NCBI RefSeq assembly: GCF_000427885.1
Contig: NZ_ATYW01000017.1
Location: 124,001 to 188,000 of the forward strand
Reading direction: 5' to 3'
From: Glycomyces tenuis DSM 44171
GTDB lineage: Bacteria > Actinomycetota > Actinomycetes > Mycobacteriales > Micromonosporaceae
Length of the DNA stretch: 64,000 nt
Below the pieces are notes generated by a model that saw only the letters and a program-made list of their open reading frames with translations, searched no databases and was not told where the DNA came from. Shown piece after piece: positions 1 to 64,000 of the stretch. Position numbers and translations under genes: made by a program. The first letter of the stretch is position 1, and every line of letters starts with the position of its first letter.

Positions 1-1731
1 CATGATCTGGATCGCCATGTGCGGCGCGTCGTGGACGTAGTTGTACTCGAAGGTGTTCCCCACTCCGTAGAGGTATCCGGCGGGCGTGTAGGTCGCGAGT
101 TGGGAGAAGCGCGCGATCTCGTTGTGCCGAGCGACGTTGTCGCCGCGTTCGAGGGTCTCGCGGTCGCCGCCGCCGAGGAGGACGCCGCCTCCTCCGAGGT
201 CGTGGAGGTAGGAGTGCTGCACGACGTTGCCGTGCCCGCCGCGAGTGGTCTCGTAGTCGGGCAGGGCCGTGAGGGTCTCGCTGGTCTCGCCGATGCGGAT
301 GGCGTCCATGCTCACATTGGAGATCTCGACGCCGTCGATGAGCGTGTCGACCGCGTCCAGCAGCTGCACGCCGGTCACGAGCGAACCGGTCATCGCCATG
401 CCCTGCAAGGTGACGCCGGCGGTGCCCTCCAGGCGGAAGAAGTTCTGGTCGAAGGTCATCAGCTCGATGTCCTTGCCCTCGACCGTTCCGTCGGCGGGCG
501 CGTAGTAGAGGACGTCGTTGCCCTCGTAGCGGTCGATGTAGTACTCGCCGGCGACGTCGAGTTCGGACAGGGCGTTGACGACCTTGACCTTGGTCCACTC
601 GTCCTGCGGGATGTACATCGAGGGGTACTTCGCGTAGAGCCGGTCCTCGCTCCAGGAGACGAGGCGGACCATGTCGTTGGCGTAGTTGTTGCCGAGGTAG
701 CCCGAGAGCCAGGTCTCCGTCTCGTACGTGGTGTTGTCGATGTCCTCGATCCACTGCGGGTCGAGCTGGGTCGCCACGTCCGAGTACTCGCCGAAGCCGC
801 GGCCGCCCAGGTCGTCCACGACCGGCTCGCCCTCCGGGGCCCAGGCCTGGTACCGCTCGGCGGCGCGGCCGCCGACGGTGAAGATCGACGGCGTCATCGT
901 CAGCATCTGCTCGTAGGACCACGAGTCGCTGTCGTCGGGGTGCTCCTGCTTCTTGTCCTCGAACTGGGCGCGCGGGGTGGTGCCGCTCCACTGCCAGTCG
1001 TCCTGCGCGCCGAAGCGGCCGAGCAGGTCGACGTTCATCAGGTCCTCGGGGCCTTCGGCGTCCCACTTCTCGCCGGTGCCCCACAGGTGGCACGCGGTGT
1101 CGGTGGTGTCGCAGGAGTCGCCGTTCGGGTACTCGGCGAGCGTCTGGATCGATCCGTCGACGATGAGCTCCGGCGCGAAGGGCTGCTGCACCCAGTTGAA
1201 GCCGTTCTTGTAGAGCGTGCCGGGGTCGATGCCCGCCGCTCCGAGGTCGTAGACCCAGACGTCCTCGCGCAGGGCCGCGTCGGTCAGGCGCGTGTTCGAG
1301 GAGTACTGGGGCTGGGCGAGCTCGTCCTCGCCGAGCTCGGCGAGCCGCTGCCAGCCGTCGGCGGGGAGCCCGTGGGAGCCGGTGATCGTCACCTGCTCGT
1401 CCTTGTAGGCGGTGTAGGTGACCCACGAGTGCTCCTCGCCGGTCAGCTCGATCGTCTCGTCCAGGACGTACTCGCCGCCGCGGAGGTAGACGGTGCCGCG
1501 TTCGTCCTCAGAGGTCTGTCCGGCCAGCGCGTCGCGCGCGGCCTCGATCGTCCGGAGCGGGGCCTGCTTCGTGCCGGGGTTCGCGTCGTCGCCTTCGGTG
1601 CTGGAGACGTACACGGTCAGCGGCGGCGACGCCTGCGCCGGGGCGCTCACGCTGAGCGCCGCGCTCACCATGAGGACCACCGCGGCCGCTTTCGCGGCGA
1701 GGCGTCTGGCGGGGTGGTGCGTTCTCGTCAT
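1..1731 (-). CDS. Secreted right-handed beta-helix protein, GH141-like (C-terminus beyond window)
   Basis: Probable secreted polysaccharide-active enzyme. The ATG at 1731 follows GGGAG by 7 nt. The product starts with a signal peptide: RTHHPARR, then a hydrophobic stretch ending APAQA. The mature part begins LTVYVSSTEGDD.NPGTKQAPLRTI followed by TVYLRGGEYVLDETI, the usual opening of GH141-like and related parallel beta-helix enzymes. Downstream coils are seen as repeated short strands such as GVTLQGMAMTG, TLIDGVEISN and GNVVQHSYLHD. The frame is open through base 1, so at least 577 residues are present and the end is missing. It is the last gene of the minus-strand sugar cluster, about 290 nt after the mutarotase gene, with its own upstream palindrome. 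GH141 includes alpha-L-fucosidases and xylanases; the exact substrate is an inference and could differ. Confidence 0.7.
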   Translation of the reverse strand, partial: MTRTHHPARRLAAKAAAVVLMVSAALSVSAPAQASPPLTVYVSSTEGDDANPGTKQAPLRTIEAARDALAGQTSEDERGTVYLRGGEYVLDETIELTGEEHSWVTYTAYKDEQVTITGSHGLPADGWQRLAELGEDELAQPQYSSNTRLTDAALREDVWVYDLGAAGIDPGTLYKNGFNWVQQPFAPELIVDGSIQTLAEYPNGDSCDTTDTACHLWGTGEKWDAEGPEDLMNVDLLGRFGAQDDWQWSGTTPRAQFEDKKQEHPDDSDSWSYEQMLTMTPSIFTVGGRAAERYQAWAPEGEPVVDDLGGRGFGEYSDVATQLDPQWIEDIDNTTYETETWLSGYLGNNYANDMVRLVSWSEDRLYAKYPSMYIPQDEWTKVKVVNALSELDVAGEYYIDRYEGNDVLYYAPADGTVEGKDIELMTFDQNFFRLEGTAGVTLQGMAMTGSLVTGVQLLDAVDTLIDGVEISNVSMDAIRIGETSETLTALPDYETTRGGHGNVVQHSYLHDLGGGGVLLGGGDRETLERGDNVARHNEIARFSQLATYTPAGYLYGVGNTFEYNYVHDAPHMAIQIM

Positions 1732-1790
1732 CGAGAAACTCCCTCGTCGTAGTGCCATGCGCCGATTCGTGAGAGCACACATGACACATC

Positions 1791-1808
1791 TACATGTATG
1801 ACATGTTA
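1791..1808. promoter_or_regulatory. Inverted repeat upstream of the beta-helix gene (candidate operator)
   Basis: ACATGT-ATG-ACATGT lies about 60 bp upstream of the gene starting at 1731, in an AT-richer pocket of a GC-rich region. The remaining sequence between 1809 and 2017 shows no gene and no clear terminator. It may be a site for the FadR-type regulator encoded at 12131, but only short half-sites resemble the other candidate sites. Confidence 0.35.
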
Positions 1809-2017
1809 AGAATAGGGGTCGGGAGGGCGGTACGCAAGACCTGAGGGCGACCGGTTCAGTCGTCCTGCGGCGCCCGGGTCTCGCACTGCGGCTGTTGGCG
1901 TCCGAGGCCGTCGATCTCGGCGGTGAGCGGGCGCAACCCGCGCCGGCGCTCGCCGCCGTGCGCCGCTGGGCGCTCCTCGCCTCCGGCGCCGACGCGGGCG
2001 GGCTTCACGCGGTCTCC

Positions 2018-2515
2018 TCAGCTGAGGTCGGGGCGCTCGCCCTCGGTGATGCGGCGGCGGCGTTCGACGTAGGCGGGCAGGATGGTCACGTCCTCGTCGG
2101 TGAACCAGTCGAAGGGCGCAGTGGAGGCGACAAGCGCGAAGTTCGCCCACGGCTCGAAGGAGCCCGAGCGGACGACGAGCTTGGCGCGCGGGGCCCACTG
2201 TTCGATGAGCGTCTCGTGCGTGGTGCCGTGGAAGACGGCCCCCGAGCCGGTGAAGCGGTCCTGGACCTCGCCGTAGAGGCGCGGGTGGTGCGTCTTCAGC
2301 TCGGTGGCGAAGTGGACCTCCTCGACGCAGACGGCGTCGAGGAGCGCCTGGAGCACGACGCGGACGTCGATCTGGCCGCGCGTGAGGGCCAGGTCGATCC
2401 GGTTCGCGTCGGCGGGGATGGGGAATCCGGCGTCGGTCACCAGGACCACGTCGGTGTGTCCGAGCGCGGCCAGGCCGCGGGCGAGCTCGGGGTGCAGGAT
2501 GGTGCCGTTTCTCAT
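2018..2515 (-). CDS. RbsD/FucU-family sugar mutarotase (pyranase)
   Basis: A 165-residue protein of the RbsD/FucU family, which interconverts anomers or pyranose/furanose forms of sugars such as ribose or fucose in the cytoplasm. The family N-terminus MRNGTILHPEL, the GHTD motif (catalytic His region) and the C-terminal VRSGSFEPWAN (family RTGE..PYAN) are visible. The ATG at 2515 overlaps the TGA of the upstream PfkB kinase gene by four bases (ATGA), so translation is coupled. Its place after an ABC importer, DeoC-like aldolase and sugar kinase says it prepares an imported monosaccharide for phosphorylation or oxidation. Ribose versus L-fucose specificity cannot be read directly. Confidence 0.85.
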   Translation of the reverse strand: MRNGTILHPELARGLAALGHTDVVLVTDAGFPIPADANRIDLALTRGQIDVRVVLQALLDAVCVEEVHFATELKTHHPRLYGEVQDRFTGSGAVFHGTTHETLIEQWAPRAKLVVRSGSFEPWANFALVASTAPFDWFTDEDVTILPAYVERRRRITEGERPDLS

Positions 2516-3471
2516 TGCCGCTCCAATGCGTTCGTCGGGTTCGTGCGGGCGAGGGCCGCCTCGACCGCGGCGCGGTCCTGATAGGAGGGGACGGTCTCCC
2601 AGTGCTCGCAGCACAGGCCCGCCGTCGCGTTCGCGAAGCGCGCCGCCTCGGGGAGGCTCCCGCCTTCGCCGAGCGCCACGGCCAGCGCGGCGTTGAAGCT
2701 GTCGCCGGCGCCGTTCGAGTCGACGACGGTGACGGGCACCGGCGGGACCGGCACGGCGCCCTCGGCGGTGGCGACCAGGGCGCCCGCTTCGCCGAGGGTG
2801 ATCACGACGGCCTTCGGGCCGAGCGCGAGGAGGCGGCGGGCCAGTGCCTCGGCGGGCGTGCCGTCGCCCGGTTCGAGGCCGAGGACGGTCTTCGCCTCGT
2901 GCTCGTTCGGCGTCAGCACGTCCACGCAGGACAGATCCACCTCGCGCAGGTCCGCCGCGGGAGCGGGGTTGAGGATCGTGGCCGCGCCGCCCCGCCGCGC
3001 GAGCGCGAGCGCGTGCAGGGCCGTCTCCAGGGGTGTCTCCAGTTGCGCGAGCGCCGCGTCGGCGGCGAGCAGCGCGTCGGCGCAGCGGTCGACGTCGGCG
3101 GGGACGAAGGCGGCGTTCGCACCCGGGTCGACGACGATGACGTTGCGGCCCACGGTGTCCTTGACGATGAAGCCGACGCCGGTCGGCCGGTCCGCGGTGG
3201 TGCGCAGGCGCTCGATGTTCACGCCTTCGTCCTCCATGAGCGCTTTGAACTCCTCGCCGTGGGCGTCGTCGCCGACGACGCCCAGATAGGACACCTCGGC
3301 GCCGAGGCGCGCGGCCTGGACGGCCATGTCGGAGCCCTTGCCGCCGAAGGTCTCCCGGTAGTCCCGGCCGATGAGGGTCTCGCCCGCCCCGGGGATCCGG
3401 TCGGCCGTCATGACCAGGGCCTTCGCGTAGCTGCCGACGACGGCGACCCTCGCGCGCGCGTCAGTAGGCAT
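2512..3471 (-). CDS. PfkB-family carbohydrate kinase (ribokinase-like)
   Basis: A 319-residue PfkB/ribokinase-family kinase that phosphorylates a sugar or sugar-acid with ATP. It has the N-terminal substrate motif GGKGSDMAVQAARLG (residues 43-57) and the C-terminal ATP/anion-hole motif SNGAGDSFNA with catalytic Asp at about 257. Length is typical. The start overlaps the end of the DeoC-like aldolase gene by 11 nt and the stop overlaps the RbsD-like start, giving a tightly coupled trio. Ribokinase is the nearest familiar function, but 2-keto-3-deoxy sugar-acid kinases share the fold and would suit the dehydratase in the same cluster. Confidence 0.85.
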   Translation of the reverse strand: MPTDARARVAVVGSYAKALVMTADRIPGAGETLIGRDYRETFGGKGSDMAVQAARLGAEVSYLGVVGDDAHGEEFKALMEDEGVNIERLRTTADRPTGVGFIVKDTVGRNVIVVDPGANAAFVPADVDRCADALLAADAALAQLETPLETALHALALARRGGAATILNPAPAADLREVDLSCVDVLTPNEHEAKTVLGLEPGDGTPAEALARRLLALGPKAVVITLGEAGALVATAEGAVPVPPVPVTVVDSNGAGDSFNAALAVALGEGGSLPEAARFANATAGLCCEHWETVPSYQDRAAVEAALARTNPTNALERQ

Positions 3472-4165
3472 CGGGGTCCCCCTCCAGGCCGTCGACGATC
3501 GCCGGGCCCGAGCTGGTGCCGACCAGTTCGGCCCCCGCGGCGAAGAGCGAGCGCATCTTCTCCAGCGTGTTGACCTTGCCGGAGACCTTGACCCGGCAGG
3601 GCGCCTCGATGTGCTCGGCGAGGATCCGCACGTCGTGCTCGGTGGCGGCCAGGCCGCCCCTGCCCCAGCCGGAGGACTGCTTGACCCAGTCGACGCCCGC
3701 CTCGTAGGCGATCCGGGTGGCCTTGGCCTTGAGCTCGTCGGTCTCCAGGAAACCGAACTCCAGCATGGCCTTGACCTTGATCCCCTCGCCGTGGGCGGCC
3801 TCGACGATCGCGGCGATGTCCTTCGCGTACAGCTCCTCGTCGCCGCCGAGCAGGAGCCCGGGGTGCGGCGGGAAGTCGAACTCGTCGACGCCGTCGGCCG
3901 CGAGCGCCTGCAAGGCCGCCAGGCGCATCGCGAGGGTGTCGTTCGCCATCGGGAAGTTCAGGGTCGAGGCGACTCTCACGCCGGTGCCGGACAGCGCCTC
4001 TTTGGCCAGGCGCACCCAGTACGGCGCGATCATGGCCGCGTCGAAGCCGTACTCGACGCAGGTCTCGAGGTGCTTGAGCAGCCCCGCCCGGGTCAGGTCC
4101 GGGTTGACGTTCGTGTACTGGATCGCCCCGGCGACCTGTCTGGGGTCGGTGAAGTCGGTGGTCAT
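3461..4165 (-). CDS. DeoC/LacD-type class I aldolase
   Basis: A 234-residue TIM-barrel aldolase of the DeoC/FbaB/LacD group, acting by Schiff-base chemistry. Candidate catalytic residues are Lys162 in WVKQSSGWG (Schiff-base lysine), Lys193 in RVKVSGK and Asp97 in EFDFPP. The loop PPHPGLLLGG differs from classical deoxyribose-phosphate aldolase, so the substrate is probably not deoxyribose-5-phosphate. It lies between the importer permease genes (58-nt gap after 4224) and the PfkB kinase gene. By context it should cleave a phosphorylated or keto-deoxy intermediate of the imported sugar. Confidence 0.75.
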   Translation of the reverse strand: MTTDFTDPRQVAGAIQYTNVNPDLTRAGLLKHLETCVEYGFDAAMIAPYWVRLAKEALSGTGVRVASTLNFPMANDTLAMRLAALQALAADGVDEFDFPPHPGLLLGGDEELYAKDIAAIVEAAHGEGIKVKAMLEFGFLETDELKAKATRIAYEAGVDWVKQSSGWGRGGLAATEHDVRILAEHIEAPCRVKVSGKVNTLEKMRSLFAAGAELVGTSSGPAIVDGLEGDPDAY

Positions 4166-4223
4166 CGTGGTCTCCTTCCGAATGCGGGCTCAGCCCCTCA
4201 TGGCGAAGCCTGCGAGCCGTAAA

Positions 4224-5066
4224 TCAGCCCTTGACGGCGCCCGCCGAGAGGCCGCCCATGATGTGCCGCTGCATGACCACGAAGATCAGCAGGATCGGGG
4301 CGACGGCGAGCAGCAGGGTGGGAAAGACGATCTCGTAGTTCGTCGAGTAGGTGGACACCGCGGCGTACACGCCGGTCGTGATCGTGCGGAACTCCGAGCC
4401 GGGCCCGAGGATCAGCTGCGGGCTGACGAAGTCGTTCCAGGCGCCCAGGGCGTTGAGGATGAACGCGGTGGCGACGATCGGCCGCATGAGCGGGAAGATG
4501 ATCGTCCACAGGATGCGCTGGCGGCCCGCGCCGTCGATCGAGGCCGCCTCGTCCAGGGAGCGGGGCAGCATCCTGATGTAGGCGCTGAAGACGAACAGCG
4601 TGAACGGGATCATCGTCGCGGACATGAACAGGACCAGGCCCGGCAGCGTCCCCATCAGGCCGAGCGACTTCAGGACGAAGACCGCCGGGACGAGGATGAT
4701 CTGCGCGGGCACGAACATGCCCGCGACGAAGAACATCAGCAGAATCCTGAACAGGAGCTTGGGCGTGCGGGCGATGGCGTACGCGGCGGGGACCGCCGTC
4801 CCGATCGCGACGGCGTTGCACGCCAGGACCAGGAACAGCGAGACCGCGTAGCCCTCGACGACGGGGAAGCTCGTGCTCTGCCAGGCGGCCTCGAGGTACT
4901 CGGTGGACGCCGTCGCGAAGTCGATCCCGAGCGGGGACAGCAGGATCTCCTGCTGCGGCTTGAACGCGTTGACCACCATGATGTACATCGGCACGAGCAT
5001 GGCGGCCGAGAGCACCGCCACGACGGTGACGCGGGCGGCGGTGCGGAACGTGCGCTTGCTGGTCAT
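4224..5066 (-). CDS. Carbohydrate ABC transporter permease, MalG type
   Basis: A 280-residue inner-membrane permease with about six transmembrane helices. The binding-protein-dependent transport EAA loop is seen as SLDEAASIDGAGRQRILWTI, where the MalK-type ATPase docks, and the C-terminus RHIMGGLSAGAVKG is typical of MalG proteins. The ATG at 5066 overlaps the stop of the MalF-type gene (ATGA), so the two half-permeases are coupled. No ATPase gene is in the cluster; as usual in actinomycetes a shared MsiK-like ATPase elsewhere would energise it. Confidence 0.9.
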   Translation of the reverse strand: MTSKRTFRTAARVTVVAVLSAAMLVPMYIMVVNAFKPQQEILLSPLGIDFATASTEYLEAAWQSTSFPVVEGYAVSLFLVLACNAVAIGTAVPAAYAIARTPKLLFRILLMFFVAGMFVPAQIILVPAVFVLKSLGLMGTLPGLVLFMSATMIPFTLFVFSAYIRMLPRSLDEAASIDGAGRQRILWTIIFPLMRPIVATAFILNALGAWNDFVSPQLILGPGSEFRTITTGVYAAVSTYSTNYEIVFPTLLLAVAPILLIFVVMQRHIMGGLSAGAVKG

Positions 5067-5977
5067 CCGAGGCTCTCCGCTCCCTCTTCGGCGCGCCGGC
5101 GCAGCACGATGATCGTGAACGACAGGAGCCCGGCGACGAGGACGAGCAGGACCGCCTGCGCGCACGCGAGCCCGATGTCGTTGTTGGCGAAGGAGACCGC
5201 GAGGATCTCGTACGCCCAGTTCTGGGTGGCGTCGCCCGGCCCGCCGTTGGTCAGGCCGAGCACGACGTCGTAGACCTTCAGCAGCGAGAGCACGGTGGTC
5301 ACGAGCGTGACGGTCACGGTCGGCGCCAGCGCGGGCCATGTGACGTGCCGGAACACCTGGCCGCCGCCGGCGCCGTCGATCCTGGCCGACTCCTTCAGGT
5401 CCGGTGAGACCGCCTGGAGGCCGGCGAGGTAGAGGACGAGCTGCACGCCGAACTGCGCCCAGACGATCACCGCGATGAGCGTCGCCAGCGCCCACTGCGG
5501 GTCGGCCAGGAACGGCAGCGTGGACTGCCCCCAGCCTCCGAGGATGTTGTTCACCGCGCCCTGCGGCCCCAGGATCGCCTGCCACAGGAAGCCGACGATG
5601 AGGGCCGAGAGCACGTGCGGGTAGAACATCACGACGCGGGCGAAGGTGTTGAACGGCGTGGTGCGCCGCAGCAGCAGCGCGAGGCCGAGCGCGGCGGCGT
5701 TCACCAGGAGGGTGCCGACCACGGCGATCGCCACGGTGACCCAGACCGAGGGGTGCAGATCGCCGATGGGGTCGTCGGCGATCCGCCGGTAGTTCTCGAG
5801 GCCGACCCACGTCGGCGTCCGGCTCGGGAAGCCGTTGTAGTCGGTGAACGAGTAGTAGACGGCGAAGCCGACGGGCACGACCAGGAGTCCGACGTAGACG
5901 GCGAGCGCCGGCACCGTCAGCAGCCCGTTCGCGAAGGCGCCGGCGCGGGTCCGCCACGAGGTCGAGGTCCGGGGCAT
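5063..5977 (-). CDS. Carbohydrate ABC transporter permease, MalF type
   Basis: A 304-residue membrane permease of the sugar ABC importer. It begins with a basic segment and a first helix near residues 15-40, and carries the EAA-loop motif DLKESARIDGAGGGQVFRHV. The ATG at 5977 lies one base after the TGA of the binding-protein gene; a GTG 12 nt upstream is an alternative start. The stop overlaps the MalG-type start. It forms the channel with the gene at 4224 and receives substrate from the lipoprotein at 5979. Confidence 0.9.
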   Translation of the reverse strand: MPRTSTSWRTRAGAFANGLLTVPALAVYVGLLVVPVGFAVYYSFTDYNGFPSRTPTWVGLENYRRIADDPIGDLHPSVWVTVAIAVVGTLLVNAAALGLALLLRRTTPFNTFARVVMFYPHVLSALIVGFLWQAILGPQGAVNNILGGWGQSTLPFLADPQWALATLIAVIVWAQFGVQLVLYLAGLQAVSPDLKESARIDGAGGGQVFRHVTWPALAPTVTVTLVTTVLSLLKVYDVVLGLTNGGPGDATQNWAYEILAVSFANNDIGLACAQAVLLVLVAGLLSFTIIVLRRRAEEGAESLG

Positions 5978-5978
5978 G

Positions 5979-7244
5979 TCAGCCGGCACTCTCCGCCTCG
6001 TACCAGGCGGTGAGGTCGGCGGCGACGTCGGCGGGGTCGGCGCCCTGCCACAGGCTCTGGACGAGCTCGGTGAACTTGGGGTTGAACCCGGCCACCGGCA
6101 GCGCGTAGTCGCCGACGGTCTGGTTGCCCGGCACGACGAACGACGGCGCCTGGTCGGCGACCTCCTGGACGGCCGAGGCGTACTCGTTGCCGCTGGTGTC
6201 CAGGCCCTCGCGGGTGAAGTGGTCCATCTCGGCCTGCGTGGCGATCGCCTCCGCGTCGGTCACGAGGTACTCGACGAGCGCGGTGGCGTCGTCGACCTTC
6301 TCGGTGCCGTTCCACACCATGTACGGGTAGGCCATGGTGGCGCCCATGGGGCCGGGGGCGTCGGCGGCGGCGTCGACGGGCGCCGAGAAGACGCCCACTT
6401 CGAAGTCCGGCGGCGAGGCGGCCAGCGTCGTGGTGAACCAGGAGCCCATCGGGTAGATCCCGACCTCGCCGGCGATGAAGTTCGCCTCCTGGGTGCCCGA
6501 GTCGGTCGCCACGTCGTCGGCGGTCGTGTAGCCGGCGTCGATCCACTCGGAGAGGTGCTCGAACAGCGGCTCGAATTGCTCGCCGAGGCTCGAGGAGCCG
6601 TCGGCGACGCTCTGCTGCCAGCCGGGGGCGGCGACGTTCTGCTGGGGGTGCCAGATCTGCTGGGCCTGCACGCCGGTGGCCCATTCGGAGGCGAAGGCGA
6701 TGGGGGTGGCCACGCCGGCGCCGTCGAGGGCGGCGAGGGCGGCGTCGAGTTCGTCCCAGGTCTGGGGCGGCTCGGTGACGCCGGCCTGCTCGAACAGGTC
6801 GGCGTTGTAGTACAGCAGCGACTGGGGCTGCATGCCGACGCCGACGACATTGATCTCGCCGTCGGTGGCGTACAGGTCCGCCATCGGCGTCCCGGAGGCC
6901 CACTCGTACTCGGTGAGGTCGAGGATCTCGGGGGCGGTGTCCTCTGAGGGGAAGATCGACTGGATGACGTCGGGGGCCGTCCCGGCGGCCAGGAGCGAGG
7001 GGAAGGACTCGGCGACCGACTGGCCGGTGGGGCCCTCGATCTCGACGTCGATCCCGGTCTCGTCCTCGAAGGGCTTGACGAGCGCTTCCCACTTCTCCTG
7101 CGTGAGGTTGTCGGTGATGTTCACGAGCATGCGCACCGAGTCGCTGTCGGAGCCGCCGCCGGAGCCGCAGGCCGTGAGCGCGAGGACCGGGGCGAAGCCG
7201 AGGATGACGGCGCCGCGGGTGCGGCGCCGGAGCGGAGTTGACAT
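5979..7244 (-). CDS. Sugar ABC transporter substrate-binding lipoprotein
   Basis: A 421-residue extracellular solute-binding protein (family 1, CUT1 type). The basic N-terminus and hydrophobic core end in lipobox LTAC (residues 23-26), so Cys26 is the likely lipid anchor. The body has the expected PFEDETGIDVE, LLAAGTAPDVIQ and LLYYNADLFEQAGV blocks. The ATG at 7244 is preceded by GGGAG. The same reading frame continues upstream without a stop into the preceding enzyme gene, but the signal peptide, ribosome site and a dedicated promoter at 7301-7330 show that this is a separate start. It captures the sugar and passes it to the permeases encoded just downstream. Confidence 0.88.
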   Translation of the reverse strand: MSTPLRRRTRGAVILGFAPVLALTACGSGGGSDSDSVRMLVNITDNLTQEKWEALVKPFEDETGIDVEIEGPTGQSVAESFPSLLAAGTAPDVIQSIFPSEDTAPEILDLTEYEWASGTPMADLYATDGEINVVGVGMQPQSLLYYNADLFEQAGVTEPPQTWDELDAALAALDGAGVATPIAFASEWATGVQAQQIWHPQQNVAAPGWQQSVADGSSSLGEQFEPLFEHLSEWIDAGYTTADDVATDSGTQEANFIAGEVGIYPMGSWFTTTLAASPPDFEVGVFSAPVDAAADAPGPMGATMAYPYMVWNGTEKVDDATALVEYLVTDAEAIATQAEMDHFTREGLDTSGNEYASAVQEVADQAPSFVVPGNQTVGDYALPVAGFNPKFTELVQSLWQGADPADVAADLTAWYEAESAG

Positions 7245-8810
7245 CGTTGTCTCCCAACCTTGGTCCGAGTCGCCTCCACCCGGAGGACGACTACTTGTAA
7301 TACATACTACATGTGCTAAGTCATGGTCAAGTGTGCGGTCAGCCTCGCGCACGTGCCCCCGGTAGGGGATCGCGCCGAGGACCGAGACGTCGGTCGCGCG
7401 CGCCGAGTCGTCGAGGCGCCAGATCCCCTCGTCGGCGACGAAGAAGACCGGCGCCTCGTCGAATGCGAGCTCGGCGGGCAGCGGCTCCTTGTCCGTCCAG
7501 GCGAAGAAGGACCGCGCGAAGTCGTCGCGGTCCTTGCGGCCGTAGATGCTGAGGTCTCCGGCCGTCAGCGGGCTGAGGATGCACCAGTGGACGCCGTCCT
7601 CGACCCAGTAGGCGCGGTCGGAGAGCAGGACGGACCGCCGCTCCGGCTCGGCGAACACCACGTCCCAGAACGACTCGGCCCAGAAGGACTCGGCGGTGTC
7701 GTAGTGCCGCACGAGGAACAGCAGGTCGTGGGCGTGCCAGGCGGTGCTCGGGGCGACGTCCGCCTCGTTGTGCCAGCCGGTGGCGGAGGCGAAGTACCCG
7801 GCGGGGGTCTGGTACGCGGCGTAGGTGGCCAGGCAGTCCTCGACGAAGGCCGCGAGCTCGGGGTGCTCGGTCTCGGAGAGGACCTCGTCGATGCCGTAGA
7901 GGCTCAGGCCCATGCCCGCGATGAGCATCGGCTCGGTGGTCTTCAGGGCCGTCTCGCCGCGCACGTACCAGTAGCGGTGGAAGCGGGTGCGGCCCCGCTC
8001 GTCCGTCCAGGCCGAGCGCGCGACGTGGAGGCTCAGGCGGACCGCCTCGTCGAGCAGGTCCGGGCGGGCGAAGCGCCGCGAGCCGATCACGAGCGGCACG
8101 ATCATCAGCCCGTAGTACTCGGCCGGTTCGAGGATGCCGCCCTCGGCGCGGTCGGCGGGCTGCCGGTAGGCCCCGCAGCTCGCCGCGTCGGGGACGCCGG
8201 GGGCGCGGCTGAGCCGGACGAGGGCGTCGAGGTCGTCCTCCAGCTCGTGGGCGTAGCGGTCGTCCCCCGACAGCTCGGTGTACCTGAACTTCGCCCAGAC
8301 GCGGGCGTACTCCTGGTTCACGGTCCCGTCCTCGCTCGGGCGCCCGCCGCCGTAGACGCGGCACGCCTCGAGGTTCGCGCGGACGGCCCGCAGGACCTCC
8401 TCGGCCTCGCCGGGCTCCAGGAGGTGCCCGGCGTGGCGCAGGCCCTCCAGGAGGCCGATGCACCCGGCCATGTTGTGGATGAGCCCGGAGGTGGCCGACT
8501 CGCCGACCTGGAAGCCGATGTGGCGGAACTGGCCGTCGCCTTGGACCGTGCGCGCCTGGAACAGCATCATGCGGCGCCACATCTCGCGGGCCCGGTCGTC
8601 GGGCCGCCTGGCGAGGGCCTGGGCGAACGCCGCGGTCGCCGGGGCCGAGAACGCCTGGTGCCCGCTGGTGAAGTCGATGAACGTGGCGGGGTTGGTGCCC
8701 CACACGCTGTGGTTGTGGAAGCCCCGGATCTGGCCTTGGGCGCCGATCCAGGTGCGCATCCACCGGGCGAGCGCGGCCGTGTCCGGTGCGGGGGCCTCGT
8801 GCGTGCTCAT
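7245..8810 (-). CDS. Uncharacterised putative carbohydrate-active protein; ORF lacks its own stop
   Basis: I do not recognise the family with confidence. The ATG at 8810 overlaps the stop of the aldo/keto reductase gene (ATGA). The roughly 500-residue product is rich in Trp, His and Tyr helices (WMRTWIGAQGQIRGFHNHSVWG, QEYARVWAKFRYTEL, YFASATGWHNEADVAPSTAWH) and looks like an alpha/alpha-barrel carbohydrate enzyme, probably cytoplasmic as no signal peptide is seen. No in-frame stop occurs before the binding-protein start at 7244, so the frame runs on to 5979. A one-base insertion at the run of five C at 7356-7360 would end it at the TGA at 7339-7341 as IPYRGARARG. A sequencing indel, natural frameshift or real fusion are all possible. 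Confidence 0.6.
7294..7330 (-). promoter_or_regulatory. Promoter with overlapping imperfect palindrome upstream of the binding-protein gene
   Basis: Read on the minus strand, TTGACC (7330-7325) is followed after 18 nt by TATGTA (7306-7301), a good sigma-70-type promoter about 57 bp before the ATG at 7244. A 20-bp imperfect palindrome at 7294-7313 (CTTGTAATA...TACTACATG, 14 of 20 positions symmetric) covers the -10 box, the expected position for a repressor site. The FadR-type protein at 12131 is the obvious candidate regulator. Confidence 0.6.
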
Positions 8811-9802
8811 GTCGTGCTCCTTCCCGTGTGCGCCTCGTCGAGTGCCGGGACGAGGCCGAGGCGGTCGAGTTCGTCCCAGAGCGCTTGCGGCACTTCGCGT
8901 GCGATGCGTTCGGCGTTGGCCGTGACGTGGTCGGCGGTGCGCATGCCGGCGACGACCGAGGCCACCGCGCCGTGCCGCAGCGCGAACTGCGCGGCGAGTT
9001 CGGGGACGGTGACGCCGTACGGCTCGGCGGCGTCGGCGATCCGGTGGACCAGGGCGGCGAGCTCCGAAGGCACCCGCCGGTAGTCGAAGCGGGCGTCCGC
9101 GGCGGGGCGCGGCTCGGCGAGGAGCCCGGAGTTGTAGACGGCCGCGGCGACCACCGCGACCCCGCGGTCGAGCGCGGCGGGCAGGAGGTCGGCGAGGGCG
9201 CCCCGGTCGACGAGGGTGAACCGGCCCGCGCACATGACGACGTCGATGTCGGTCTCGCGGACGAAGCGGGCGGGCATCGCCGACTGGTTCATGCCCACGC
9301 CGATCGCCGAGACGACGCCCTGCTCGCGCAGTTCCACGAGGGCCTGGACGCCGCCGGTGGACGCCTCGTCCCAGTGCTCGTCGGGGTCGTGCAGGTAGAC
9401 GATGTCGATCCGGTCGGTGCCGAGCCGTTCGAGGCTGCCCTCCAGGGACCGGAGGATGCCGTCCCTGGAGAAGTCCCATTCCCGGCGGAAGGCGGCGGGG
9501 ACGGCGAAGCCGCCGTCGTCTCGCAGGTGCGCGCGCTCGGGCGTCGGCACGAGCAGGCGCCCGACCTTGGTCGACAGGACGTACTCGTCCCGGGGCCGCC
9601 CGGCCAGGACCGCGCCGAGGCGCCGCTCGGAGAGGCCGAGCCCGTAGTGCGGGGCGGTGTCGAAGTACCTGACGCCTGCGTCCCAGGCGGCGTCGACGGC
9701 GCCGCTGGCCTCCGCTTCGGTGGTCTCGCGGTAGAGGTTGCCCAGCTGCGCGGCGCCGAAACCGAGCTCGGTCAGCCTGGTGCCGGTTCGCAGTTCACGC
9801 AT
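8807..9802 (-). CDS. Aldo/keto reductase, L-fucose/aldose 1-dehydrogenase-like
   Basis: A 331-residue aldo/keto reductase that would oxidise an aldose at C1, or reduce an aldehyde, with NAD(P). Family marks are FDTAPHYGLGLSE (Asp and Tyr of the tetrad), STKVGR (Lys) and YLHDPDEHWDEA (His). The LTELGFGAAQLGNLYRE start and long central insert resemble the D-threo-aldose or L-fucose dehydrogenase subgroup. The ATG at 9802 overlaps the end of the hydroxyacid dehydrogenase gene by 8 nt and its own stop overlaps the next start. Together with a dehydratase it suggests an oxidative, non-phosphorylating first step of sugar breakdown. Confidence 0.82.
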   Translation of the reverse strand: MRELRTGTRLTELGFGAAQLGNLYRETTEAEASGAVDAAWDAGVRYFDTAPHYGLGLSERRLGAVLAGRPRDEYVLSTKVGRLLVPTPERAHLRDDGGFAVPAAFRREWDFSRDGILRSLEGSLERLGTDRIDIVYLHDPDEHWDEASTGGVQALVELREQGVVSAIGVGMNQSAMPARFVRETDIDVVMCAGRFTLVDRGALADLLPAALDRGVAVVAAAVYNSGLLAEPRPAADARFDYRRVPSELAALVHRIADAAEPYGVTVPELAAQFALRHGAVASVVAGMRTADHVTANAERIAREVPQALWDELDRLGLVPALDEAHTGRSTT

Positions 9803-10805
9803 GCCCGGGCCCTCCCAGGTCTTCGGGGCAGGCGAAGGGGAGCCCGGCCGCGAAGCGCTCGACTTCGGCGGCGACCGAGTCGCCGATGCGGTGCAGCTCG
9901 CGGCCGATCGAGCCGGCTATGTGCGGGGTGAGCACGACGTTCGGCAGGGTCCACAGTTCACTGTCCGGGGAGGGCGGTTCGGGCTCGGTGACGTCGAGGA
10001 CCGCTTCGATGCGGCCGGTGCGCAGTTCGGCGACGAGCGCGGCCTCGTCGACGACGGCGCCGCGCGCGGTGTTGATCAGCGTCGCCCCGTCGGGCATGAG
10101 CGCCAGGACGCGCGCGTCGATCTGGCCGACGGTCTCCGGCAGCAGCGGCTGGTGCAGTGAGAGCACGTCGCTCTGCGCCGCGACCTCGTCGAGGCCCGCT
10201 GTGCGCACGCCGAGCGCCGCGGCGTCCTCGGGCCCCAGCTCGGGGCTGTAGACGACGACGTCGAGTGCGAAGGGGCGCAGGAGCTCGATGAGGCGGCGCC
10301 CGACCTGCGAGGCGCCGACGATGCCGACGGTGCGGCGGTAGTTGCCCGCGTCGCTCGGGCGCTCGGGCATGCGGCGGTGCTCGCGGTACTCGCGTTCGAG
10401 CGGACGGGCCCGCTTGTTGGCCAACAGGATCTGGGCGAGCGTGTACTCGGCGACCGGGGCGGCGTTGACGGCGCGCGCGTTCGAGGCCCGCACGCCGCGC
10501 GCGGCGTGCTCGGCCGGGTCGGCCAGGCAGGTGGCGGCGACGCCGCCCGCGTAGACGACGGCGCGCAGCCGGGGGACGAGCGGGGGCGGAATGCGGGGTG
10601 CTCCCCAGCCCGCCAGCAGCACTTCGGCCTCGGCGAGGAGCGCGCGGTCCCGCTCGGAGCCGGTGTCGGTGACGACCCGCTCGGTGTCGACGTCCAGCAG
10701 CGCCGAGATCCGGTCGAGCGCCTGCGGGGTGAAGACCTGTCCGATCAGGTCCGCCGGCCGGAAGGACAGGGCCGCCCGGGGCCTGCGGGTCTCGGCGGCG
10801 CTCAT
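9795..10805 (-). CDS. D-2-hydroxyacid dehydrogenase family protein
   Basis: A 336-residue NAD-dependent 2-hydroxyacid dehydrogenase. It shows the dinucleotide-binding GIVGASQVGRRLIELL segment, the conserved INTARGAVVDEAALV block with catalytic Arg, and LTPHIAGS with the catalytic His; the Glu of the triad lies in VTEPEPP. GASQVG departs from the usual GxGxxG in its first half. The ATG at 10805 overlaps the stop of the enolase-superfamily gene. Its role is probably to interconvert a keto acid and hydroxy acid made by the dehydratase/aldolase branch. Confidence 0.85.
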   Translation of the reverse strand: MSAAETRRPRAALSFRPADLIGQVFTPQALDRISALLDVDTERVVTDTGSERDRALLAEAEVLLAGWGAPRIPPPLVPRLRAVVYAGGVAATCLADPAEHAARGVRASNARAVNAAPVAEYTLAQILLANKRARPLEREYREHRRMPERPSDAGNYRRTVGIVGASQVGRRLIELLRPFALDVVVYSPELGPEDAAALGVRTAGLDEVAAQSDVLSLHQPLLPETVGQIDARVLALMPDGATLINTARGAVVDEAALVAELRTGRIEAVLDVTEPEPPSPDSELWTLPNVVLTPHIAGSIGRELHRIGDSVAAEVERFAAGLPFACPEDLGGPGHA

Positions 10806-11974
10806 GCGCTGCCGCCCTCCTCGGCTCCGGCGCGGCGGTGCCGCGACGCGAGCCGCAGGCCCGCGTCGGGCGGGCGCACGTGCGGGCCCGCGGCGTCCCC
10901 CCAGGTGCCCGCGCCGCGCTGCGCGGCGATGTGCGCCTCGTCGACCTCGATGCCGAGGCCGGGCGCGTCGCCGAGCCGGATGCCGCCGTCGGCGATCTCC
11001 TGGTCGGCGCTGAGGCCGACCGGCAGCGCGAGGTCCTGGAGCTCGGTGGCGAGGTGGTTGGGGACGGCGGCGGCCGCGTGCGCCAGCGGGTTGGCGTTGT
11101 ACGCGACCGGGCTGACGGGCAGGTCGCGGCCGAGCGCGAGGACCGACACGCGCAGGAAGTGGGTGATGCCCCAGACGCTTCCGGCCTGGACGACGCCGAG
11201 GGCGTCGGCGGCGAGCAGGTGCCGGTACTGCTCGAGGCCGGTGAGGTTCTCGCCGCTGGCGACCGCCGAGCGGACGCCCGCGGCGACGGCCCGGTGCCCT
11301 TCGACGTCCCAGCGCCGCACCGGCTCCTCGATCCAGGTGAGGTCGACCTGCTCCTCGACGCGGCGGGCGAGCCGGACGGCCTGGTGGCGGCCCCACGCCT
11401 CGTTGACGTCGTACATCACCGCAGGCCGCTCGGCGTTGACGCGCAGGACGTCGCGCACGGCGACCAGGCGCTTGGCGTCCCGGTCGACGTCGAGGCCGCC
11501 CTTGACCTTCGCGCCGGTGAAGCCGCGTTCGGCCCAGCGCTCGTAGAGGCCGACGAGCGCGTCGTCGTCGAGCGCGTACTCCAGGCCCGAGGCGTAGCCG
11601 GGGACGAAGCGGTCGGCCGCGCCGAGGGTGCGCCACAGCGGTTCGCCGGCCATCTTCGCCTTGAGGTCCCACAGGGCCATGTCGAGGGCGCCGATGGTGC
11701 CGAAGGCCGCGCCGTTGTGCCCGGTCTTGAACACGAAGGCGAGCATGCGGTCGTACAGGGCGGTCACGGCGCGCGGGTCGCGGCCCTCCAGGGCCGGGAA
11801 GACGCGGTCGACGTCGGCGTTCGAGCCGAGGCCGACGCCGGTCAGGCCGCCGTCGGTCTCGAGCAGCACGATCGGGACCTCCGTGACGCCGTCGGCGATG
11901 ACGCCGTTGACGTCGCCCACTGGGCGCCCCCATCGGTGGACCGTGGTCAGGCTCCGATACCCGGTGATTCGCAT
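10802..11974 (-). CDS. Mandelate racemase/enolase-superfamily sugar-acid dehydratase
   Basis: A 390-residue enolase-superfamily protein, probably removing water from an aldonic acid. The AKVKGG motif gives catalytic Lys156-x-Lys158; the three metal ligands appear as Asp189 (YDVNEAW), Glu216 (WIEEP) and Glu242 (GENLTG). The usual Asp after the third ligand is replaced (VVQAGSVWGITH), so the His-Asp dyad of classical mandelate racemase or fuconate dehydratase looks absent or altered. The ATG at 11974 with GGAG just upstream was chosen over an upstream ATG at 12025 that adds 17 unlikely residues. It is the first gene of the cluster, divergent from the FadR-type regulator. Confidence 0.85.
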   Translation of the reverse strand: MRITGYRSLTTVHRWGRPVGDVNGVIADGVTEVPIVLLETDGGLTGVGLGSNADVDRVFPALEGRDPRAVTALYDRMLAFVFKTGHNGAAFGTIGALDMALWDLKAKMAGEPLWRTLGAADRFVPGYASGLEYALDDDALVGLYERWAERGFTGAKVKGGLDVDRDAKRLVAVRDVLRVNAERPAVMYDVNEAWGRHQAVRLARRVEEQVDLTWIEEPVRRWDVEGHRAVAAGVRSAVASGENLTGLEQYRHLLAADALGVVQAGSVWGITHFLRVSVLALGRDLPVSPVAYNANPLAHAAAAVPNHLATELQDLALPVGLSADQEIADGGIRLGDAPGLGIEVDEAHIAAQRGAGTWGDAAGPHVRPPDAGLRLASRHRRAGAEEGGSA

Positions 11975-12028
11975 CGTGCTCCAGATCAGCGTCGCGATAG
12001 CATGCTCGCAGGCTTCCGCCAGCATGTC

Positions 12029-12085
12029 ACTTATAACTTATGATACGACTGAAGATAACACATCACTCGGCTACACTTGGCCGAG
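12029..12085. promoter_or_regulatory. AT-rich divergent promoter region with repeats, between dehydratase and FadR-type regulator
   Basis: This pocket has a direct repeat ACTTAT-ACTTAT (12029-12034 and 12036-12041). On the minus strand TATAAG (about 12035-12030) could be the -10 of the dehydratase operon. An inverted repeat CTCGGC-8 nt-GCCGAG sits at 12066-12085, before the regulator start. TTATAAGT on the minus strand resembles TTACAAGT in the palindrome at 7294. These are candidate operator elements; no exact shared site is proven. Confidence 0.4.
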
Positions 12086-12130
12086 CGGCGGAGTCCCGTC
12101 TGCCAGTACACCAATGGAGTCCTCGACGAC

Positions 12131-12883
12131 ATGAACCCGACACACGCGCCCGGCGGTGAGGTGCCCCGCCCCCAACGTCACCGGCCTCCGCTCGCCGCGG
12201 CGGTCGTCCAGAGCCTGGTGCGGGCGATCGTCGTCGGAGAGCACGCCCCCGGCTCGGCCCTGCCGACCGCCGGAGAGCTGTGCGAGGAGTACCAGGTGAG
12301 CCGGACCGTCATCCGCGAGGCCACGACGACCCTGGCCGAGAAGGGCCTCGTCGCGCCCCGGCAGGGCTGGGGCACGGTGGTGCTCGACCAAGACCAGTGG
12401 AACCTGTTGGACCCCTTGGTCCTCGACGCGCTCTTCCAGCGCGAGGACCGGCTGTTCTATCTCGACAACCTCATCGAGGTCAGGGCGAACCTGGAGTGCG
12501 CCATGGCCGCTCGGGCGGCGAGCCGCCTCGACGACGCCCAGCGCTCGGCGCTCACGGCGAAGCTCAAGGAGCTCGGCGAGTTCATGGGCGATCCCGTGGC
12601 GTACTCGCGGGCCGACGTGGAGTTCCACGAGCTGATCCACCGCGCCTCGCAGGACGCCTTCGGCCGGGCGATCGTGGCGAACATCCAGGGCAAGGCGCTC
12701 CACACGCCCCAGTACAGCGGGCACCCGACCCCCGAGGACATCGAGGTGACCCACGAGGGCCACACGGCGATCCTCGCGGCCCTGCTCCTCGGCGACGCCG
12801 ACCGCGCCGCCCACGAGATGCGCGAGCACATCACCTCCTCGTGGGCGAGACGCCGCCCCAGCGAAGCGCCGCCCGTGGCCTGA
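12131..12883 (+). CDS. GntR/FadR-family transcriptional regulator
   Basis: A 250-residue FadR-type repressor. The N-terminal winged helix includes VQSLVRAIVVGEHAPGSALPTAGELCEEYQVSRTVIREA, and is followed by an all-helical FCD ligand domain with metal-binding-type Asp/His residues (FHELIHRAS, EGHTAIL, REHI). It is divergent from the eleven-gene minus-strand sugar cluster. FCD regulators of such clusters usually bind an aldonate or keto-acid intermediate, which fits the dehydratase next door. The ATG at 12131 was chosen over a TTG at 12077 because the added residues lie in the promoter region. Confidence 0.9.
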   Translation: MNPTHAPGGEVPRPQRHRPPLAAAVVQSLVRAIVVGEHAPGSALPTAGELCEEYQVSRTVIREATTTLAEKGLVAPRQGWGTVVLDQDQWNLLDPLVLDALFQREDRLFYLDNLIEVRANLECAMAARAASRLDDAQRSALTAKLKELGEFMGDPVAYSRADVEFHELIHRASQDAFGRAIVANIQGKALHTPQYSGHPTPEDIEVTHEGHTAILAALLLGDADRAAHEMREHITSSWARRRPSEAPPVA

Positions 12884-13082
12884 GCGCCCCTCGAGCCGCG
12901 AGGCCGGCGCGGCGCTCCCTGTGACGCGATCAGGCGGCGGAGGCCGCCCGCCCGCGGCGTTTCCGCCGCCCGGCCCGCGAGGGCGTTCCGCCCCTCCGGA
13001 GTTAGGCGAACCTCTATGGCTCTGCGGCCCAGGGTCTGCCATGATGTAGAGCCAGACTCGGTTTCCGAACGAGGTGCGCCCC

Positions 13083-13424
13083 TTGCCTGAGATCAGAATT
13101 GAAGTCGACGGACAACCTGGTGACACTGCAGATCTCTTCGAGGAGCTGCGGTCCGCCCGGATCCATCCGGGTGTCGAGATCAAGGCCGTATCGAACCGCG
13201 ATGGAACGCTGGGCCCCTTCGACGCGGTCCTCGCCGTCGTCAACTCGCTCGCCGCGGTCGGGAGTCTGGTGGTCGCCGTCCTGCAATGGAAGACCCCGTC
13301 CGGCCCCAAGGTCCGCATCGAACTCGGCGAAGGCAAGTCGATCGTCATCGAGAACGCCGACGCGGACACCGTCGAACGCATCTGGAAGCTCATCGAGCCG
13401 CCCGAGGAAGACGACCTGAGGTGA
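13083..13424 (+). CDS. EACC1-like small effector-associated protein
   Basis: A 113-residue protein that matches the EACC1 (effector-associated constant component 1) pattern known from actinobacterial conflict systems: a short IRIEVDG start, a central hydrophobic segment at about residues 45-69 (VLAVVNSLAAVGSLVVAVLQ) that could cross or touch the membrane, and a C-terminal VRIELGEGKSIVIENAD strand region. TTG at 13083 is preferred because GAGG lies at a good distance upstream; GTG at 13074 would overlap that site. Its TGA overlaps the GTG of the caspase gene (GTGA), so the two are made together. The family assignment is by pattern and context, not by a search. Confidence 0.72.
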   Translation: MPEIRIEVDGQPGDTADLFEELRSARIHPGVEIKAVSNRDGTLGPFDAVLAVVNSLAAVGSLVVAVLQWKTPSGPKVRIELGEGKSIVIENADADTVERIWKLIEPPEEDDLR

Positions 13425-16036
13425 CCCCGTCGGCGGTCCCTGTGCCTGAGGGATCACAGGTCGTGCTGATCGGGGTGTCCGAATACGACGACCCGGCCCT
13501 GCACTCCTACGACGCCTTGGCAAACGGTGTCGAGGAGCTGGCGCGCCTGCTCAAGGACCCCCGGATCCTCGGCGTCCCGGACGGCAACTGCCATGTCATC
13601 ACCGGGGCCGAGGCGACTAGAGACCGCATCCACCGCACGCTCACCGACGCCGCCGAGCGCACGACCTCGCTGCTGTTCGTCTACTTCGCCGGGCACGGCC
13701 ACTGGAGCAGACGGGAGCACCCCACCCGGCTCACGCTCGCGCACAAGCAGGTCGAGCACGACGACTTCCTCGACTGGATGCCCTTCGAGTGGCTGCGCGG
13801 CCATCTCGCGCGCGGCCGGAGCCCACGCGCGAAACACCGCGTGCTGGTCATGGAGACCTGCCACAGCGGTGCCGCACTGGAGCATGGGACGCTCGCCGGT
13901 GCCGGCACCTGGGTCGACGACGACCGCAGCGATCTCTCCACGATCCTGACCGCCTGCGACAAGGCGGAGACGGCGCGGGTCGTGGACGGGGAGCCGTATC
14001 CGCTGTTCGCCTCCGCCCTCATCGACGTGCTCCGAAGCGGCATCGAGGGCAAGGGCGGCTTCCTCACCCCCGACGAGATCTGCGACGCGATCCGCGCCGA
14101 GATCGGCGATGTCCAGACGCCTCGGCTCGTGTGCGCCGACGGCGCGGGCGCCCAGCCGCTGTTCGGCAACCGGCGGGCGGCCGCGCCCGCGGCGGTCGTT
14201 CCGGGGAAGTCGACGATCCCGCCCCTCGCGAACCCGCTGTTCGGACACAGAGAGCAGGTCGAACGCCTGCTGGAGGGCGCCAGGAGCGCCGCTGAGGACG
14301 CCGGGCCGTTCATCGGCGTGATCACCGGCAAGGGCGGCTACGGGAAGTCCCTGCTGGCCCATGCGGTCGCCGCCGAGCTGGGCACGGCCTTCGCGTGGCG
14401 CCTCCATCTCGACCTGCGCGCCTCGGAGCTCGCACGGACCGAAGTGGACTCCTTGGTCATGCTCAGGGAGCTGCTGATCCAGTCCGGGCAGACACCGCCG
14501 AACTGCCTGGCGTCGAGCCGGAGCCGCTGGACCAACTGGCTCGCCGAGCACCGGGTGCTCCTCGTGCTCGACAACGTCGCCGACGCCCGCCAGATCGAGG
14601 CCGCGATGCCGCCCGCCGACTCGCGGTGCGCGGTCCTCGCCACCAGTCGCGATCCGCTCAGGGGCCTGCCGTCCGCGACCACGATCGAACTGGGCCCGCT
14701 CGGCCGGACCGACGCCGTCGCGCTCCTGCGCCACCACGTCGGCGACCGGTGCAGCGAGAGCGAACTCGTCGCCCTCGCGGCCGAGGCGTGCGGCGTGCCC
14801 GCGGTCCTCCACGCCCTCGGCGGGCAACTGGAGTACCAGCCGCCGCGGATCCTGCTCGAACGGATGCGCCGCTCCGGAAGCGGGGTGATGAAGGAGATCT
14901 TCCGCAGCACCGTGGCGAACCTCGAGCCGGACGCACTGCGCCGGACCGCGCTCGCCTGCGGCCTCCACCCCGGGCCGAGCTTCGACCCCGACTCGATCGC
15001 GGCCATGACCGGCGCGGACGGCGACGACACCTGGGACCACTGCCACTCCCTGTCGGTGCGTCGCATCCTCAAGCCGCTGCCGGGCTACCGGTACCGCCTC
15101 CATGACGAGGACCGGGCCTTCGCCCCGGCGGTCGCCGCGGCCCTCGGCCCCGACACGGCCGAGCACGCCGGGGACCGGCTGTGGGACTGGACGGCGAGAC
15201 GGGTCGACGCCGCGGTGTCGCAGCTGTGGGGAAGCGAGCGCCCGTCAGCGCCCGCCGAGCCCGATCGGCGGATCGGGTTCGCCGAGCCGCACGAGGCGGA
15301 GCACTGGCTCTCGCGCGCCAGTGACGAGCTGCTCGTCAGCGGCCGCCTGGCGCTGCGCCGACGGCACGAACGCGGACTGCGCATGGCCGCCGCCTACACG
15401 CGCTGGCTCCGCCTGCGCGGCAGGTTCGAGCCGGCGGCCGGACTCCTCAACGAACTCAAGTCCGTTCCCGGCGACGAAAGCGCCATCGCCGCCTCGCTGG
15501 GGCTCGGCGACATGGCGCGGCTCCAGGGCGAAGACGCCCGCTCAGAGCGGTTCTTCCACCGCGCGATCGCGATCGCCGTGTCCATAGACGACGTCCGGAG
15601 CCAGGTCCGGGCGCTCGACGGGCTCGGGGGCGTCGCGCGACTGCGGGCCCAGCACGATAAAGCGAGGGGCTACTTCGACCGCGCGCTCGATCTGGCGGAG
15701 TCGATCGGCGACCTCCCCGGCCAGGGGCACGCGCTGTGGGGTCTCGGCGTCGTCTTCGGCGGCCAGGGCGAGTGGGATACGGCGGCCGAGCAGTTCGACT
15801 CCGCGATGAGGACGGCCCGGCGGGTCGGCGACCGCATCGGCGAGGCCAGCGCCCAATGGGGCATGGGCCAAACGCTCAAGGCGATCGGCAACCGCGAGGG
15901 CGCCAAGCACGCGTTCCGCTCGGCGAGGCGGCTCTACGCCAAAGTCGGCTGGACCGACTGGGCCGCCAACTGCGAGGAGGTGCTCGCGCAGATGGACGCG
16001 GGCTCGACCGTCCTCTGGTGGGGCATCAGCGCCTGA
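13421..16036 (+). CDS. Caspase-like protease/NB-ARC ATPase/TPR protein (predicted conflict or cell-death effector)
   Basis: An 871-residue multidomain protein. Residues about 10-250 form a caspase/metacaspase (C14) domain with the dyad His92 in YFAGHGHW and Cys147 in METCHSG. Residues about 270-560 form a STAND/NB-ARC ATPase: Walker A GKGGYGKS (303-310), Walker B VLLVLD (379-384), sensor ATSRDP (407-412), GVPAVL and an MHD-like RLHDEDRAF motif before a winged-helix part. The last third holds TPR-like repeats (for example RSQVRALDGLGGVARL and GQGHALWGLGVVFGG). Family knowledge suggests the TPRs sense a trigger, the ATPase oligomerises and the protease is unleashed to harm the cell or cut targets. 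The gene is coupled to the EACC1-like gene. No neighbouring protease substrate is evident. Confidence 0.88.
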   Translation: MTPSAVPVPEGSQVVLIGVSEYDDPALHSYDALANGVEELARLLKDPRILGVPDGNCHVITGAEATRDRIHRTLTDAAERTTSLLFVYFAGHGHWSRREHPTRLTLAHKQVEHDDFLDWMPFEWLRGHLARGRSPRAKHRVLVMETCHSGAALEHGTLAGAGTWVDDDRSDLSTILTACDKAETARVVDGEPYPLFASALIDVLRSGIEGKGGFLTPDEICDAIRAEIGDVQTPRLVCADGAGAQPLFGNRRAAAPAAVVPGKSTIPPLANPLFGHREQVERLLEGARSAAEDAGPFIGVITGKGGYGKSLLAHAVAAELGTAFAWRLHLDLRASELARTEVDSLVMLRELLIQSGQTPPNCLASSRSRWTNWLAEHRVLLVLDNVADARQIEAAMPPADSRCAVLATSRDPLRGLPSATTIELGPLGRTDAVALLRHHVGDRCSESELVALAAEACGVPAVLHALGGQLEYQPPRILLERMRRSGSGVMKEIFRSTVANLEPDALRRTALACGLHPGPSFDPDSIAAMTGADGDDTWDHCHSLSVRRILKPLPGYRYRLHDEDRAFAPAVAAALGPDTAEHAGDRLWDWTARRVDAAVSQLWGSERPSAPAEPDRRIGFAEPHEAEHWLSRASDELLVSGRLALRRRHERGLRMAAAYTRWLRLRGRFEPAAGLLNELKSVPGDESAIAASLGLGDMARLQGEDARSERFFHRAIAIAVSIDDVRSQVRALDGLGGVARLRAQHDKARGYFDRALDLAESIGDLPGQGHALWGLGVVFGGQGEWDTAAEQFDSAMRTARRVGDRIGEASAQWGMGQTLKAIGNREGAKHAFRSARRLYAKVGWTDWAANCEEVLAQMDAGSTVLWWGISA

Positions 16037-16267
16037 GGAGGCGAACGCGGAACGGCCCGCGGATCCTTGGGGGTCGCAGTGGACGCGGAGTCGCTCCCGC
16101 CCTTGGGGCGCGCCACCGCCCCGGCGAGGCGACCGCCGCCCCTGAGGGCTCTCGCGCGGATGGGGACCCGGACCCTCAATCGTCCGCGGCGAGGCCGGGA
16201 GCGTCGGTGACCGTGGAGGACTCGGCCGGTGGGGCCGCCGCGCGGACCTGACGCGTGAACGGCCCGG

Positions 16268-18682
16268 TCAGACCGAGACCTCGACCTTGTCGGCGTCGCG
16301 GTGCGGGTGGCGGCGCTCCAGGGCGGCGCCCTCGACGTCCACGTCCGGCAGGATCCGGTCGAGCCACTTCGGCAGCCACCAGACCTTGTCCCCGAACAGG
16401 TGCATCAGGGCCGGGATGATGAGCATCCGCACCAGGAAGGCGTCGACCAGGACGCCGAAGGCGAGGGCGAAGCCGATCGGCCGGATCATCGCCGAGTGCG
16501 AGAAGACGAAGCCGCCGAAGACGGAGATCATGATGATCGCCGCCGCGGTCACCACGGCCCGGCCGGCGCGCAGGCCGTGGACCACGGCCGGGCGGGCCGG
16601 GACGCCGTGGGCGTAGGCCTCGCGCATGCCCGAGCCGAGGAACAGCATGTAGTCCATCGCGAGTCCGAACAGGACGCCGACGACGATGGTCGGCAGGAAG
16701 TTCAGGATCGGCCCGGGCGTGTCGACGCCGAAGACGTCCGCGAGCCAGCCCCACTGGTAGATCGCCACGACGCCGCCGAGCGCGGCGAAGTAGCTGAGGA
16801 TGAACCCGAGCGTGGCGATGACCGGCACGAGGATCGAGCGGAACACCAGGATGAGGATGAGCAGCGACAGGCCGACGACGACCGCGAGGTAGACCGGGAG
16901 GGCGTCGGCGAGCTTCTCGGAGATGTCGATGTTGCCGCTGGCGCTGCCCGCGACGCCGATGTCCTCGACGCCCTCGACGTCGAGGCCGCGCAGGGTGTGC
17001 ACGAGCTCCTCGGTCGACTCGCTCGTCGGCCCCTCGGCGGGGACGACCTGGAACGCGGCGACGGTGCGGTCCTCGGAGAGGCCGACGGGCGCGACCGCCT
17101 CCACGTCGTCCTCGGCCGCGATCGCCTGGGCGACGGCGGCCTGGGCGGCCTGCGCCTCGGCCTCGCCGGGCGAGCCGGGGAGGTCGGCGACCACCAGCAG
17201 CGGGCCGTTGGCGCCCTCGCCGAAGCGCTCGGCGATCGTGGCGTACGCCTGGTACTGCGTCGTGTCGTGCGGCTCCGAGGAGCCGTCGGGCAGGTTGAGC
17301 CGCATGTCCATGGCGGGCAGCGCGACCAGGACGAGCGCGCCGACCGCGACGAGCGCCCGGAGAGCGGCGCGGGGAGTCGACATGGCCTTCAGGGGCTTCT
17401 CGTCGCCGCCGCCGCCGTTCGCTTCGCGTGCCGCCCGCTCCTTGCGGCCGAGGACCTTCATGCCCACCAGCGAGAGCAGCGCGGGCATGAACGTCACGGC
17501 CACCAGCACCGCGACCGCGACGCAGAACGCGCCGACCGAGCCCATCAGGCCGAGGAACGGGATACCGGTGACGTTCAGCGCCACCAGTGCGATCAGGACG
17601 GTCGTCCCGGCGAACACGACCGCGTTGCCGGAGGTGCCGTTGGCGAGGGCGATCGACTCGTCGAGGTCGTAGCCCTCCTTGAGCTGGCGGCGGTGCCGGT
17701 TGAGGATGAACAGCGAGTAGTCGATGCCGACGGCCAGGCCGAGCATGAGGCCGAGGATCGGCGTCACCGACGCCATGTCCACGACGCTGGACAGCGACAT
17801 CGTCGCCAGCGCGCCGACGCCGACGCCGACGAGCGCGGTCAGCAGCGGCAGGCCCGCGCCGATCAGGGTGCCGAGCATGACGATCAGGACGACGCCGGCG
17901 ACGATCAGGCCCACGACCTCGCTGACGCCGAACAGGCTCGGGAGCGGGTCGCTCATCTCGGAGGAGTAGTCGACCGCGACGCCCTCGAGCGGCGCCTCGT
18001 CGAAGACGTCGGTCACGCCCGCCTTGGTCTCGGGGGTGACCTCCATCTGCGGCTCGGTGAACGCGACGTTGACGATCGCGGCGCTGCCGTCCTCGGAGAC
18101 GGTGGTGATGCCCTCGGCGAGTTCGAGCATGGCCGCGCCCTGTTCGAGGGCGGCGGCCTGCGCCTCGGCCTCGGCCAGGCCCGCCTGGACCTCGGCCTCC
18201 TGGGCGTCGAGCTCGGAGGACGATCCGCCCTGCTCGCGGGCGGCGTCGATCTGGGCCTGGGCCGCCTCGAGCTCCTCGCGGGCGGCCTCGATCTCGGCCG
18301 CGCCCGCCTCGATCGCCTGCGCCCGCTCGGCGCGCTCGGCCTCGGCGGCGAAGGGGTCGACGACGGCCGCGACGCCGTCGGCCTCGCCCGCTTCGGCGGC
18401 CAGGGCGCTGATCTCGGCTCGCTGCTCCTCGGTGAAGGGCTCGCCGTCCTCGGTGCTCAGCACGATGCTGCCGCTGCCGCCCGAGGCCTGGGGCAGCTCC
18501 TCCTGGAGGTGCTCGGTCACCTCCTCGGTGGCGGTGCCCGGGATCGAGAACGCGTTGGACAGCGTCCCGCCGAACAGGGTGAACGCCGCGGCCGCGGCCG
18601 CGAGCAGCACGGCCCAAGCGGCGATGACGGTCCAGGCGCGGCGGGCGCTCCAGCGCCCGACCCGGAAGAGGAACTCAGCCAT
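16268..18682 (-). CDS. MMPL/RND-family membrane exporter
   Basis: An 804-residue MMPL-type RND transporter, expected to move lipids or drugs out using the proton gradient. A helix follows RVGRWSARRAWTVIAAW at the N-terminus. The first outer loop contains a long Glu/Ala-rich coiled coil (about residues 115-205). Two blocks of five to six helices follow, including IGAGLPLLTALVGVGVGAL with VGIDYSLFIL (Asp-Tyr proton relay) and LFGLAMDYMLFLGSGMREAYAHG. The TetR gene lies 23 nt upstream in the same direction, so the pair is an operon in which the repressor probably senses the exported compound. No gene or terminator was seen in 16037-16267. Confidence 0.9.
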   Translation of the reverse strand: MAEFLFRVGRWSARRAWTVIAAWAVLLAAAAAAFTLFGGTLSNAFSIPGTATEEVTEHLQEELPQASGGSGSIVLSTEDGEPFTEEQRAEISALAAEAGEADGVAAVVDPFAAEAERAERAQAIEAGAAEIEAAREELEAAQAQIDAAREQGGSSSELDAQEAEVQAGLAEAEAQAAALEQGAAMLELAEGITTVSEDGSAAIVNVAFTEPQMEVTPETKAGVTDVFDEAPLEGVAVDYSSEMSDPLPSLFGVSEVVGLIVAGVVLIVMLGTLIGAGLPLLTALVGVGVGALATMSLSSVVDMASVTPILGLMLGLAVGIDYSLFILNRHRRQLKEGYDLDESIALANGTSGNAVVFAGTTVLIALVALNVTGIPFLGLMGSVGAFCVAVAVLVAVTFMPALLSLVGMKVLGRKERAAREANGGGGDEKPLKAMSTPRAALRALVAVGALVLVALPAMDMRLNLPDGSSEPHDTTQYQAYATIAERFGEGANGPLLVVADLPGSPGEAEAQAAQAAVAQAIAAEDDVEAVAPVGLSEDRTVAAFQVVPAEGPTSESTEELVHTLRGLDVEGVEDIGVAGSASGNIDISEKLADALPVYLAVVVGLSLLILILVFRSILVPVIATLGFILSYFAALGGVVAIYQWGWLADVFGVDTPGPILNFLPTIVVGVLFGLAMDYMLFLGSGMREAYAHGVPARPAVVHGLRAGRAVVTAAAIIMISVFGGFVFSHSAMIRPIGFALAFGVLVDAFLVRMLIIPALMHLFGDKVWWLPKWLDRILPDVDVEGAALERRHPHRDADKVEVSV

Positions 18683-18705
18683 GTCGGCCTTTCTGTGTCG
18701 GCGGT

Positions 18706-19341
18706 TCAGGAAGCGTGGGAGTCCGGTTCGCGGAGGACGGAGGCCAGGCTCGCGATGAGCTCGTCCCAGACCCGCCGCGAGGCGGGCGTGTCGGCTCCGC
18801 CGGTGGCGGTGATCCACCGGTCGACGAGGCCGAGCAGGCCGCCGCCGAAGGCCGCGACCAGCAGCTCCACCGTGAGCACGTCGCTGTCGGGATGGCGCTG
18901 CGCGATGACGGTGGACATCCGGTCGGTGAACAGGGCGAAGGCGCGCTGCATCAGCACGGCCTCGCGGGTCGACTGCCTCGGGTCCTCGGCGTCGAGGACT
19001 TCGATGAGGTAGGCCACCGGCGGCACCAGCTGGTCGCCCGAGGCGGTGGCCGCCAGGTCCTCCAGGATGGTGCCGGCCTCGCGCGAGGCGTTCGCGGCCT
19101 CCATCCGGCCGACGACCTCGACGAGCATCTGCCCGGCCACCTCGGTCGCCACGTCCTCCAGGGAGGCGAAGTGGTTGAAGACCGTGCGGCGCGAGACGTC
19201 GGCCACGGCGGCCAGCTCGTCGACGGAGAAGTCGGCGCTGCGGTGCTCGTGCATGAGCGCCGCGGCGGCCTCCAGGATCGCCTGGCGGCTCTTGGCCTTC
19301 AGCGCCGCACGGCGGTCGGCGGAGTCGGATGTCGCGTCCAC
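18706..19341 (-). CDS. TetR-family regulator of the MMPL exporter
   Basis: A 211-residue TetR repressor. The N-terminal helix-turn-helix reads FSVDELAAVADVSRRTVFNHFASLEDV; the C-terminal half is a helical ligand domain. The GTG at 19341 was chosen because a -10-like TAGTGT ends 7 nt before it, so the mRNA is probably leaderless. A perfect palindrome at 19365-19377 lies in the promoter. The MMPL gene follows in the same operon, so autoregulation would control the exporter too. Confidence 0.88.
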   Translation of the reverse strand: MDATSDSADRRAALKAKSRQAILEAAAALMHEHRSADFSVDELAAVADVSRRTVFNHFASLEDVATEVAGQMLVEVVGRMEAANASREAGTILEDLAATASGDQLVPPVAYLIEVLDAEDPRQSTREAVLMQRAFALFTDRMSTVIAQRHPDSDVLTVELLVAAFGGGLLGLVDRWITATGGADTPASRRVWDELIASLASVLREPDSHAS

Positions 19342-19345
19342 GGCG

Positions 19346-19377
19346 CCTACACTAAATGCAACGATGCACTCAGTGCA
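19346..19377 (-). promoter_or_regulatory. Leaderless promoter and operator of the tetR-mmpL operon
   Basis: On the minus strand TTGCAC and TAGTGT, 18 nt apart, precede the GTG at 19341 by only 7 nt. The perfect palindrome TGCACT-C-AGTGCA (19365-19377) overlaps the -35 box, with an extra TGCA half-site nearby; this is the expected TetR operator position. The rest of the gap up to 19554 shows no gene. Confidence 0.6.
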
Positions 19378-19554
19378 AAGAAATGGGCTGTGGCAGCTCG
19401 CACAGCGGCCGCGCGTCCTTCTCAGGATTTCCTGTGAATCGGCGCCGCGGCGGAGCTCGCGGGCCCTCGGGGCGCACGCCGCGGGAGCGGCGCTCACAGC
19501 GTTCTCCCAGAAGTCCCCAGGACCCGGCCAGCCCGGGCCGCCAGGATCGCGGCC

Positions 19555-20469
19555 ATGACCGTGATAGCGATACGAGGGCTGACCAAGCGGTACGGCCCCG
19601 ACACCGTGGTGGACGACCTGTCGTTCACCGTCGAACCCGGCCAGGTGACCGGATTCCTCGGCCCCAACGGCGCCGGGAAGTCCACCACCATGAAGATGAT
19701 CCTGGGCCTGGCCGCCCCCACGCGCGGCACCGTCGCCATCGGCGGCAGGCGCTACGGCGAGCTGCCGGTGCCGCTGACGGAGGTCGGCGCGCTGCTCGAC
19801 GCCGGCGCCGTCCACGGCGCCAGGAAGGCGCGCGACCACCTGCTGGCGCTCGCCGTGAGCAACGGCCTCCCCCGGAGGCGGGTCGACGAGGTGCTCGCCC
19901 GGACCGGTCTCGAAGGCGTGGCCGACAGGCGGGCCGGAGGCTTCTCCCTCGGCATGCGCCAGCGGCTCGGCATCGCGGCCGCACTGCTCGGCGAGCCGCG
20001 GGCGCTCATCTTCGACGAGCCGGTGAACGGGCTCGACCCCGAGGGCATCCGGTGGGTCAGGGACTTCATGCGCTCGCTCGCCCGCGAGGGCCGCTCGGTG
20101 CTGGTCTCCAGCCACCTCATGAGCGAGATGGCGCTGACCGCCGACCACCTCGTGGTCATCGGCAGGGGCAGGCTCATCGCCGACACCGGCATGGGCGAGT
20201 TCATGCGCTCCAGCGGACAGGGGACCGTGCTCGTCCGCACCGCCGAATCCGAGCGGTTCTCGCTCCTGCTGACCGCAGCCGGGGCCGCCGTGCGCGACGG
20301 CCTCGAAGCCGCGCTCGTCGTCTCCGGCATGGACGGCGACGAGATCGGCAGGCTCGCCGCCTACCACGGCATCGCGCTCTCGGAGCTCACCCCGCAGCAG
20401 GCCTCATTGGAGGACGCCTTCATGGAGCTGACCCGGGACAGCGTCGAATTCCAGGGGGCCGGGGCATGA
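19555..20469 (+). CDS. ABC exporter ATP-binding protein
   Basis: A 304-residue ABC ATPase of the DrrA/CcmA-like exporter group. Walker A is GPNGAGKST, the signature is FSLGMRQRLG, Walker B is ALIFDEP followed by VNGLDPEG, and the switch His is in SSHLMSE. A C-terminal extension follows, typical of such exporters. Its TGA overlaps the ATG of the permease gene, so the two form one transporter, probably for export of a peptide or drug or for membrane stress. A two-component system follows directly and may control it. Confidence 0.92.
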   Translation: MTVIAIRGLTKRYGPDTVVDDLSFTVEPGQVTGFLGPNGAGKSTTMKMILGLAAPTRGTVAIGGRRYGELPVPLTEVGALLDAGAVHGARKARDHLLALAVSNGLPRRRVDEVLARTGLEGVADRRAGGFSLGMRQRLGIAAALLGEPRALIFDEPVNGLDPEGIRWVRDFMRSLAREGRSVLVSSHLMSEMALTADHLVVIGRGRLIADTGMGEFMRSSGQGTVLVRTAESERFSLLLTAAGAAVRDGLEAALVVSGMDGDEIGRLAAYHGIALSELTPQQASLEDAFMELTRDSVEFQGAGA

Positions 20470-21269
20470 CCGCGATCGCCGACGCGCCCGCGGTGGCCTT
20501 CCACCGCACCCTCCGCGCGGAGTGGATCAAGCTCCGCAGCCTGCGCTCCACCTGGTACACCCTGGCCGGCCTCTTCGCCGTCGGCATGGGGATCACCTCG
20601 CTCGCCATGGGCTCGGCGGTCGCGGCCGAGTACGAGAGCCTCACGGCCGCCGAGCGGCTGGACTGGGACCCGACCGCCCTCAGCCTGCGGACGTACATCG
20701 TCGCCCAGTTGATCATCGGGTCGCTGGGCATCCTGACCGTCACCTCCGAGTACGCGACCGGCCTGATGCAGACCTCGCTGGCCGCCACGCCCCGCAGGCA
20801 CCGGCTGCTGGCGGCCAAGGCGATCCTGATCACCGGCGTCGCCGTGGTCACGGGCGAGGTGCTGATGTTCACTTCCTTCCTCCTCGGCCAGGCGCTCCTG
20901 GCCTCCCAGGACGTGCCGAACGCGAGCCTCGGCGACCCGGGGGTGCTCCCGGCCGTGGCCGGCGGCGGGGTCTACCTGGCGGCCATCGCACTGCTCGCGG
21001 TCGGTCTCGGCGCCCTCCTGCGGGCCACGGCCGGGGCCCTGGCCACACTGGTGGGCGTCATCTTCCTGATCCCGGGCTTCTCGGGCCTGTTCCCCTCGTG
21101 GCTGGAGGACCTGCTCGACTTCTGGCCGACCGCGGGCGGGGCCGCGGTCATGGCGACGGTCCCCGACCCCGACTTCCCGCACCCCTGGCTCAACCTGGGC
21201 GGGATGTGCCTCGGCGTCGCCGCCGTGCTGGCGGCCGCGTTCGTCCTCTTCCGACGGCGCGACGTGTGA
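20466..21269 (+). CDS. ABC exporter permease (ABC-2 type)
   Basis: A 267-residue membrane protein with about six hydrophobic segments (for example IVAQLIIGSLGILTV and LATLVGVIFLIPGF) and a charged FHRTLRAEWIKLRSLRSTWYT start typical of ABC-2 permeases paired with CcmA-like ATPases. The ATG at 20466 overlaps the ATPase stop (ATGA). It ends 37 nt before the response-regulator gene. Confidence 0.88.
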   Translation: MTAIADAPAVAFHRTLRAEWIKLRSLRSTWYTLAGLFAVGMGITSLAMGSAVAAEYESLTAAERLDWDPTALSLRTYIVAQLIIGSLGILTVTSEYATGLMQTSLAATPRRHRLLAAKAILITGVAVVTGEVLMFTSFLLGQALLASQDVPNASLGDPGVLPAVAGGGVYLAAIALLAVGLGALLRATAGALATLVGVIFLIPGFSGLFPSWLEDLLDFWPTAGGAAVMATVPDPDFPHPWLNLGGMCLGVAAVLAAAFVLFRRRDV

Positions 21270-21306
21270 GGGGCCGCGGCCGCCGCGCTTCCGTATGCTG
21301 GGCGTC

Positions 21307-22014
21307 GTGGAGATGACGGAGACGGATCATCTGCTGGTGGTCGACGACGAGGCGACCGTGCGCGAGCTGCTGTCGGCGACGCCGCGGTTCGCCGGGTTCC
21401 GGGTGTCCTCGGCGGCGAACGCCGCCGAGGCGGTCGCCCTGGCCGAGGCCGAGCCGCCGGACCTGGTGCTGCTCGACGTGATGCTGCCGGACACGGACGG
21501 CTTCGAGGTGGTCCGGCGGCTCCGCGAGCGGCGCCCGGCGGGCCGCACCGGGCCGGTGCCGGTCCTGTTCCTCACCGCGCGGGGCCGCCAGGCCGACAAG
21601 GTCACCGGGCTCTCGCTCGGCGCCGACGACTACGTGACCAAGCCGTTCGACCTCGAGGAGCTGATCGCCCGCATCCGGGCGATCCTGCGCCGCACCGCGG
21701 GCCACCGCCCGGAGGTGCTGACGGTGGGCGCGCTCGCGCTCGACGCCGAAGGGCGCCAGGTGACGCGGGGCGGGGAGCCGGTCCGCCTCTCCCCCACCGA
21801 GTTCCGGCTCCTGCACTACCTGATGGAGAACGCCGGGCGCGTGGTGTCCAAGGCCGAGATCCTCGAGCGGGTGTGGCGCTACGACTTCGGCGGCGACTCC
21901 GGCATCGTCGACACGTACATCTCCTATCTGCGCCGCAAGGTCGACGACACCGAGCCCAAGCTCATCCACACCGTCCACGGCACGGGCTATGTGATGCGGG
22001 AGCCGCGGCCGTGA
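21307..22014 (+). CDS. OmpR/PhoB-family response regulator
   Basis: A 235-residue response regulator. The receiver has the acidic pair in LVVDDE (residues 11-15), phosphoacceptor Asp57 (LVLLDVMLP) and the conserved Lys in VTKPFD; a C-terminal winged helix contains LSPTEFRLLHYLMENAGRVV. GTG at 21307 is preferred because TATGCT lies 7 nt upstream, suggesting a leaderless mRNA; ATG at 21295 or 21313 are alternatives. The stop overlaps the kinase start (GTGA). The likely target is the ABC exporter upstream or membrane homeostasis. Confidence 0.9.
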   Translation: MEMTETDHLLVVDDEATVRELLSATPRFAGFRVSSAANAAEAVALAEAEPPDLVLLDVMLPDTDGFEVVRRLRERRPAGRTGPVPVLFLTARGRQADKVTGLSLGADDYVTKPFDLEELIARIRAILRRTAGHRPEVLTVGALALDAEGRQVTRGGEPVRLSPTEFRLLHYLMENAGRVVSKAEILERVWRYDFGGDSGIVDTYISYLRRKVDDTEPKLIHTVHGTGYVMREPRP

Positions 22015-23462
22015 GGTCGCCGCTGCACCGGTTCTCGCTGCGCGCCAGACTGCTGGCGCTGACGTCGGTGCTGCTGCTGGCGGGCCTGTCCCTCATCGGC
22101 GCGGTCGTGTCCGACCGCCTGGAGCGGTACCAGCTCGACCGGATCGACGAGCGGCTGCGGTCGTTCACCGCGATCGTCTCGCAGGTGTCGGCCACCGGGC
22201 CCGTCGAGCCCGGACAGGCCGCCGAACGGCCCGAGCTGCTGGATCCGGCGCTCGACCTGGTCGGCGCCCCGTACCTGGTCTACCTCGACGCGGACGGCGA
22301 GCCGATCAGCGAACTGCAATCGTCGCGAGTGGATGGAGCCTCGCTGCCTCCGCTGGAGCGGCTGCGGGCGGTCCCCGTCGACGGGGAGGCGGTCACCGTG
22401 GACGGCGCGGAACGCTGGCGGGTCGTCGCCCTCTCGGCCGCGAACTGGGACGGGACGGTGATCGCCGCCGCGCCGCTCGACGAGGCCGACGCCGCCGTCA
22501 CCGCGCTGCGGACCACCAGCGTCGTCAGCGGCGCCGTGCTGCTCGTCGCGCTGACCGCGATCGGCTGGTTCGCCCTCGGGCGGGGCCTGCGGCCGCTGCG
22601 CCGGATCGAGCACACGGCCGCGGCGATCGCCGGAGGCGACCTCACCAGACGAGTGCCGCTGCTGGCGCCGTCCACTACGGAGATCGGGCATCTGGCGGAC
22701 TCGCTCAACACCATGCTCGGGCAGCTCGAGCGGGCCTTCGCGGAGCAGGCGGCGTCGGAGGCGAGGATGCGCGACCTGGTCTGGGACGTCAGCCACGAAC
22801 TGCGCACGCCGCTGGTCGGCATCAAGGGCTCGACCGAGCTCTACCGCATGGGCGCGATGCCCGATCGATCCGATGTGGACGAGGCGATGCGGCGCATCGA
22901 CGGCGAGGCCACCCGGCTGGCGGCCCTCACCGAGGACCTGCTGCTGCTGGCGCAGCTCGACGAGGCGCCCGAGGCGCAGCTGGAGCGGATGCCGATGGAC
23001 CTGCGCACGCTCGCGGGCGAGGCCCGGCACGACGTGCGCTCGCTCGATCCGTCCCGGCCGGTCGAGCTGACCGGGCCGGACGGGACCGGCGCGCCCGGCC
23101 CCGCGCCGGTCCTCGCCGACGAGGCCAGGCTGCGGCAGGTCGTCACCAACCTGGTCGGGAACGCCGTCGCGCACACCCCCGCCGGCACGCCGGTGCGCAT
23201 CGGCGTCGGCACCTCGGGCGGGCGATCCGTGCTGGAGGTGGCGGACGAGGGCCCGGGGATGACGGCCGAGCAGGCGAGCCGCGTCTTCGACCGCTTCTAC
23301 CGGGCCGACCGCTCCCGCAACCGCCAGGGCGGGGCGAACGCCGGGCTCGGGCTGTCCATCGCCCGCTCCCTCGCCAGGGCCCACGGCGGCGACGTCGAAC
23401 TGACGACGGCCGTGGGCGAAGGCGCCCGCTTCAGGCTGGCATTGCCGTTGGACCGGGACTGA
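22011..23462 (+). CDS. Sensor histidine kinase, HAMP/HisKA type
   Basis: A 483-residue membrane sensor kinase. Helices at about 14-34 and 170-190 flank an extracellular sensor of roughly 135 residues. A HAMP linker follows (to about 243), then the phosphorylated His262 in DVSHELRTPL and an HATPase domain with NLVGNAVAHTP (N box), VADEGPGM (G1) and GLGLSIARSL (G2). GTG at 22011 overlaps the response-regulator stop. The gene ends 8 nt from the convergent TetR gene. Confidence 0.92.
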   Translation: MRSPLHRFSLRARLLALTSVLLLAGLSLIGAVVSDRLERYQLDRIDERLRSFTAIVSQVSATGPVEPGQAAERPELLDPALDLVGAPYLVYLDADGEPISELQSSRVDGASLPPLERLRAVPVDGEAVTVDGAERWRVVALSAANWDGTVIAAAPLDEADAAVTALRTTSVVSGAVLLVALTAIGWFALGRGLRPLRRIEHTAAAIAGGDLTRRVPLLAPSTTEIGHLADSLNTMLGQLERAFAEQAASEARMRDLVWDVSHELRTPLVGIKGSTELYRMGAMPDRSDVDEAMRRIDGEATRLAALTEDLLLLAQLDEAPEAQLERMPMDLRTLAGEARHDVRSLDPSRPVELTGPDGTGAPGPAPVLADEARLRQVVTNLVGNAVAHTPAGTPVRIGVGTSGGRSVLEVADEGPGMTAEQASRVFDRFYRADRSRNRQGGANAGLGLSIARSLARAHGGDVELTTAVGEGARFRLALPLDRD

Positions 23463-23470
23463 GACGCCGC

Positions 23471-24190
23471 TCAGCCTTGGAGTTCGGCGACGGCGCGGGT
23501 GAGCCACTCGGTCAGCAGCGTCCGCTCGGCGTCGCTGAGCGCGGGCAGGTCCGGGACGGACGCCAGCAACGCGACGGCGAGCGCGGCCGGGCCGGAGGCG
23601 GGCGCCGCCGGGCCCGCGGCGAGGATGCCGCCGAGGACGCTCTCGAGCATCGCGTCCGCGAGCCCGGAGTCGCGCTCTCCTTCGGGGCGGCCGAGGAGCG
23701 CGAGCACGACGCCGCTGCCCGCGGCGTGGATCATGCCGACCGCGCGGGGCTCCGAGACCCGCAGCAGCCCGGCGGCCGCCACGCGCGCGACGCGGGCCTC
23801 GAGCACCTCGGCGCCCGCGGCCGTGGCGGGCGAGCGCTGGAGGCGCCCCGGCGCGGCGAGCAGCGCGTACAGGTCCGGGTTGGCGAGCCCGAAGTCGATG
23901 TGCGCGCGCCAGGCGGCGCGGAGGTCCTCGACGGGGTCGCCGTCCTCGCTCGCCGCCCGCTCCGACTTGGCGGCGGTGTAGGCGGCCATGACGTGCTCGG
24001 CGACGGCGTCCAAGAGCCCGTCCTTGTCGCCGAAGAGCCGGAAGATCGTCGGCGCGGGCACTCCGGCGGCCTGGGCGACCGCGCGCGTGGTCACGGCGCG
24101 CGAGCCGCCGTCGCGCAGCAGGCGAGAGGCGGCGTCGACGATCCGCGAGCGCGCGTCGGCGCGGTCGGCGGGAACGGGCGAATCAGGCAT
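23471..24190 (-). CDS. TetR-family transcriptional regulator
   Basis: A 239-residue TetR repressor: N-terminal VTTRAVAQAAGVPAPTIFRLFGDKDGLL helix-turn-helix and a long Ala-rich ligand domain. It is divergent from the NmrA-like oxidoreductase gene. The 84-bp gap carries four near-identical ATC-AACGAT boxes, one adjoining its own ATG, so it most likely represses both genes. Confidence 0.88.
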   Translation of the reverse strand: MPDSPVPADRADARSRIVDAASRLLRDGGSRAVTTRAVAQAAGVPAPTIFRLFGDKDGLLDAVAEHVMAAYTAAKSERAASEDGDPVEDLRAAWRAHIDFGLANPDLYALLAAPGRLQRSPATAAGAEVLEARVARVAAAGLLRVSEPRAVGMIHAAGSGVVLALLGRPEGERDSGLADAMLESVLGGILAAGPAAPASGPAALAVALLASVPDLPALSDAERTLLTEWLTRAVAELQG

Positions 24191-24261
24191 GGATCAACGA
24201 TATCAGGTAGGTGGACCAACGATCCGAATCAATGATATCTTCTTGAGTGAATCAACGATTC
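24191..24261. promoter_or_regulatory. Four-box TetR operator array
   Basis: Four related boxes fill this short divergent promoter: GGATCAACGATATC (24191-24204), GGACCAACGATCC (24213-24225), GAATCAATGATATC (24226-24239) and GAATCAACGATTC (24249-24261). The last is a perfect GAATC-AAC-GATTC palindrome. Box centres are about 22, 13 and 22 bp apart, so pairs of dimers may bind on one face. Confidence 0.75.
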
Positions 24262-24274
24262 ACGAAGGAGAACC

Positions 24275-25132
24275 ATGCTCATCATCACCGGCGGCACCGG
24301 CCGCCTCGGATCCCTCATCGTCGACAAGCTGCTCGAACGCGTCCCCGCCGACCGGGTCGGCGTGAGCGTGCGCGACGTCGCGGGCGCCGCGGCGCTCGCC
24401 GAACGCGGCGTCCGCGTCCGGGCGGGCGACTTCACCGACCCCGCGTCGCTCGACCACGCATTCGAGGGCGCCGAGCAGGTGCTCGTCGTCTCGCCCTCGA
24501 TCCGCGGGGACGGCGCGGTCGCCGCGACCCGCGCCGCGATCGACGCCGCCGCCAGGGCCGGAGCCTCGCGCGTGCTCTACACCAGCCACCAGGCCTCGTC
24601 CGCCGACTCGCTCTTCGCGGCCCAGCACCAGCACGCGGCGGCCGAGGCGTATCTGGCCGAGCGGGCAGGCCGCTTCACCGCGCTGCGCCACGGGTTCTAC
24701 GCGAGCACCTTCGAGATCTACGTGCCGACGGCCCTGGAGACCGGGGAGTTCCGGCTCCCCGAGGACGGCCCGGTCTCGTGGACCGCGCACGGCGATCTCG
24801 CCGAGGCGGACGCCATCGCCATGACGCGACCCGGCGCCTTCGACGGGATCACCCCGGCGCTCGCCGCGCCCGAGGCGCTCGACCTCGTCGACGTCGCGCG
24901 CATCGTCGGCGAGATCACCGGCCGCACGCTCAAGCGGATCGTCGTGGACGACGAGGAATGGAAGGCGACGGCGGTCGCGGGCGGCCTCCCGGCCCCGGCG
25001 GCCGAGTTCGCCCTCGGCATGTTCCGCGCCGCGCGGCGCGGCGAGTTCGCGGTCACCGACCCGGCCCTCGAAACCGTCCTCGGCCGCCCGGCGACCTCCG
25101 CGCGGTCCGTGCTCGAAGCGATGCTGCGCTAG
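24275..25132 (+). CDS. NmrA-like NAD(P)-binding oxidoreductase
   Basis: A 285-residue Rossmann-fold protein of the atypical SDR/NmrA group. The start MLIITGGTGRLGSLI gives the GxxGxxG nucleotide motif; the later VDVARIVGEITGRTLKRI is typical of QOR2-like quinone reductases. It is preceded by AAGGAG. The divergent TetR at 24190 and the four operator boxes imply induction by a reactive or quinone-like compound. The physiological substrate is not visible in the sequence. Confidence 0.88.
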   Translation: MLIITGGTGRLGSLIVDKLLERVPADRVGVSVRDVAGAAALAERGVRVRAGDFTDPASLDHAFEGAEQVLVVSPSIRGDGAVAATRAAIDAAARAGASRVLYTSHQASSADSLFAAQHQHAAAEAYLAERAGRFTALRHGFYASTFEIYVPTALETGEFRLPEDGPVSWTAHGDLAEADAIAMTRPGAFDGITPALAAPEALDLVDVARIVGEITGRTLKRIVVDDEEWKATAVAGGLPAPAAEFALGMFRAARRGEFAVTDPALETVLGRPATSARSVLEAMLR

Positions 25133-25157
25133 GGCGTGGCGGAGCGGCCGTCGCGGC

Positions 25158-25454
25158 TCAGCCCTCGCATTCGCGCGCGAGCCGCTCATTTCCGCGCCAC
25201 AGCTCGACCGCGAGGTCGAGCACGGCGAGCGAGCGCGACGGGTCGTCCTGGCGCAGCCAGTCGAGGTTGTCGGGCGCGGCGACCAGGCGCGGCGAGTCCT
25301 CGAGGGCGACGACCCGGCCGAGCAGGCGCGGCTCGCTCTCGATGAAGGTCACGCGCAAGAGGGGCCGCCGCCAGGCCCAGGCGAAGGCCAAGGTGCGGCC
25401 GTCGACCCCGCGGTAGCCCAGTACCGGGAGCGAGTCGACGAAGTGGAGGGTCAA
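25158..25454 (-). CDS. Small hypothetical protein
   Basis: I do not recognise this 98-residue protein. The TTG at 25454 has GGAGG 7 nt upstream and overlaps the TGA of the preceding gene (TTGA), so coupling supports it being real. It contains TLHFVDSLPVLGYRGVDGRT and LLRVTFIESEP, a beta-rich start, then a helical, charged end. It is the third of three tightly coupled small genes. Confidence 0.6.
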   Translation of the reverse strand: MTLHFVDSLPVLGYRGVDGRTLAFAWAWRRPLLRVTFIESEPRLLGRVVALEDSPRLVAAPDNLDWLRQDDPSRSLAVLDLAVELWRGNERLARECEG

Positions 25455-25729
25455 CCGTCGACCTCCGCTTCGTGCTGGGCGGCGTGGAGCCAGATCCCGG
25501 CGGCCTGCTCCTTGGCGACACGCCGAAGGGCGGGAGGCCACTCGGCCCGGTACAGATGCAGCCGGGCGAAGGGGGAGCCGATGCGGTCGATGTAGCCGAG
25601 ATCGACGACCGGTTCCGGGGTGAGGCGGCGCAGCCGCACCGAAGTGGTGGAGCGGCCTGCCACCTGGTAGACCTCGATGCGGCGGTGTTCGAGGGTGAAG
25701 CGGCCGAGGACGATGCGTTCGGGATTCAT
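25451..25729 (-). CDS. Small hypothetical protein
   Basis: A 92-residue protein of unknown function. The ATG at 25729 overlaps the stop of the upstream gene (ATGA), and its stop overlaps the downstream TTG. The product alternates short beta-like segments (RIVLGRFTLEHRRIEVYQV, VVDLGYIDRIG) with a helical C-terminus. It is the middle member of a three-gene microoperon. Confidence 0.6.
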   Translation of the reverse strand: MNPERIVLGRFTLEHRRIEVYQVAGRSTTSVRLRRLTPEPVVDLGYIDRIGSPFARLHLYRAEWPPALRRVAKEQAAGIWLHAAQHEAEVDG

Positions 25730-25977
25730 GCGGCACCGCCCCAGGAGAAGCCGATGAGCTGGGTGAGCACCTCGCGAAGCGAATCAGAGTTGATCTTGGA
25801 GGCGAGCAGCTTGACCGCCGAGCGGCGCTTGGGGCAGCCGTGGGCGCCCCATTTGTGGTTGCACCACTCGCACCTCAGGCGACCGAGACCGAACCACGTT
25901 CGGTACGGCTTGTGCAATTCGAGGTCGATTTTGACCGAGGCGGGGACCGGGTCGTAGCGTAGGCTGGAGTGCACCAC
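25726..25977 (-). CDS. Small zinc-ribbon-like hypothetical protein
   Basis: An 83-residue protein whose GTG at 25977 has GAGG 9 nt upstream. A possible metal site is formed by Cys36, Cys39, His46 and Cys48 (CEWCNHKWGAHGC), followed by basic residues PKRRS. This suggests nucleic-acid or protein binding, but no function is known. It leads the three-gene microoperon and sits beside a lower-GC stretch. Confidence 0.6.
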   Translation of the reverse strand: MVHSSLRYDPVPASVKIDLELHKPYRTWFGLGRLRCEWCNHKWGAHGCPKRRSAVKLLASKINSDSLREVLTQLIGFSWGGAA

Positions 25978-26282
25978 GGGAGGTTTCCTCTCTGGTAGGG
26001 GGCGGGCCGCCTCAGGACGCCAATCTCAGAGGGCGGCCCGCCGTTTTGCGATATTCAGTTGGGGCTCAAGGACACGTGCTACACGCGTGCTGAAACCTTT
26101 GCACACCAAGCCCTCAAGATCAACCAGCGACACGCCAGCGACGCAGAACCGTCTAGAAGCCCGCACATGGAACGGCGTGATCCCTTGCCAGGCAACGGGT
26201 TCGACCAAGCCCTTGAAATCGTTCCTGTGGAGTGGCCCGCAGCGTGGTGGAGAGTGTGGGAGCCGGTCGCTAGGTTGAAGGG
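25978..26282. other. Intergenic stretch with lower GC
   Basis: About 300 bp without a convincing gene. Base composition drops below that of the neighbours (for example around 26050-26130). No tRNA, repeat or terminator was recognised. A -10-like TAGGTT at 26271-26276 serves the acetyltransferase gene that follows. Confidence 0.5.
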
Positions 26283-26741
26283 ATGAGCGATGCTCCCCGA
26301 CTCGAGATCATCACGCCCGCCAACGTCGCCTTGGCCTGTCAGATTAAGGTCACGCCCGAGCAGGAGGAGTTCGTGGCTCCTGTCGCGGTCTCGCTGGCCG
26401 AGGCGTATGCGTCCTTCCAGATCGCGTGGCCGCGTTTGGTGTACGTCGGTGCCGAACCGGTCGCGTTCGTGATGGGGGGATTCGACCCGGATGCCGAGAT
26501 CGAGTTCTTCCGTTGCGGCATCTGGCGGCTCAACGTCAGCGCCCAGCATCAACGCGCCGGCCTCGGTCGCTTCGCGGTCGAGGCGGTGCTCGACGAGGCG
26601 CGGCGGCGCGGCTCGAAGCGGGCCACCGTGATGTGGAAGCCCGGCGTGAACGGCCCTGAGGGCTTCTACCGCAGGATGGGGTTCGAGCCGACCGGTCAGG
26701 AGTTCGCCGGGGAGGTCGTCGGAGCGATCGCGCTGGATTGA
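26283..26741 (+). CDS. GNAT-family N-acetyltransferase
   Basis: A 152-residue acetyltransferase. The acetyl-CoA motif is in LNVSAQHQRAGLGRFAVEAVLDEAR (Q-R-x-G-x-G), and the C-terminal GFYRRMGFEPTGQE block is typical; the overall pattern is like spermidine/diamine acetyltransferases. The -10-like TAGGTT ends 6 nt before the ATG, so the mRNA may be leaderless, although GAAGGG could also act as a ribosome site. The substrate is unknown. The gap 26742-26960 holds no convincing gene. Confidence 0.85.
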   Translation: MSDAPRLEIITPANVALACQIKVTPEQEEFVAPVAVSLAEAYASFQIAWPRLVYVGAEPVAFVMGGFDPDAEIEFFRCGIWRLNVSAQHQRAGLGRFAVEAVLDEARRRGSKRATVMWKPGVNGPEGFYRRMGFEPTGQEFAGEVVGAIALD

Positions 26742-26960
26742 CGGCGCCCTCGACGTCGGTGGGGCGCATGGGGTCATATCGGCGTGGCGGGTGTGATCAG
26801 TGCGGCGGACGAGACGACGATCGGGCTGTTCAGCGGCCTGTCGGTCCGGCAGAGCGCCCAGACCGCCGGCCGCCGACCCGCCTGCCTACGGACAACTGTC
26901 GGGACAGCGCTCATGCGCCGAGGAGAGGTCTCCGCGGCCAACGGACGACGAGCAGCCTTG

Positions 26961-27875
26961 CTAGGCGGCGATGATACGGGCGGCGAGGCGGGCGGCTCCC
27001 AGTTCTCCTGGGGCGGCCAGGCTGATTCCAGTGTGTGGCAGGGCTGCGGTGAGTCGGGACCGGACTCCTTGTCGGATCAGTTCGCATTCGCGCAGGACGC
27101 TGCCGGACAGGACGATCGGGTCCCTCTGGCCGGGCGCATGGACGGCCAGGGCGCTCCGGGCGAGGTGGTCCGAGGCGCGGTCGAGGATGGTGACGGCCAA
27201 GCGGTCACCGCCCTGCGCGCATCGGTCGACCAGCGGCGCCAGCTCGGCCAGGCGCAGAGCAGGTCTCCTGTAGACCTCCCCCGCGAATTCGTCCGCCGTC
27301 GCCGCGTCGGTGCCGGTGACGGCCTTGACGATCGCGGTCGTCAGTGGGGTCGGCGCCTCGCTCTGGAGCGCCTCGGCGGTCCCGGCGGCGGCCTCTCGGC
27401 CGATCCAGAAGCCCGATCCGCGGTCGCCGAGGAGCCAGCCGAGGCCGTCGCGCACTCGGACCTCCCGCTCGCCGTCGATCCGCGCGGCGGCCGCTCCGGT
27501 CCCGGCTATGAGGACGGTGCCGCTCGGTTCGTCGGTGCCCGCCGCGAAGGCCACCACCACGTCGCCGACGGGCCTCACCTCGCACCGCAATCCGATCGCG
27601 TCCCAAGCGTTCTGGAAGGCCGAGCCGGTCGCGGCGTGGCCGAAATCGCTGGTCCCGGCGATGCCCATGACGGCGGCGCCGACGCGGGCGGGGTCGAGCT
27701 CGGCGAGGGCCGCTCGCACCGCCTCGGCGACGTGCTCGGCGGCCTTCTCCGGGCCCACCGTGATCGGGTTGCCGCCTCCCGCTCTGCCTCGGCCCACCAC
27801 TCGGCCGCGCAGGTCGGTGACGACGGCTCTCGAGGCGGTGCCGCCGACGTCCAGGCCGAGCACCAGTGGCTCCAT
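26961..27875 (-). CDS. BadF/BadG-type N-acetylglucosamine kinase
   Basis: A 304-residue kinase of the ASKHA fold. The first phosphate motif is VLGLDVGGTASRAVV, and GDVVVAFAAG and VLIAGTGAAAARI form the second phosphate and adenosine regions; GDRGSGFWIG is typical of N-acetylglucosamine kinases. The ATG at 27875 follows GGAGGAG. It is the last gene of the ngc-type operon and would phosphorylate imported N-acetylglucosamine in the cytoplasm. Confidence 0.85.
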   Translation of the reverse strand: MEPLVLGLDVGGTASRAVVTDLRGRVVGRGRAGGGNPITVGPEKAAEHVAEAVRAALAELDPARVGAAVMGIAGTSDFGHAATGSAFQNAWDAIGLRCEVRPVGDVVVAFAAGTDEPSGTVLIAGTGAAAARIDGEREVRVRDGLGWLLGDRGSGFWIGREAAAGTAEALQSEAPTPLTTAIVKAVTGTDAATADEFAGEVYRRPALRLAELAPLVDRCAQGGDRLAVTILDRASDHLARSALAVHAPGQRDPIVLSGSVLRECELIRQGVRSRLTAALPHTGISLAAPGELGAARLAARIIAA

Positions 27876-27929
27876 ACGCTCCTCCACGGGGGTGCGGGTG
27901 CGCCGATCCCGACGCACCCGCAGCTTAGA

Positions 27930-29138
27930 TCAGCAGGCTCCCAGGTCGGTCCACTGCGGGGTCCAGCCGGGCTCGGAGCCCTGCGTCCACCACTCGGCCC
28001 GCCACAGGTGCGGCCCGTCGCCGGACTTGGGGCCGGACGGGTCGCCGTAGGCGCTGCGCTCGTGCACGACCACGTCCCCTTCGGTGTAGACCGAGCCGAA
28101 GGCCCAGTCCGGGGCGGTCTCACAGTCCGCCCCGCCAGGCGGGTCGGTGGGGTCGTCGGGCGTCGTCGGGTCGTCGGGGTCGGTGGGCGGGTCGGTCGGG
28201 GTGGGGCACTCGCCGCCGCCCGTGCCGACCGTGTCGGTGTGGCTCACGCCGTCGACCCGGTACCCGGCGACGAGGCCGCCCACCTCGGCGGGAGTGAGCA
28301 CTTCGTCGGCGCTGTGGAACAGGTAGTCCACCTGCTGGGTGTAGACGCTCGTGCCGCCCGCGTGAGCGGCGGTGTCGATGAACCACAGGTTGAAGTTGAT
28401 CGACATCGGCGTCTCGGGGTAGTACTCGCCGCTGTGGTCGGCCACCAGTTCACCGTCCACGTAGTACTTGACGTGCCCGTCCGAGACGGTGAACATCAGG
28501 TCGTGCCAGCCCGCGAAGCTCTCGCGCTGCGAGGTGTGCGTGTTGTCGGCGACCCACGGCTCGTTCTGGTAGGTCTCCCAGGTGGTCTGGTAGAAGATCG
28601 GCCCCTGCTCGCCCCAGCCGCCGTTGGGCAGGTACTCGAAGTCGATCTCCCCGTAGTCGGGGTCCATCGGCGCGTCGAGCGGCGTGATCGTGAAGAAGGT
28701 CTCGACGATGTGGTCGCCGTCGGTGCCGCTCTCGGGCGCGTCGGGGAACTTGACGCGGGCGGCGTAGGTGCCCTCGTAGAACTTGCGCTCGTGGAACAGC
28801 TCGGCGTGGCTGGTGCCTCCGGCGGTGCCGTCGGTGGCGGCGCGCAGTTGCAGCGAGCCAGCTCCGTCCACTGTGGGGAAGGAGACGTTGGAGGCGGGCC
28901 AGGACGCGCCGGGCACGCCCGGGCCGCCGGCGTTGGTGCGCACGGTCCAGCCGCGCGCGTCCAGGTCCGGGTCGGAGGACGAGGCGTAGTCGAAGTCGTC
29001 GAACAGGGTCTGGTCGCAGACGGGATCGGCCGCGGCGGCGGTCATGTCGGTCATGCCGACGGCGGTGACGGCGGTCGCCGCTGCGGCAGCGGCGGCGAAG
29101 GCGGCGATGCGGCGTCTGGTTTTCGGGTTGGCGGTCAT
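27930..29138 (-). CDS. Secreted GH16 glycoside hydrolase with C-terminal CBM5/12-like domain
   Basis: A 402-residue secreted enzyme. An Ala-rich signal peptide ends near residue 37. The GH16 catalytic signature GEIDFEY gives nucleophile Glu164, Asp166 and acid/base Glu168. A Pro/Thr/Asp linker (about 311-337) leads to a C-terminal module with WAFGSVYTEGDVV and LWRAEWWTQGSEPG, the mark of chitin-binding CBM5/12. GH16 enzymes cut beta-1,3/1,4-glucans or related polymers; with an NgcEFG-type importer, chitin- or cell-wall-related glycans are plausible targets. It lies 28 nt after the NgcG-like gene. Confidence 0.88.
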   Translation of the reverse strand: MTANPKTRRRIAAFAAAAAAATAVTAVGMTDMTAAAADPVCDQTLFDDFDYASSSDPDLDARGWTVRTNAGGPGVPGASWPASNVSFPTVDGAGSLQLRAATDGTAGGTSHAELFHERKFYEGTYAARVKFPDAPESGTDGDHIVETFFTITPLDAPMDPDYGEIDFEYLPNGGWGEQGPIFYQTTWETYQNEPWVADNTHTSQRESFAGWHDLMFTVSDGHVKYYVDGELVADHSGEYYPETPMSINFNLWFIDTAAHAGGTSVYTQQVDYLFHSADEVLTPAEVGGLVAGYRVDGVSHTDTVGTGGGECPTPTDPPTDPDDPTTPDDPTDPPGGADCETAPDWAFGSVYTEGDVVVHERSAYGDPSGPKSGDGPHLWRAEWWTQGSEPGWTPQWTDLGAC

Positions 29139-29165
29139 GGCGAGTTCCCCTTCCGATTGAACTCG

Positions 29166-29993
29166 TTACCGGACCGCCCCGGCGGTGAGGCCGGAGCGGA
29201 TCTGTCGTTGGAACAGGACGTAGGCGGCCAGGACCGGGAGGATCGCGATGATCAGCCCGGCGAACAGGCCGCTGAAGTCGCTGCGGTAGCCCTGGCTGAC
29301 CGCGAGCGCGGCCAGCCCCTGTGCCAGGACGTAGCGGTCGGGGTCGGGGTTGAGGACGAGCGGCAGCAGGTATTGGTTCCACAGGCCGAGGAAGTTGAAG
29401 ATGCCGACGCTGACCATGCCCGGGCGGGCCATCGGCAGCATCACCTTGAAGAACGCGGCGGTGTGGGAGCAGCCGTCGAGGAAGGCCGCCTCGGTGACGG
29501 CCGTGGGCAGCCCGCGGAAGAAGGCGTGCAGGAAGAACACCGTGAACGGCAGCGCGTAGGCCGCGTACACGAGGATCAGCCCGTGGTAGGTGCCGAGCAT
29601 CCCGAGCTGGTCGACGACGAAGAACAGCGGGACGAGGGCGAGGAACACCGGGAAGAGCATGCCCGCGACGAGCGCGTAGTAGATGAGGCGGTTGCCGCGG
29701 AACTCGTAGCGGGCCAGGCAGTACGCGGTGAGCGATCCGAGGAGCATCACCAGGGCGAGGGCGCCGCCGACGACGATGAGCGTGTTCAGCAGGTACCGGC
29801 CGATGTGGGCCTCCTGCCAGGCGCGGGCCCAGTTGTCCCACTGCGGCGCTTCGGGAACCGACCACGGACTGGCGAAGATCTCGGCGTCGGTCTTGAGCGA
29901 GGACACCACCGCCCACACCAGCGGCAACGTCACCAGGGCCGCCCAGCCGAGCAGGACCACGTGCAGGACGGCGTCGGTGGCTTTGCGTCTCAT
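29166..29993 (-). CDS. ngcG: NgcG-like amino-sugar ABC transporter permease
   Basis: A 275-residue MalG-type permease with about six helices and the EAA-loop sequence AVTEAAFLDGCSHTAAFFKV; it ends RSGLTAGAVR. The ATG at 29993 overlaps the NgcF-like stop (ATGA). By the strongly NgcE-like binding protein upstream it belongs to the N-acetylglucosamine/chitobiose importer. Confidence 0.82.
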   Translation of the reverse strand: MRRKATDAVLHVVLLGWAALVTLPLVWAVVSSLKTDAEIFASPWSVPEAPQWDNWARAWQEAHIGRYLLNTLIVVGGALALVMLLGSLTAYCLARYEFRGNRLIYYALVAGMLFPVFLALVPLFFVVDQLGMLGTYHGLILVYAAYALPFTVFFLHAFFRGLPTAVTEAAFLDGCSHTAAFFKVMLPMARPGMVSVGIFNFLGLWNQYLLPLVLNPDPDRYVLAQGLAALAVSQGYRSDFSGLFAGLIIAILPVLAAYVLFQRQIRSGLTAGAVR

Positions 29994-30898
29994 GCGATCT
30001 CCACCCGCTCCCTGCGGGTCGCCCTGAGCGCCAGCGCGGTCAGGGTGAGGGTGATGAAGAACAGGGTGACGCCCATGGCCGAGGCGTAGCCGAACTCGCC
30101 GTAGGTGAACGCGGCCCGGTAGAGGGTCAGGCCGACGACCTCGGTGGCGTTGTCGGGCCCGCCGGGGCCGACGGTCATGATCTGCACCAGCGCGAAGCCG
30201 TCGAGGGCGAGGATGCCGAGGTAGACGTAGGCGACCTGCACGGTGTCCCACACGAACGGGAGGGTGATGCGCCGGAACGTGGTGAGCCGTCCGGCGCCGT
30301 CGAGCCGGGCGGCCTCGAGGACGTCGCGCGGGATGGACTCCATGGCGGCGGCGAACAGGACGACGTAGAAGCCCACCGCGGCCCAGACCATCACGGCCAT
30401 GACGGCCGGGAGCGCCCAGGCCGGCTCGGCCAGCCAGGACCGGGTGAGCGAGCCGAGCCCGAGCGCTTCGAGCAGGCCGTTGAGCAGGCCGTTGTTGGGG
30501 GTGTAGACGAACTGGAACAGGACGCCGAGGATGGCGACGGACAGCAGCTGCGGGAAGAAGTAGACGATGCGGTACGCGCCCGAGCCGCGGAAGCCGCCGT
30601 GCCGGTCGGACCGGCCCATGGTGAGCAGCGCGGCGAAGAACAGCGCCAGGACGATCGTCAGCAGCGGCACCGCCAGGAGCATCAGGCCGTTGTTGCGCAG
30701 GGCGGCGAGGAACAGCCCGTCGCTCCACAGTGCGGTGAAGTTCGCGAATCCCACGTTGTCCGCCTGCCCGGCCAGGCCGTTCCAGTCGGTGAAGGCCAGG
30801 TAGAACGCCTGCGCGTAGGGCGAGACGACGAAGACCCCGTACAGCAGCAGCGGCGCCGCCAGCGCCCCGATCAGGAAGCGGTTCTTGCCGTGCCGCAT
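29990..30898 (-). CDS. ngcF: NgcF-like amino-sugar ABC transporter permease
   Basis: A 302-residue MalF-type permease. It begins MRHGKNRFLIGALAAP, has about six transmembrane segments, and contains the EAA loop DVLEAARLDGAGRLTTFRRI. It lies 13 nt after the binding-protein gene and overlaps the partner permease gene. No ATPase is encoded nearby, as expected for systems energised by a shared MsiK. Confidence 0.82.
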   Translation of the reverse strand: MRHGKNRFLIGALAAPLLLYGVFVVSPYAQAFYLAFTDWNGLAGQADNVGFANFTALWSDGLFLAALRNNGLMLLAVPLLTIVLALFFAALLTMGRSDRHGGFRGSGAYRIVYFFPQLLSVAILGVLFQFVYTPNNGLLNGLLEALGLGSLTRSWLAEPAWALPAVMAVMVWAAVGFYVVLFAAAMESIPRDVLEAARLDGAGRLTTFRRITLPFVWDTVQVAYVYLGILALDGFALVQIMTVGPGGPDNATEVVGLTLYRAAFTYGEFGYASAMGVTLFFITLTLTALALRATRRERVEIA

Positions 30899-30911
30899 CG
30901 CTTCCCGCCTC

Positions 30912-32324
30912 TCAACGCCGGTGCTTGGTGATGGAGTCGTCCGCGGCCACGTCGTCGGCGGCCGTCTGGATGCGGTCGGCCCACGCTTCGGGGTCGAGGC
31001 GTCCGGTGAGGAGCTCCCCGGTGGCGTCGTCGACCGCTTTCGCCAAGGGCGCGTACCAGAGCCGGTACTTGTAGCCGAAGACGTGCTCCCCGGCGGCCTC
31101 GACGGCCGCGGCCACGGAGGCCAGACCGGTGCTCATCTCGACGCCGTCGGTGGCGCCGCGCACGACCGGGAGGGCCTTCGCGGTCTCGGTGAAACCGCGC
31201 GCGACGTCGAGGGAGAACAGGCAGCGCAGGTAGTCGAGCCCGCCGCGCGGGTTCGCGGCCTGGGCGGGCACGAGGAAGGACTCGCTGCTGGAGCCCTGGA
31301 GCGCCCCGAACGGCATCGCGTCCGCCGCGGTCAGGTCCGGGACGGGCGCCATGACCATGTCGAAGCCCTCGGGCGTGACCTCCTGCTGCTCGCCTTCGAG
31401 CCATGACCCGCAGGGGATGAAGGCGGCCTCGCCGTTGCTCCAGGCGTTCTGGGCCTCGGTGTGGGACAGGGCCTCCGAGCCGGCCATGATGTGACCGCCG
31501 GTGACGAGGCGGTGGATCGCGTCGGCGGCGGCGAGCATGCCGTCCTGGCGCCACGCGTCGGCTTCGAGGTTGTCGATGTTCTCGACCAGTTCGATGCCGC
31601 CGGTCTTGGCGGCCAGGGACTGGAGCGGGTCCACCATGTACTCGGGGAACTTGCCCTGCCAGGTCCACGGCGCGATCCCGGCCTGCCCGATCTCCTCGCA
31701 CAGGGCCAGCATGTCGTCCCATGTCTCGGGGTAGGCCCAGCCGTGGGCCTCGAACAGGGAGGTGGAGTACCAGACGCCCCACAGCACCGAGGAGTAGTTG
31801 AGGAAGCGGACGGCGCCGTCGAGGGTGCCGTCGGCGACGACGCCGGGCATGAGGGTGTCGCGGACGGGGACGGCCGGGTCGTCGAGGCTGGGCGCGTCGA
31901 GCAGTTCGGCGAGGTCGTGGAGCTGCCCGGAGGCGGCGAGCTGGGCGAGGTCGAGCCGCCCGGCGCCGGTGTTGTCGACGACGTCGGGCGGCTCGCCGGC
32001 GACGAAGCGCGGCTGGAGGGTCTCGCCGACGCGCTGGACGCCCTGGTGGTCGACCTCGGCGCCGGGGTGGCGCTCCTCGTAGAGCTCGGCGGCGTGCTCG
32101 GTGTAGGCCTGGCCGTAGCCGCCGTTGAACATGACGACTTCGAGGCCGGTGTCGTCGGGGACGCCGAGGGGGTTCTCGTCGGTCACCGCTCCGGTCGCCT
32201 CCTCGGTGTCGTCACCGCCTCCGGCGGTGACGCAGCCGGAGAGGAGGCCGGCCGCTCCGGCGGCGGTGGCGCCGCGCAGGAGCGTGCGGCGGGTGGGGCT
32301 GGGACGGGTGGGTGGCGGCGTCAT
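30912..32324 (-). CDS. ngcE: NgcE-like N-acetylglucosamine/diacetylchitobiose-binding lipoprotein
   Basis: A 470-residue substrate-binding lipoprotein. The N-terminus carries twin arginines (RRTLLRG, residues 12-13) and lipobox LSGC with Cys31, so Tat export is likely. The blocks NPLGVPDDTGLEVVMFNGGYG, VDHQGVQRVGETLQPRF and PPDVVDNTGAGRLDL are the pattern of actinobacterial NgcE. It delivers N-acetylglucosamine or chitobiose to the permeases just downstream. The SIS-domain gene lies 21 nt upstream. Confidence 0.86.
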   Translation of the reverse strand: MTPPPTRPSPTRRTLLRGATAAGAAGLLSGCVTAGGGDDTEEATGAVTDENPLGVPDDTGLEVVMFNGGYGQAYTEHAAELYEERHPGAEVDHQGVQRVGETLQPRFVAGEPPDVVDNTGAGRLDLAQLAASGQLHDLAELLDAPSLDDPAVPVRDTLMPGVVADGTLDGAVRFLNYSSVLWGVWYSTSLFEAHGWAYPETWDDMLALCEEIGQAGIAPWTWQGKFPEYMVDPLQSLAAKTGGIELVENIDNLEADAWRQDGMLAAADAIHRLVTGGHIMAGSEALSHTEAQNAWSNGEAAFIPCGSWLEGEQQEVTPEGFDMVMAPVPDLTAADAMPFGALQGSSSESFLVPAQAANPRGGLDYLRCLFSLDVARGFTETAKALPVVRGATDGVEMSTGLASVAAAVEAAGEHVFGYKYRLWYAPLAKAVDDATGELLTGRLDPEAWADRIQTAADDVAADDSITKHRR

Positions 32325-32345
32325 GAGGGGGCCTCTTCCGGTGGT

Positions 32346-33113
32346 TCAGGCGGTGCGGCGGATGCGCCCGGCGTACCGCGCTTCGAGGGACTGGTTGTGC
32401 TCGTCCCCGCCGGCCATGTTGGCCGACAGGTAGATCGGCGGGTGCTCTCCTCGGTCGACGAAGCGCTGCGCGACCTCGGCGACGATCATCTGGGCGAGGA
32501 CGGCGGCGGTGACCGAGGAGACCGCGCCGACCGCGCCGCCGTCCGGCAGCGGCAGGGCGGCGTCGCCGTAGGGCGCCCCGTTGTCGAGGACGATGTCGGC
32601 GATGTCGGCCAGGCGCCTGCCCGAGGGGTGGCGCGAGGCGGACTTGGCGCTGTGGTCGGCGGAGGTGAAGGCGATGAGGCGGTGGCCGCGTTTCTTGACC
32701 TGGATCGCGAGTTCGACGACGACGCCGTTGATGCCCGAGTTGGACGCGATGGCGAAGACGTCGGCCGGGTGCACCGGCGCCGTCTCCAGGAGCCGGTGGG
32801 CGACGGCGGGGTCGCGTTCGAGGAACGGGTCGTCGAGGGCGGTGCGGGGCTGGTCGCCGTGGAGGACCATGTCGCGCAGGGCGATGCGGTTGCTGGGCAC
32901 CAGGCCGCCGGCGCGCCCGGCCAGTTCCATCGCGAGGGCCTCGGAGTGGCCGGAGCCGAAGGCCTGGAGGATGCCGCCCTCGTCGAGGCTCGCGGTGATG
33001 AGTTCGGCGGCCCGCCGGACGGCGTCGATCTGCTCGCGGCCGACCCGCTGCACGGTGTCGGTGATCAGCGCCAGGTAGGCCCCGGCGGTGGCGGGCGGGG
33101 TCGGCTCGGTCAT
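32346..33113 (-). CDS. SIS-domain sugar-phosphate protein (UPF0309-like)
   Basis: A 255-residue phosphosugar-binding protein with a single SIS fold: GGILQAFGSGHSEALAMELAGRAGG near the N-terminus and VFAIASNSGINGVVVELA. Such proteins sit with amino-sugar kinases and importers and are thought to bind or isomerise amino-sugar phosphates. The ATG at 33113 overlaps the RpiR-type regulator stop (ATGA). The exact reaction is not known. Confidence 0.82.
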   Translation of the reverse strand: MTEPTPPATAGAYLALITDTVQRVGREQIDAVRRAAELITASLDEGGILQAFGSGHSEALAMELAGRAGGLVPSNRIALRDMVLHGDQPRTALDDPFLERDPAVAHRLLETAPVHPADVFAIASNSGINGVVVELAIQVKKRGHRLIAFTSADHSAKSASRHPSGRRLADIADIVLDNGAPYGDAALPLPDGGAVGAVSSVTAAVLAQMIVAEVAQRFVDRGEHPPIYLSANMAGGDEHNQSLEARYAGRIRRTA

Positions 33114-34021
33114 TCCTGCTCCTTGGATCGGTTGCGGCGGTGGTGTTCCGGTTCGTCGGCGAGGCGGTGCGCGTGCACGGCGCGGGCGGTCACCTCGAAG
33201 GCCTCGGTGGTGCGCTCGAAGGTGCGCTGGGCGACGGCGACGTAGATCAGGTCGAGGACCAGCAGCTGGGAGTGCAGCGCGGAGAGGGCGGCGAGGCGGA
33301 AGGTGGTCTCGTGGACGGCGGTCGTGAGGACCACGTCGGCGGCCTCGGCCAGGGGCGAGCGAGAGAAGGAGGTGACGGCCACGGCCAGCGCGCCCTGGTC
33401 GCGGGCTTCGGCGAGGACCTCGACGCCCTCGCGGGTGCGCCCGGAGTGGGAGAGCGCGATGGCGACGTCGCCGCTTCGGAGCAGGGCGGCGCCCGTGAGC
33501 GCGGCGTGGGCGTCGGAGCGGAACCAGCAGGGGACGCGGATGCGCTCGAGGCGGAAGGCCATCTCGCGGGCCGCGGTGCCGCTGGAGCCGAGGCCGAACA
33601 GTTCGACGCGCCCGGCGGCCGCGACGGCCTCGGCGACCCGGTCGACCAGGCTTATGTCCAGTTGGGACGCGGTCTCCTGGATGGCGCGGGAGTCCGCCCC
33701 GGCGACGACGCCGAGGACCCGGTCCAAGGGGTCGCCGGGTTCGATCTCCTTGTCGATGTCGGTCTCCCAGCGGGCCTGGGCGGCGCGCCCGTTCTCGGCG
33801 GCCAGCGCGACGCGCAGGGCCGCGTAGCCGGAGAAGCCGAGGGTCCGGCAGAAGCGGGTGACGGTGGCGGTGGAGGTGCCGGCGCGTTCGGCGAGGTCGA
33901 CGATGGACGCCTGCGCCGCCGCGTCGGGGTCTTCGAGGATCTTCGCGGCGACGCGTTGCAGCGCGTCGGGAAGCGTTGACTGCTCCATTCGGAGCCGACC
34001 GGTCACACCTTGATTCACCAT
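33110..34021 (-). CDS. RpiR-family transcriptional regulator
   Basis: A 303-residue regulator: N-terminal RpiR helix-turn-helix (IVDLAERAGTSTATVTRFCRTLGFSGY) and C-terminal SIS domain (VELFGLGSSGTAAREMAFRLER, VAIALSHSGRTREGVEVL) that should bind a sugar phosphate. The ATG at 34021 with GAAGG 5 nt upstream was preferred to ATG 33988, which lacks a ribosome site. It is the first gene of the seven-gene amino-sugar operon and probably controls it through the two boxes at 34035-34116. Confidence 0.87.
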   Translation of the reverse strand: MVNQGVTGRLRMEQSTLPDALQRVAAKILEDPDAAAQASIVDLAERAGTSTATVTRFCRTLGFSGYAALRVALAAENGRAAQARWETDIDKEIEPGDPLDRVLGVVAGADSRAIQETASQLDISLVDRVAEAVAAAGRVELFGLGSSGTAAREMAFRLERIRVPCWFRSDAHAALTGAALLRSGDVAIALSHSGRTREGVEVLAEARDQGALAVAVTSFSRSPLAEAADVVLTTAVHETTFRLAALSALHSQLLVLDLIYVAVAQRTFERTTEAFEVTARAVHAHRLADEPEHHRRNRSKEQE

Positions 34022-34034
34022 CGAGACCTTCGCC

Positions 34035-34116
34035 AAAATAATTTTCACATGGAAACACTTATGAAGAAAATTACGATTACCAGCGGAGAAAGTCAAGACA
34101 CTTTCAAAATAATTTT
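34035..34116 (-). promoter_or_regulatory. Promoter of the amino-sugar operon flanked by two identical operator boxes
   Basis: On the minus strand TTGACT (34096-34091) and TAATTT (34073-34068) are 17 nt apart, a strong promoter. The palindrome AAAATAATTTT occurs twice: at 34106-34116 just upstream of the -35 and at 34035-34045 in the leader, 71 bp apart. This fits RpiR dimers looping the promoter. The stretch is markedly AT-rich against its surroundings. Confidence 0.75.
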
Positions 34117-34133
34117 CGCCGACGGACGGCCGT

Positions 34134-34664
34134 TCACCGTTCGAGGGCGGCGATGAACGCCTCGTGGGCGGCGTCGACCGCCCGCCGGTCCGCCCCGGCG
34201 ACGAGGTCGAGCAGCAGCCCTCTCGTGACCGCCACTCCGGCGCGCAGCAGCGCGGGGTCGGCCTCCATGCCGACCGCCGTCGCGGCCTTCATGGCGTGGT
34301 CGAGCCACGCGTCGGTCAGGTCGGGCAGCAGGTGCCGCCGGCCCCCGGCGGCGAGCCCGACCACCTCGAAGAACAGCCGCACGAACGGCAGCATGCGCGG
34401 CTCGGACAGTTCCGTCCACAGTGCCGCCATGAGCTCGCGCGGCGTGCGGGCCTCGGCGGCGAGGGCGACCAGGAGCTCGTGCTGGCGGCGCTCCATGTCG
34501 GACACGATCGCCGCGATCAGGCCCTCGCGGGACTCGAAGTGGTACAGGAGCATGCGGTGACTGGTGCCCGTCCCGGCGGCGATCTCGCGGAGGCTCTTCC
34601 CGGCGAAGCCGTGCCCCGCCGCGTGGTCGATGACGGCCGCGAGCAGCTTCTGACGAGCATTCAT
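34134..34664 (-). CDS. TetR-family transcriptional regulator
   Basis: A 176-residue TetR repressor with KSLREIAAGTGTSHRMLLYHFESREGL as the DNA-binding segment. It is divergent from a small SRPBCC protein gene; an 18-bp perfect-armed palindrome between them includes its own start codon, so autorepression is likely. Confidence 0.87.
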   Translation of the reverse strand: MNARQKLLAAVIDHAAGHGFAGKSLREIAAGTGTSHRMLLYHFESREGLIAAIVSDMERRQHELLVALAAEARTPRELMAALWTELSEPRMLPFVRLFFEVVGLAAGGRRHLLPDLTDAWLDHAMKAATAVGMEADPALLRAGVAVTRGLLLDLVAGADRRAVDAAHEAFIAALER

Positions 34665-34681
34665 GTACCAGATGGTACATT
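34663..34681. promoter_or_regulatory. TetR operator and leaderless promoter
   Basis: ATGTACC-AGAT-GGTACAT (34663-34680) has perfect 7-bp arms and sits between the divergent starts at 34664 and 34688. TACATT (34676-34681) ends 6 nt before the ATG at 34688, as in leaderless promoters. Confidence 0.7.
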
Positions 34682-34687
34682 GAAGGC

Positions 34688-35116
34688 ATGCGATACGAGA
34701 ACGCGCTCGTCATCGGCGCGCCCGCCTCCGTCGTCTGGGACCTGACGACGGACATCGCGCGCTGGCCCGAGCTCACCCCCACCATGCGAAGCGTCGAGCC
34801 GCTCGACCCGCTCCCCCTGAAGACGGGCGTCCGCGCCCGGATCAAGCAGCCCCTGCAGCCCGCCTCGGTCTGGACGGTCACCGAGTTCGAACCCGGCCGC
34901 CGCTTCGCCTGGGAGACCAGGCGGGGCGAGCTGACCATGACCGGGACGCACCTGGTCGAGGAGGTCGACGGCGGCTGCCGCAACACCCTGGGCCTCGAGT
35001 TGAGCGGCAAGGGCGAGGGGCGCTTCGCCTTCCTGTTCGGCGCGGCCGTCCGCTGGGGCATCGCCAAGGAGAACCAGGGCTTCAAGCAGGAGGCCGAACG
35101 GCTCGCCGCCGAGTAG
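34688..35116 (+). CDS. SRPBCC-family (START-like) protein
   Basis: A 142-residue START/SRPBCC fold protein, which usually binds a hydrophobic ligand in a deep pocket. It shows the family opening NALVIGAPASVVWDLTTDIARWPELTP and the C-terminal helix GIAKENQGFKQEAERLA. It is divergent from the TetR gene at 34664 and so is likely induced by that regulator's ligand. The gene ends 1 nt before the convergent LysR stop. Confidence 0.8.
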   Translation: MRYENALVIGAPASVVWDLTTDIARWPELTPTMRSVEPLDPLPLKTGVRARIKQPLQPASVWTVTEFEPGRRFAWETRRGELTMTGTHLVEEVDGGCRNTLGLELSGKGEGRFAFLFGAAVRWGIAKENQGFKQEAERLAAE

Positions 35117-35117
35117 C

Positions 35118-36023
35118 TCAGGCCGTGAGGCGGCTCGGCTCGGCGGGCGCGTCCCCCAGCAGTTCGAGGAGGTGCGCCGCGGGCGAATCGGCGTGGCCCC
35201 AGGCGGACGAGACCACCGAGACAGTCCACTCGGGATTATTGTGGTCGGCCAGCGGGAGGACCTTCAGCCCGGCGGCCTGCGGCTTGGCCGCGACGTGCCT
35301 GGGCACCACAGCGACGCCGAGACCGCGGCACACCAGGTCCAGCAGGGTGTGCACGTCGTTGACCGCGCAGCGCAGGCGGCGGCGCACCCCGTGCGCGGCG
35401 AAGGCGGCCTCGTTCATGGTGCGCACGCCCCAGGCGGGCCCGAAGTCGATGAAGTCCTGGTCGTCGAGGGCGTCCAGGCGCACCGAGGCGCGGGAGGCGA
35501 GCGGGTGCTCCGGCGGCAGGAGGAGCACCAGCGGCTCGCGGCCGAGCACGGTTCGCGGCAGCCCGCTCAGGTGCTTGTCGGTGGCGACGAAGGCGACGTC
35601 GAGCTCCCCGGCGCGGAGCATCGTGAGCAGATCGTGCGAGCCGCACTGCGTGAAGTGGGTCTCCACCCTCGGGTGGCGGCGGTGGAAGCGCTCGAGCAGC
35701 GCCGTGACGTCGACCAGGCCCAGGCACTGCTCGGCGCCGATCCGCAGCGAGCCGGAGACGGCCCGGCCGGCCTTGACGACCGCGTCGCGGGCGTCGGCGG
35801 CCTGCTCCAGGATCGAGCGGGCGAACGGCAGCAGCGCGAACCCGGCCTCGGTGGGCTCGACGCGGCGGGTGGTGCGGGTGAACAGGCTCGTGCCCAGCTC
35901 CTCCTCCAGGCTCCGGATCGCCGCCGACAGCCCCGACTGGGAGATGCCGCAGAGCTCGGCGGCGCGGGTGAAGTGCCGCTCGTCGGCGAGCGCGACGAGG
36001 TACTCGAGCTGCCGCAGATCCAT
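35118..36023 (-). CDS. LysR-family regulator (OxyR-like)
   Basis: A 301-residue LysR-type activator. The N-terminal helix-turn-helix reads FTRAAELCGISQSGLSAAIRSLEEELG, followed by a periplasmic-binding-like effector domain. Cys residues at CLGLVDV and TQCGSHD are present but no proof of redox sensing. It is divergent from two aldo/keto reductase genes and should regulate the one at 36137. Confidence 0.9.
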   Translation of the reverse strand: MDLRQLEYLVALADERHFTRAAELCGISQSGLSAAIRSLEEELGTSLFTRTTRRVEPTEAGFALLPFARSILEQAADARDAVVKAGRAVSGSLRIGAEQCLGLVDVTALLERFHRRHPRVETHFTQCGSHDLLTMLRAGELDVAFVATDKHLSGLPRTVLGREPLVLLLPPEHPLASRASVRLDALDDQDFIDFGPAWGVRTMNEAAFAAHGVRRRLRCAVNDVHTLLDLVCRGLGVAVVPRHVAAKPQAAGLKVLPLADHNNPEWTVSVVSSAWGHADSPAAHLLELLGDAPAEPSRLTA

Positions 36024-36064
36024 GATTCACGACTCCTGGTTCTGAATTGCATGAGGAAGATTTG

Positions 36065-36094
36065 TTGGACTTCTAGATCAACGCTTCGTAGGAT
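36065..36094 (+). promoter_or_regulatory. Promoter of the aldo/keto reductase pair
   Basis: TTGGAC (36065-36070) and TAGGAT (36089-36094) with an 18-nt spacer precede the ATG at 36137, which has AAGGAG just before it. A TTG-N14-CAA dyad (36065-36084 region) overlaps the -35, a plausible LysR-type contact site. Confidence 0.5.
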
Positions 36095-36136
36095 AGCCGC
36101 GTCCGACGGCAATCCGCTCGTTCCAAGGAGAGCTTC

Positions 36137-36997
36137 ATGCAGCAGCGCACCATCGGCGACCGCCGAGTCTCGGCGATCGGCCTCGGCGGCATGCCGATGT
36201 CGATCGAGGGCAGGCCGGACGAGGCCCGGTCGATCGCGACGATCCACGCCGCGCTCGACGCGGGCGTCACCCTGATCGACACCGCCGACGCCTACCACCG
36301 CGACGCGAACGAGGTCGGCCACAACGAGACGCTCATCGCCCGCGCGCTGCGCGAGCGCGGCGCCGGAGCCGACGAGGTCCTGGTCGCCACCAAGGGCGGC
36401 CACCTGCGCCCCGGCGACGGCAGCTGGACCAAGAACGGCCGCCCCTCCTACCTCAAGGAGGCCGCGAAGGCCTCGGCGAAGCGGCTCGGCGTCGAGGCGA
36501 TCGGCCTCTACCAGTTCCACCGGCCCGATCCCGAAGTGCCGTACGCCGACTCGATCGGCGCGATCCGCGAACTGCTCGACGAGGGCGTGATCCTGGCGGC
36601 GGGCATCTCGAACGCGGACGTCGCCCAGATCGACGAGGCGAACGAGATCCTCGGCGGGCGGCTGGCCTCGGTGCAGAACCAGTTCTCGCCCCGCTTCCGC
36701 TCCAGCGAAGGCGAACTCGAGCACTGCGCGAAGCTCGGCGTCGCCTTCCTGCCGTGGAGCCCGCTCGGCGGCATCCGCAACGCGCCCGAGCTGGGCAGCC
36801 GCCACGCCGTCTTCAACGAGGTCGCGGACGAGGTCGGCGTCAGCGTCTACCAGGCGACCCTCGCCTGGCAGCTCGCGCTCGCCCCGGTGGTCGTCCCGAT
36901 CCCCGGCGCCTCCCGGCCCGAGAGCATCCTCGACTCCGCGGGGGCCGCGGATGTCGAGCTCTCCCCCGACCAGATCGCCCGGCTCTCCGCCGCCTGA
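36137..36997 (+). CDS. Aldo/keto reductase
   Basis: A 286-residue TIM-barrel oxidoreductase. Catalytic residues appear in LIDTADAYHRDANEVG (Asp, Tyr), ATKGGH (Lys) and YQFHRPDPEV (His). It uses NAD(P)H to reduce carbonyl compounds. It is 15 nt upstream of a second, different aldo/keto reductase gene and divergent from a LysR regulator, implying an inducible carbonyl-detoxification pair. Confidence 0.88.
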   Translation: MQQRTIGDRRVSAIGLGGMPMSIEGRPDEARSIATIHAALDAGVTLIDTADAYHRDANEVGHNETLIARALRERGAGADEVLVATKGGHLRPGDGSWTKNGRPSYLKEAAKASAKRLGVEAIGLYQFHRPDPEVPYADSIGAIRELLDEGVILAAGISNADVAQIDEANEILGGRLASVQNQFSPRFRSSEGELEHCAKLGVAFLPWSPLGGIRNAPELGSRHAVFNEVADEVGVSVYQATLAWQLALAPVVVPIPGASRPESILDSAGAADVELSPDQIARLSAA

Positions 36998-37012
36998 GCT
37001 TCCAAGGAACCG

Positions 37013-37948
37013 ATGATGAAGACCTTCACACTGCCCGGCACCGACATCACCGCGCCGAACGTGGTCCTCGGCCTGATGCGCATCCAGGAGAAGACCGACG
37101 AGGAGGTCCGGACCCTCCTCAAGACCGCGACCGACGCGGGCGTCACCTTCCTCGACCACGCCGACGTCTACGGCAGCGAGGTCCACGGCTGCGAGCGCCG
37201 CTTCGCCGAGGCCATGCGGCTCACCCCCGCCGAGCGCGAGCGCCTGGTGATCCAGACCAAGACCGGCATCGTCAAGGACGGCCCGTACTTCGACTTCTCC
37301 TACGAGCACATCGTCGAGTCCGTCGACGGCTCGCTGGAGGCGCTCGGCACCGACTACATCGACATCCTGCTGCTCCACCGCCCCGACGCGCTCGTCGAGC
37401 CCGAGGAGGTCGCCCGCGCGTTCAGCGAGCTCGCCGCCGCGGGCAAGGTGCGCGCCTTCGGCGTCTCGAACCACACCGGACGCCAGATCGACCTGCTGCG
37501 CCGATACGTGGAGCAGCCGATCGTCGCCAACCAGGTGCAGCTCTCGATCACCCACGCGCCCTTGCTCGCCCAGGGGATGGCCGCGAACATGCAGGGGCTG
37601 GACCAGTCGATCAGCCGCGACGACGGCATCGTCGACTACTGCCGCCTGCACGACATCACCGTCCAGGCGTGGTCGCCGTTCCAGGCGGGCTTCTTCGACG
37701 GGCCGTTTCTCGGCTCGCCGCGCTATGCGGTGCTGAACACGGTGATCGACCGGATCGCGGCGAAATACGACGTGCCGCCGCTGGCGATCGCCACCGCGTG
37801 GATCACCCGGCACCCGGCGCAGATGCAGGTGGTCATCGGCACCACCACGCCGGAGCGCGTGGACGCGGCGGCGCGGGGCTCGGAGATCCCGCTGACCCGC
37901 TCGGAGTGGTACGAGCTCTTCCGCGCCGCCGGATACACCGTGCCCTAG
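37013..37948 (+). CDS. Aldo/keto reductase, YdhF-like
   Basis: A 311-residue aldo/keto reductase. Tetrad segments are FLDHADVYGSEVHG, IQTKTGI and LLLHRPDALVEPEEVA, the last two typical of the YdhF subgroup. It starts at ATG 37013 after CCAAGGAACCG. It is co-transcribed with the reductase at 36137 and ends before a strong hairpin at 37990. Confidence 0.88.
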   Translation: MMKTFTLPGTDITAPNVVLGLMRIQEKTDEEVRTLLKTATDAGVTFLDHADVYGSEVHGCERRFAEAMRLTPAERERLVIQTKTGIVKDGPYFDFSYEHIVESVDGSLEALGTDYIDILLLHRPDALVEPEEVARAFSELAAAGKVRAFGVSNHTGRQIDLLRRYVEQPIVANQVQLSITHAPLLAQGMAANMQGLDQSISRDDGIVDYCRLHDITVQAWSPFQAGFFDGPFLGSPRYAVLNTVIDRIAAKYDVPPLAIATAWITRHPAQMQVVIGTTTPERVDAAARGSEIPLTRSEWYELFRAAGYTVP

Positions 37949-37989
37949 CGCTTCGACGCCGACCGGGCGCCCCCGCGCGTTCGACAGTA

Positions 37990-38045
37990 GAGCCCTTGCC
38001 GGATGATGTTCTCGCACAATGAGGGCATCCATCCGGCAGGGGCTC
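37990..38045 (+). terminator. Hairpin terminator after the aldo/keto reductase pair
   Basis: GAGCCCTTGCCGGATG (37990-38005) pairs with CATCCGGCAGGGGCTC (38030-38045), 15 of 16 positions, and is followed directly by TTTTC. It fits a factor-independent terminator for the gene ending at 37948. Confidence 0.7.
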
Positions 38046-38101
38046 TTTTCGTCCATTCTTCTCGGATCCGAGCCGGTCGGCGACGTGTCTTGTTGGGGGG
38101 C

Positions 38102-38222
38102 AACGGGAGCCCACCCCGCGACGGGCCGCGGCCCCGGGCCCGGACGGGGCGGCGGGCGGCCGGCCGGGCCGGGCGCCGCGGCTCCCGTTCGGACTTGACA
38201 GACCTAGCACGACCGTTACTAT
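38102..38222 (+). promoter_or_regulatory. GC-rich inverted repeat followed by a TTGACA promoter
   Basis: AACGGGAGCC (38102-38111) and GGCTCCCGTT (38180-38189) are perfect 10-bp arms around an almost pure G/C core with further small palindromes. TTGACA (38195-38200) and TACTAT (38217-38222, 16-nt spacer) follow and probably drive the sulfotransferase gene. This explains most of the 320-bp gap after 37948. Confidence 0.55.
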
Positions 38223-38268
38223 CCACCATATTCCTTCCATGCCCAGGTAAAAGGAGAGGAATCGCCCC

Positions 38269-39483
38269 ATGGACTCCCGTACCACCCCGTTGTTCAAGGC
38301 GGTCAACGCCGCCATGGCACCGGCCCTGCGCTCGCGAAGGAACCCCGAAGCGGCCTGGGAGAAGGCCGTCCACCAGGCCGAACGGGTCAGCGGAGTCGCC
38401 GTCGACGGCGACGATGAGCAGTGGATCGCCGACTTCGAGTTCCTGATCCGCTGCGTCGCGGCGGTGCCGGGGCTGAGCCCGATGGGATGGGCCACGACCG
38501 TCATGGACGCGCGGGCGCGCCTGGTCAACCGGCTGCGCATCCGCGAGCTGCACCGGCGGCACCCCGAGATCGGCGCCGAGCCGATCGAGAAACCGGTCTT
38601 CATCGTGGGCCTCCCGCGCACCGCGACCACCCTGTCCCACCAGGTCCTCGCCGCCTCGCCCGCCTGCCGCGGCCCCCTGATGTGGGAGCTGACCCACACC
38701 GGACTCGAACCCGACCCGGCGGCGAAGGCCAAGCGGATCAAGCGCGCCCGGCGGCAGTTCTCGACGACGAAATGGGCGCCCGAACTCGCCCACATCCACC
38801 CCCTCGACGTCACCAAGCCCGAGGAGAGCATGTTCCTGCTCCCCCACGGGGTCTACCACCTGCTGTTCCACGCCCCCATGCCGAAGTACCGGGAATGGTT
38901 CGCCGAGCGGGACACGAGCGCGGACTACCGGTACCTCAAGGAGGCGCTCCAGGTCCTCCAGTACGGACGCGAGCGGCGCCGCTGGATCCTCAAGTACCCC
39001 TTCGACATCTGCCACATGCCGGTCATCCAGCGGGTGTTCCCCGGCGCCAGGTTCGTGTGGACGCACCGCGACCCCGTCGCCGTCGCCGGATCGCTGTGCA
39101 GTCTCGCCGAGCTGTCGCAGTCGCTGTTCCTCACCCGGCCCGACCGCGAGACCGTCGGCAGGCTCACCCTGGAGCTGATGGTCGAGGCCGTCGAGGCCGG
39201 CCGGGAATTCCGCCGCCGCCACCTGGCCGCGGTCGTCGACGTGCCCTACCACCGCTTGGTGTCCTCGCCCGAGCGCTACGTGCCCGAGCTGCACGAGCGG
39301 CTCGACATCCCGTGGACCTTCGACGACGGCGAGCGGCTGGTCGATTCGCTGAACCGCAGCCTCCGCGAACGCGAGCGCGACCGCAGGCACGAGTACCGCG
39401 TCGGCGACTTCGGGCTCGACAGCGAGGAGCTCGAGAAGGCCTTCGCCGACTACCAGCGCTGGACGGCCGCGATCGACTACTGA
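38269..39483 (+). CDS. Sulfotransferase family protein
   Basis: A 404-residue sulfotransferase-like protein that would move sulfate from PAPS to a hydroxyl group. The 5'-phosphosulfate loop is FIVGLPRTATT (residues 111-121), and the 3'-phosphate region is seen around FVWTHRDPVAVAGSLCSL. ATG at 38269 follows AGGAG. It has its own promoter. The acceptor is unknown. The 3' end overlaps the convergent hydrolase gene by 7 nt. Confidence 0.85.
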   Translation: MDSRTTPLFKAVNAAMAPALRSRRNPEAAWEKAVHQAERVSGVAVDGDDEQWIADFEFLIRCVAAVPGLSPMGWATTVMDARARLVNRLRIRELHRRHPEIGAEPIEKPVFIVGLPRTATTLSHQVLAASPACRGPLMWELTHTGLEPDPAAKAKRIKRARRQFSTTKWAPELAHIHPLDVTKPEESMFLLPHGVYHLLFHAPMPKYREWFAERDTSADYRYLKEALQVLQYGRERRRWILKYPFDICHMPVIQRVFPGARFVWTHRDPVAVAGSLCSLAELSQSLFLTRPDRETVGRLTLELMVEAVEAGREFRRRHLAAVVDVPYHRLVSSPERYVPELHERLDIPWTFDDGERLVDSLNRSLRERERDRRHEYRVGDFGLDSEELEKAFADYQRWTAAIDY

Positions 39484-40016
39484 GCGGGCCAGTCGGCGGC
39501 GGTGAGGAAGTCCTCGGCCGCCGCGACGATCCGGCCGAGCACCGCGATCGACTCGGTGACGGCGCCGGGCACGAACATGCCGTGGTCGGCGCCCTCGACC
39601 TCCAGCACGTGCGGTGTCAGGCGCCTGGCCGCCTCGCCGTCCCACAGCCGGTCGGCGGTGCCGCCGACGAGGAGGAACGGCGCCGTCGCACTCGACAGGG
39701 CCTCGGTCACCCACGGCACGGTCAGCAGCGGCGTCAGCCAGATCGCCGGCAGGCCGCGCTCGGCGGCGAGGCGGGCGGCGTTGGTGCCCAGCGACTTGCC
39801 GATCAGCAGCGGGCTGCCGCCGACGGTGTCGAGGAGCGGGGCGACCTCCCCGGCCACCCACTCCTCGATGGGCGGCTCGAACACGTCCACCGGCCGCTGC
39901 GACCAGCTGTGCCGGTGGACGGACGCGCCGCGCCGCTCGGCGACGGCGGGGACGTACAGGAGCATCCCCGTGCTCGGTCCGTACATTCCCCCGGGGATCA
40001 CGACAGCGTCGGCCAT
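39477..40016 (-). CDS. Small alpha/beta hydrolase
   Basis: A 179-residue alpha/beta hydrolase-like protein. A nucleophile elbow is seen in LLIGKSLGTNAAR (G-x-S-x-G), Asp in LLVGGTADRLWDG and His in VEGADHGMFVPG, giving a full triad in a short fold. No signal peptide. Substrate unknown. Confidence 0.75.
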   Translation of the reverse strand: MADAVVIPGGMYGPSTGMLLYVPAVAERRGASVHRHSWSQRPVDVFEPPIEEWVAGEVAPLLDTVGGSPLLIGKSLGTNAARLAAERGLPAIWLTPLLTVPWVTEALSSATAPFLLVGGTADRLWDGEAARRLTPHVLEVEGADHGMFVPGAVTESIAVLGRIVAAAEDFLTAADWPAQ

Positions 40017-40078
40017 ACGTCGACCTTAGACCCCCTGCCGCCGCGCCCCCGGCGCCCGTTCGCGGACATCAACGGGCG

Positions 40079-42017
<1,939 letters not shown>

Positions 42018-42039
42018 TCGGGGTTCCTCCTCAGATGAG

Positions 42040-42064
42040 AGGCGAGGCCGCCGGGGCCTCGCCT
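42040..42064 (-). terminator. Hairpin after the DUF4383 gene
   Basis: GGCGAGGCC-GCCGG-GGCCTCGCC with one more A-T pair forms a 10-bp stem with a 5-nt loop, downstream of the minus-strand gene ending at 42159 and just before the start at 42017. No clear U tract, so function as terminator is likely but not certain. Confidence 0.5.
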
Positions 42065-42158
42065 GTTGTCGCCGCCGGCCGCTCACGCGGCGCGACGGCC
42101 TCGCTCGATCAGTATCGGCCATCGCGGAGCGCCGGTCAGGCCGGGACCGCCGGGACGG

Positions 42159-42611
42159 TCAGGTCCTGGACCGGGCGCCGCCGAGCACGACGCCGAGGAG
42201 GATCATGCCGACCGCCAGGATCAGGTGCAGCCAGTTGTCGGCGGTGTTGAGCGGCACGAAGTTCGCGGTCGAGTCGTGGTCGACCACCAGTCCGTAGATC
42301 CACAGCACCAGGTAGACGAGACCGCCGCCGATGAGGAAGGCCCGCGCGCCGCCCGCGGAGCGGGCCATGGCGAAGCCGACGACACCGAACAGCAGGTGGA
42401 CGATGTTGTGGAGGACGGAGACCTGGAAGAGACCGAGCAGCATCGCGGACGACTCGTGTCCGGCGAAGCTCATGGAGTCGTAATCGGTGGTCACGCCCGG
42501 AATGAACCCGAGCACGCCCACCAGCAGGAATACTGCCGAAACGACCATGGTGACCAGTTGGACCGGCGAGCGGGCGGCCGTGTCCCGCTCCGAGTGCATT
42601 GCCTCAGACAT
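42159..42611 (-). CDS. DUF4383-family membrane protein
   Basis: A 150-residue integral membrane protein with four hydrophobic segments (LVTMVVSAVFLLVGVLGFIP, NIVHLLFGVVGFAMA, AFLIGGGLVYLVLWIYGLV, LHLILAVGMILLGVVLG). The N-H-I-V-H-L-x-F-G-x-V-G pattern marks DUF4383. ATG at 42611 with AAGGAG 7 nt upstream was chosen over 42671. Function unknown; members often occur near stress sigma genes. Confidence 0.8.
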   Translation of the reverse strand: MSEAMHSERDTAARSPVQLVTMVVSAVFLLVGVLGFIPGVTTDYDSMSFAGHESSAMLLGLFQVSVLHNIVHLLFGVVGFAMARSAGGARAFLIGGGLVYLVLWIYGLVVDHDSTANFVPLNTADNWLHLILAVGMILLGVVLGGARSRT

Positions 42612-42770
42612 CCCTTGGCTCCTTCCTGAGAAGTGGGAATGCCGCTGGGATACCCCGCCCATGGCTTTCATACGCCCGGCGAGCTGCGCGTGCCCGGACG
42701 AATCGGCCGTTGGTCCGAGGCGGATCGGCCCGCCGTCCGGCTCAGGGGCCCTCGGGCACGCGGAAAGCGG

Positions 42771-44297
42771 TCACCAGCACAGGTGCGTGGCGAAGGCATA
42801 GTAGGTGAGGGTGATCGTGTCGTCGTGGTCCGCCGTCGTTCCGGCGCCGGGGTCCTGCATCACGACGTCGCAGCCGTCGAGGCTGCCGTCGCCTTCCTTG
42901 CTCATGTGCTGCTGCGTTTCGACGCTGTCGAAGCCGAGGGCGTGCAACTGCGCTTGGGCCTCGGCGACCGGAACGCCGTACAGATCCGGGACCTGCTCGC
43001 CACCGCCGTCCGCGGTGTCGCCGCCGGGGTCGGTGTCCTCACCGCCGCCGGGGTCGGTGTCCTCACCGCCGGACTCGCCTCCACCGGAGCCGTCCCCGCC
43101 GGTGTCGCCGCCGGTGCCCCCGGTGGTGTCGCCGCCGGACTCGCCGCCGTCGGCGTCGGGAGCCGGATCGGTGCCGGAGCTCGCATCGGGCGAGGAGGCC
43201 TCGCTCGGCGTTCCGGTGCCCCCGCCGGGCACGGCGCCGGTGCCGGACTGCGAGTCGCCTTCCTGAACGGATTCGCTCGTGTCCTCGTCCCCTGCCGCGG
43301 TCGGGCCGTCGTCGGCCGGGCCCGTCCACGGCGACCAGGCGAGCAGCCCGGCCAGCAGGAGGATCACCGCGACGGCCGCCGCCACGAAGCCGAGGCGCCG
43401 CGGCCCCGACGGTTTCGCGCCGTTCGGCTGCTGCACCGTCTGCCGCTGCATCGCCAGCGGCACGGTGGCCTCGCCGGCGGCGGCCCGGCAGGCCTCGGCG
43501 AACGCCTCGGCCGAGGCCCACCGGTCCTCGGGGGCCTTCGCCAGTGCCTTCATCACCACGGCGGCGACCCGCGGCGGCACCTCGTCGGGCAGCGGCGGCG
43601 GCGCGGCGTTCAGGTGGGCGGCGACGACCGCCGTGCGGTCGTTCGAGGCGAACGGCGGTTCTCCCGCGAGGCACTCGTAGGCGACGGCTCCCAGCGAGTA
43701 GAGGTCGGAGACCGCCGTGGTGTCCTTGAGGTCGAGCTGCTCCGGCGAGGCGTAGTGGAGCGTCCCCAGTGCCACGCCGGTCGAGGTCAGGGAGGTGACG
43801 CCGTTGATCCGCGCGATGCCGAAGTCGACGAGTTTGACGGCGCCGTCCTCTTCGATGAGGATGTTGCCGGGCTTGATGTCGCGGTGGACGATGCCTTCGC
43901 GGTGGACGAGCCGCAGGGTGTCGGCGACCGCGCCGATGACCGCCATCGCCCGCTCTGGCGAGAGCCGCTCCTCGCGGTCGAGCAGCGCCGACAGCGACTC
44001 GCCTTCGACGAGCTCCATCACCAGGTAGGCGACGTCCTCGTCGCCGACGGTGCAGGAGCCGTGGTCGTAGACCACCGCGAAGCCCGCGCCCTTGAGCCTG
44101 GCCGCCGCTCGGGCCTCGCGGTCGAAGCGCTTCCGGGCCTCGTCGTTGTCCTGGAAGAGCGAGTTCCGCAGCAGCTTGACCGCGACCGGCCTGTCCAGCT
44201 GCGCGTCGTGGCCGCGCCATACCGCGCCCATGCCGCCGGTGGCGATCAGCTCCTCGAGCACGTAGCGGTTCGCGATACGGATGCCGGATTCCACCAT
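42771..44297 (-). CDS. Ser/Thr protein kinase with a C-terminal PASTA-like domain
   Basis: A 508-residue PknB-type kinase. Kinase residues: glycine loop ATGGMGAVWRG (20-28), Lys41 (VAVKLL), VHRDIKPGN (HRD 138-140) and VDFGIA (DFG 158-160). One transmembrane helix at about 302-321 is followed by a long Gly/Asp/Ser/Thr-rich linker and an extracellular PASTA-like domain (VPDLYGVPVAEAQAQLHALGF). Such kinases sense cell-wall fragments. Divergent from the sigma factor gene at 44514. Confidence 0.9.
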   Translation of the reverse strand: MVESGIRIANRYVLEELIATGGMGAVWRGHDAQLDRPVAVKLLRNSLFQDNDEARKRFDREARAAARLKGAGFAVVYDHGSCTVGDEDVAYLVMELVEGESLSALLDREERLSPERAMAVIGAVADTLRLVHREGIVHRDIKPGNILIEEDGAVKLVDFGIARINGVTSLTSTGVALGTLHYASPEQLDLKDTTAVSDLYSLGAVAYECLAGEPPFASNDRTAVVAAHLNAAPPPLPDEVPPRVAAVVMKALAKAPEDRWASAEAFAEACRAAAGEATVPLAMQRQTVQQPNGAKPSGPRRLGFVAAAVAVILLLAGLLAWSPWTGPADDGPTAAGDEDTSESVQEGDSQSGTGAVPGGGTGTPSEASSPDASSGTDPAPDADGGESGGDTTGGTGGDTGGDGSGGGESGGEDTDPGGGEDTDPGGDTADGGGEQVPDLYGVPVAEAQAQLHALGFDSVETQQHMSKEGDGSLDGCDVVMQDPGAGTTADHDDTITLTYYAFATHLCW

Positions 44298-44386
44298 GTC
44301 TCCCTTGAGGTTTCGTGTGAGCCGGGGGCGCGGCGCAGGTGGCGTGCAGGTCGATCGCGAAGACGCGCCGGTATGCGACCAGCTTA

Positions 44387-44402
44387 CCTACCGTAGGGTA
44401 GG
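44387..44402. promoter_or_regulatory. Inverted repeat upstream of the Ser/Thr kinase gene
   Basis: CCTACC-GTAG-GGTAGG has perfect 6-bp arms about 90 bp before the kinase start. On the minus strand it runs into TAAGCT, a possible -10. The bound regulator is unknown. Confidence 0.4.
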
Positions 44403-44453
44403 CGGCCCGCTCCGCGGCGGCGTGAACGGCGCCGCCCGACCTCCTTCTCCGAT

Positions 44454-44480
44454 GCAACCTCCCTGAGGGCCCGTTCCGTA
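44454..44480 (+). promoter_or_regulatory. Candidate ECF-type promoter of the sigma factor operon
   Basis: GCAACC (44454-44459) and CGTA (44477-44480) are 17 nt apart, close to the GCAACC/CGT pattern recognised by actinobacterial SigE-type ECF sigma factors. It lies about 35 nt before the sigma factor start, so autoregulation is plausible. Confidence 0.4.
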
Positions 44481-44513
44481 GAAGGGGAGACGGAGACATG
44501 ACGAGAGGCCCTC

Positions 44514-45023
44514 ATGACGCCACAGCAGGAGACCGAGTTCCGCGAGTACGTGGAGGCCCGGCGCAGCGCGCTGCTGCGGACGGCCTTCCTCATGTGCGGC
44601 GATTGGCACCGAGCCGAAGACGCCGTGCAGACCTCGCTGATCAGGTTGTACGGCAAGTGGAGTCGCACGCGGCCGGAGACGGCCGACGCCTACACCCGCC
44701 GGATCATCGCCAACGCGCTGATCGACGAGTCGCGGCGGAGCTGGTTCCGCCGCGAGCGCTCCTACGCCGCGCCGCCCGACGTCCCGGTCCGGGCCGGCGG
44801 GCACGACGACCGCCTGACGGCCGTCTCCGTCCTCGCCAAGCTGCCACCCAGGCAGCGGGCCACCCTGGTCCTCCGCTTCTGGGAGGACCTGTCGGTCGAC
44901 GAGACCGCGCGGATCCTCCGCTGCTCGACCGGCACCGTCAAGAGTCAGACCGCGCGGGGACTGCAGACGCTGCGCGACCTGTATGAGAATGCCGATCTCA
45001 CAGGCCAAGGAGCCGAATCATGA
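44514..45023 (+). CDS. SigE-family ECF RNA polymerase sigma factor
   Basis: A 169-residue extracytoplasmic-function sigma factor. Region 2 is RRSALLRTAFLMCGDWHRAEDAVQTSLIRLY with TADAYTRRIIANALIDESRR; region 4 is LPPRQRATLVLRFWEDLSVDETARILRCSTGTVKSQTARGL. This is the actinobacterial SigE-family (SigK/SACE-like) pattern. Its TGA overlaps the ATG of the next gene, which encodes a membrane protein that is probably its partner. Confidence 0.92.
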   Translation: MTPQQETEFREYVEARRSALLRTAFLMCGDWHRAEDAVQTSLIRLYGKWSRTRPETADAYTRRIIANALIDESRRSWFRRERSYAAPPDVPVRAGGHDDRLTAVSVLAKLPPRQRATLVLRFWEDLSVDETARILRCSTGTVKSQTARGLQTLRDLYENADLTGQGAES

Positions 45024-46306
45024 ACCCACACGAGATGCGCGAGCTGTTCAACGACGCGCTCGCGGGACCCGCGCCGGCCCGGCGGGCGAGCACCGACGAC
45101 ATCGTCGCCTCCGGGAAGAGGTCGCATCGGCGGCGCCGAGCCGCCCAGACCGGAGCCGGCGCGCTCGCGGCGGTCGCCGCCCTCGCCCTGGTCGTGACCG
45201 CGCCCATGGTGCTCGGTCGAGGCGGCGACGCCGGACCGCCGGCCTCCGGCGAAAGCGGCGAGGAGTCCCCCTGCTCGGAGCCGAGCGAGGAGATGACCGC
45301 GGAGCAGGCCGCCGTCGCGACCATGTACGACCACGAGTTGCGGGAGCACGTCGCCGGCATCGGCGGCTCCGTGGGCGGCTCGTGCGGCCAGGGCGAAGCG
45401 GACCACGACGACTTCTACTACGATGCGGAGCTCGGCGGCTACCGCTTCGAAGGGATCGCGACCTTCCCCGACACCGACGAGCGCGTATCGCTCACTGTGG
45501 ATGTGCTCGATCCGGCGGGCGATCCGATGGTCCGGGCCGAGGAACTCGCCGGATGCGAGTCCATCGACGGCACCTGCACGTGGGACGGCGGCCTACTGAT
45601 GGTCGAAGAGCAGCGCACGGTGCTCGTGGACGAAGACGTGCCGTCCTCCGAGGAGCGACTCCCGTACCACAGCGCACTGCTGCTGCACGGGGACGGCACC
45701 GTCGTCCACGTGCAGATGGGCGTCGCCGGCGGGCCCGGCACGCTGAGCACGACGCCCGAGCAGCTCGGCCAGCTCGCGGCAGCCATCCCGGTCGGCGAGG
45801 AGGCGCCGGAGGCGGAGCAGTCGGAAGAGGAGTCGACCCCTGCCGAGGAGGAGCTGATCGGCGCGTTCACCGACGCGATCGCCTCGGAGCTCCCCGGGGC
45901 GGTCGTGGACGCGGAGGCGTCGATCGCCTTCGCCGACGTCGAGGAGGGCTCCCACTACGGCGAGGACGACACCGCCGTCGCCGTCGTCGAGGCCGTCATC
46001 GACGGGCAGCCGGTGACCCTGTTCCTGCAGAAGACCCCCATCGACGCCCCCGGCGACGGGGGAGCCGGTCAGACCGCCGCGGAGCACTACTCGAAGTGCG
46101 ATGACGCCGCGGACTGCCAGTTCATCGAGGTGGACGAGTCGACGTCGCGGGTGCACCGGACGGTGGAGGACGCGGGGACCGAGCTGACCTCGGTCGAGTT
46201 CCGAGCCGGGAGCGGCTGGGTGCTCGGCGTCGGCGTCAAGGCCGCCGAGGGGACGCCGCCGGTCGACTTCGAGACGCTGGACGCGATGGTGGCCCTGATC
46301 GGCTGA
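45020..46306 (+). CDS. Single-pass membrane protein coupled to the sigma factor (putative anti-sigma)
   Basis: A 428-residue protein of unrecognised family. A short cytoplasmic N-terminus (MNPHEMRELFNDALAGPAP) is followed by a basic SHRRRR and one helix at about 43-65. The long extracellular part is acidic, with two similar-sized lobes separated by an EEAPEAEQSEEES linker near residue 270. The ATG overlaps the sigma factor stop (ATGA). By position it is the likely membrane regulator of that sigma factor; no zinc anti-sigma motif (HxxxCxxC) is visible. Confidence 0.7.
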   Translation: MNPHEMRELFNDALAGPAPARRASTDDIVASGKRSHRRRRAAQTGAGALAAVAALALVVTAPMVLGRGGDAGPPASGESGEESPCSEPSEEMTAEQAAVATMYDHELREHVAGIGGSVGGSCGQGEADHDDFYYDAELGGYRFEGIATFPDTDERVSLTVDVLDPAGDPMVRAEELAGCESIDGTCTWDGGLLMVEEQRTVLVDEDVPSSEERLPYHSALLLHGDGTVVHVQMGVAGGPGTLSTTPEQLGQLAAAIPVGEEAPEAEQSEEESTPAEEELIGAFTDAIASELPGAVVDAEASIAFADVEEGSHYGEDDTAVAVVEAVIDGQPVTLFLQKTPIDAPGDGGAGQTAAEHYSKCDDAADCQFIEVDESTSRVHRTVEDAGTELTSVEFRAGSGWVLGVGVKAAEGTPPVDFETLDAMVALIG

Positions 46307-46323
46307 CCCCGCTGCGAGATCCG

Positions 46324-46366
46324 ACACTGCGGGCCGGTGCGCCGAACACGCACCGGCCCGCAGTGT
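46324..46366. terminator. Strong bidirectional hairpin between convergent genes
   Basis: ACACTGCGGGCCGGTGCG (46324-46341) and its exact complement at 46349-46366 form an 18-bp perfect stem with a 7-nt loop, between the genes ending at 46306 and 46403. No U tract, as is common in high-GC actinomycetes. Confidence 0.8.
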
Positions 46367-46402
46367 GTCGGAGCGGCGGAGCGGGGTCGGCGAACGGGGC
46401 GG

Positions 46403-46954
46403 TCAGGGTGCGAGGGCCTTGAGAGCCAGCTCGACCACGCGCGCCGGGGCGGTGCCGTGCTCGGCCATGACGATGCAGCCCGCGATGAGGGACTTGAGGT
46501 CGGCGGCGTCGAAGTCGCGTCGGACGGCGCCTGCCGCTTGGGCGCGTTCGAGAATGCGGCCTTCGGCGGCGAACATCTCGGCGCCCAGGTCGCTCCCGGG
46601 GCCGATCTCGACATCGGCCACTTCGGCCAGGCCCTGGTAGAGCGAGCGGTCGCGGACGGTGCGCTCGATGATGTAGGCGATGAACTCGCCGAAGGCCGCG
46701 GCCGGGTCGTCGCCCTCGGCGAAGCCGCGCAGGACATCGACCAGCTCGTCCATCTTGCGGGCCAGGATGGCCGCGAACAGGGCCTCCTTGGTCGGGAAGT
46801 GGCGGTAGACGGTGCCCACGCCCACGCCGACCTCCTTGGCGATCGCGCTGACCGGCACCCCGAAGCCGCGCTCGGCGACGAGCGCCTCGGCGACCTCCAG
46901 GACCTGGGCGCGGTTGCGCACCGCGTCTGCGCGCAGCGGCCGTTCGGCGTTCAA
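46403..46954 (-). CDS. TetR-family transcriptional regulator
   Basis: A 183-residue TetR repressor with VPVSAIAKEVGVGVGTVYRHFPTKEALF as helix-turn-helix. It is divergent from an aldo/keto reductase gene; two 18-bp operator-like palindromes lie in the gap. Similar half-sites occur at 56750-56789 before another oxidoreductase gene. Confidence 0.89.
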   Translation of the reverse strand: MNAERPLRADAVRNRAQVLEVAEALVAERGFGVPVSAIAKEVGVGVGTVYRHFPTKEALFAAILARKMDELVDVLRGFAEGDDPAAAFGEFIAYIIERTVRDRSLYQGLAEVADVEIGPGSDLGAEMFAAEGRILERAQAAGAVRRDFDAADLKSLIAGCIVMAEHGTAPARVVELALKALAP

Positions 46955-46973
46955 GGGGCCCCCTTGTTTGCAA

Positions 46974-47021
46974 ACGGAATCAACATTCCGTATATTTAAA
47001 ACGGAACAATCATTCCGTTTT
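46974..47021. promoter_or_regulatory. Two TetR-type operators in the divergent promoter
   Basis: Operator 1 is ACGGAAT-CAAC-ATTCCGT (46974-46991, perfect 7-bp arms). Operator 2 is ACGGAACAATCATTCCGT within AAAACGGAA...TTCCGTTTT (46998-47021, perfect 9-bp arms). They differ at two positions of 18. TATATTTAAA between them supplies promoter-like AT sequence. Confidence 0.78.
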
Positions 47022-47047
47022 CGTTCCTCTCAGCAAGGAGCCTATCC

Positions 47048-48130
47048 GTGACCACCATGAACGCCTACCACCTCCTCGGCGGCAGCGGCCTGCGCGTCTC
47101 CCCGCTCGCCCTCGGCACCATGACCTTCGCCCAGGACGACTGGGGCAGCGACGCGGCCACCGCCCGCGCCGTCCTCGACCGCTACCTCGAGGCGGGCGGC
47201 AACTTCGTCGACACCGCCGACGTCTACTCCCAGGGCCGCAGCGAGGCGCTGCTCGGCGAGTTCCTCGCCGAACCGGGCCTGCGCGACCGGATCGTGCTGG
47301 CCACCAAGTACTCGCAGGGCGGCGGCACCCGCAACCCCAACCGGGTCGGCAACGGCCGCAAGAACATGCTCGCCACGCTCGAGGAGTCCCTGCGCCGCCT
47401 CGGCACCGACTACATCGACCTGTACTGGGTCCACATCTGGGACGCCGTCACCCCGGTCGAGGAGGTCATGTCCACCTTCGACGCCCTGGTGCGCTCGGGC
47501 AAGGTCCGCGCCGTGGGCCTGTCGAACGTGCCCGCGTGGTATGCGGCCAAGGCGCAGATGACGGCCCGGTGGCGCGGCTGGGAGCCGGTCGCCGCGCTCC
47601 AGCTCGAGTACTCCCTGATCAACCGGGAGATCGAGGCCGAGCACGTCGGCGCCGCCCTCGACCTCGACATGGGCGTCGTGCCCTGGAGCCCGCTCGCCAG
47701 TGGCTTCCTGACCGGGAAGTACCGCCGCACCGACGACTACGTGGAGGGCGAGGGGCGGCTCAACGACGCCTCCCAGCGGTACTTCCGCCAGATGCTCGGC
47801 GGCTTCGGCGAGCGCCACTGGCGCACCCTCGACGTCCTGGACGAGATCGCCGGGGAGACCGGCCGGAGCATGGCGCAGGTGGCGCTGAACTGGGCGCTCA
47901 GGCGCCGCGGCGTCGCCTCGGTCATCATCGGCGCCCGCGACACCGCCCAGCTCGACCAGAACCTCGCCGCACTGGACTTCGAGCTGACGCCCGAGCAGGC
48001 GGCCCGGCTCGACGAGGCCAGTGCGCCGCCGGTCGGCAAGCTGCGGCTGATGCAAGACCCCGAGGTGCTCGGATCGGTGCTGACCCCCGGCTATACGGTC
48101 GCCGGGGAACCGGCCTGGTACCGAGGCTGA
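47048..48130 (+). CDS. Aldo/keto reductase
   Basis: A 360-residue aldo/keto reductase of the YajO/potassium-channel-beta-like group. Catalytic segments: FVDTADVYSQGRSE (Asp, Tyr), ATKYSQGG (Lys) and LYWVHIWDAVTPVEEV (His). GTG at 47048 has AAGGAG 7 nt upstream; an ATG at 47057 is an alternative. Controlled by the divergent TetR at 46954. It ends 6 nt before the convergent cydB stop. Confidence 0.88.
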   Translation: MTTMNAYHLLGGSGLRVSPLALGTMTFAQDDWGSDAATARAVLDRYLEAGGNFVDTADVYSQGRSEALLGEFLAEPGLRDRIVLATKYSQGGGTRNPNRVGNGRKNMLATLEESLRRLGTDYIDLYWVHIWDAVTPVEEVMSTFDALVRSGKVRAVGLSNVPAWYAAKAQMTARWRGWEPVAALQLEYSLINREIEAEHVGAALDLDMGVVPWSPLASGFLTGKYRRTDDYVEGEGRLNDASQRYFRQMLGGFGERHWRTLDVLDEIAGETGRSMAQVALNWALRRRGVASVIIGARDTAQLDQNLAALDFELTPEQAARLDEASAPPVGKLRLMQDPEVLGSVLTPGYTVAGEPAWYRG

Positions 48131-48136
48131 GGACCG

Positions 48137-49144
48137 TCAGTGCCCGGCGCCGCTCCACTCCTTCGTCTGGGTGAGGCGGAACAGGTACAGCAGCGCCGGT
48201 CCGACGACGACCGCGGCGATGCCGGCGGCCACCAGCAGCCCCCAGAGGGTCGCCCGCGCCCCGGCGGCGTCGTCGATCGTCATGTGGTCGACCAGCAGCC
48301 ACGGGTACTGGCCGAGACCCCAACCCGAGACCACGGAGGACACCGCGAGGACGGCGGTGAGGCGGGCGGGGCCGTAGCGGCGCCGCAGCAGCAGGAGCAG
48401 GGTCGCGCCGCCGCCCAGCGCCGAGAGGACGATGAGCGGCGCGGCCCGCCCGGCGAGGCCCTCGCTCAACGTCGGCGCGTCCGCGGTGAGCGGTATGAGC
48501 GCGGCGAACACCACCGCGCCGGTCACGGCCCCGACGGCGAGCGAGCGGACCCGCAGCCGCTCGGCCAGGCGCCGCTGTCCCCCGCGGGCGGCGTCGGCGG
48601 TCAGGAACACCCCGGCCAGGAACGCGCACGTGCCCACCGCGATGACCCCGCCGAACAGCGAGGTCGGGTTGAGCCAGGACGTCCACAGGTCGCCGTGGCC
48701 CTCGGCGGGGACGCGGCCCGAGGCGAGGGCGCCCGCGACGGTGCCGAAGCAGAACGGCGCCAGCACAGAGGAGCACGCGAAGATCGCTCCGAACAGCCGC
48801 GCCTGGCCGAGGGTCTCGCTGTACTTGCGGAACGCGAAGCTCGCGCCGCGCAGGACGATGCCGAGCAGCGCCAGCACCAGCGGCACGATCACGGTCGTCA
48901 TCGCCGCGGCGAACGAGGCGGGGAACGCCGTCCACCACATGACGAGCACGTAGATCAGCCAGACGTGGTTGGCCTCCCAGACCGGGCCGATGCTGCGGTC
49001 GATGAGGGTCCGCACCTCGGCGCCCCGCCTGCTGCCGCCCGCGGTGAGGTCGAAGAAGCCGGAGCCGAAGTCGGCCCCGCCGAGCACGGCGTAGGCGACG
49101 ACGCCGACGAACAGGGCCGCCGCGACGGCGATCTCGAGGCTCAT
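48137..49144 (-). CDS. cydB: Cytochrome bd quinol oxidase subunit II
   Basis: A 335-residue membrane protein, the second subunit of the cytochrome bd terminal oxidase. The start AVLGGADFGSGFFDLTAGG and the PVWEANHVWLIYVLVMWWTAFP segment are CydB hallmarks. About eight helices follow. The ATG at 49144 overlaps the cydA stop (ATGA). No cydCD genes follow; the next gene downstream is convergent. Confidence 0.95.
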   Translation of the reverse strand: MSLEIAVAAALFVGVVAYAVLGGADFGSGFFDLTAGGSRRGAEVRTLIDRSIGPVWEANHVWLIYVLVMWWTAFPASFAAAMTTVIVPLVLALLGIVLRGASFAFRKYSETLGQARLFGAIFACSSVLAPFCFGTVAGALASGRVPAEGHGDLWTSWLNPTSLFGGVIAVGTCAFLAGVFLTADAARGGQRRLAERLRVRSLAVGAVTGAVVFAALIPLTADAPTLSEGLAGRAAPLIVLSALGGGATLLLLLRRRYGPARLTAVLAVSSVVSGWGLGQYPWLLVDHMTIDDAAGARATLWGLLVAAGIAAVVVGPALLYLFRLTQTKEWSGAGH

Positions 49145-50568
49145 CGCTCCTCCCCCGCGCCCGCTTCGGACAGTTCGGGGCCGTAGGGGCTCGGCAGATC
49201 GGAGGCGCCGTTCCTCCAGCGCCGGGCCATCGAGCGCAGGACGATCGCGGCGCCGACGGTCATGGCGCCGTAGAGCACGATCGAGGCGATCAGCACGCCC
49301 CACAGTCCGGCCGTGAAATCGCCGACCGCCTCGGGAGTCCGCATGACGCCGTAGACGATCCACGGCTGCCTGCCGACCTCGGTGGCGATCCACCCGGCCT
49401 CGAGCGCGAGCACCGCGAGCGGCCCGCCGACGGCGGCGAAGCGCAGGAACCAGCGGTTGTCGAGCAGGTCCCGGCCCCGCCAGCGCATGAACCAGTAGAG
49501 CAGGACGGCGAGCATGAGCAGGAGGCCGATGCCGATCATGGTCTGGAAGGCCCAGTGGGTGATGTTGACCGGCGGCAGGTCCTCGGCGGGGATCGTGTCC
49601 ATGCCCGGCACCGGCTCGTCGAGTGAGCCCTGGGCGATCAGGGAACCGAGGTAGGGGATGTCGATCGCGCCCTTGACCTCGCCGTCGATGTAGACGCCGC
49701 CGATGCGCAGCGGCGATGCGCCGTCGGTGGTGGTCTCGGCGAGCTCGAAGGCGGCGAGCTTGGCGGGCTGCCGCTCGTCGAGGCCCTCGCCGAGGAAGTG
49801 CCCGACGAAGGGCTGGGCGAGGGCGGCGATCGTCGCGAAGACGAACGGCACGAGGAAGCCGATGCGGTGGTGCCGGTCGCGCCTGCCGCGCAGCATGCCG
49901 ACGGCGTACACGCCGGCGATCGAGAAGCCGGCGACCATGTAGGCGGCCACCCACATGTGCGCGAACTGGGCGAAGACGTGGCCGTTGAACAGCACCGCCC
50001 ACGGCTGGACGTCGGTGATCTCGCCGTCGACGATGTTGAAGCCCGTGGGCACGTTCATCCAGGCGTTGACGGCGATGACGCAGTAGGTGCCGATCACGCC
50101 GGTCACGGCCATGGGCAGCACCATGAGCAGGTGCCGCTTCGGCGGTATGCGGCCCCAGCCGTAGAGGTAGATGCCGAGGAAGATCGCCTCGAGGAAGAAC
50201 GCGAGGCCTTCGAAGGCGAAGGGCAGGCCGAGGACGTCGCCGAAGGTGCCCATCAGGCCCGGCCACAGGATGCCCATCTCGAAGCTGAGCACGGTGCCCG
50301 AGACGGCGCCGATGGCGAACAGGACGGCGGAGACCTTGGCCCAGCGCTTGGCGAGGTCGAGCGCGACCGGGTCGTTCTTGCGGATGCCGCGCAGGTGCAT
50401 CACGAAGATGATGGCGGGGAAGGCGACGCCGAAGCAGGCGAGGATGATGTGCCAGCCCAGGGACAGGGCCATCTGCTGGCGGGCCGGGAGCAGTCCGGCG
50501 GGTTCCGCGGAGGCGAGCACCGTCGGCGCCGCATCCGACATCTGGGCGAGGACCTCATGGACCGACAT
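49141..50568 (-). CDS. cydA: Cytochrome bd quinol oxidase subunit I
   Basis: A 475-residue membrane protein that oxidises quinol and reduces oxygen to water with high affinity. The haem ligand His40 lies in SLGWHII; FNGHVFAQFAHMWVAAYM carries the second ligand region, and TEVGRQPWIVYGVMRT is the conserved quinol-site block. The Q loop is short. A Rex-type operator lies about 40 bp upstream, so expression should rise when the NADH/NAD ratio is high. Confidence 0.96.
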   Translation of the reverse strand: MSVHEVLAQMSDAAPTVLASAEPAGLLPARQQMALSLGWHIILACFGVAFPAIIFVMHLRGIRKNDPVALDLAKRWAKVSAVLFAIGAVSGTVLSFEMGILWPGLMGTFGDVLGLPFAFEGLAFFLEAIFLGIYLYGWGRIPPKRHLLMVLPMAVTGVIGTYCVIAVNAWMNVPTGFNIVDGEITDVQPWAVLFNGHVFAQFAHMWVAAYMVAGFSIAGVYAVGMLRGRRDRHHRIGFLVPFVFATIAALAQPFVGHFLGEGLDERQPAKLAAFELAETTTDGASPLRIGGVYIDGEVKGAIDIPYLGSLIAQGSLDEPVPGMDTIPAEDLPPVNITHWAFQTMIGIGLLLMLAVLLYWFMRWRGRDLLDNRWFLRFAAVGGPLAVLALEAGWIATEVGRQPWIVYGVMRTPEAVGDFTAGLWGVLIASIVLYGAMTVGAAIVLRSMARRWRNGASDLPSPYGPELSEAGAGEER

Positions 50569-50607
50569 GCCTTGAAACTACGTCTGAACACGTTCAAATC
50601 CTCGCGC

Positions 50608-50625
50608 TTGTGAAAGTTTTCACAT
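50608..50625. promoter_or_regulatory. Rex-type redox operator upstream of cydAB
   Basis: TTGTGAAAGTTTTCACAT matches the Rex operator pattern TTGTGAA-N4-TTCACAA at 13 of 14 defined positions. Rex is known to repress cyd genes in actinomycetes and to release DNA on binding NADH. Confidence 0.8.
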
Positions 50626-50664
50626 GACGCGCCCCTCCCGCTCCCGCGCGACTTCGCCGAACGC

Positions 50665-50717
50665 TTGACACGACCACCCCGGGCCTCCTAATATAAGTTG
50701 CAACTTATATTAGGAGG
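50665..50717 (+). promoter_or_regulatory. Promoter inside a 34-bp perfect palindrome (ArsR operator)
   Basis: TTGACA (50665-50670) and TAATAT (50689-50694) are 18 nt apart. A perfect palindrome covers 50684-50717: CCTCCTAATATAAGTTG followed by its exact complement. It contains the -10 box, the likely start point and the GGAGG ribosome site for the ATG at 50722. The ArsR protein of this operon is the expected binder. Confidence 0.85.
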
Positions 50718-50721
50718 AGAC

Positions 50722-51375
50722 ATGGCAACGCCCGATCCCATCAAGACCGCCCGGCTCGTGACGCGCGAGCTTCGGGGCGGCTCCCGCGACGGACGACCGA
50801 CCAAGATCGCCGTCGCGCGCCGCACGTACAGAGCCGAGCGCTCCGACGTGTGGGACGCCCTCACCGACGCCGAGCGGCTGCCGCGCTGGTTCCTGCCGGT
50901 CAGCGGCGATCTCTCCGTCGGCGGCCGCTACCAGTTCGAAGGCAACGCGGGCGGCCTCGTCGAACGCTGCTCCGAGCCCGAGAGCCTCGCCGTGACCTGG
51001 GAGTTCGGCGGGCAGGTCTCGTGGCTGGAGGTCCGCCTCAGCGAGACCGACGGCGGCACGGCCCTCGAACTCGTCCACGAGGCCCACGTCGACCCCGCGC
51101 TGTGGGAGCAGTTCGGCCCCGGCGCGGTGGGCCTGGGCTGGGACGGGTCCCTCATGGGCCTCGGCCTGCACCTGGACACCGGCGAGAGCGCCGACCCGCA
51201 GGAGCACGAGGCCTGGGCCGTCGGCCCCGAGGGCGTCGCCTTCTTCACCGAGTGCGCCGAGGACTGGGCGCGGGCCCAGATCGAGACCGGCGACGACCCC
51301 GACAAGGCGCGCGCCGCCGCCCAGGGCGCGATCGCGTTCTACACGACGCCGCCGGAAGCGGCCCAGGAGGGCTGA
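50722..51375 (+). CDS. SRPBCC/AHSA1-domain protein
   Basis: A 217-residue AHSA1/START-like protein. The fold signs are ARRTYRAERSDVWDALTDAERLPRWFLPVSGDLSVGG and VTWEFGGQVSWLEVRLSE. ATG at 50722 follows GGAGG. Its stop overlaps the ArsR start by one base (TGATG). Such pairs usually have the ArsR protein repress both genes; the ligand is unknown. Confidence 0.85.
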   Translation: MATPDPIKTARLVTRELRGGSRDGRPTKIAVARRTYRAERSDVWDALTDAERLPRWFLPVSGDLSVGGRYQFEGNAGGLVERCSEPESLAVTWEFGGQVSWLEVRLSETDGGTALELVHEAHVDPALWEQFGPGAVGLGWDGSLMGLGLHLDTGESADPQEHEAWAVGPEGVAFFTECAEDWARAQIETGDDPDKARAAAQGAIAFYTTPPEAAQEG

Positions 51376-51758
51376 TGTCCGTCGAGGTCTTCGACGCGCT
51401 GGGCGACCCGGTGCGCCGCCGGATCCTCGAGCTGCTGAACGAGGGCGAGCGGCCGGCGGGGGTGATCGCGGAGGCGCTGCGCGCGCAGTTCGGGATCTCC
51501 CAGCCGGCCGCCTCCCAGCATCTGCGGGTCCTGCGCGAGGCCGGGCTGGTCACCGTCCGCGCCGAGGGCACGCGGCGCGTGTACGGCGTCGACGCCGCCG
51601 GGCTCGCCGTCGTCCAGGAGTGGCTCGCGCGCTTCGCCGACGCCTTCGCGCAGCCGCTGGACGCCTTGGAGACCGAGCTCGCCAGGGGCCGCCGCGAGCG
51701 GCGGCTGGCCCGAGGCGCGGCGCCGGACCGGCGGGGCCGGGACCGGCGCGCCGGTTGA
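51375..51758 (+). CDS. ArsR-family transcriptional regulator
   Basis: A 127-residue winged-helix repressor: EVFDALGDPVRRRILELLNEG and FGISQPAASQHLRVLREAGLVTVRAEGTRRVYGVD. No cysteine metal site is seen, so it belongs to the non-metal SdpR/Rv2034-like subgroup paired with SRPBCC proteins. It probably binds the 34-bp palindrome upstream of the operon. Confidence 0.88.
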   Translation: MSVEVFDALGDPVRRRILELLNEGERPAGVIAEALRAQFGISQPAASQHLRVLREAGLVTVRAEGTRRVYGVDAAGLAVVQEWLARFADAFAQPLDALETELARGRRERRLARGAAPDRRGRDRRAG

Positions 51759-51808
51759 CCGCCCCGCCGCGGCCCCATCGGACGGACCGGTCCGCTAGGT
51801 TCGGCCAC

Positions 51809-52489
51809 ATGGCGATCGAAGCATCCGAATCGGCGCGGCGGCGCGAGGAACTGCTGGACCGCGTCCGGGCACTGGCCTCGGGCGGCGGGCGGGTCCTGAT
51901 CGGGATCACCGGCTGCCCCGGCGCGGGCAAGTCGACCGTCGCCGCGTGGCTGGCGCGCTCGCTCCACTCCTCGGGCACCGGGGCGGTGTGGGTGCCGATG
52001 GACGGCTTCCACCTCGCGCAGGCCGAGCTGGAGCGGCTCGGCCGCGCCGGCAGGAAAGGCGCGATCGACACCTTCGACGCCGCGGGCTACCGGAGCCTCC
52101 TGGGCCGCATCGCCGCCGAGCGCGACCGGGTGGTCTACGCGCCCGCCTTCGACCGGCGCATCGAGGAGCCGGTGGCCGGGTCGATCCCGGTCCCGCCCGA
52201 GACGGCGGTGGCGGTCACCGAGGGGAACTACCTGCTGGACCCCGACGAACCGTGGGGCGAGGTGCGGCGGGAGCTGACCGAGGTCTGGTACTGCGAGCTC
52301 GACGAGCCGATCCGCCTGGCCCGGCTGGCCGCCAGGCACGAGCGCTTCGGGAAGTCGGCCGAGGCGACGCGGGCCTGGATCGAGGCGGTGGACGAGCCGA
52401 ACGCGCGGCGCATCCGCAAGGGCCGCGACCGCGCCGACCTCGTCTTCGACTTCGACGCGCTCAGCATCGGCGCGGGCCCGGCCGCCTGA
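51809..52489 (+). CDS. Nucleoside/nucleotide kinase family protein (PanK/uridine kinase-like)
   Basis: A 226-residue P-loop kinase. Walker A is GCPGAGKST (residues 35-43), followed by VWVPMDGFHLAQ (substrate DGFH motif) and a lid region RLARLAARHERFGKSAEATRAWIE. It resembles the YggC/FrcK-like family whose substrate is a sugar or nucleoside. -10-like TAGGTT ends 7 nt before the ATG, so the mRNA is probably leaderless. Confidence 0.82.
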   Translation: MAIEASESARRREELLDRVRALASGGGRVLIGITGCPGAGKSTVAAWLARSLHSSGTGAVWVPMDGFHLAQAELERLGRAGRKGAIDTFDAAGYRSLLGRIAAERDRVVYAPAFDRRIEEPVAGSIPVPPETAVAVTEGNYLLDPDEPWGEVRRELTEVWYCELDEPIRLARLAARHERFGKSAEATRAWIEAVDEPNARRIRKGRDRADLVFDFDALSIGAGPAA

Positions 52490-52498
52490 CATCCGCCA

Positions 52499-52515
52499 CG
52501 ACGATGTGATCGTCG
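52499..52515 (+). terminator. Short hairpin after the kinase gene
   Basis: CGACGAT-GTG-ATCGTCG is a perfect 7-bp stem 10 nt after the stop at 52489, followed by an ATATTTTC tract, the usual shape of a factor-independent terminator. Confidence 0.6.
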
Positions 52516-52633
52516 GCATATTTTCTCGGTTTCCTGTCACACGCGAGCGAGACGCGGGTTCGACCTGGTGAAGACCACGAGCACCCGCCCGGTGCCCATC
52601 CGCACCCGGCGCGCAACCGACAGGAGTACTCCG

Positions 52634-52981
52634 ATGTCCACCGCCTACACCATCGTCGCCCTTTTCGCCGCCGCCTTCGTCGCCTTCTCGGCCATCGCGA
52701 TCTTCTTCAACTTCTCCTTCGTCACCGATCAACTCTCCGAATACGGCGTGCCCCGTTCCGCGTGGCCCTGGCTCGGCGCCGCCAAGACCGCCGGGGCGAT
52801 CGGCCTCGTCGTCGGCCTGTTCGTGCCGTTCATCGGCGTGGCGGCCGCGATCGGCCTCATCCTGTACTTCACAGGTGCCCTCATCACCGTCCTCAGGGCC
52901 CGTTGCTACTCCCACATCGGCGCCCCCCTGATGTACATGGCGCCGGTGATCGGGGCCCTCGTCCTCGGCGCCGCCGCCTGA
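52634..52981 (+). CDS. DoxX-like membrane protein
   Basis: A 115-residue membrane protein with four hydrophobic segments and the DoxX-like blocks WLGAAKTAGAIGLVVGLFVPFIGVAAAIGLILYF and YMAPVIGALVLGAA. ATG at 52634 follows CAGGAG. Function unknown; relatives are linked to oxidative or thiol stress. Confidence 0.8.
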   Translation: MSTAYTIVALFAAAFVAFSAIAIFFNFSFVTDQLSEYGVPRSAWPWLGAAKTAGAIGLVVGLFVPFIGVAAAIGLILYFTGALITVLRARCYSHIGAPLMYMAPVIGALVLGAAA

Positions 52982-52995
52982 ATCCCGGGCCGCAG

Positions 52996-53019
52996 GCCGG
53001 TGCGGTGAACCGCACCGGC
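52996..53019. terminator. Hairpin between convergent DoxX and methyltransferase genes
   Basis: GCCGGTGCGGT-GA-ACCGCACCGGC forms an 11-bp perfect stem followed by TTT on the plus strand, 15 nt after one stop and 15 nt before the other. Confidence 0.75.
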
Positions 53020-53033
53020 TTTCCGTCCGCCGC

Positions 53034-53762
53034 TCAAGCGGTGTGGAAGAAGATCATCGGGTTGCGGCGGCCGGTGCGGAGCGGGTCGTCGAAACCCAGG
53101 GCGCGGCGGACCCGGTCGAGCTGCCGGTGGATCACCGGCTGCCTGGCCGGGGCCGCGGTGAAGTAGTCCATGCGGCCTTCGCGCAGCCATTTCAGGATCA
53201 GCGCGGCCTCCCCGAAGGGGCGCGGGCGCCGGTGGCGGAAGACGCCGTCGACGCTCACCGGCGTCCCCGGCGCGAGCCGGGCCACCACGTTCGGCAGGTA
53301 CCACTTGGCGAGGCGGGCCGAGTGGTCCCCGTCCAGGAACAGGTAGTCGATCTCGGCGGGGAGGCGGTCGGCGCGGGCCCGGACGTCGCCGGCGGTCAGC
53401 TCCCAGCGGCCCGCCGCCAGGTCCTCGGGGACGGTCGCCGCCGCCCGGCCGCTCGGGTCGAAGGAGTGGAGCCGCCCGTGGCCGTTGTCGCGCAGCGCCC
53501 GCAGCAGCCACGCGGCCGACCAGCCGTCGCCGCCAATCTGGACGACCGTGGCCGGCTCGACCGCCCGCAGCCGCAGATAGGACAGTTCGGCCTCCATGTC
53601 GTCGAGCCGCGGCCGCAGTCCGGGGCGGAGGCGGCGCAGTCCAGCCTGCTCGGCGCTGGCGCGATGCAGCTCGGCCGCGTACCGCTCGTAGCGTTCGACG
53701 TGGACCGCGATCGCGTCGATCGCGGCCGTCAGCCGCTCGAAGTCGCGCATCGGATCGCTCAT
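53034..53762 (-). CDS. Class I SAM-dependent methyltransferase
   Basis: A 242-residue protein of the Methyltransf_24 type. SAM-binding fold signs: TVVQIGGDGWSAAWLLRAL, RLHSFDPSGRA and DYLFLDGDHSARLAKWYL. An N-terminal helical part precedes the domain. ATG at 53762 overlaps the stop of the DUF998 gene (ATGA). Acceptor unknown. Confidence 0.78.
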   Translation of the reverse strand: MSDPMRDFERLTAAIDAIAVHVERYERYAAELHRASAEQAGLRRLRPGLRPRLDDMEAELSYLRLRAVEPATVVQIGGDGWSAAWLLRALRDNGHGRLHSFDPSGRAAATVPEDLAAGRWELTAGDVRARADRLPAEIDYLFLDGDHSARLAKWYLPNVVARLAPGTPVSVDGVFRHRRPRPFGEAALILKWLREGRMDYFTAAPARQPVIHRQLDRVRRALGFDDPLRTGRRNPMIFFHTA

Positions 53763-54481
53763 GACTTCGACGCTATGAGCACCGGGGCGCCGGGCGCATC
53801 GCTCCGCGGAGCCATTCCCGCACCGACGCTCCGGGGTGAGGGCACCGGCCGCGGGGCCGCTTCGAGGCGCGAGTTGGCGATGAGCACGCCGACCAGCGCC
53901 GAGAGCACCACGAGGAGGACGCGCTGCGGGACGCCGCGCCAGTCGCCGCCGTCGGCCAGGCCGGGCAGGAAGGTGTTGACCGCGGTGGTCAGGAACGTCA
54001 GCGAGGCCAGCGCCGTCACCCACCACAGGGCGCGGCGGACCGCGGTCGAGGCGCCGGACTCGCGCATGCGGACCGCGCACAGCCCGGCCGCGACGGTGAG
54101 CAGCACGAACGCCGCGCCCGCCGTATAGCGGTGGATCTGGGCCGCGACGGTCAGGCCGGACTCGGGGGTGCCGCTGCGGAACAGCGAGGCGAGGACGAGC
54201 ATCACCGCCGTCGAGCCCAGCAGGAAGCGGACGAGCGACTGCCGCGGCAGCCCGACGCCGCGCCCGGCCAGGATCGCGCAGGACAGCGCCAGGCTCACCG
54301 CGCCGAGCGGGAACAGGACGGTGCCCGGGGACGAGAGCGCGTACATCGACACCGGCGTGCTCACCGGGTCCACCGCCTCGGACATGAGCAGGTGCAGCAG
54401 CGCGAAGCTGGCGACGCTCGTGACGAGGCCCGCGGTGGCGGCCAGTTCTGCGGCGGGGCTTCGGAACAGGGTTCGATTCAT
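53759..54481 (-). CDS. DUF998-family membrane protein
   Basis: A 240-residue protein with six hydrophobic segments, for example GLVTSVASFALLHLLMSE, ALSCAILAGRG, FLLGSTAVMLVLASLF and VLLVVLSALVGVLIANS. The pattern fits DUF998. It is translationally coupled to the methyltransferase gene. A function in lipid or membrane modification is only a guess. Confidence 0.75.
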   Translation of the reverse strand: MNRTLFRSPAAELAATAGLVTSVASFALLHLLMSEAVDPVSTPVSMYALSSPGTVLFPLGAVSLALSCAILAGRGVGLPRQSLVRFLLGSTAVMLVLASLFRSGTPESGLTVAAQIHRYTAGAAFVLLTVAAGLCAVRMRESGASTAVRRALWWVTALASLTFLTTAVNTFLPGLADGGDWRGVPQRVLLVVLSALVGVLIANSRLEAAPRPVPSPRSVGAGMAPRSDAPGAPVLIASKS

Positions 54482-54625
54482 GGGACCGAACGCTAAGTTC
54501 GCCCAGGCCCGCCGCCCTCACTCCGCGGCGCGGAATCGGGCCTCATACCGAGGGGTGAGTCGGCACGGGCCGAACCGTACCGGCGGGTGAGGCGGGCCGG
54601 ATGCGCGGCGGCATACCTTGGGGCA

Positions 54626-55993
54626 GTGGCATCCAAGAACGCGGAATCCGAGGCGGCGCGATCCGAGGAGCGGCGGCGACCGCGCCCGGTGCGGTGGATC
54701 CTGAGCTACCTCATCAGCACCGGCCCGGTCGGCGACGTCTCGTGGCGCTTCAGGCTCACCACGGTGCCGGCGCTGATCGGGCCCGGCTCGGTCCCGTTCG
54801 CGCTGCTGCTGCTCGGCACCCAGAACGAGGTGCTGGCACGCGCGGCCCACGTGTCGGGCCTGAGCCAGCTCATCGCGGCGCTGACCGCCGCGGCGGTGAT
54901 CCTCGCGCGGTTCCGCCCCGTGCTGGCGTGGCTGCTGGTCATGGCCGTGTTCACCGCCACCGTGCTGGGCACCGACGCGGTCGGCTCCGATCCGTGGCCC
55001 ATGACCTCGCCGAGCCTGTTCGCGTACCTGGTGGTGCAGTTCGCTCTGGCCAGGGACCGCCGGGCGGTGGTGGCGATCGGGGCGTGGCTCGGCTACCTGG
55101 CCGCGGGCACCTGGGCGCTCTGGGCGGTCAACGCCCGGTTCCTCGACATCGACGTCATCATGCCCAATCCGACCGCTCCGGCCCCGGCCGACAGGGGCGC
55201 GGCGGCCCTGGCCGGCGAGAACCTGGGCGTGATGGCCGTGTTCGGGGCCCTGGTGTTCGTGGTGGGCCTGTCGGTGCGGATCTGGCGGCAGGGCCGGGCC
55301 CGCGTCGCCGAGGAGGAGCAGGTGGCCTCGGCCGAACGCGGCAGGCGGCGGATGCTGGAGGAGCGCACCAGGATCGCCCGCGAGCTGCACGACATCGTGG
55401 CCCACCACATGTCGGTGATCGCGGTGCAGTCCTCGACCGCCGAGTACCGGATCGAGGGTCTCGACGAGGCCGCGCGCGAGGAGTTCCGCTCGATCGGCGC
55501 GCAGGCGCGGGAGTCGCTGGCGGAGATGCGCCGGCTCCTGGCGGTGCTGCGCAACGAGGACCAGTCGGGGCTGCGCGATCCGATGCCGGGGCCGGAGGGC
55601 CTGGCGGGCCTGGTGGAGGCGGTGGACCGCTCGGGGACGCCGACGACGCTGGCCGTCGTCGCTCTGCCCGAGGACCTGCCGGAGGCGGTGGGCCTGACGG
55701 TCTACCGGGTGGTGCAGGAGGCCTTGAGCAACGTGGTGCGGCACGCCGCGGGGGCCGCGACTGCTGTCGAGGTCCGCGGCGAGGGCGGGTCGGTGGTGGT
55801 TACGGTGGTCAATGCCGCTCGGCCGGACGGCGGCGCCCCGCCCGAGCCGGACGGGTCCGGGCTCGGCCTGGTGGGCATGCGCGAGCGCGTCGTCATCGCG
55901 GGCGGCGGGCTCGAGGCCGGTCCCACCGAGGACGGCGGGTTCCGGGTCCGCGCCGAGCTGCCGCTCGGCGACCGCCTCGACGCACAGGAGTGA
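54626..55993 (+). CDS. NarL-type sensor histidine kinase
   Basis: A 455-residue HisKA_3 kinase. Several N-terminal transmembrane segments (about residues 48-220) form the sensor. The dimerisation region carries the phosphorylated His255 in IARELHDIVAHHMS; NVVRHA, GSGLGLVGMRERV are the N and G boxes of the ATPase. GTG at 54626 has -10-like TACCTT 6 nt upstream, so the mRNA is probably leaderless. The response regulator follows 5 nt later. Confidence 0.92.
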   Translation: MASKNAESEAARSEERRRPRPVRWILSYLISTGPVGDVSWRFRLTTVPALIGPGSVPFALLLLGTQNEVLARAAHVSGLSQLIAALTAAAVILARFRPVLAWLLVMAVFTATVLGTDAVGSDPWPMTSPSLFAYLVVQFALARDRRAVVAIGAWLGYLAAGTWALWAVNARFLDIDVIMPNPTAPAPADRGAAALAGENLGVMAVFGALVFVVGLSVRIWRQGRARVAEEEQVASAERGRRRMLEERTRIARELHDIVAHHMSVIAVQSSTAEYRIEGLDEAAREEFRSIGAQARESLAEMRRLLAVLRNEDQSGLRDPMPGPEGLAGLVEAVDRSGTPTTLAVVALPEDLPEAVGLTVYRVVQEALSNVVRHAAGAATAVEVRGEGGSVVVTVVNAARPDGGAPPEPDGSGLGLVGMRERVVIAGGGLEAGPTEDGGFRVRAELPLGDRLDAQE

Positions 55994-55998
55994 CCACA

Positions 55999-56682
55999 GT
56001 GACCATTCGGGTGCTCATCGCCGACGACCAGGCGATGGTCCGCGCCGGCTTCGCCGCGCTGCTGGCCGCCCAGGACGACATCGAGGTCGTCGGCGACGCC
56101 GCCGACGGCGTGGAGGCGGTGGCCGAGGCCTCGCGGTGCCGTCCCGACGTGGTGCTCATGGACGTCCGTATGCCCAAGATGGACGGTCTGGCGGCGGCCC
56201 GGAACCTGCTCTCACTGCCCGAGGACCGGCGCCCGCGCGTGCTCATGCTGACCACCTTCGACGTCGACGACTACGTCTACGAGGCGCTCCGCATGGGCGC
56301 CAGCGGCTTCCTGCTCAAGGACGCGCCGCCGGACGACCTCATCGCGGCGGTCAGGGTCGTCGCGGACGGCGAGGCGCTCCTGGCGCCGTCGGTGACGCGG
56401 CGGCTCATCGAGGAGTTCTTCAGCTCCCGGCCGACCGAGCCGGTCCGCTCCTCGAAGCTGGACGCGCTGACGGCGCGCGAGGAGGAGGTGCTGCGGCTCA
56501 TCGCGCGCGGCATGTCGAACCCGGAGATCGCCTCGCACCTGTTCGTCTCGGAGCAGACGGTGAAGTCGCACGTCGGCAAGGTCTTCGCGAAGCTGGGCCT
56601 GCGCGACCGCGCCCAGGCGGTCATCTGCGCCTACGAGTCCGGCCTGGTCAAGGCGGGGGACCCGCGCTCACCGAAGCCGTAG
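55999..56682 (+). CDS. NarL/FixJ-family response regulator
   Basis: A 227-residue response regulator. The receiver has the acidic pair in LIADDQAMVRAGF and phosphoacceptor Asp55 (VVLMDVRMPKMDG), and Lys in FLLKDAPP. The C-terminal LuxR helix-turn-helix is LTAREEEVLRLIARGMSNPEIASHLFVSEQTVKSHVGKV. GTG at 55999 has AGGAG 8 nt upstream. Partner of the kinase at 54626; the target genes are not evident. Confidence 0.93.
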   Translation: MTIRVLIADDQAMVRAGFAALLAAQDDIEVVGDAADGVEAVAEASRCRPDVVLMDVRMPKMDGLAAARNLLSLPEDRRPRVLMLTTFDVDDYVYEALRMGASGFLLKDAPPDDLIAAVRVVADGEALLAPSVTRRLIEEFFSSRPTEPVRSSKLDALTAREEEVLRLIARGMSNPEIASHLFVSEQTVKSHVGKVFAKLGLRDRAQAVICAYESGLVKAGDPRSPKP

Positions 56683-56749
56683 GCCGGGCCGTCCGCCGAC
56701 TCGGCTCCGGAGATTCCTCGCAAGAGTCCGCCGTTTTACTGGAAGAGAT

Positions 56750-56789
56750 CATTCCGTTCTGCTATTATCAGAACAAAGCATTCCGTTCT
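56750..56789. promoter_or_regulatory. Repeated TetR-like half-sites before an NmrA-like gene
   Basis: CATTCCGTTCT occurs twice (56750-56760 and 56779-56789, 29 bp apart), and GTTCTG-7 nt-CAGAAC (56756-56774) is a perfect inverted repeat. The ATTCCGTT half-site is the same as in the operators at 46974-47021, suggesting control by that TetR or a relative. Confidence 0.6.
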
Positions 56790-56812
56790 AATATTGCATC
56801 GAGGAGTACCCC

Positions 56813-57637
56813 ATGAACGTTCTCGTCACCGGCGCCACCGGGACCGTCGGCCGCCACGTCATCGCCCAGCTCATCGAGCTCGACCCGGGCGTCAAGATCC
56901 GCGCGCTCACCCGCGACGCCGACGCCGAGGTCCCCGACGGCGTCGAGCTCGCCGTCGGCGACCTCTCCTCCCCCGAGACCCTCGGGGGCGCCTTCGACGG
57001 CGTGGACGCCGTCCACTTCATCAACTTCGCGGGCGATCAGTACGCGCCGCTGCCCGAGGCCGGCCGCATCGTCGCCCTCGCCGAGGCCGCGGGCGTGTCC
57101 AGAGCGACCGTCCTCGGCGGCAGGGCCGAGGGCGAGCTCGAACGGGCCCTGGCCGCGAGCGGCGTCGAGACCACGCTGCTCCACCCCGTCGAGTTCATGT
57201 CGAACACGCTGATGTGGTGGGCCGCGGCGATCCGCACCGAGGGCCGCATCCGCGAGCCGTTCGGCGACCGCGTCAGCGCCATGATCCACCCCGCCGACAT
57301 CGGCGCGGTGGCCGCCAAGATCCTGCTCGAAGGCGGCCACGGCGGCGAGGCGTACCTGCTGACCGGCCCCGAGGCGGTCACGATCACCGACAAGGTCCGG
57401 ATCCTCGGCGAGGCGATCGGCCGCGAGCTCGAGTTCGTGGAGCTGACCGTCGACGAGGCCCGCGAGCAGTGGGCCGCCCAGGGCATGGGCGAGGAGATGG
57501 TCGCCTTCCTCGTCGAGGCGCTCGGCGACACGCCCGACGAGGGCAAGACCGTCGTGTCCACCGTGGAGGAGATCACCGGGCGGGCGCCGCGCTCCTTCGC
57601 CCAGTGGGCCGCCGAGCACGCCGATGCGTTCCGGTAG
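56813..57637 (+). CDS. NmrA-like NAD(P)-binding oxidoreductase
   Basis: A 274-residue atypical SDR. The nucleotide motif is MNVLVTGATGTVGRHVIAQL; HPVEFMSNTLMWWAAAIR is typical of the group. ATG at 56813 follows GAGGAG. The promoter has repeated half-sites shared with the TetR operators at 46974. Substrate unknown. It ends at a strong hairpin. Confidence 0.87.
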   Translation: MNVLVTGATGTVGRHVIAQLIELDPGVKIRALTRDADAEVPDGVELAVGDLSSPETLGGAFDGVDAVHFINFAGDQYAPLPEAGRIVALAEAAGVSRATVLGGRAEGELERALAASGVETTLLHPVEFMSNTLMWWAAAIRTEGRIREPFGDRVSAMIHPADIGAVAAKILLEGGHGGEAYLLTGPEAVTITDKVRILGEAIGRELEFVELTVDEAREQWAAQGMGEEMVAFLVEALGDTPDEGKTVVSTVEEITGRAPRSFAQWAAEHADAFR

Positions 57638-57644
57638 CACCGCT

Positions 57645-57680
57645 GCGAGGGCGCCGCTCCGCTCGGAGCGGCGCCCTCGC
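57645..57680. terminator. Strong bidirectional hairpin between convergent oxidoreductase genes
   Basis: GCGAGGGCGCCGCTCC-GCTC-GGAGCGGCGCCCTCGC is a 16-bp perfect stem with a 4-nt loop, 8 nt after the stop at 57637 and 33 nt from the stop at 57713. Confidence 0.8.
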
Positions 57681-57712
57681 GCGCCGGTGGGATCGCTCAG
57701 CGGCGAGACGGC

Positions 57713-58558
57713 TCAGTCGAAGTCGGTGCCCCGCGAGACCGGCTCCCACGCCTTGAGCTCGGCCGACTGCGTCTCCAGCGCGTCCCCGATCGCGTCGGCG
57801 GCGTCGGCGCCGAGCACCAGGCGCAGCGGCGGCTCGTCGGCTTCGAGCGCGGCCAGGATCGCGGCGGCGGCCTTGGCCGGGTCGCCGGGCTGGCTGCCGT
57901 CGCTGTCGGGGAAGGCCGTGCGGAACGGCCCGACCGTCTCCTCGTACCCGGCGATCGGCGCGGACTGCGACTGCGAGGCGCTGGCCAGGCCGGTGCGGAA
58001 CGCGCCGGGCTCGACGATCAGGGTGCGGATCCCGTGCGGGGCGACCTCGGCGGCCAAGGCCGTGCTCAGGCCCTCGAGCGCGTGCTTGCTCGCCGAGTAG
58101 GCGCCGACGCCGGGGAAGGAGAGGCGCCCGCCCATGCTGCTCACTTGGACGATCGCGCCCGAGCCCTGGGCCCGCATGTGCGGCAGCACCGCCCGGGTGA
58201 GGGCGGCGGGCCCGAAGAAGTGCAGTTCCATCAGCGCGCGCAGTTCGCCGTCGAGGCTCTCCTCGACGGCGCCGACGTGGCCGCGCCCGGCGTTGTTGAC
58301 CAGGACGTCGATGCGGCCGTACCAGAGGGCGACCTCGGCGACGACGGCGGCGATGCGCTCGGGGTCGGTGACGTCGAGCCGGACGGGCACGGCCCGGTCG
58401 GGGTGGGCCGCGACGAGATCGTCGAGGGACTTGGTGTCGCGGGCGGTGGCGACGACGGTGTCGCCCGCCGCCAGGGCGGCCTCGGCGATGGCGCGGCCGA
58501 AGCCCGAGGAGGTGCCGGTGATCAGCCAGACGCGGCCGACGGGGTTCTTGGTGGTCAT
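57713..58558 (-). CDS. Short-chain dehydrogenase/reductase
   Basis: A 281-residue classical SDR. Cofactor motif LITGTSSGFGRAIAE, structural NNAGRG, catalytic Ser in VQVSSMGGR and YSASK (Tyr-x3-Lys). ATG at 58558 follows AAGGAG. It is divergent from a LysR regulator that starts at 58736 and is the likely target of it. Confidence 0.9.
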   Translation of the reverse strand: MTTKNPVGRVWLITGTSSGFGRAIAEAALAAGDTVVATARDTKSLDDLVAAHPDRAVPVRLDVTDPERIAAVVAEVALWYGRIDVLVNNAGRGHVGAVEESLDGELRALMELHFFGPAALTRAVLPHMRAQGSGAIVQVSSMGGRLSFPGVGAYSASKHALEGLSTALAAEVAPHGIRTLIVEPGAFRTGLASASQSQSAPIAGYEETVGPFRTAFPDSDGSQPGDPAKAAAAILAALEADEPPLRLVLGADAADAIGDALETQSAELKAWEPVSRGTDFD

Positions 58559-58735
58559 GGTGCTCCTTCGAGGTGCCGGTGGTTCAGGGGAGGATCGGCG
58601 TGCGGCCGACGGGGCGCCCGGTGGGCATCGGTGATGCCTTTCGGTTCGCGGTTCCACTCAGTTATCCCCCTGCGGCCCTTGCGGTGTCCAATACCGAGTT
58701 TCGCGCGGGTGATAAACGCGGCTTATGATCGCAGC

Positions 58736-59623
58736 ATGGAGCTGCGTCAACTGCGGTACCTCGTCGCGATCGACGAGCACGGGAACCTCGGGCGCGCCGC
58801 GAAGGCGCTCTTCGTGAGCCAGCCGGCGCTCTCGTACGCCCTCAAGGGCCTCGAAACGGAACTGGGCGTGCGGCTGTTCGAGCGCACCCCCGGCGGCGTG
58901 GTCGCCACGGACGCCGGGCGCGACGTGGTGCGCGCGGCCTCGGAGGCGGTGCGCCGGGCCGACCTGGTCGCGGCCGTGGCCGCCCGGCACCGGCGCGACG
59001 CCGCCCGGGTGCTGCGGGTCGGCTTCGAGGCCAGCGGCGCCGGGGAGCTGACCAGGCGCGCCCGCGCCGAGTTCGCCCGCCGCCACCCGGCGGTGCGGGT
59101 GGAGCCCAAGCGGTTCGACTGGGGCGAGGAGGCGGAGGCGCTGCGGGACGGGCGGGTCGACGTGGCGTTCGTGTGGCTCCCGGCGGATCTGACGGGGCTG
59201 CGGAGCGCCGTCGTCCACACCGAGCCGCGCGTGGTCGGCCTGCCGATCGGGCACCGCCTGGCGTACCGGGCGGGCGTGTCGGTGGTCGAGACCAACGATG
59301 AGCCTCTGATGTGGACCAAACGCGCGCCGCGGAGGTGGGTGGACTGGTGGGCGGTCAATCCGCGGCCCGACGGCTCGGAGCCGCTGTGGGGGCCGACGAA
59401 CGACAACGTGGAGGAGATGCTGGAGCAGGTGGCCGAGGGCGCGGCGATCTGCTTCGCGCCGTCCAGCATGGCCAGTTACTACGCGCGTCCGGACCTGGTG
59501 TGGGTGCCGCTGACCGACGTCGAGCCGCTGCGGGTGGCGCTGGCGTGGCCCGACGGCGCGGGGACCGCGCTGGCGCGCGGTTTCGTGGAGGTCGTGGCGG
59601 ACCTGACGGTGACCGAAACCTGA
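58736..59623 (+). CDS. LysR-family transcriptional regulator
   Basis: A 295-residue LysR protein with NLGRAAKALFVSQPALSYALKGLETELG as helix-turn-helix and a periplasmic-binding-like effector domain. TATGAT (58724-58729) ends 6 nt before the ATG, so the mRNA is probably leaderless. Divergent from the SDR gene at 58558, which it presumably controls. Confidence 0.9.
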   Translation: MELRQLRYLVAIDEHGNLGRAAKALFVSQPALSYALKGLETELGVRLFERTPGGVVATDAGRDVVRAASEAVRRADLVAAVAARHRRDAARVLRVGFEASGAGELTRRARAEFARRHPAVRVEPKRFDWGEEAEALRDGRVDVAFVWLPADLTGLRSAVVHTEPRVVGLPIGHRLAYRAGVSVVETNDEPLMWTKRAPRRWVDWWAVNPRPDGSEPLWGPTNDNVEEMLEQVAEGAAICFAPSSMASYYARPDLVWVPLTDVEPLRVALAWPDGAGTALARGFVEVVADLTVTET

Positions 59624-59630
59624 CTCACCA

Positions 59631-59855
59631 CGTTCTGCGAGCAGAACGGCGGCAATGGAAACACTGGCACCTATCGTCCACACCAGCCACCGCAGTGCAC
59701 CCCAGTGTGCATGCAATAGTCGCGAATACCACGATTGCCCGTATATACGCGGCTATGCCGAACCCGCAGGGATATTAACTGAATTATTTACATCTTCTGA
59801 TATATGCGTTTTACCTCTAATCTCCTCATATGGCCCGGCTCACCATCGCCGGGCC
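59631..59855 (+). promoter_or_regulatory. AT-rich leader of the protease gene with two hairpins
   Basis: The 285-bp gap holds a hairpin CGTTCTGC-GA-GCAGAACG (59631-59648), probably ending the LysR transcript. A distinctly AT-rich stretch follows (59770-59830) and is the likely promoter region. A leader stem GGCCCGGC-8 nt-GCCGGGCC (59832-59855) lies about 50 nt before the protease start. Confidence 0.45.
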
Positions 59856-59908
59856 GTGGCGGCCGTCCCCGCGGCCGCCCAACGGCCTCACCCGAAAGGC
59901 ATGAAGAG

Positions 59909-61063
59909 ATGAAACGCCAACGAGTGCTCGCGGCCACCGCCGCCGGCGCCCTCGCCACCACCTTCGCCCTCGCCTTCAGCAGCGGCACGGCCTCGGCCGA
60001 CCCGCTCGAGCGCAAAGCGGACGAAGCCCGCGCCGAGCTGCTCGGCACGGCGAGCCCCGCCATGATCGAGGAGATGACCGAGACCTTCGGCATCTCCGCC
60101 ACCGAAGCCTACGACCGGCTCGCGGTCGAGGCCGTCGCCTCCGAGCTCCTCACCGAGGTGCCCGAGACGTACGAGACCTATGCCGGCCTGTGGGTCTCCG
60201 ACGACGCCGAGGAGATCCTCGTCGCCACCACCTCCGAAGCCGACGCCGCCGATCTGGAGGCCGAGGGCGCCACCCCGGTCCTGGTCGAGCACGACCTCGA
60301 CGAGCTCGAAGCGGCCGCCGCCGAGCTCGACGCCGTAGAGGCCGAAGGCGTCTACGGCCACTTCGTGGACGTCGAGTCCAACTCGGTCGTCATCGAGGCC
60401 GCCGACGATGCCGCCGCGACCGGGCTGGCCGAGGCCGCGGGCGTCGACCCCGAGCTCATCACCGTCGACACCACCGCCGAGGCGCCCGAGACGTACTTCG
60501 TCCGCGGCGGCGACGCCTACCTCATCAACAACGCCTCGCGCTGCTCGGTCGGCTTCGCCGTCCGCCAGGGCAGCACGCCCGGCTTCGTGACCGCCGGCCA
60601 CTGCGGCGGCACGGGCGCCGACGTCACCGGCGGCGAGGCCGCCCCCGGCGTGTTCCGCGCCTCGGTCTTCCCCGGCGAGGACCGCGCGTGGGTGGAGGTC
60701 GGCAGCGGCGAGCAGCTCCAGAACGTCGTGAACATGTACAGCGGCTCGCGGACCGTCAGCGACGCGAACCAGGCCGCTCCGGGCGCCTCGATCTGCCGCT
60801 CCGGCTCGACCACCGGTTGGCACTGCGGCACCGTGGAGGCGCTGAACCAGACCGTGTACTACGCGGAGGGAACGGTCTACGGCCTGACCCGCACCGACGT
60901 GTGCGCCGAACCGGGCGACTCGGGCGGCTCGTTCATCTCCGGCAACAGCGCCCAGGGCATGACCTCGGGCGGCTCGGGCGACTGCACCTCGGGCGGCACG
61001 ACCTACTTCCAGCCGATCGGCCCGGCCCTGAGCGACTGGGGCCTGACGCTGGTGACGAGCTAG
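59909..61063 (+). CDS. Secreted streptogrisin/alpha-lytic-type serine protease
   Basis: A 384-residue preproprotease. A signal peptide ends near residue 30 (GTASA). A propeptide of about 170 residues acts as folding helper. The mature S1E domain starts near residue 200 (GGDAYLIN), with triad His231 (TAGHCGG), Asp258 (EDRAWVEV) and Ser338 (GDSGGS). Cys residues in pairs (RCSVG/HCGG, ICRSG/WHCG, VCAEP/DCTSG) fit three disulfides. Probably digests extracellular protein for nutrition. Confidence 0.93.
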   Translation: MKRQRVLAATAAGALATTFALAFSSGTASADPLERKADEARAELLGTASPAMIEEMTETFGISATEAYDRLAVEAVASELLTEVPETYETYAGLWVSDDAEEILVATTSEADAADLEAEGATPVLVEHDLDELEAAAAELDAVEAEGVYGHFVDVESNSVVIEAADDAAATGLAEAAGVDPELITVDTTAEAPETYFVRGGDAYLINNASRCSVGFAVRQGSTPGFVTAGHCGGTGADVTGGEAAPGVFRASVFPGEDRAWVEVGSGEQLQNVVNMYSGSRTVSDANQAAPGASICRSGSTTGWHCGTVEALNQTVYYAEGTVYGLTRTDVCAEPGDSGGSFISGNSAQGMTSGGSGDCTSGGTTYFQPIGPALSDWGLTLVTS

Positions 61064-61114
61064 CGCCGCCGCACCCCCGGCTCATGGCAGGCAGTTGGGC
61101 GAGCCGGGTCCGCC

Positions 61115-61142
61115 GGAGGGCCCCACGAACGTGGGGCCCTCC
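61115..61142 (+). terminator. Hairpin after the protease gene
   Basis: GGAGGGCCCCAC-GAAC-GTGGGGCCCTCC is a 12-bp perfect stem with a 4-nt loop, 52 nt after the stop. No U tract follows. Confidence 0.7.
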
Positions 61143-61201
61143 GTGGCGCGCGGGGCGAAAGGCTCGAAATACTGATCTATTAGGACAATGCCGGGTGATG
61201 T

Positions 61202-61244
61202 TTGCGATCATGGACGAATCCCTATATATTGACCTTTATCAATA
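61202..61244 (+). promoter_or_regulatory. LPMO promoter overlapped by a palindrome
   Basis: TTGCGA (61202-61207) and TATATT (61225-61230) are 17 nt apart. TATTGA-CCTTTA-TCAATA (61227-61244, perfect 6-bp arms) overlaps the -10 and start region, a repressor-like position. The region is AT-rich. Confidence 0.6.
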
Positions 61245-61266
61245 GGACGATCTGAGGAGGTGGACG

Positions 61267-61932
61267 ATGTCCATCACCGGCACCGCCTGGCTGCGGCGCT
61301 CCCTCGTCGTGCTGTTCGCGTTGTGCGCGGCAGTGGCGATGAGCGTCGTGCTGGCGCCCGAGGCGTCGGCCCACGGCACCGCTACCAGTCCCCCCGCCCG
61401 GCAGTACAGCTGCTGGGAGCGCTGGGGCGACGACCATCTGAACCCGGACATGGAGCAGGAAGACCCCATGTGCTGGCAGGCCTGGCAGGCCAATCCCAAC
61501 ACCATGTGGAACTGGAACGGCCTGCTGCGCATGGACATGCAGGGCCAGCACGAGTCACGCATTCCCGACGGCCAGCTCTGCTCCGGCGGCCAGGCCGAGG
61601 GCGGGCGCTACAACTCGCTCGACGCGGTCGGCCCCTGGCACGCCACGCCGATGAACAACAACTTCACACTCCATTACGAGGACACCGCCAACCACGGCGG
61701 CGACTACTACTGGGTCTACGTGACCAAGCAGGGGTACGACCCGGCCACGCAGCCCTTGACGTGGGGCAGCCTGGAGCGCGTCGCCGAGACCGGCGTCATC
61801 GCACCGGGCGAGCCGGTCGACATCCCGGTCAGCGCGCCGGGCCGCACCGGCCACCACGTCGTCTACGTGATCTGGCAGGCCAGCCACCTGGACCAGGCCT
61901 TCTACTCCTGCAGCGACGTCGACTTCGGCTAG
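61267..61932 (+). CDS. AA10 lytic polysaccharide monooxygenase
   Basis: A 221-residue secreted copper enzyme that oxidatively cleaves crystalline chitin or cellulose. The signal peptide ends at Ala35, making His36 the N-terminal copper ligand (EASA, then HGTATSPPARQ). The second ligand is His125 in VGPWHATP. CWERWGDDHLNP and DPMCWQAWQANPNTMWNWNG match the E7/LPMO10A-type group known from Thermobifida. The ATG at 61267 follows GAGGAGG. It is a single-domain enzyme with no binding module. Confidence 0.93.
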   Translation: MSITGTAWLRRSLVVLFALCAAVAMSVVLAPEASAHGTATSPPARQYSCWERWGDDHLNPDMEQEDPMCWQAWQANPNTMWNWNGLLRMDMQGQHESRIPDGQLCSGGQAEGGRYNSLDAVGPWHATPMNNNFTLHYEDTANHGGDYYWVYVTKQGYDPATQPLTWGSLERVAETGVIAPGEPVDIPVSAPGRTGHHVVYVIWQASHLDQAFYSCSDVDFG

Positions 61933-61936
61933 CTAC

Positions 61937-61948
61937 GGGAGCGCTCCC
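61937..61948. promoter_or_regulatory. CebR/CelR-like operator box, downstream of the LPMO gene
   Basis: GGGAGCGCTCCC is the core of the TGGGAGCGCTCCCA site bound by cellobiose-sensing LacI-family repressors (CelR/CebR). It lies 5 nt after the LPMO stop, between two convergent 3' ends, so it is not in a normal operator position. Confidence 0.5.
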
Positions 61949-61988
61949 AATCACATCGAGATCGGACGCCGGTGAGCAGGCGTCCGCC

Positions 61989-62019
61989 CGAAGGGCCTTC
62001 CGTTCCGGGAGGCCCTTCG
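61989..62019. terminator. Bidirectional hairpin between LPMO and the YcaQ-like gene
   Basis: CGAAGGGCCTTCCG-TTC-CGGGAGGCCCTTCG has 13 of 14 pairs perfect and one wobble, between the convergent stops at 61932 and 62048. Confidence 0.78.
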
Positions 62020-62047
62020 CGGTGCCCGAGCACGGCCCGAGGGCCGC

Positions 62048-63169
62048 TCAGACCGCGGCCGCGTCCCAGCGCGGCTCGGCGTCCACCCAGGACGCCACCT
62101 GGTGCACCGCGGTCTTCAGGTGCCCGCGGTCGGCCCGCTCGTCGTCCCACTGCACCGCCTCGACGACGAGCTCGCCGCCCGTGCGGCGCAGCGCCACCCG
62201 GCCGGGCAGGTCGTCGCCGACGAAGACCGGCAGGCAGTAGTACCCGAAGGTGCGCTTGGGAGCCGGGACGTAGATCTCGATCTTCCAGCCGTGCCCCCAC
62301 AGCCGCTCCATGCGCTCGCGCAGCCACACCAGCTGGTCGAACATCGACACGGCGACGGCCCGGTCGGGGTCGGGCGCCCGCAGGCGCCGCGCGCCCGGGT
62401 CGATCCACGTCCGGCCCCGCCACCCTTCGACCTTGACCTGCTCGATCTCCAGCTCGCGCAGGGTCCGCTCGACGGCGGCGTTCTTGATCCGGAAGTAGTC
62501 GGCGATGTCCTTGGTGGTGGCCACGCCGAGGTTCCGCAGCGCGGTGCTCACCAGGAAGCGCAGCCCCTCCTCCTCGGTGGCGTCCCAGAAGTGCCTGGCG
62601 GGGACGGCCCGCTCGGCGAGCCGGTAGACGCGCCGGAAGCCGACCCGGTGCGTGCAGGCGACCTCCCCGAACCACAGCATCCGCTCCACGGCCCGCTTGT
62701 GGTCGGTGCGGAGGTTCCAGCTGTCGCCCATGTTCCCCTCGCCCATGCCGCGGTGCATGGCGCCCTTGGGGAAGTCGCCGACGGTGATCGAGCCGCGGTC
62801 GGCCAGCAGCGCGCGCACCTCGTCGTTGACGCCGTCGGCGAGCGCGTGCTCGGCGGTGAAGCGCTCACGCCAGTGGCGCCTGCGCCAGGCCATGTACGGC
62901 CAGGCCGACACCGGCATGAGCGACATCGCGTGCGCCCAGTACTCGAAGGCCACGGCGGTGCGCCGCTCGTCGAGACTGGCGGCGGCCTCGGCGACGTCGA
63001 CGTCCCGCGCCAGCAGCGCCAGCTCGTGGGCGCGCCGGACCGCCGAGATCGTGTCGAGTTGGATGCAGCCGAGCCGCTCCAGCACCGTCCGGTAGCGGAC
63101 CGCCTTGCGCGGCAACTGGCTCGCGACGGCGATCCGCCGGGCTTCGGCGAGGCTGAGGGTCTCGGGCAC
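62048..63169 (-). CDS. YcaQ/AlkX-like DNA glycosylase (HTH_42 family)
   Basis: A 373-residue winged-helix DNA glycosylase-like protein of the HTH_42 family, which unhooks DNA crosslinks or alkylated bases. The catalytic-type QLD motif is Gln37-Leu-Asp39 (GCIQLDTISAV), the QxD variant of YcaQ rather than QxQ of AlkZ. Later blocks ATTKDIADYFRI and RTFGYYCLPVFVGD are typical. No neighbour explains a special role. Confidence 0.85.
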   Translation of the reverse strand: MPETLSLAEARRIAVASQLPRKAVRYRTVLERLGCIQLDTISAVRRAHELALLARDVDVAEAAASLDERRTAVAFEYWAHAMSLMPVSAWPYMAWRRRHWRERFTAEHALADGVNDEVRALLADRGSITVGDFPKGAMHRGMGEGNMGDSWNLRTDHKRAVERMLWFGEVACTHRVGFRRVYRLAERAVPARHFWDATEEEGLRFLVSTALRNLGVATTKDIADYFRIKNAAVERTLRELEIEQVKVEGWRGRTWIDPGARRLRAPDPDRAVAVSMFDQLVWLRERMERLWGHGWKIEIYVPAPKRTFGYYCLPVFVGDDLPGRVALRRTGGELVVEAVQWDDERADRGHLKTAVHQVASWVDAEPRWDAAAV

Positions 63170-63244
63170 GTCGTCGTCCTTCCGGGAAGAGGTCTCCGGG
63201 GGACCGTAACCGAAGCCTCCGACAAGTCGGCCGGGAGCGCGTCC

Positions 63245-63324
63245 GCGGAGCCGTCACCCGGCACACCACGGCGACGCTCGCGGAGCCGTCAATCGGCACC
63301 ACGTCGACGCTCGCGGAGCCGTCA
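63245..63324. repeat. Three imperfect tandem copies of a 33-35-bp unit
   Basis: GCGGAGCCGTCA recurs at 63245-63256, 63280-63291 and 63313-63324. Copies two and three share about 21 contiguous bases (from CGACGCTC onward). The third copy contains the stop of the gamma-glutamyltransferase gene, so the tail of that gene appears to have been duplicated. Confidence 0.7.
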
Positions 63325-64000
63325 ACTGGTGCAGGCGACCGTCCCGGTCTCGGCGCGCGGGTCGGCCGCGCCGACCGCGTGCCCCTCGGCGTCGATCTCG
63401 ATGAGGTGCGCGTGCCCGAAGCCGCTCCCGGCCTCGGTCTGCGCCACGGCGTGGCCGCGTTCGGCCAGCCCCGCGCTCCACGGCGCACCGGCTTCGAGCT
63501 CGACGTCGACCTCGTAGGGGCCGTGCCAGGTGCCGAAGCCCGTCTCGCCGGGGTGCAGCCGCCAGCGCGGCGCCGCCACCGCCTCGCCGACGGACTCGCC
63601 CGAGGCGAGGACGCGGCCGAGCAGCTGGGCGACGATCTGCGGCTGCGAGTCGCCGCCCATCGTGCCGGCGATGAGCCGCAGCGAGCCGTCGGGGCGGGTG
63701 ACCAGGGCGGGCACAAGCGTGTGCGGCGGCCGCCTGCCGGGCGCGAGCTCGGCCGGGTGCCCGGGGGTGAGGTTGAAGCCGGTGCCGCGGTTCTGGAGCC
63801 CGATGCCGGTGCGCGGCTCGAACAGCCGCGTCCCGAACCCGGCCGCGTTCGACTGGATGTAGGAGACGCCCATGCCGCTGCCGTCGAGGACGGCCATGTA
63901 CGTGGTGCCGCCGGCCTGCTGGTGGACCGGTACGTCGACGCGGCCGTCCGGACTGATGCGGGCGGCGCGCTCGGCGGCCGAGGCGAGCACTCCGGCGACG
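63322..64000 (-). CDS. Gamma-glutamyltransferase, C-terminal part (N-terminus beyond window)
   Basis: At least 226 residues of a gamma-glutamyltransferase/acylase of the N-terminal nucleophile family, running in from the right edge. The new N-terminal Thr of the small subunit is in QAGGTTYMAVLD; SNAAGFGTRLFEPRTGIGLQNRG and PPHTLVPAL are family blocks, and AGTMGGDSQPQIVAQLL is typical. The end is TVACTS just before the tandem repeat. Confidence 0.85.
   Translation of the reverse strand, partial: VAGVLASAAERAARISPDGRVDVPVHQQAGGTTYMAVLDGSGMGVSYIQSNAAGFGTRLFEPRTGIGLQNRGTGFNLTPGHPAELAPGRRPPHTLVPALVTRPDGSLRLIAGTMGGDSQPQIVAQLLGRVLASGESVGEAVAAPRWRLHPGETGFGTWHGPYEVDVELEAGAPWSAGLAERGHAVAQTEAGSGFGHAHLIEIDAEGHAVGAADPRAETGTVACTS

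Follow-up and report, generated by a model that had tools for sequence, protein, structure and literature searches.

Probable loss of an enzyme stop codon in a Glycomyces tenuis operon, with a chance in-frame run into the neighbouring lipoprotein gene

When the gene for an operon enzyme shows no stop codon at its expected end, and its reading frame continues without a break through the whole of the following gene, is one looking at a fused protein, at an error in the sequence record, or at a mutation that the organism has simply tolerated? This question is raised by a locus of the soil actinobacterium Glycomyces tenuis DSM 44171, within a stretch of 64,000 nucleotides that we refer to as the window. 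On the minus strand, the frame that begins at ATG 8810 is uninterrupted as far as the TGA at 5981-5979, as an earlier note on this DNA had said, and translates into 943 residues; it is composed of a 490-residue enzyme, a 32-residue linker and a complete solute-binding protein (SBP) of the lipoprotein type. The description of the downstream partner as a lipoprotein with a signal peptide was equally borne out. Namely, the SBP matches PF01547 at 1.1e-27, as well as PF13416, carries the lipobox LTAC with its cysteine at residue 26, and has an ATG of its own at 7244-7242, which is codon 523 of the long frame. At the opposite end, the aldo/keto reductase gene runs into the enzyme gene, so that bases 8807-8810, with the enzyme ATG, are common to both.

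The features of the locus are collected in Table 1. Judging from the predicted gene products, the operon would serve to take up and degrade a sugar or a sugar acid. Each of its ten proteins, like the GntR regulator, can be aligned in one frame with the corresponding stretch of Glycomyces arizonensis (L056), in some cases short of the last residues, and across these eleven proteins the stretch thus shows no other frame error. In the 17,001 bases of the Glycomyces buryatensis stretch (L057), no match was found for the DeoC, PfkB and RbsD proteins of the window, and the downstream end of the operon therefore differs between species. Past the regulator of the operon, at 13286-16036 on the plus strand, lies the gene for a large protein in which a caspase-like domain (PF00656) is combined with an NB-ARC NTPase and TPR repeats; it may act in defence or cell death, as a bacterial caspase-STAND protein.

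Table 1. Genes and sequence elements around the stop-less enzyme gene, in window coordinates.
Feature	Coordinates	Strand	Evidence or remark
RbsD/FucU mutarotase	2018..2614	-	
PfkB sugar kinase, ribokinase-like	2512..3471	-	best NCBIfam match below cut-off
DeoC aldolase	3461..4165	-	TIGR00126 above cut-off; PF01791
ABC permease 2 (BPD_transp_1)	4224..5066	-	
ABC permease 1 (BPD_transp_1)	5063..5989	-	
SBP, ABC-transporter solute-binding lipoprotein, 421 aa, lipobox LTAC	5979..7244	-	Pfam, lipobox
Shine-Dalgarno-like GGGAG and SBP ATG	7242..7257	-	conserved
Read-through linker, 32 codons, residues 491-522	7245..7340	-	the control-region DNA of the SBP gene
Possible 5'-leader hairpin AGTCGtCCTCC-GGGT-GGAGGCGACT	7268..7292	-	single-sequence folds
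Operator-like imperfect dyad, 22 bp, ACATGTAGTATGTATTACAAGT	7293..7314	-	8/11 pairs symmetric; -10-like TAGTAT
Lost-stop site, codons 490-491	7338..7343	-	window GCT GAC; L023 GCG TGA; L022 GCG CGG
Enzyme gene, residues 1-490 (to PYRGHVREA)	7341..8810	-	portion matching whole homologues; model; fold matches
Aldo/keto reductase	8807..9802	-	
D-2-hydroxyacid dehydrogenase	9795..10799	-	
Enolase-superfamily sugar-acid dehydratase-like (MR_MLE)	10802..12025	-	
Weak operator-like site ACTTATAACTTATGATACGACT	12029..12050	.	between operon and regulator; PSSM 11.4; identical 22 bases at the same place in L056
GntR/FCD regulator (FadR subfamily), divergent	12077..12883	+	FCD 3.1e-23, GntR 4.1e-16; also in L056, L057

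Where, then, do the relatives of the enzyme end? A scan with one genome per species yielded 31 loci that encode such relatives, and a sample of the phylum, in which 2 of 396 genomes matched (G. tenuis itself included), contributed one further locus, for a total of 32. The 32 include one fragment (L052) and many closely related Streptomyces loci that do not count as independent. In 31 of the 32, a stop codon lies between -1 and 9 residues past the equivalent of residue 487, the valine of PYRGHV. The sole exception is the locus of the sister species G. arizonensis (L022), where the frame ends 58 residues past residue 487. Within the genus, the enzyme is present in 3 of 22 genomes, that of G. tenuis included: G. 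buryatensis has the normal stop, which is missing from both the window and G. arizonensis. In addition, the extension in the window aligns with the spacer that precedes the SBP gene in nine relatives whose enzyme gene stops normally, i.e., it is made of DNA that is noncoding in those relatives.

The position of the loss can be narrowed down by comparison with Promicromonospora (L023), in which GHV is followed by RDA and then TGA, where the window (its letters in the 7330-7350 region are GAGGCTGACC) reads REA. Because the window matches through GHVREA where L023 has GHVRDA and a stop, it is the stop itself, at 7343-7338, that appears to have been lost. What is more, the distance from GHV to the operator-like dyad is 35 bases in both the window and L022, with no in-frame stop along it in either, and for this reason no single base is missing from the window relative to its sister. 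Around the stop-loss site the two differ at 7 of 22 bases, as counted by eye, and the absence of the stop in both may reflect either one common loss or two separate ones. Taken from the aligned sequences, the loss of the stop in the window looks biological.

The earlier note had raised the possibility of an indel upstream of this point, at the five-C run at 7356-7360. A one-base shift at that run would lead to a TGA, at 7341-7339, but no such shift is required, and 31 of the 32 related loci continue in the frame of the window beyond this place. In other words, the homologues hold their frame past the run, and the shifted tail, ARARG, occurs in none of the C-termini printed. Neither did the alignment of homologous C-termini make the stop-less tail a natural end of the protein, as 31 of the 32 loci stop near GHV. 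The indel at the C run is accordingly replaced, as the cause, by the loss of the stop codon, an event of a kind already known, namely a stop-loss extension.

Is the part of the protein that precedes the lost stop still an enzyme under constraint? Over 485 codons, dN is 0.069 and dS 0.261 in comparison with L022, and 0.103 and 0.514 in comparison with L036 (calculated with Biopython by YN00 or its NG86 fallback). These values argue for an enzyme that is still under purifying selection and therefore apparently tolerant of its extension. The AlphaFold2 model of the enzyme has a mean pLDDT of 85.5 and is predicted to consist of an (alpha/alpha)6 barrel, which we take to be the proper name for the fold of the GH76, AGE and GH127 families, followed by a C-terminal beta-rich part. 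Residues ~5-376 superimpose on (alpha/alpha)6 barrels with Z of 21.9-26.9 and rmsd of 3.2-4.1 over 275-345 aligned residues, at 7-14% identity, among the best 50 rows. The top match, 7tem, reaches Z 26.9 and rmsd 3.4 with 328 residues aligned over residues 9-376, and GH76 mannanases and cellobiose 2-epimerases (Z ~22-25) as well as a drimenyl diphosphate synthase (Z ~23) are among the fold matches. Foldseek placed a GH127 structure first by E-value (5.0e-06), at an rmsd of 15.8; the GH127 alignments have rmsd of ~14-19. The predicted enzyme therefore shares the barrel fold with GH76 mannanases, AGE/cellobiose 2-epimerases and GH127, but differs from them in that identity is as low as given above and that it matches no Pfam family at 1e-3.

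In contrast to the clear fold, other searches for a family assignment gave little. Against the GH127 family the enzyme scored 11.7 bits (E 0.13) with a cut-off of 24.9; a PDB sequence search with a 24-row profile returned no match at E up to 1; and the window enzyme came near no NCBIfam cut-off among the matches listed. Membership in TIGR02284 was considered and rejected: 12 of the 24 alignment members match it weakly (best E 0.0036), and the window enzyme has 14.8 bits vs a cut-off of 44.8. The enzyme is probably one of sugar metabolism. Its family is sparse in actinobacteria, as seen in the phylum sample (2 of 396 genomes, own included), and HNHSVWGTNP, NQEYARVW, RFHRYWY and TAWHAHD are its conserved stretches.

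What kind of DNA does the frame cross once it has passed the lost stop? When the 32 loci were scanned without a forced pattern, the operator-like 22-mer was found with 0-2 mismatches in nine loci and with 5 in L028, always between the enzyme and the SBP; in the other 22 loci the best place had at least 7 mismatches and was not counted as a match. Its 19-bp core is present as a single copy in the genome within 3 mismatches. In ten relatives, which were chosen after the comparison of C-termini, all with an SBP identity of 75% or more and nine with a normal enzyme stop, the spacer follows the pattern ACATGTAG.ATGTAT.ACAAGT with small changes, then the leader and GGGAGACAACGATGTC or nearly so; in L028, the left half of the operator has diverged and the leader is short. 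One of the motif matches used a pattern that fixes several bases, and the alignment and the scan of the 32 loci were unforced. In particular, both the operator and the SBP start are kept in the nine relatives in which the enzyme stops normally.

The most economical reading of these comparisons is that the read-through likely crosses an internal operator or promoter, and that this likely element is the reason why the spacer sequence is conserved. The spacer had been called promoter-bearing, a description that its conservation across species supports but a scan for the sigma-70 consensus, with 0 sites, does not; a terminator scan gave nothing. In single-sequence folds of 11 loci, ten form a leader stem, with z from -1.0 to -3.6, and L028 forms none (z 0.7). 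The consensus fold of ten aligned leaders gave essentially no stem (-0.18), and for this reason the hairpin stays only possible.

Which protein might bind here? A candidate, proposed on sequence grounds, is the GntR/FCD protein encoded at 12077-12883. In the accessible text of PMC4494728 (compare PMC2230225), the operators of FadR-subfamily GntR proteins follow the pattern TKGT-N3-ACMA, which the spacer sequence TTGT-AAT-ACAT fits, by eye, at 7 of 8 defined bases. The likeness extends to the arrangement, as the FCD/GntR gene points away from the operon, and the locus thus combines a site of the TKGT-N3-ACMA type with a linked FCD/GntR gene. The conserved stretch is longer here, with 22 bp, than the pattern given in that text, and the site is a putative one, derived from sequence. 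In the scoring by position-specific matrix (PSSM), the main site reaches 43.8 but belonged to the training set, and the site at 12029 (11.4) ranks below another one at 1792 (16.1). The latter, ACATGTATGACATGTTAAGAAT at 1792-1813 of the window, lies beyond the operon end, with a similar site in L056 at 2430, and could belong to a further gene controlled by this regulator. Similar elements are also present at 1667 and 4385 in the G. buryatensis stretch, next to the GntR gene and ahead of the enolase-like gene, and they lend support to one regulator of the operon.

How special is it that the frame reaches the SBP in phase? Downstream of the lost stop, the window and L022 differ by two bases, CTCCG--GG vs CTCCGCTCC, in what would be the loop of the possible hairpin, and therefore the tail is in the SBP frame in the window only and out of frame in L022, where it ends 69 bases inside the SBP gene in a different frame. 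The fused enzyme-SBP frame is accordingly found in 1 of 33 loci, the window and its 32 relatives, and this one is the window. Among 20,000 dinucleotide shuffles, the 99-base spacer frame was open in 20.9%, or ~7% if the match with the SBP frame is counted as well. Given the loss of the stop, the merger is thus mildly unusual and no more; the missing stop is the unusual part, and the linker is probably open in frame by chance. When the 86 codons that end with residue 488 are compared between the window and L022, codon positions 1, 2 and 3 show 3, 6 and 12 differences, respectively; over the following 22 codons of the tail the counts are 3, 3 and 5. Coding constraint on the linker was considered and set aside, the latter differences being too few over 22 codons and the DNA being conserved also outside the enzyme frame.

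We consider it probable that the locus reflects a mutational loss of the stop with a chance in-frame run into the SBP gene, i.e., a tolerated accident and not an established fusion, and we favour this reading because the sister species does not share the fused frame and the linker consists of regulatory DNA. From the sequences compared, the accident was probably recent and neutral. Of the three options that the earlier note had left side by side, an assembly error, a programmed or mutational frameshift and a real readthrough fusion, what stands is a mutational event, in the form of a stop loss with a potential fusion frame, and what lacks support is a functional fusion protein. As for an error of sequencing or assembly, i.e., a real in-frame stop in a record that is off by one base, it draws on the TGA found, shifted by one base from the frame, where the homologues have their stop, and on the single assembly of the species. 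Mistakes can recur between assemblies, too: in its accessible part, PMC4494051 describes a putative gene fusion that was traced to replicated assembly errors. Against this, the sister species, in a separate genome record, is also without the stop and has the same 35-base spacing to the operator, the eleven syntenic proteins show no other frame break relative to L056, and the homologues do not diverge at the C run; we therefore disfavour an error and regard it as unlikely.

Far less probable still is that the merger is translated and useful. In a functional fusion, the internal signal would act as a membrane anchor, with the enzyme on the inner and the SBP on the outer side, and one could imagine such a chimaera beside free SBP, coupling uptake to catabolism and caught at birth, a scenario to which we give very little weight; on the equally improbable extension of it, the sister species would represent the state that is stop-less but out of frame. 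The open frame, the completeness of the SBP with its signal peptide and lipobox, and the presence of enzyme and SBP in one sugar operon are in its favour. However, the fused frame is not conserved between species, being out of frame in L022 and closed by a stop in the other 31 loci, the linker is regulatory DNA that lies outside the enzyme frame in nine relatives, the SBP retains a ribosome-binding site and start of its own, and the frame could open by chance as often as the shuffles indicate. The least probable explanation, and one that we regard as barely credible, is programmed -1 frameshifting at a G run, by which ribosomes would reach the TGA at 7341-7339. A run of five G does precede this TGA in the -1 frame, but the homologues terminate past GHV without leaving frame 0, L022 and L023 both have CGC GGC in place of the run, and the shifted tail is absent from the C-termini printed, so that neither a conserved slippery site nor shifted-frame homologues were found. 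The suggestion of a programmed frameshift is to be dropped on these grounds.

On the reading of a tolerated loss of the stop, a mutation at 7343-7338 would have removed the stop codon of the enzyme, and the frame would then traverse the SBP control region, reaching the SBP start in frame by chance. Ribosomes on transcripts begun upstream of the operon would continue and produce an enzyme-linker-SBP chain, with a calculated mass of 102.5 kDa. As conservation suggests, the SBP would still be initiated at its own conserved start, whether the message is the long one or a shorter one that arises from the internal promoter, probably under GntR control. The internal signal sequence might anchor the fused chain, with the enzyme inside.

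Compared with known systems, the closest parallel is found in a study of yeast and Drosophila (PMC4494051), which, in its accessible part, describes recent stop losses that add noncoding DNA to the C-terminus of a protein. The present case resembles it in that noncoding DNA has been joined to an existing C-terminus by a recent loss of the stop, and differs in that it takes place in a bacterial operon, that the next gene is reached in frame and that the added DNA is regulatory. The prokaryotic frame transitions collected by GeneTack, as far as described in the accessible text of PMC3711429, likewise concern odd reading frames, including clusters of pseudogenes and of recoding; here, in contrast, the frame is continuous and no change of frame is needed. 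In a literature search on stop loss, gene fusion and Glycomyces, no title among the matches listed dealt with this locus.

What does the finding mean? It offers a clean natural example of a bacterial gene that loses its stop and starts merging with its neighbour through regulatory DNA, with a sister species that is without the same stop and yet misses the SBP frame. In practical terms, gene calling at such a locus may yield a spurious enzyme-SBP fusion or misplace the start of the SBP. If, finally, the fusion were made, it would represent an unusual route to the membrane tethering of an enzyme.
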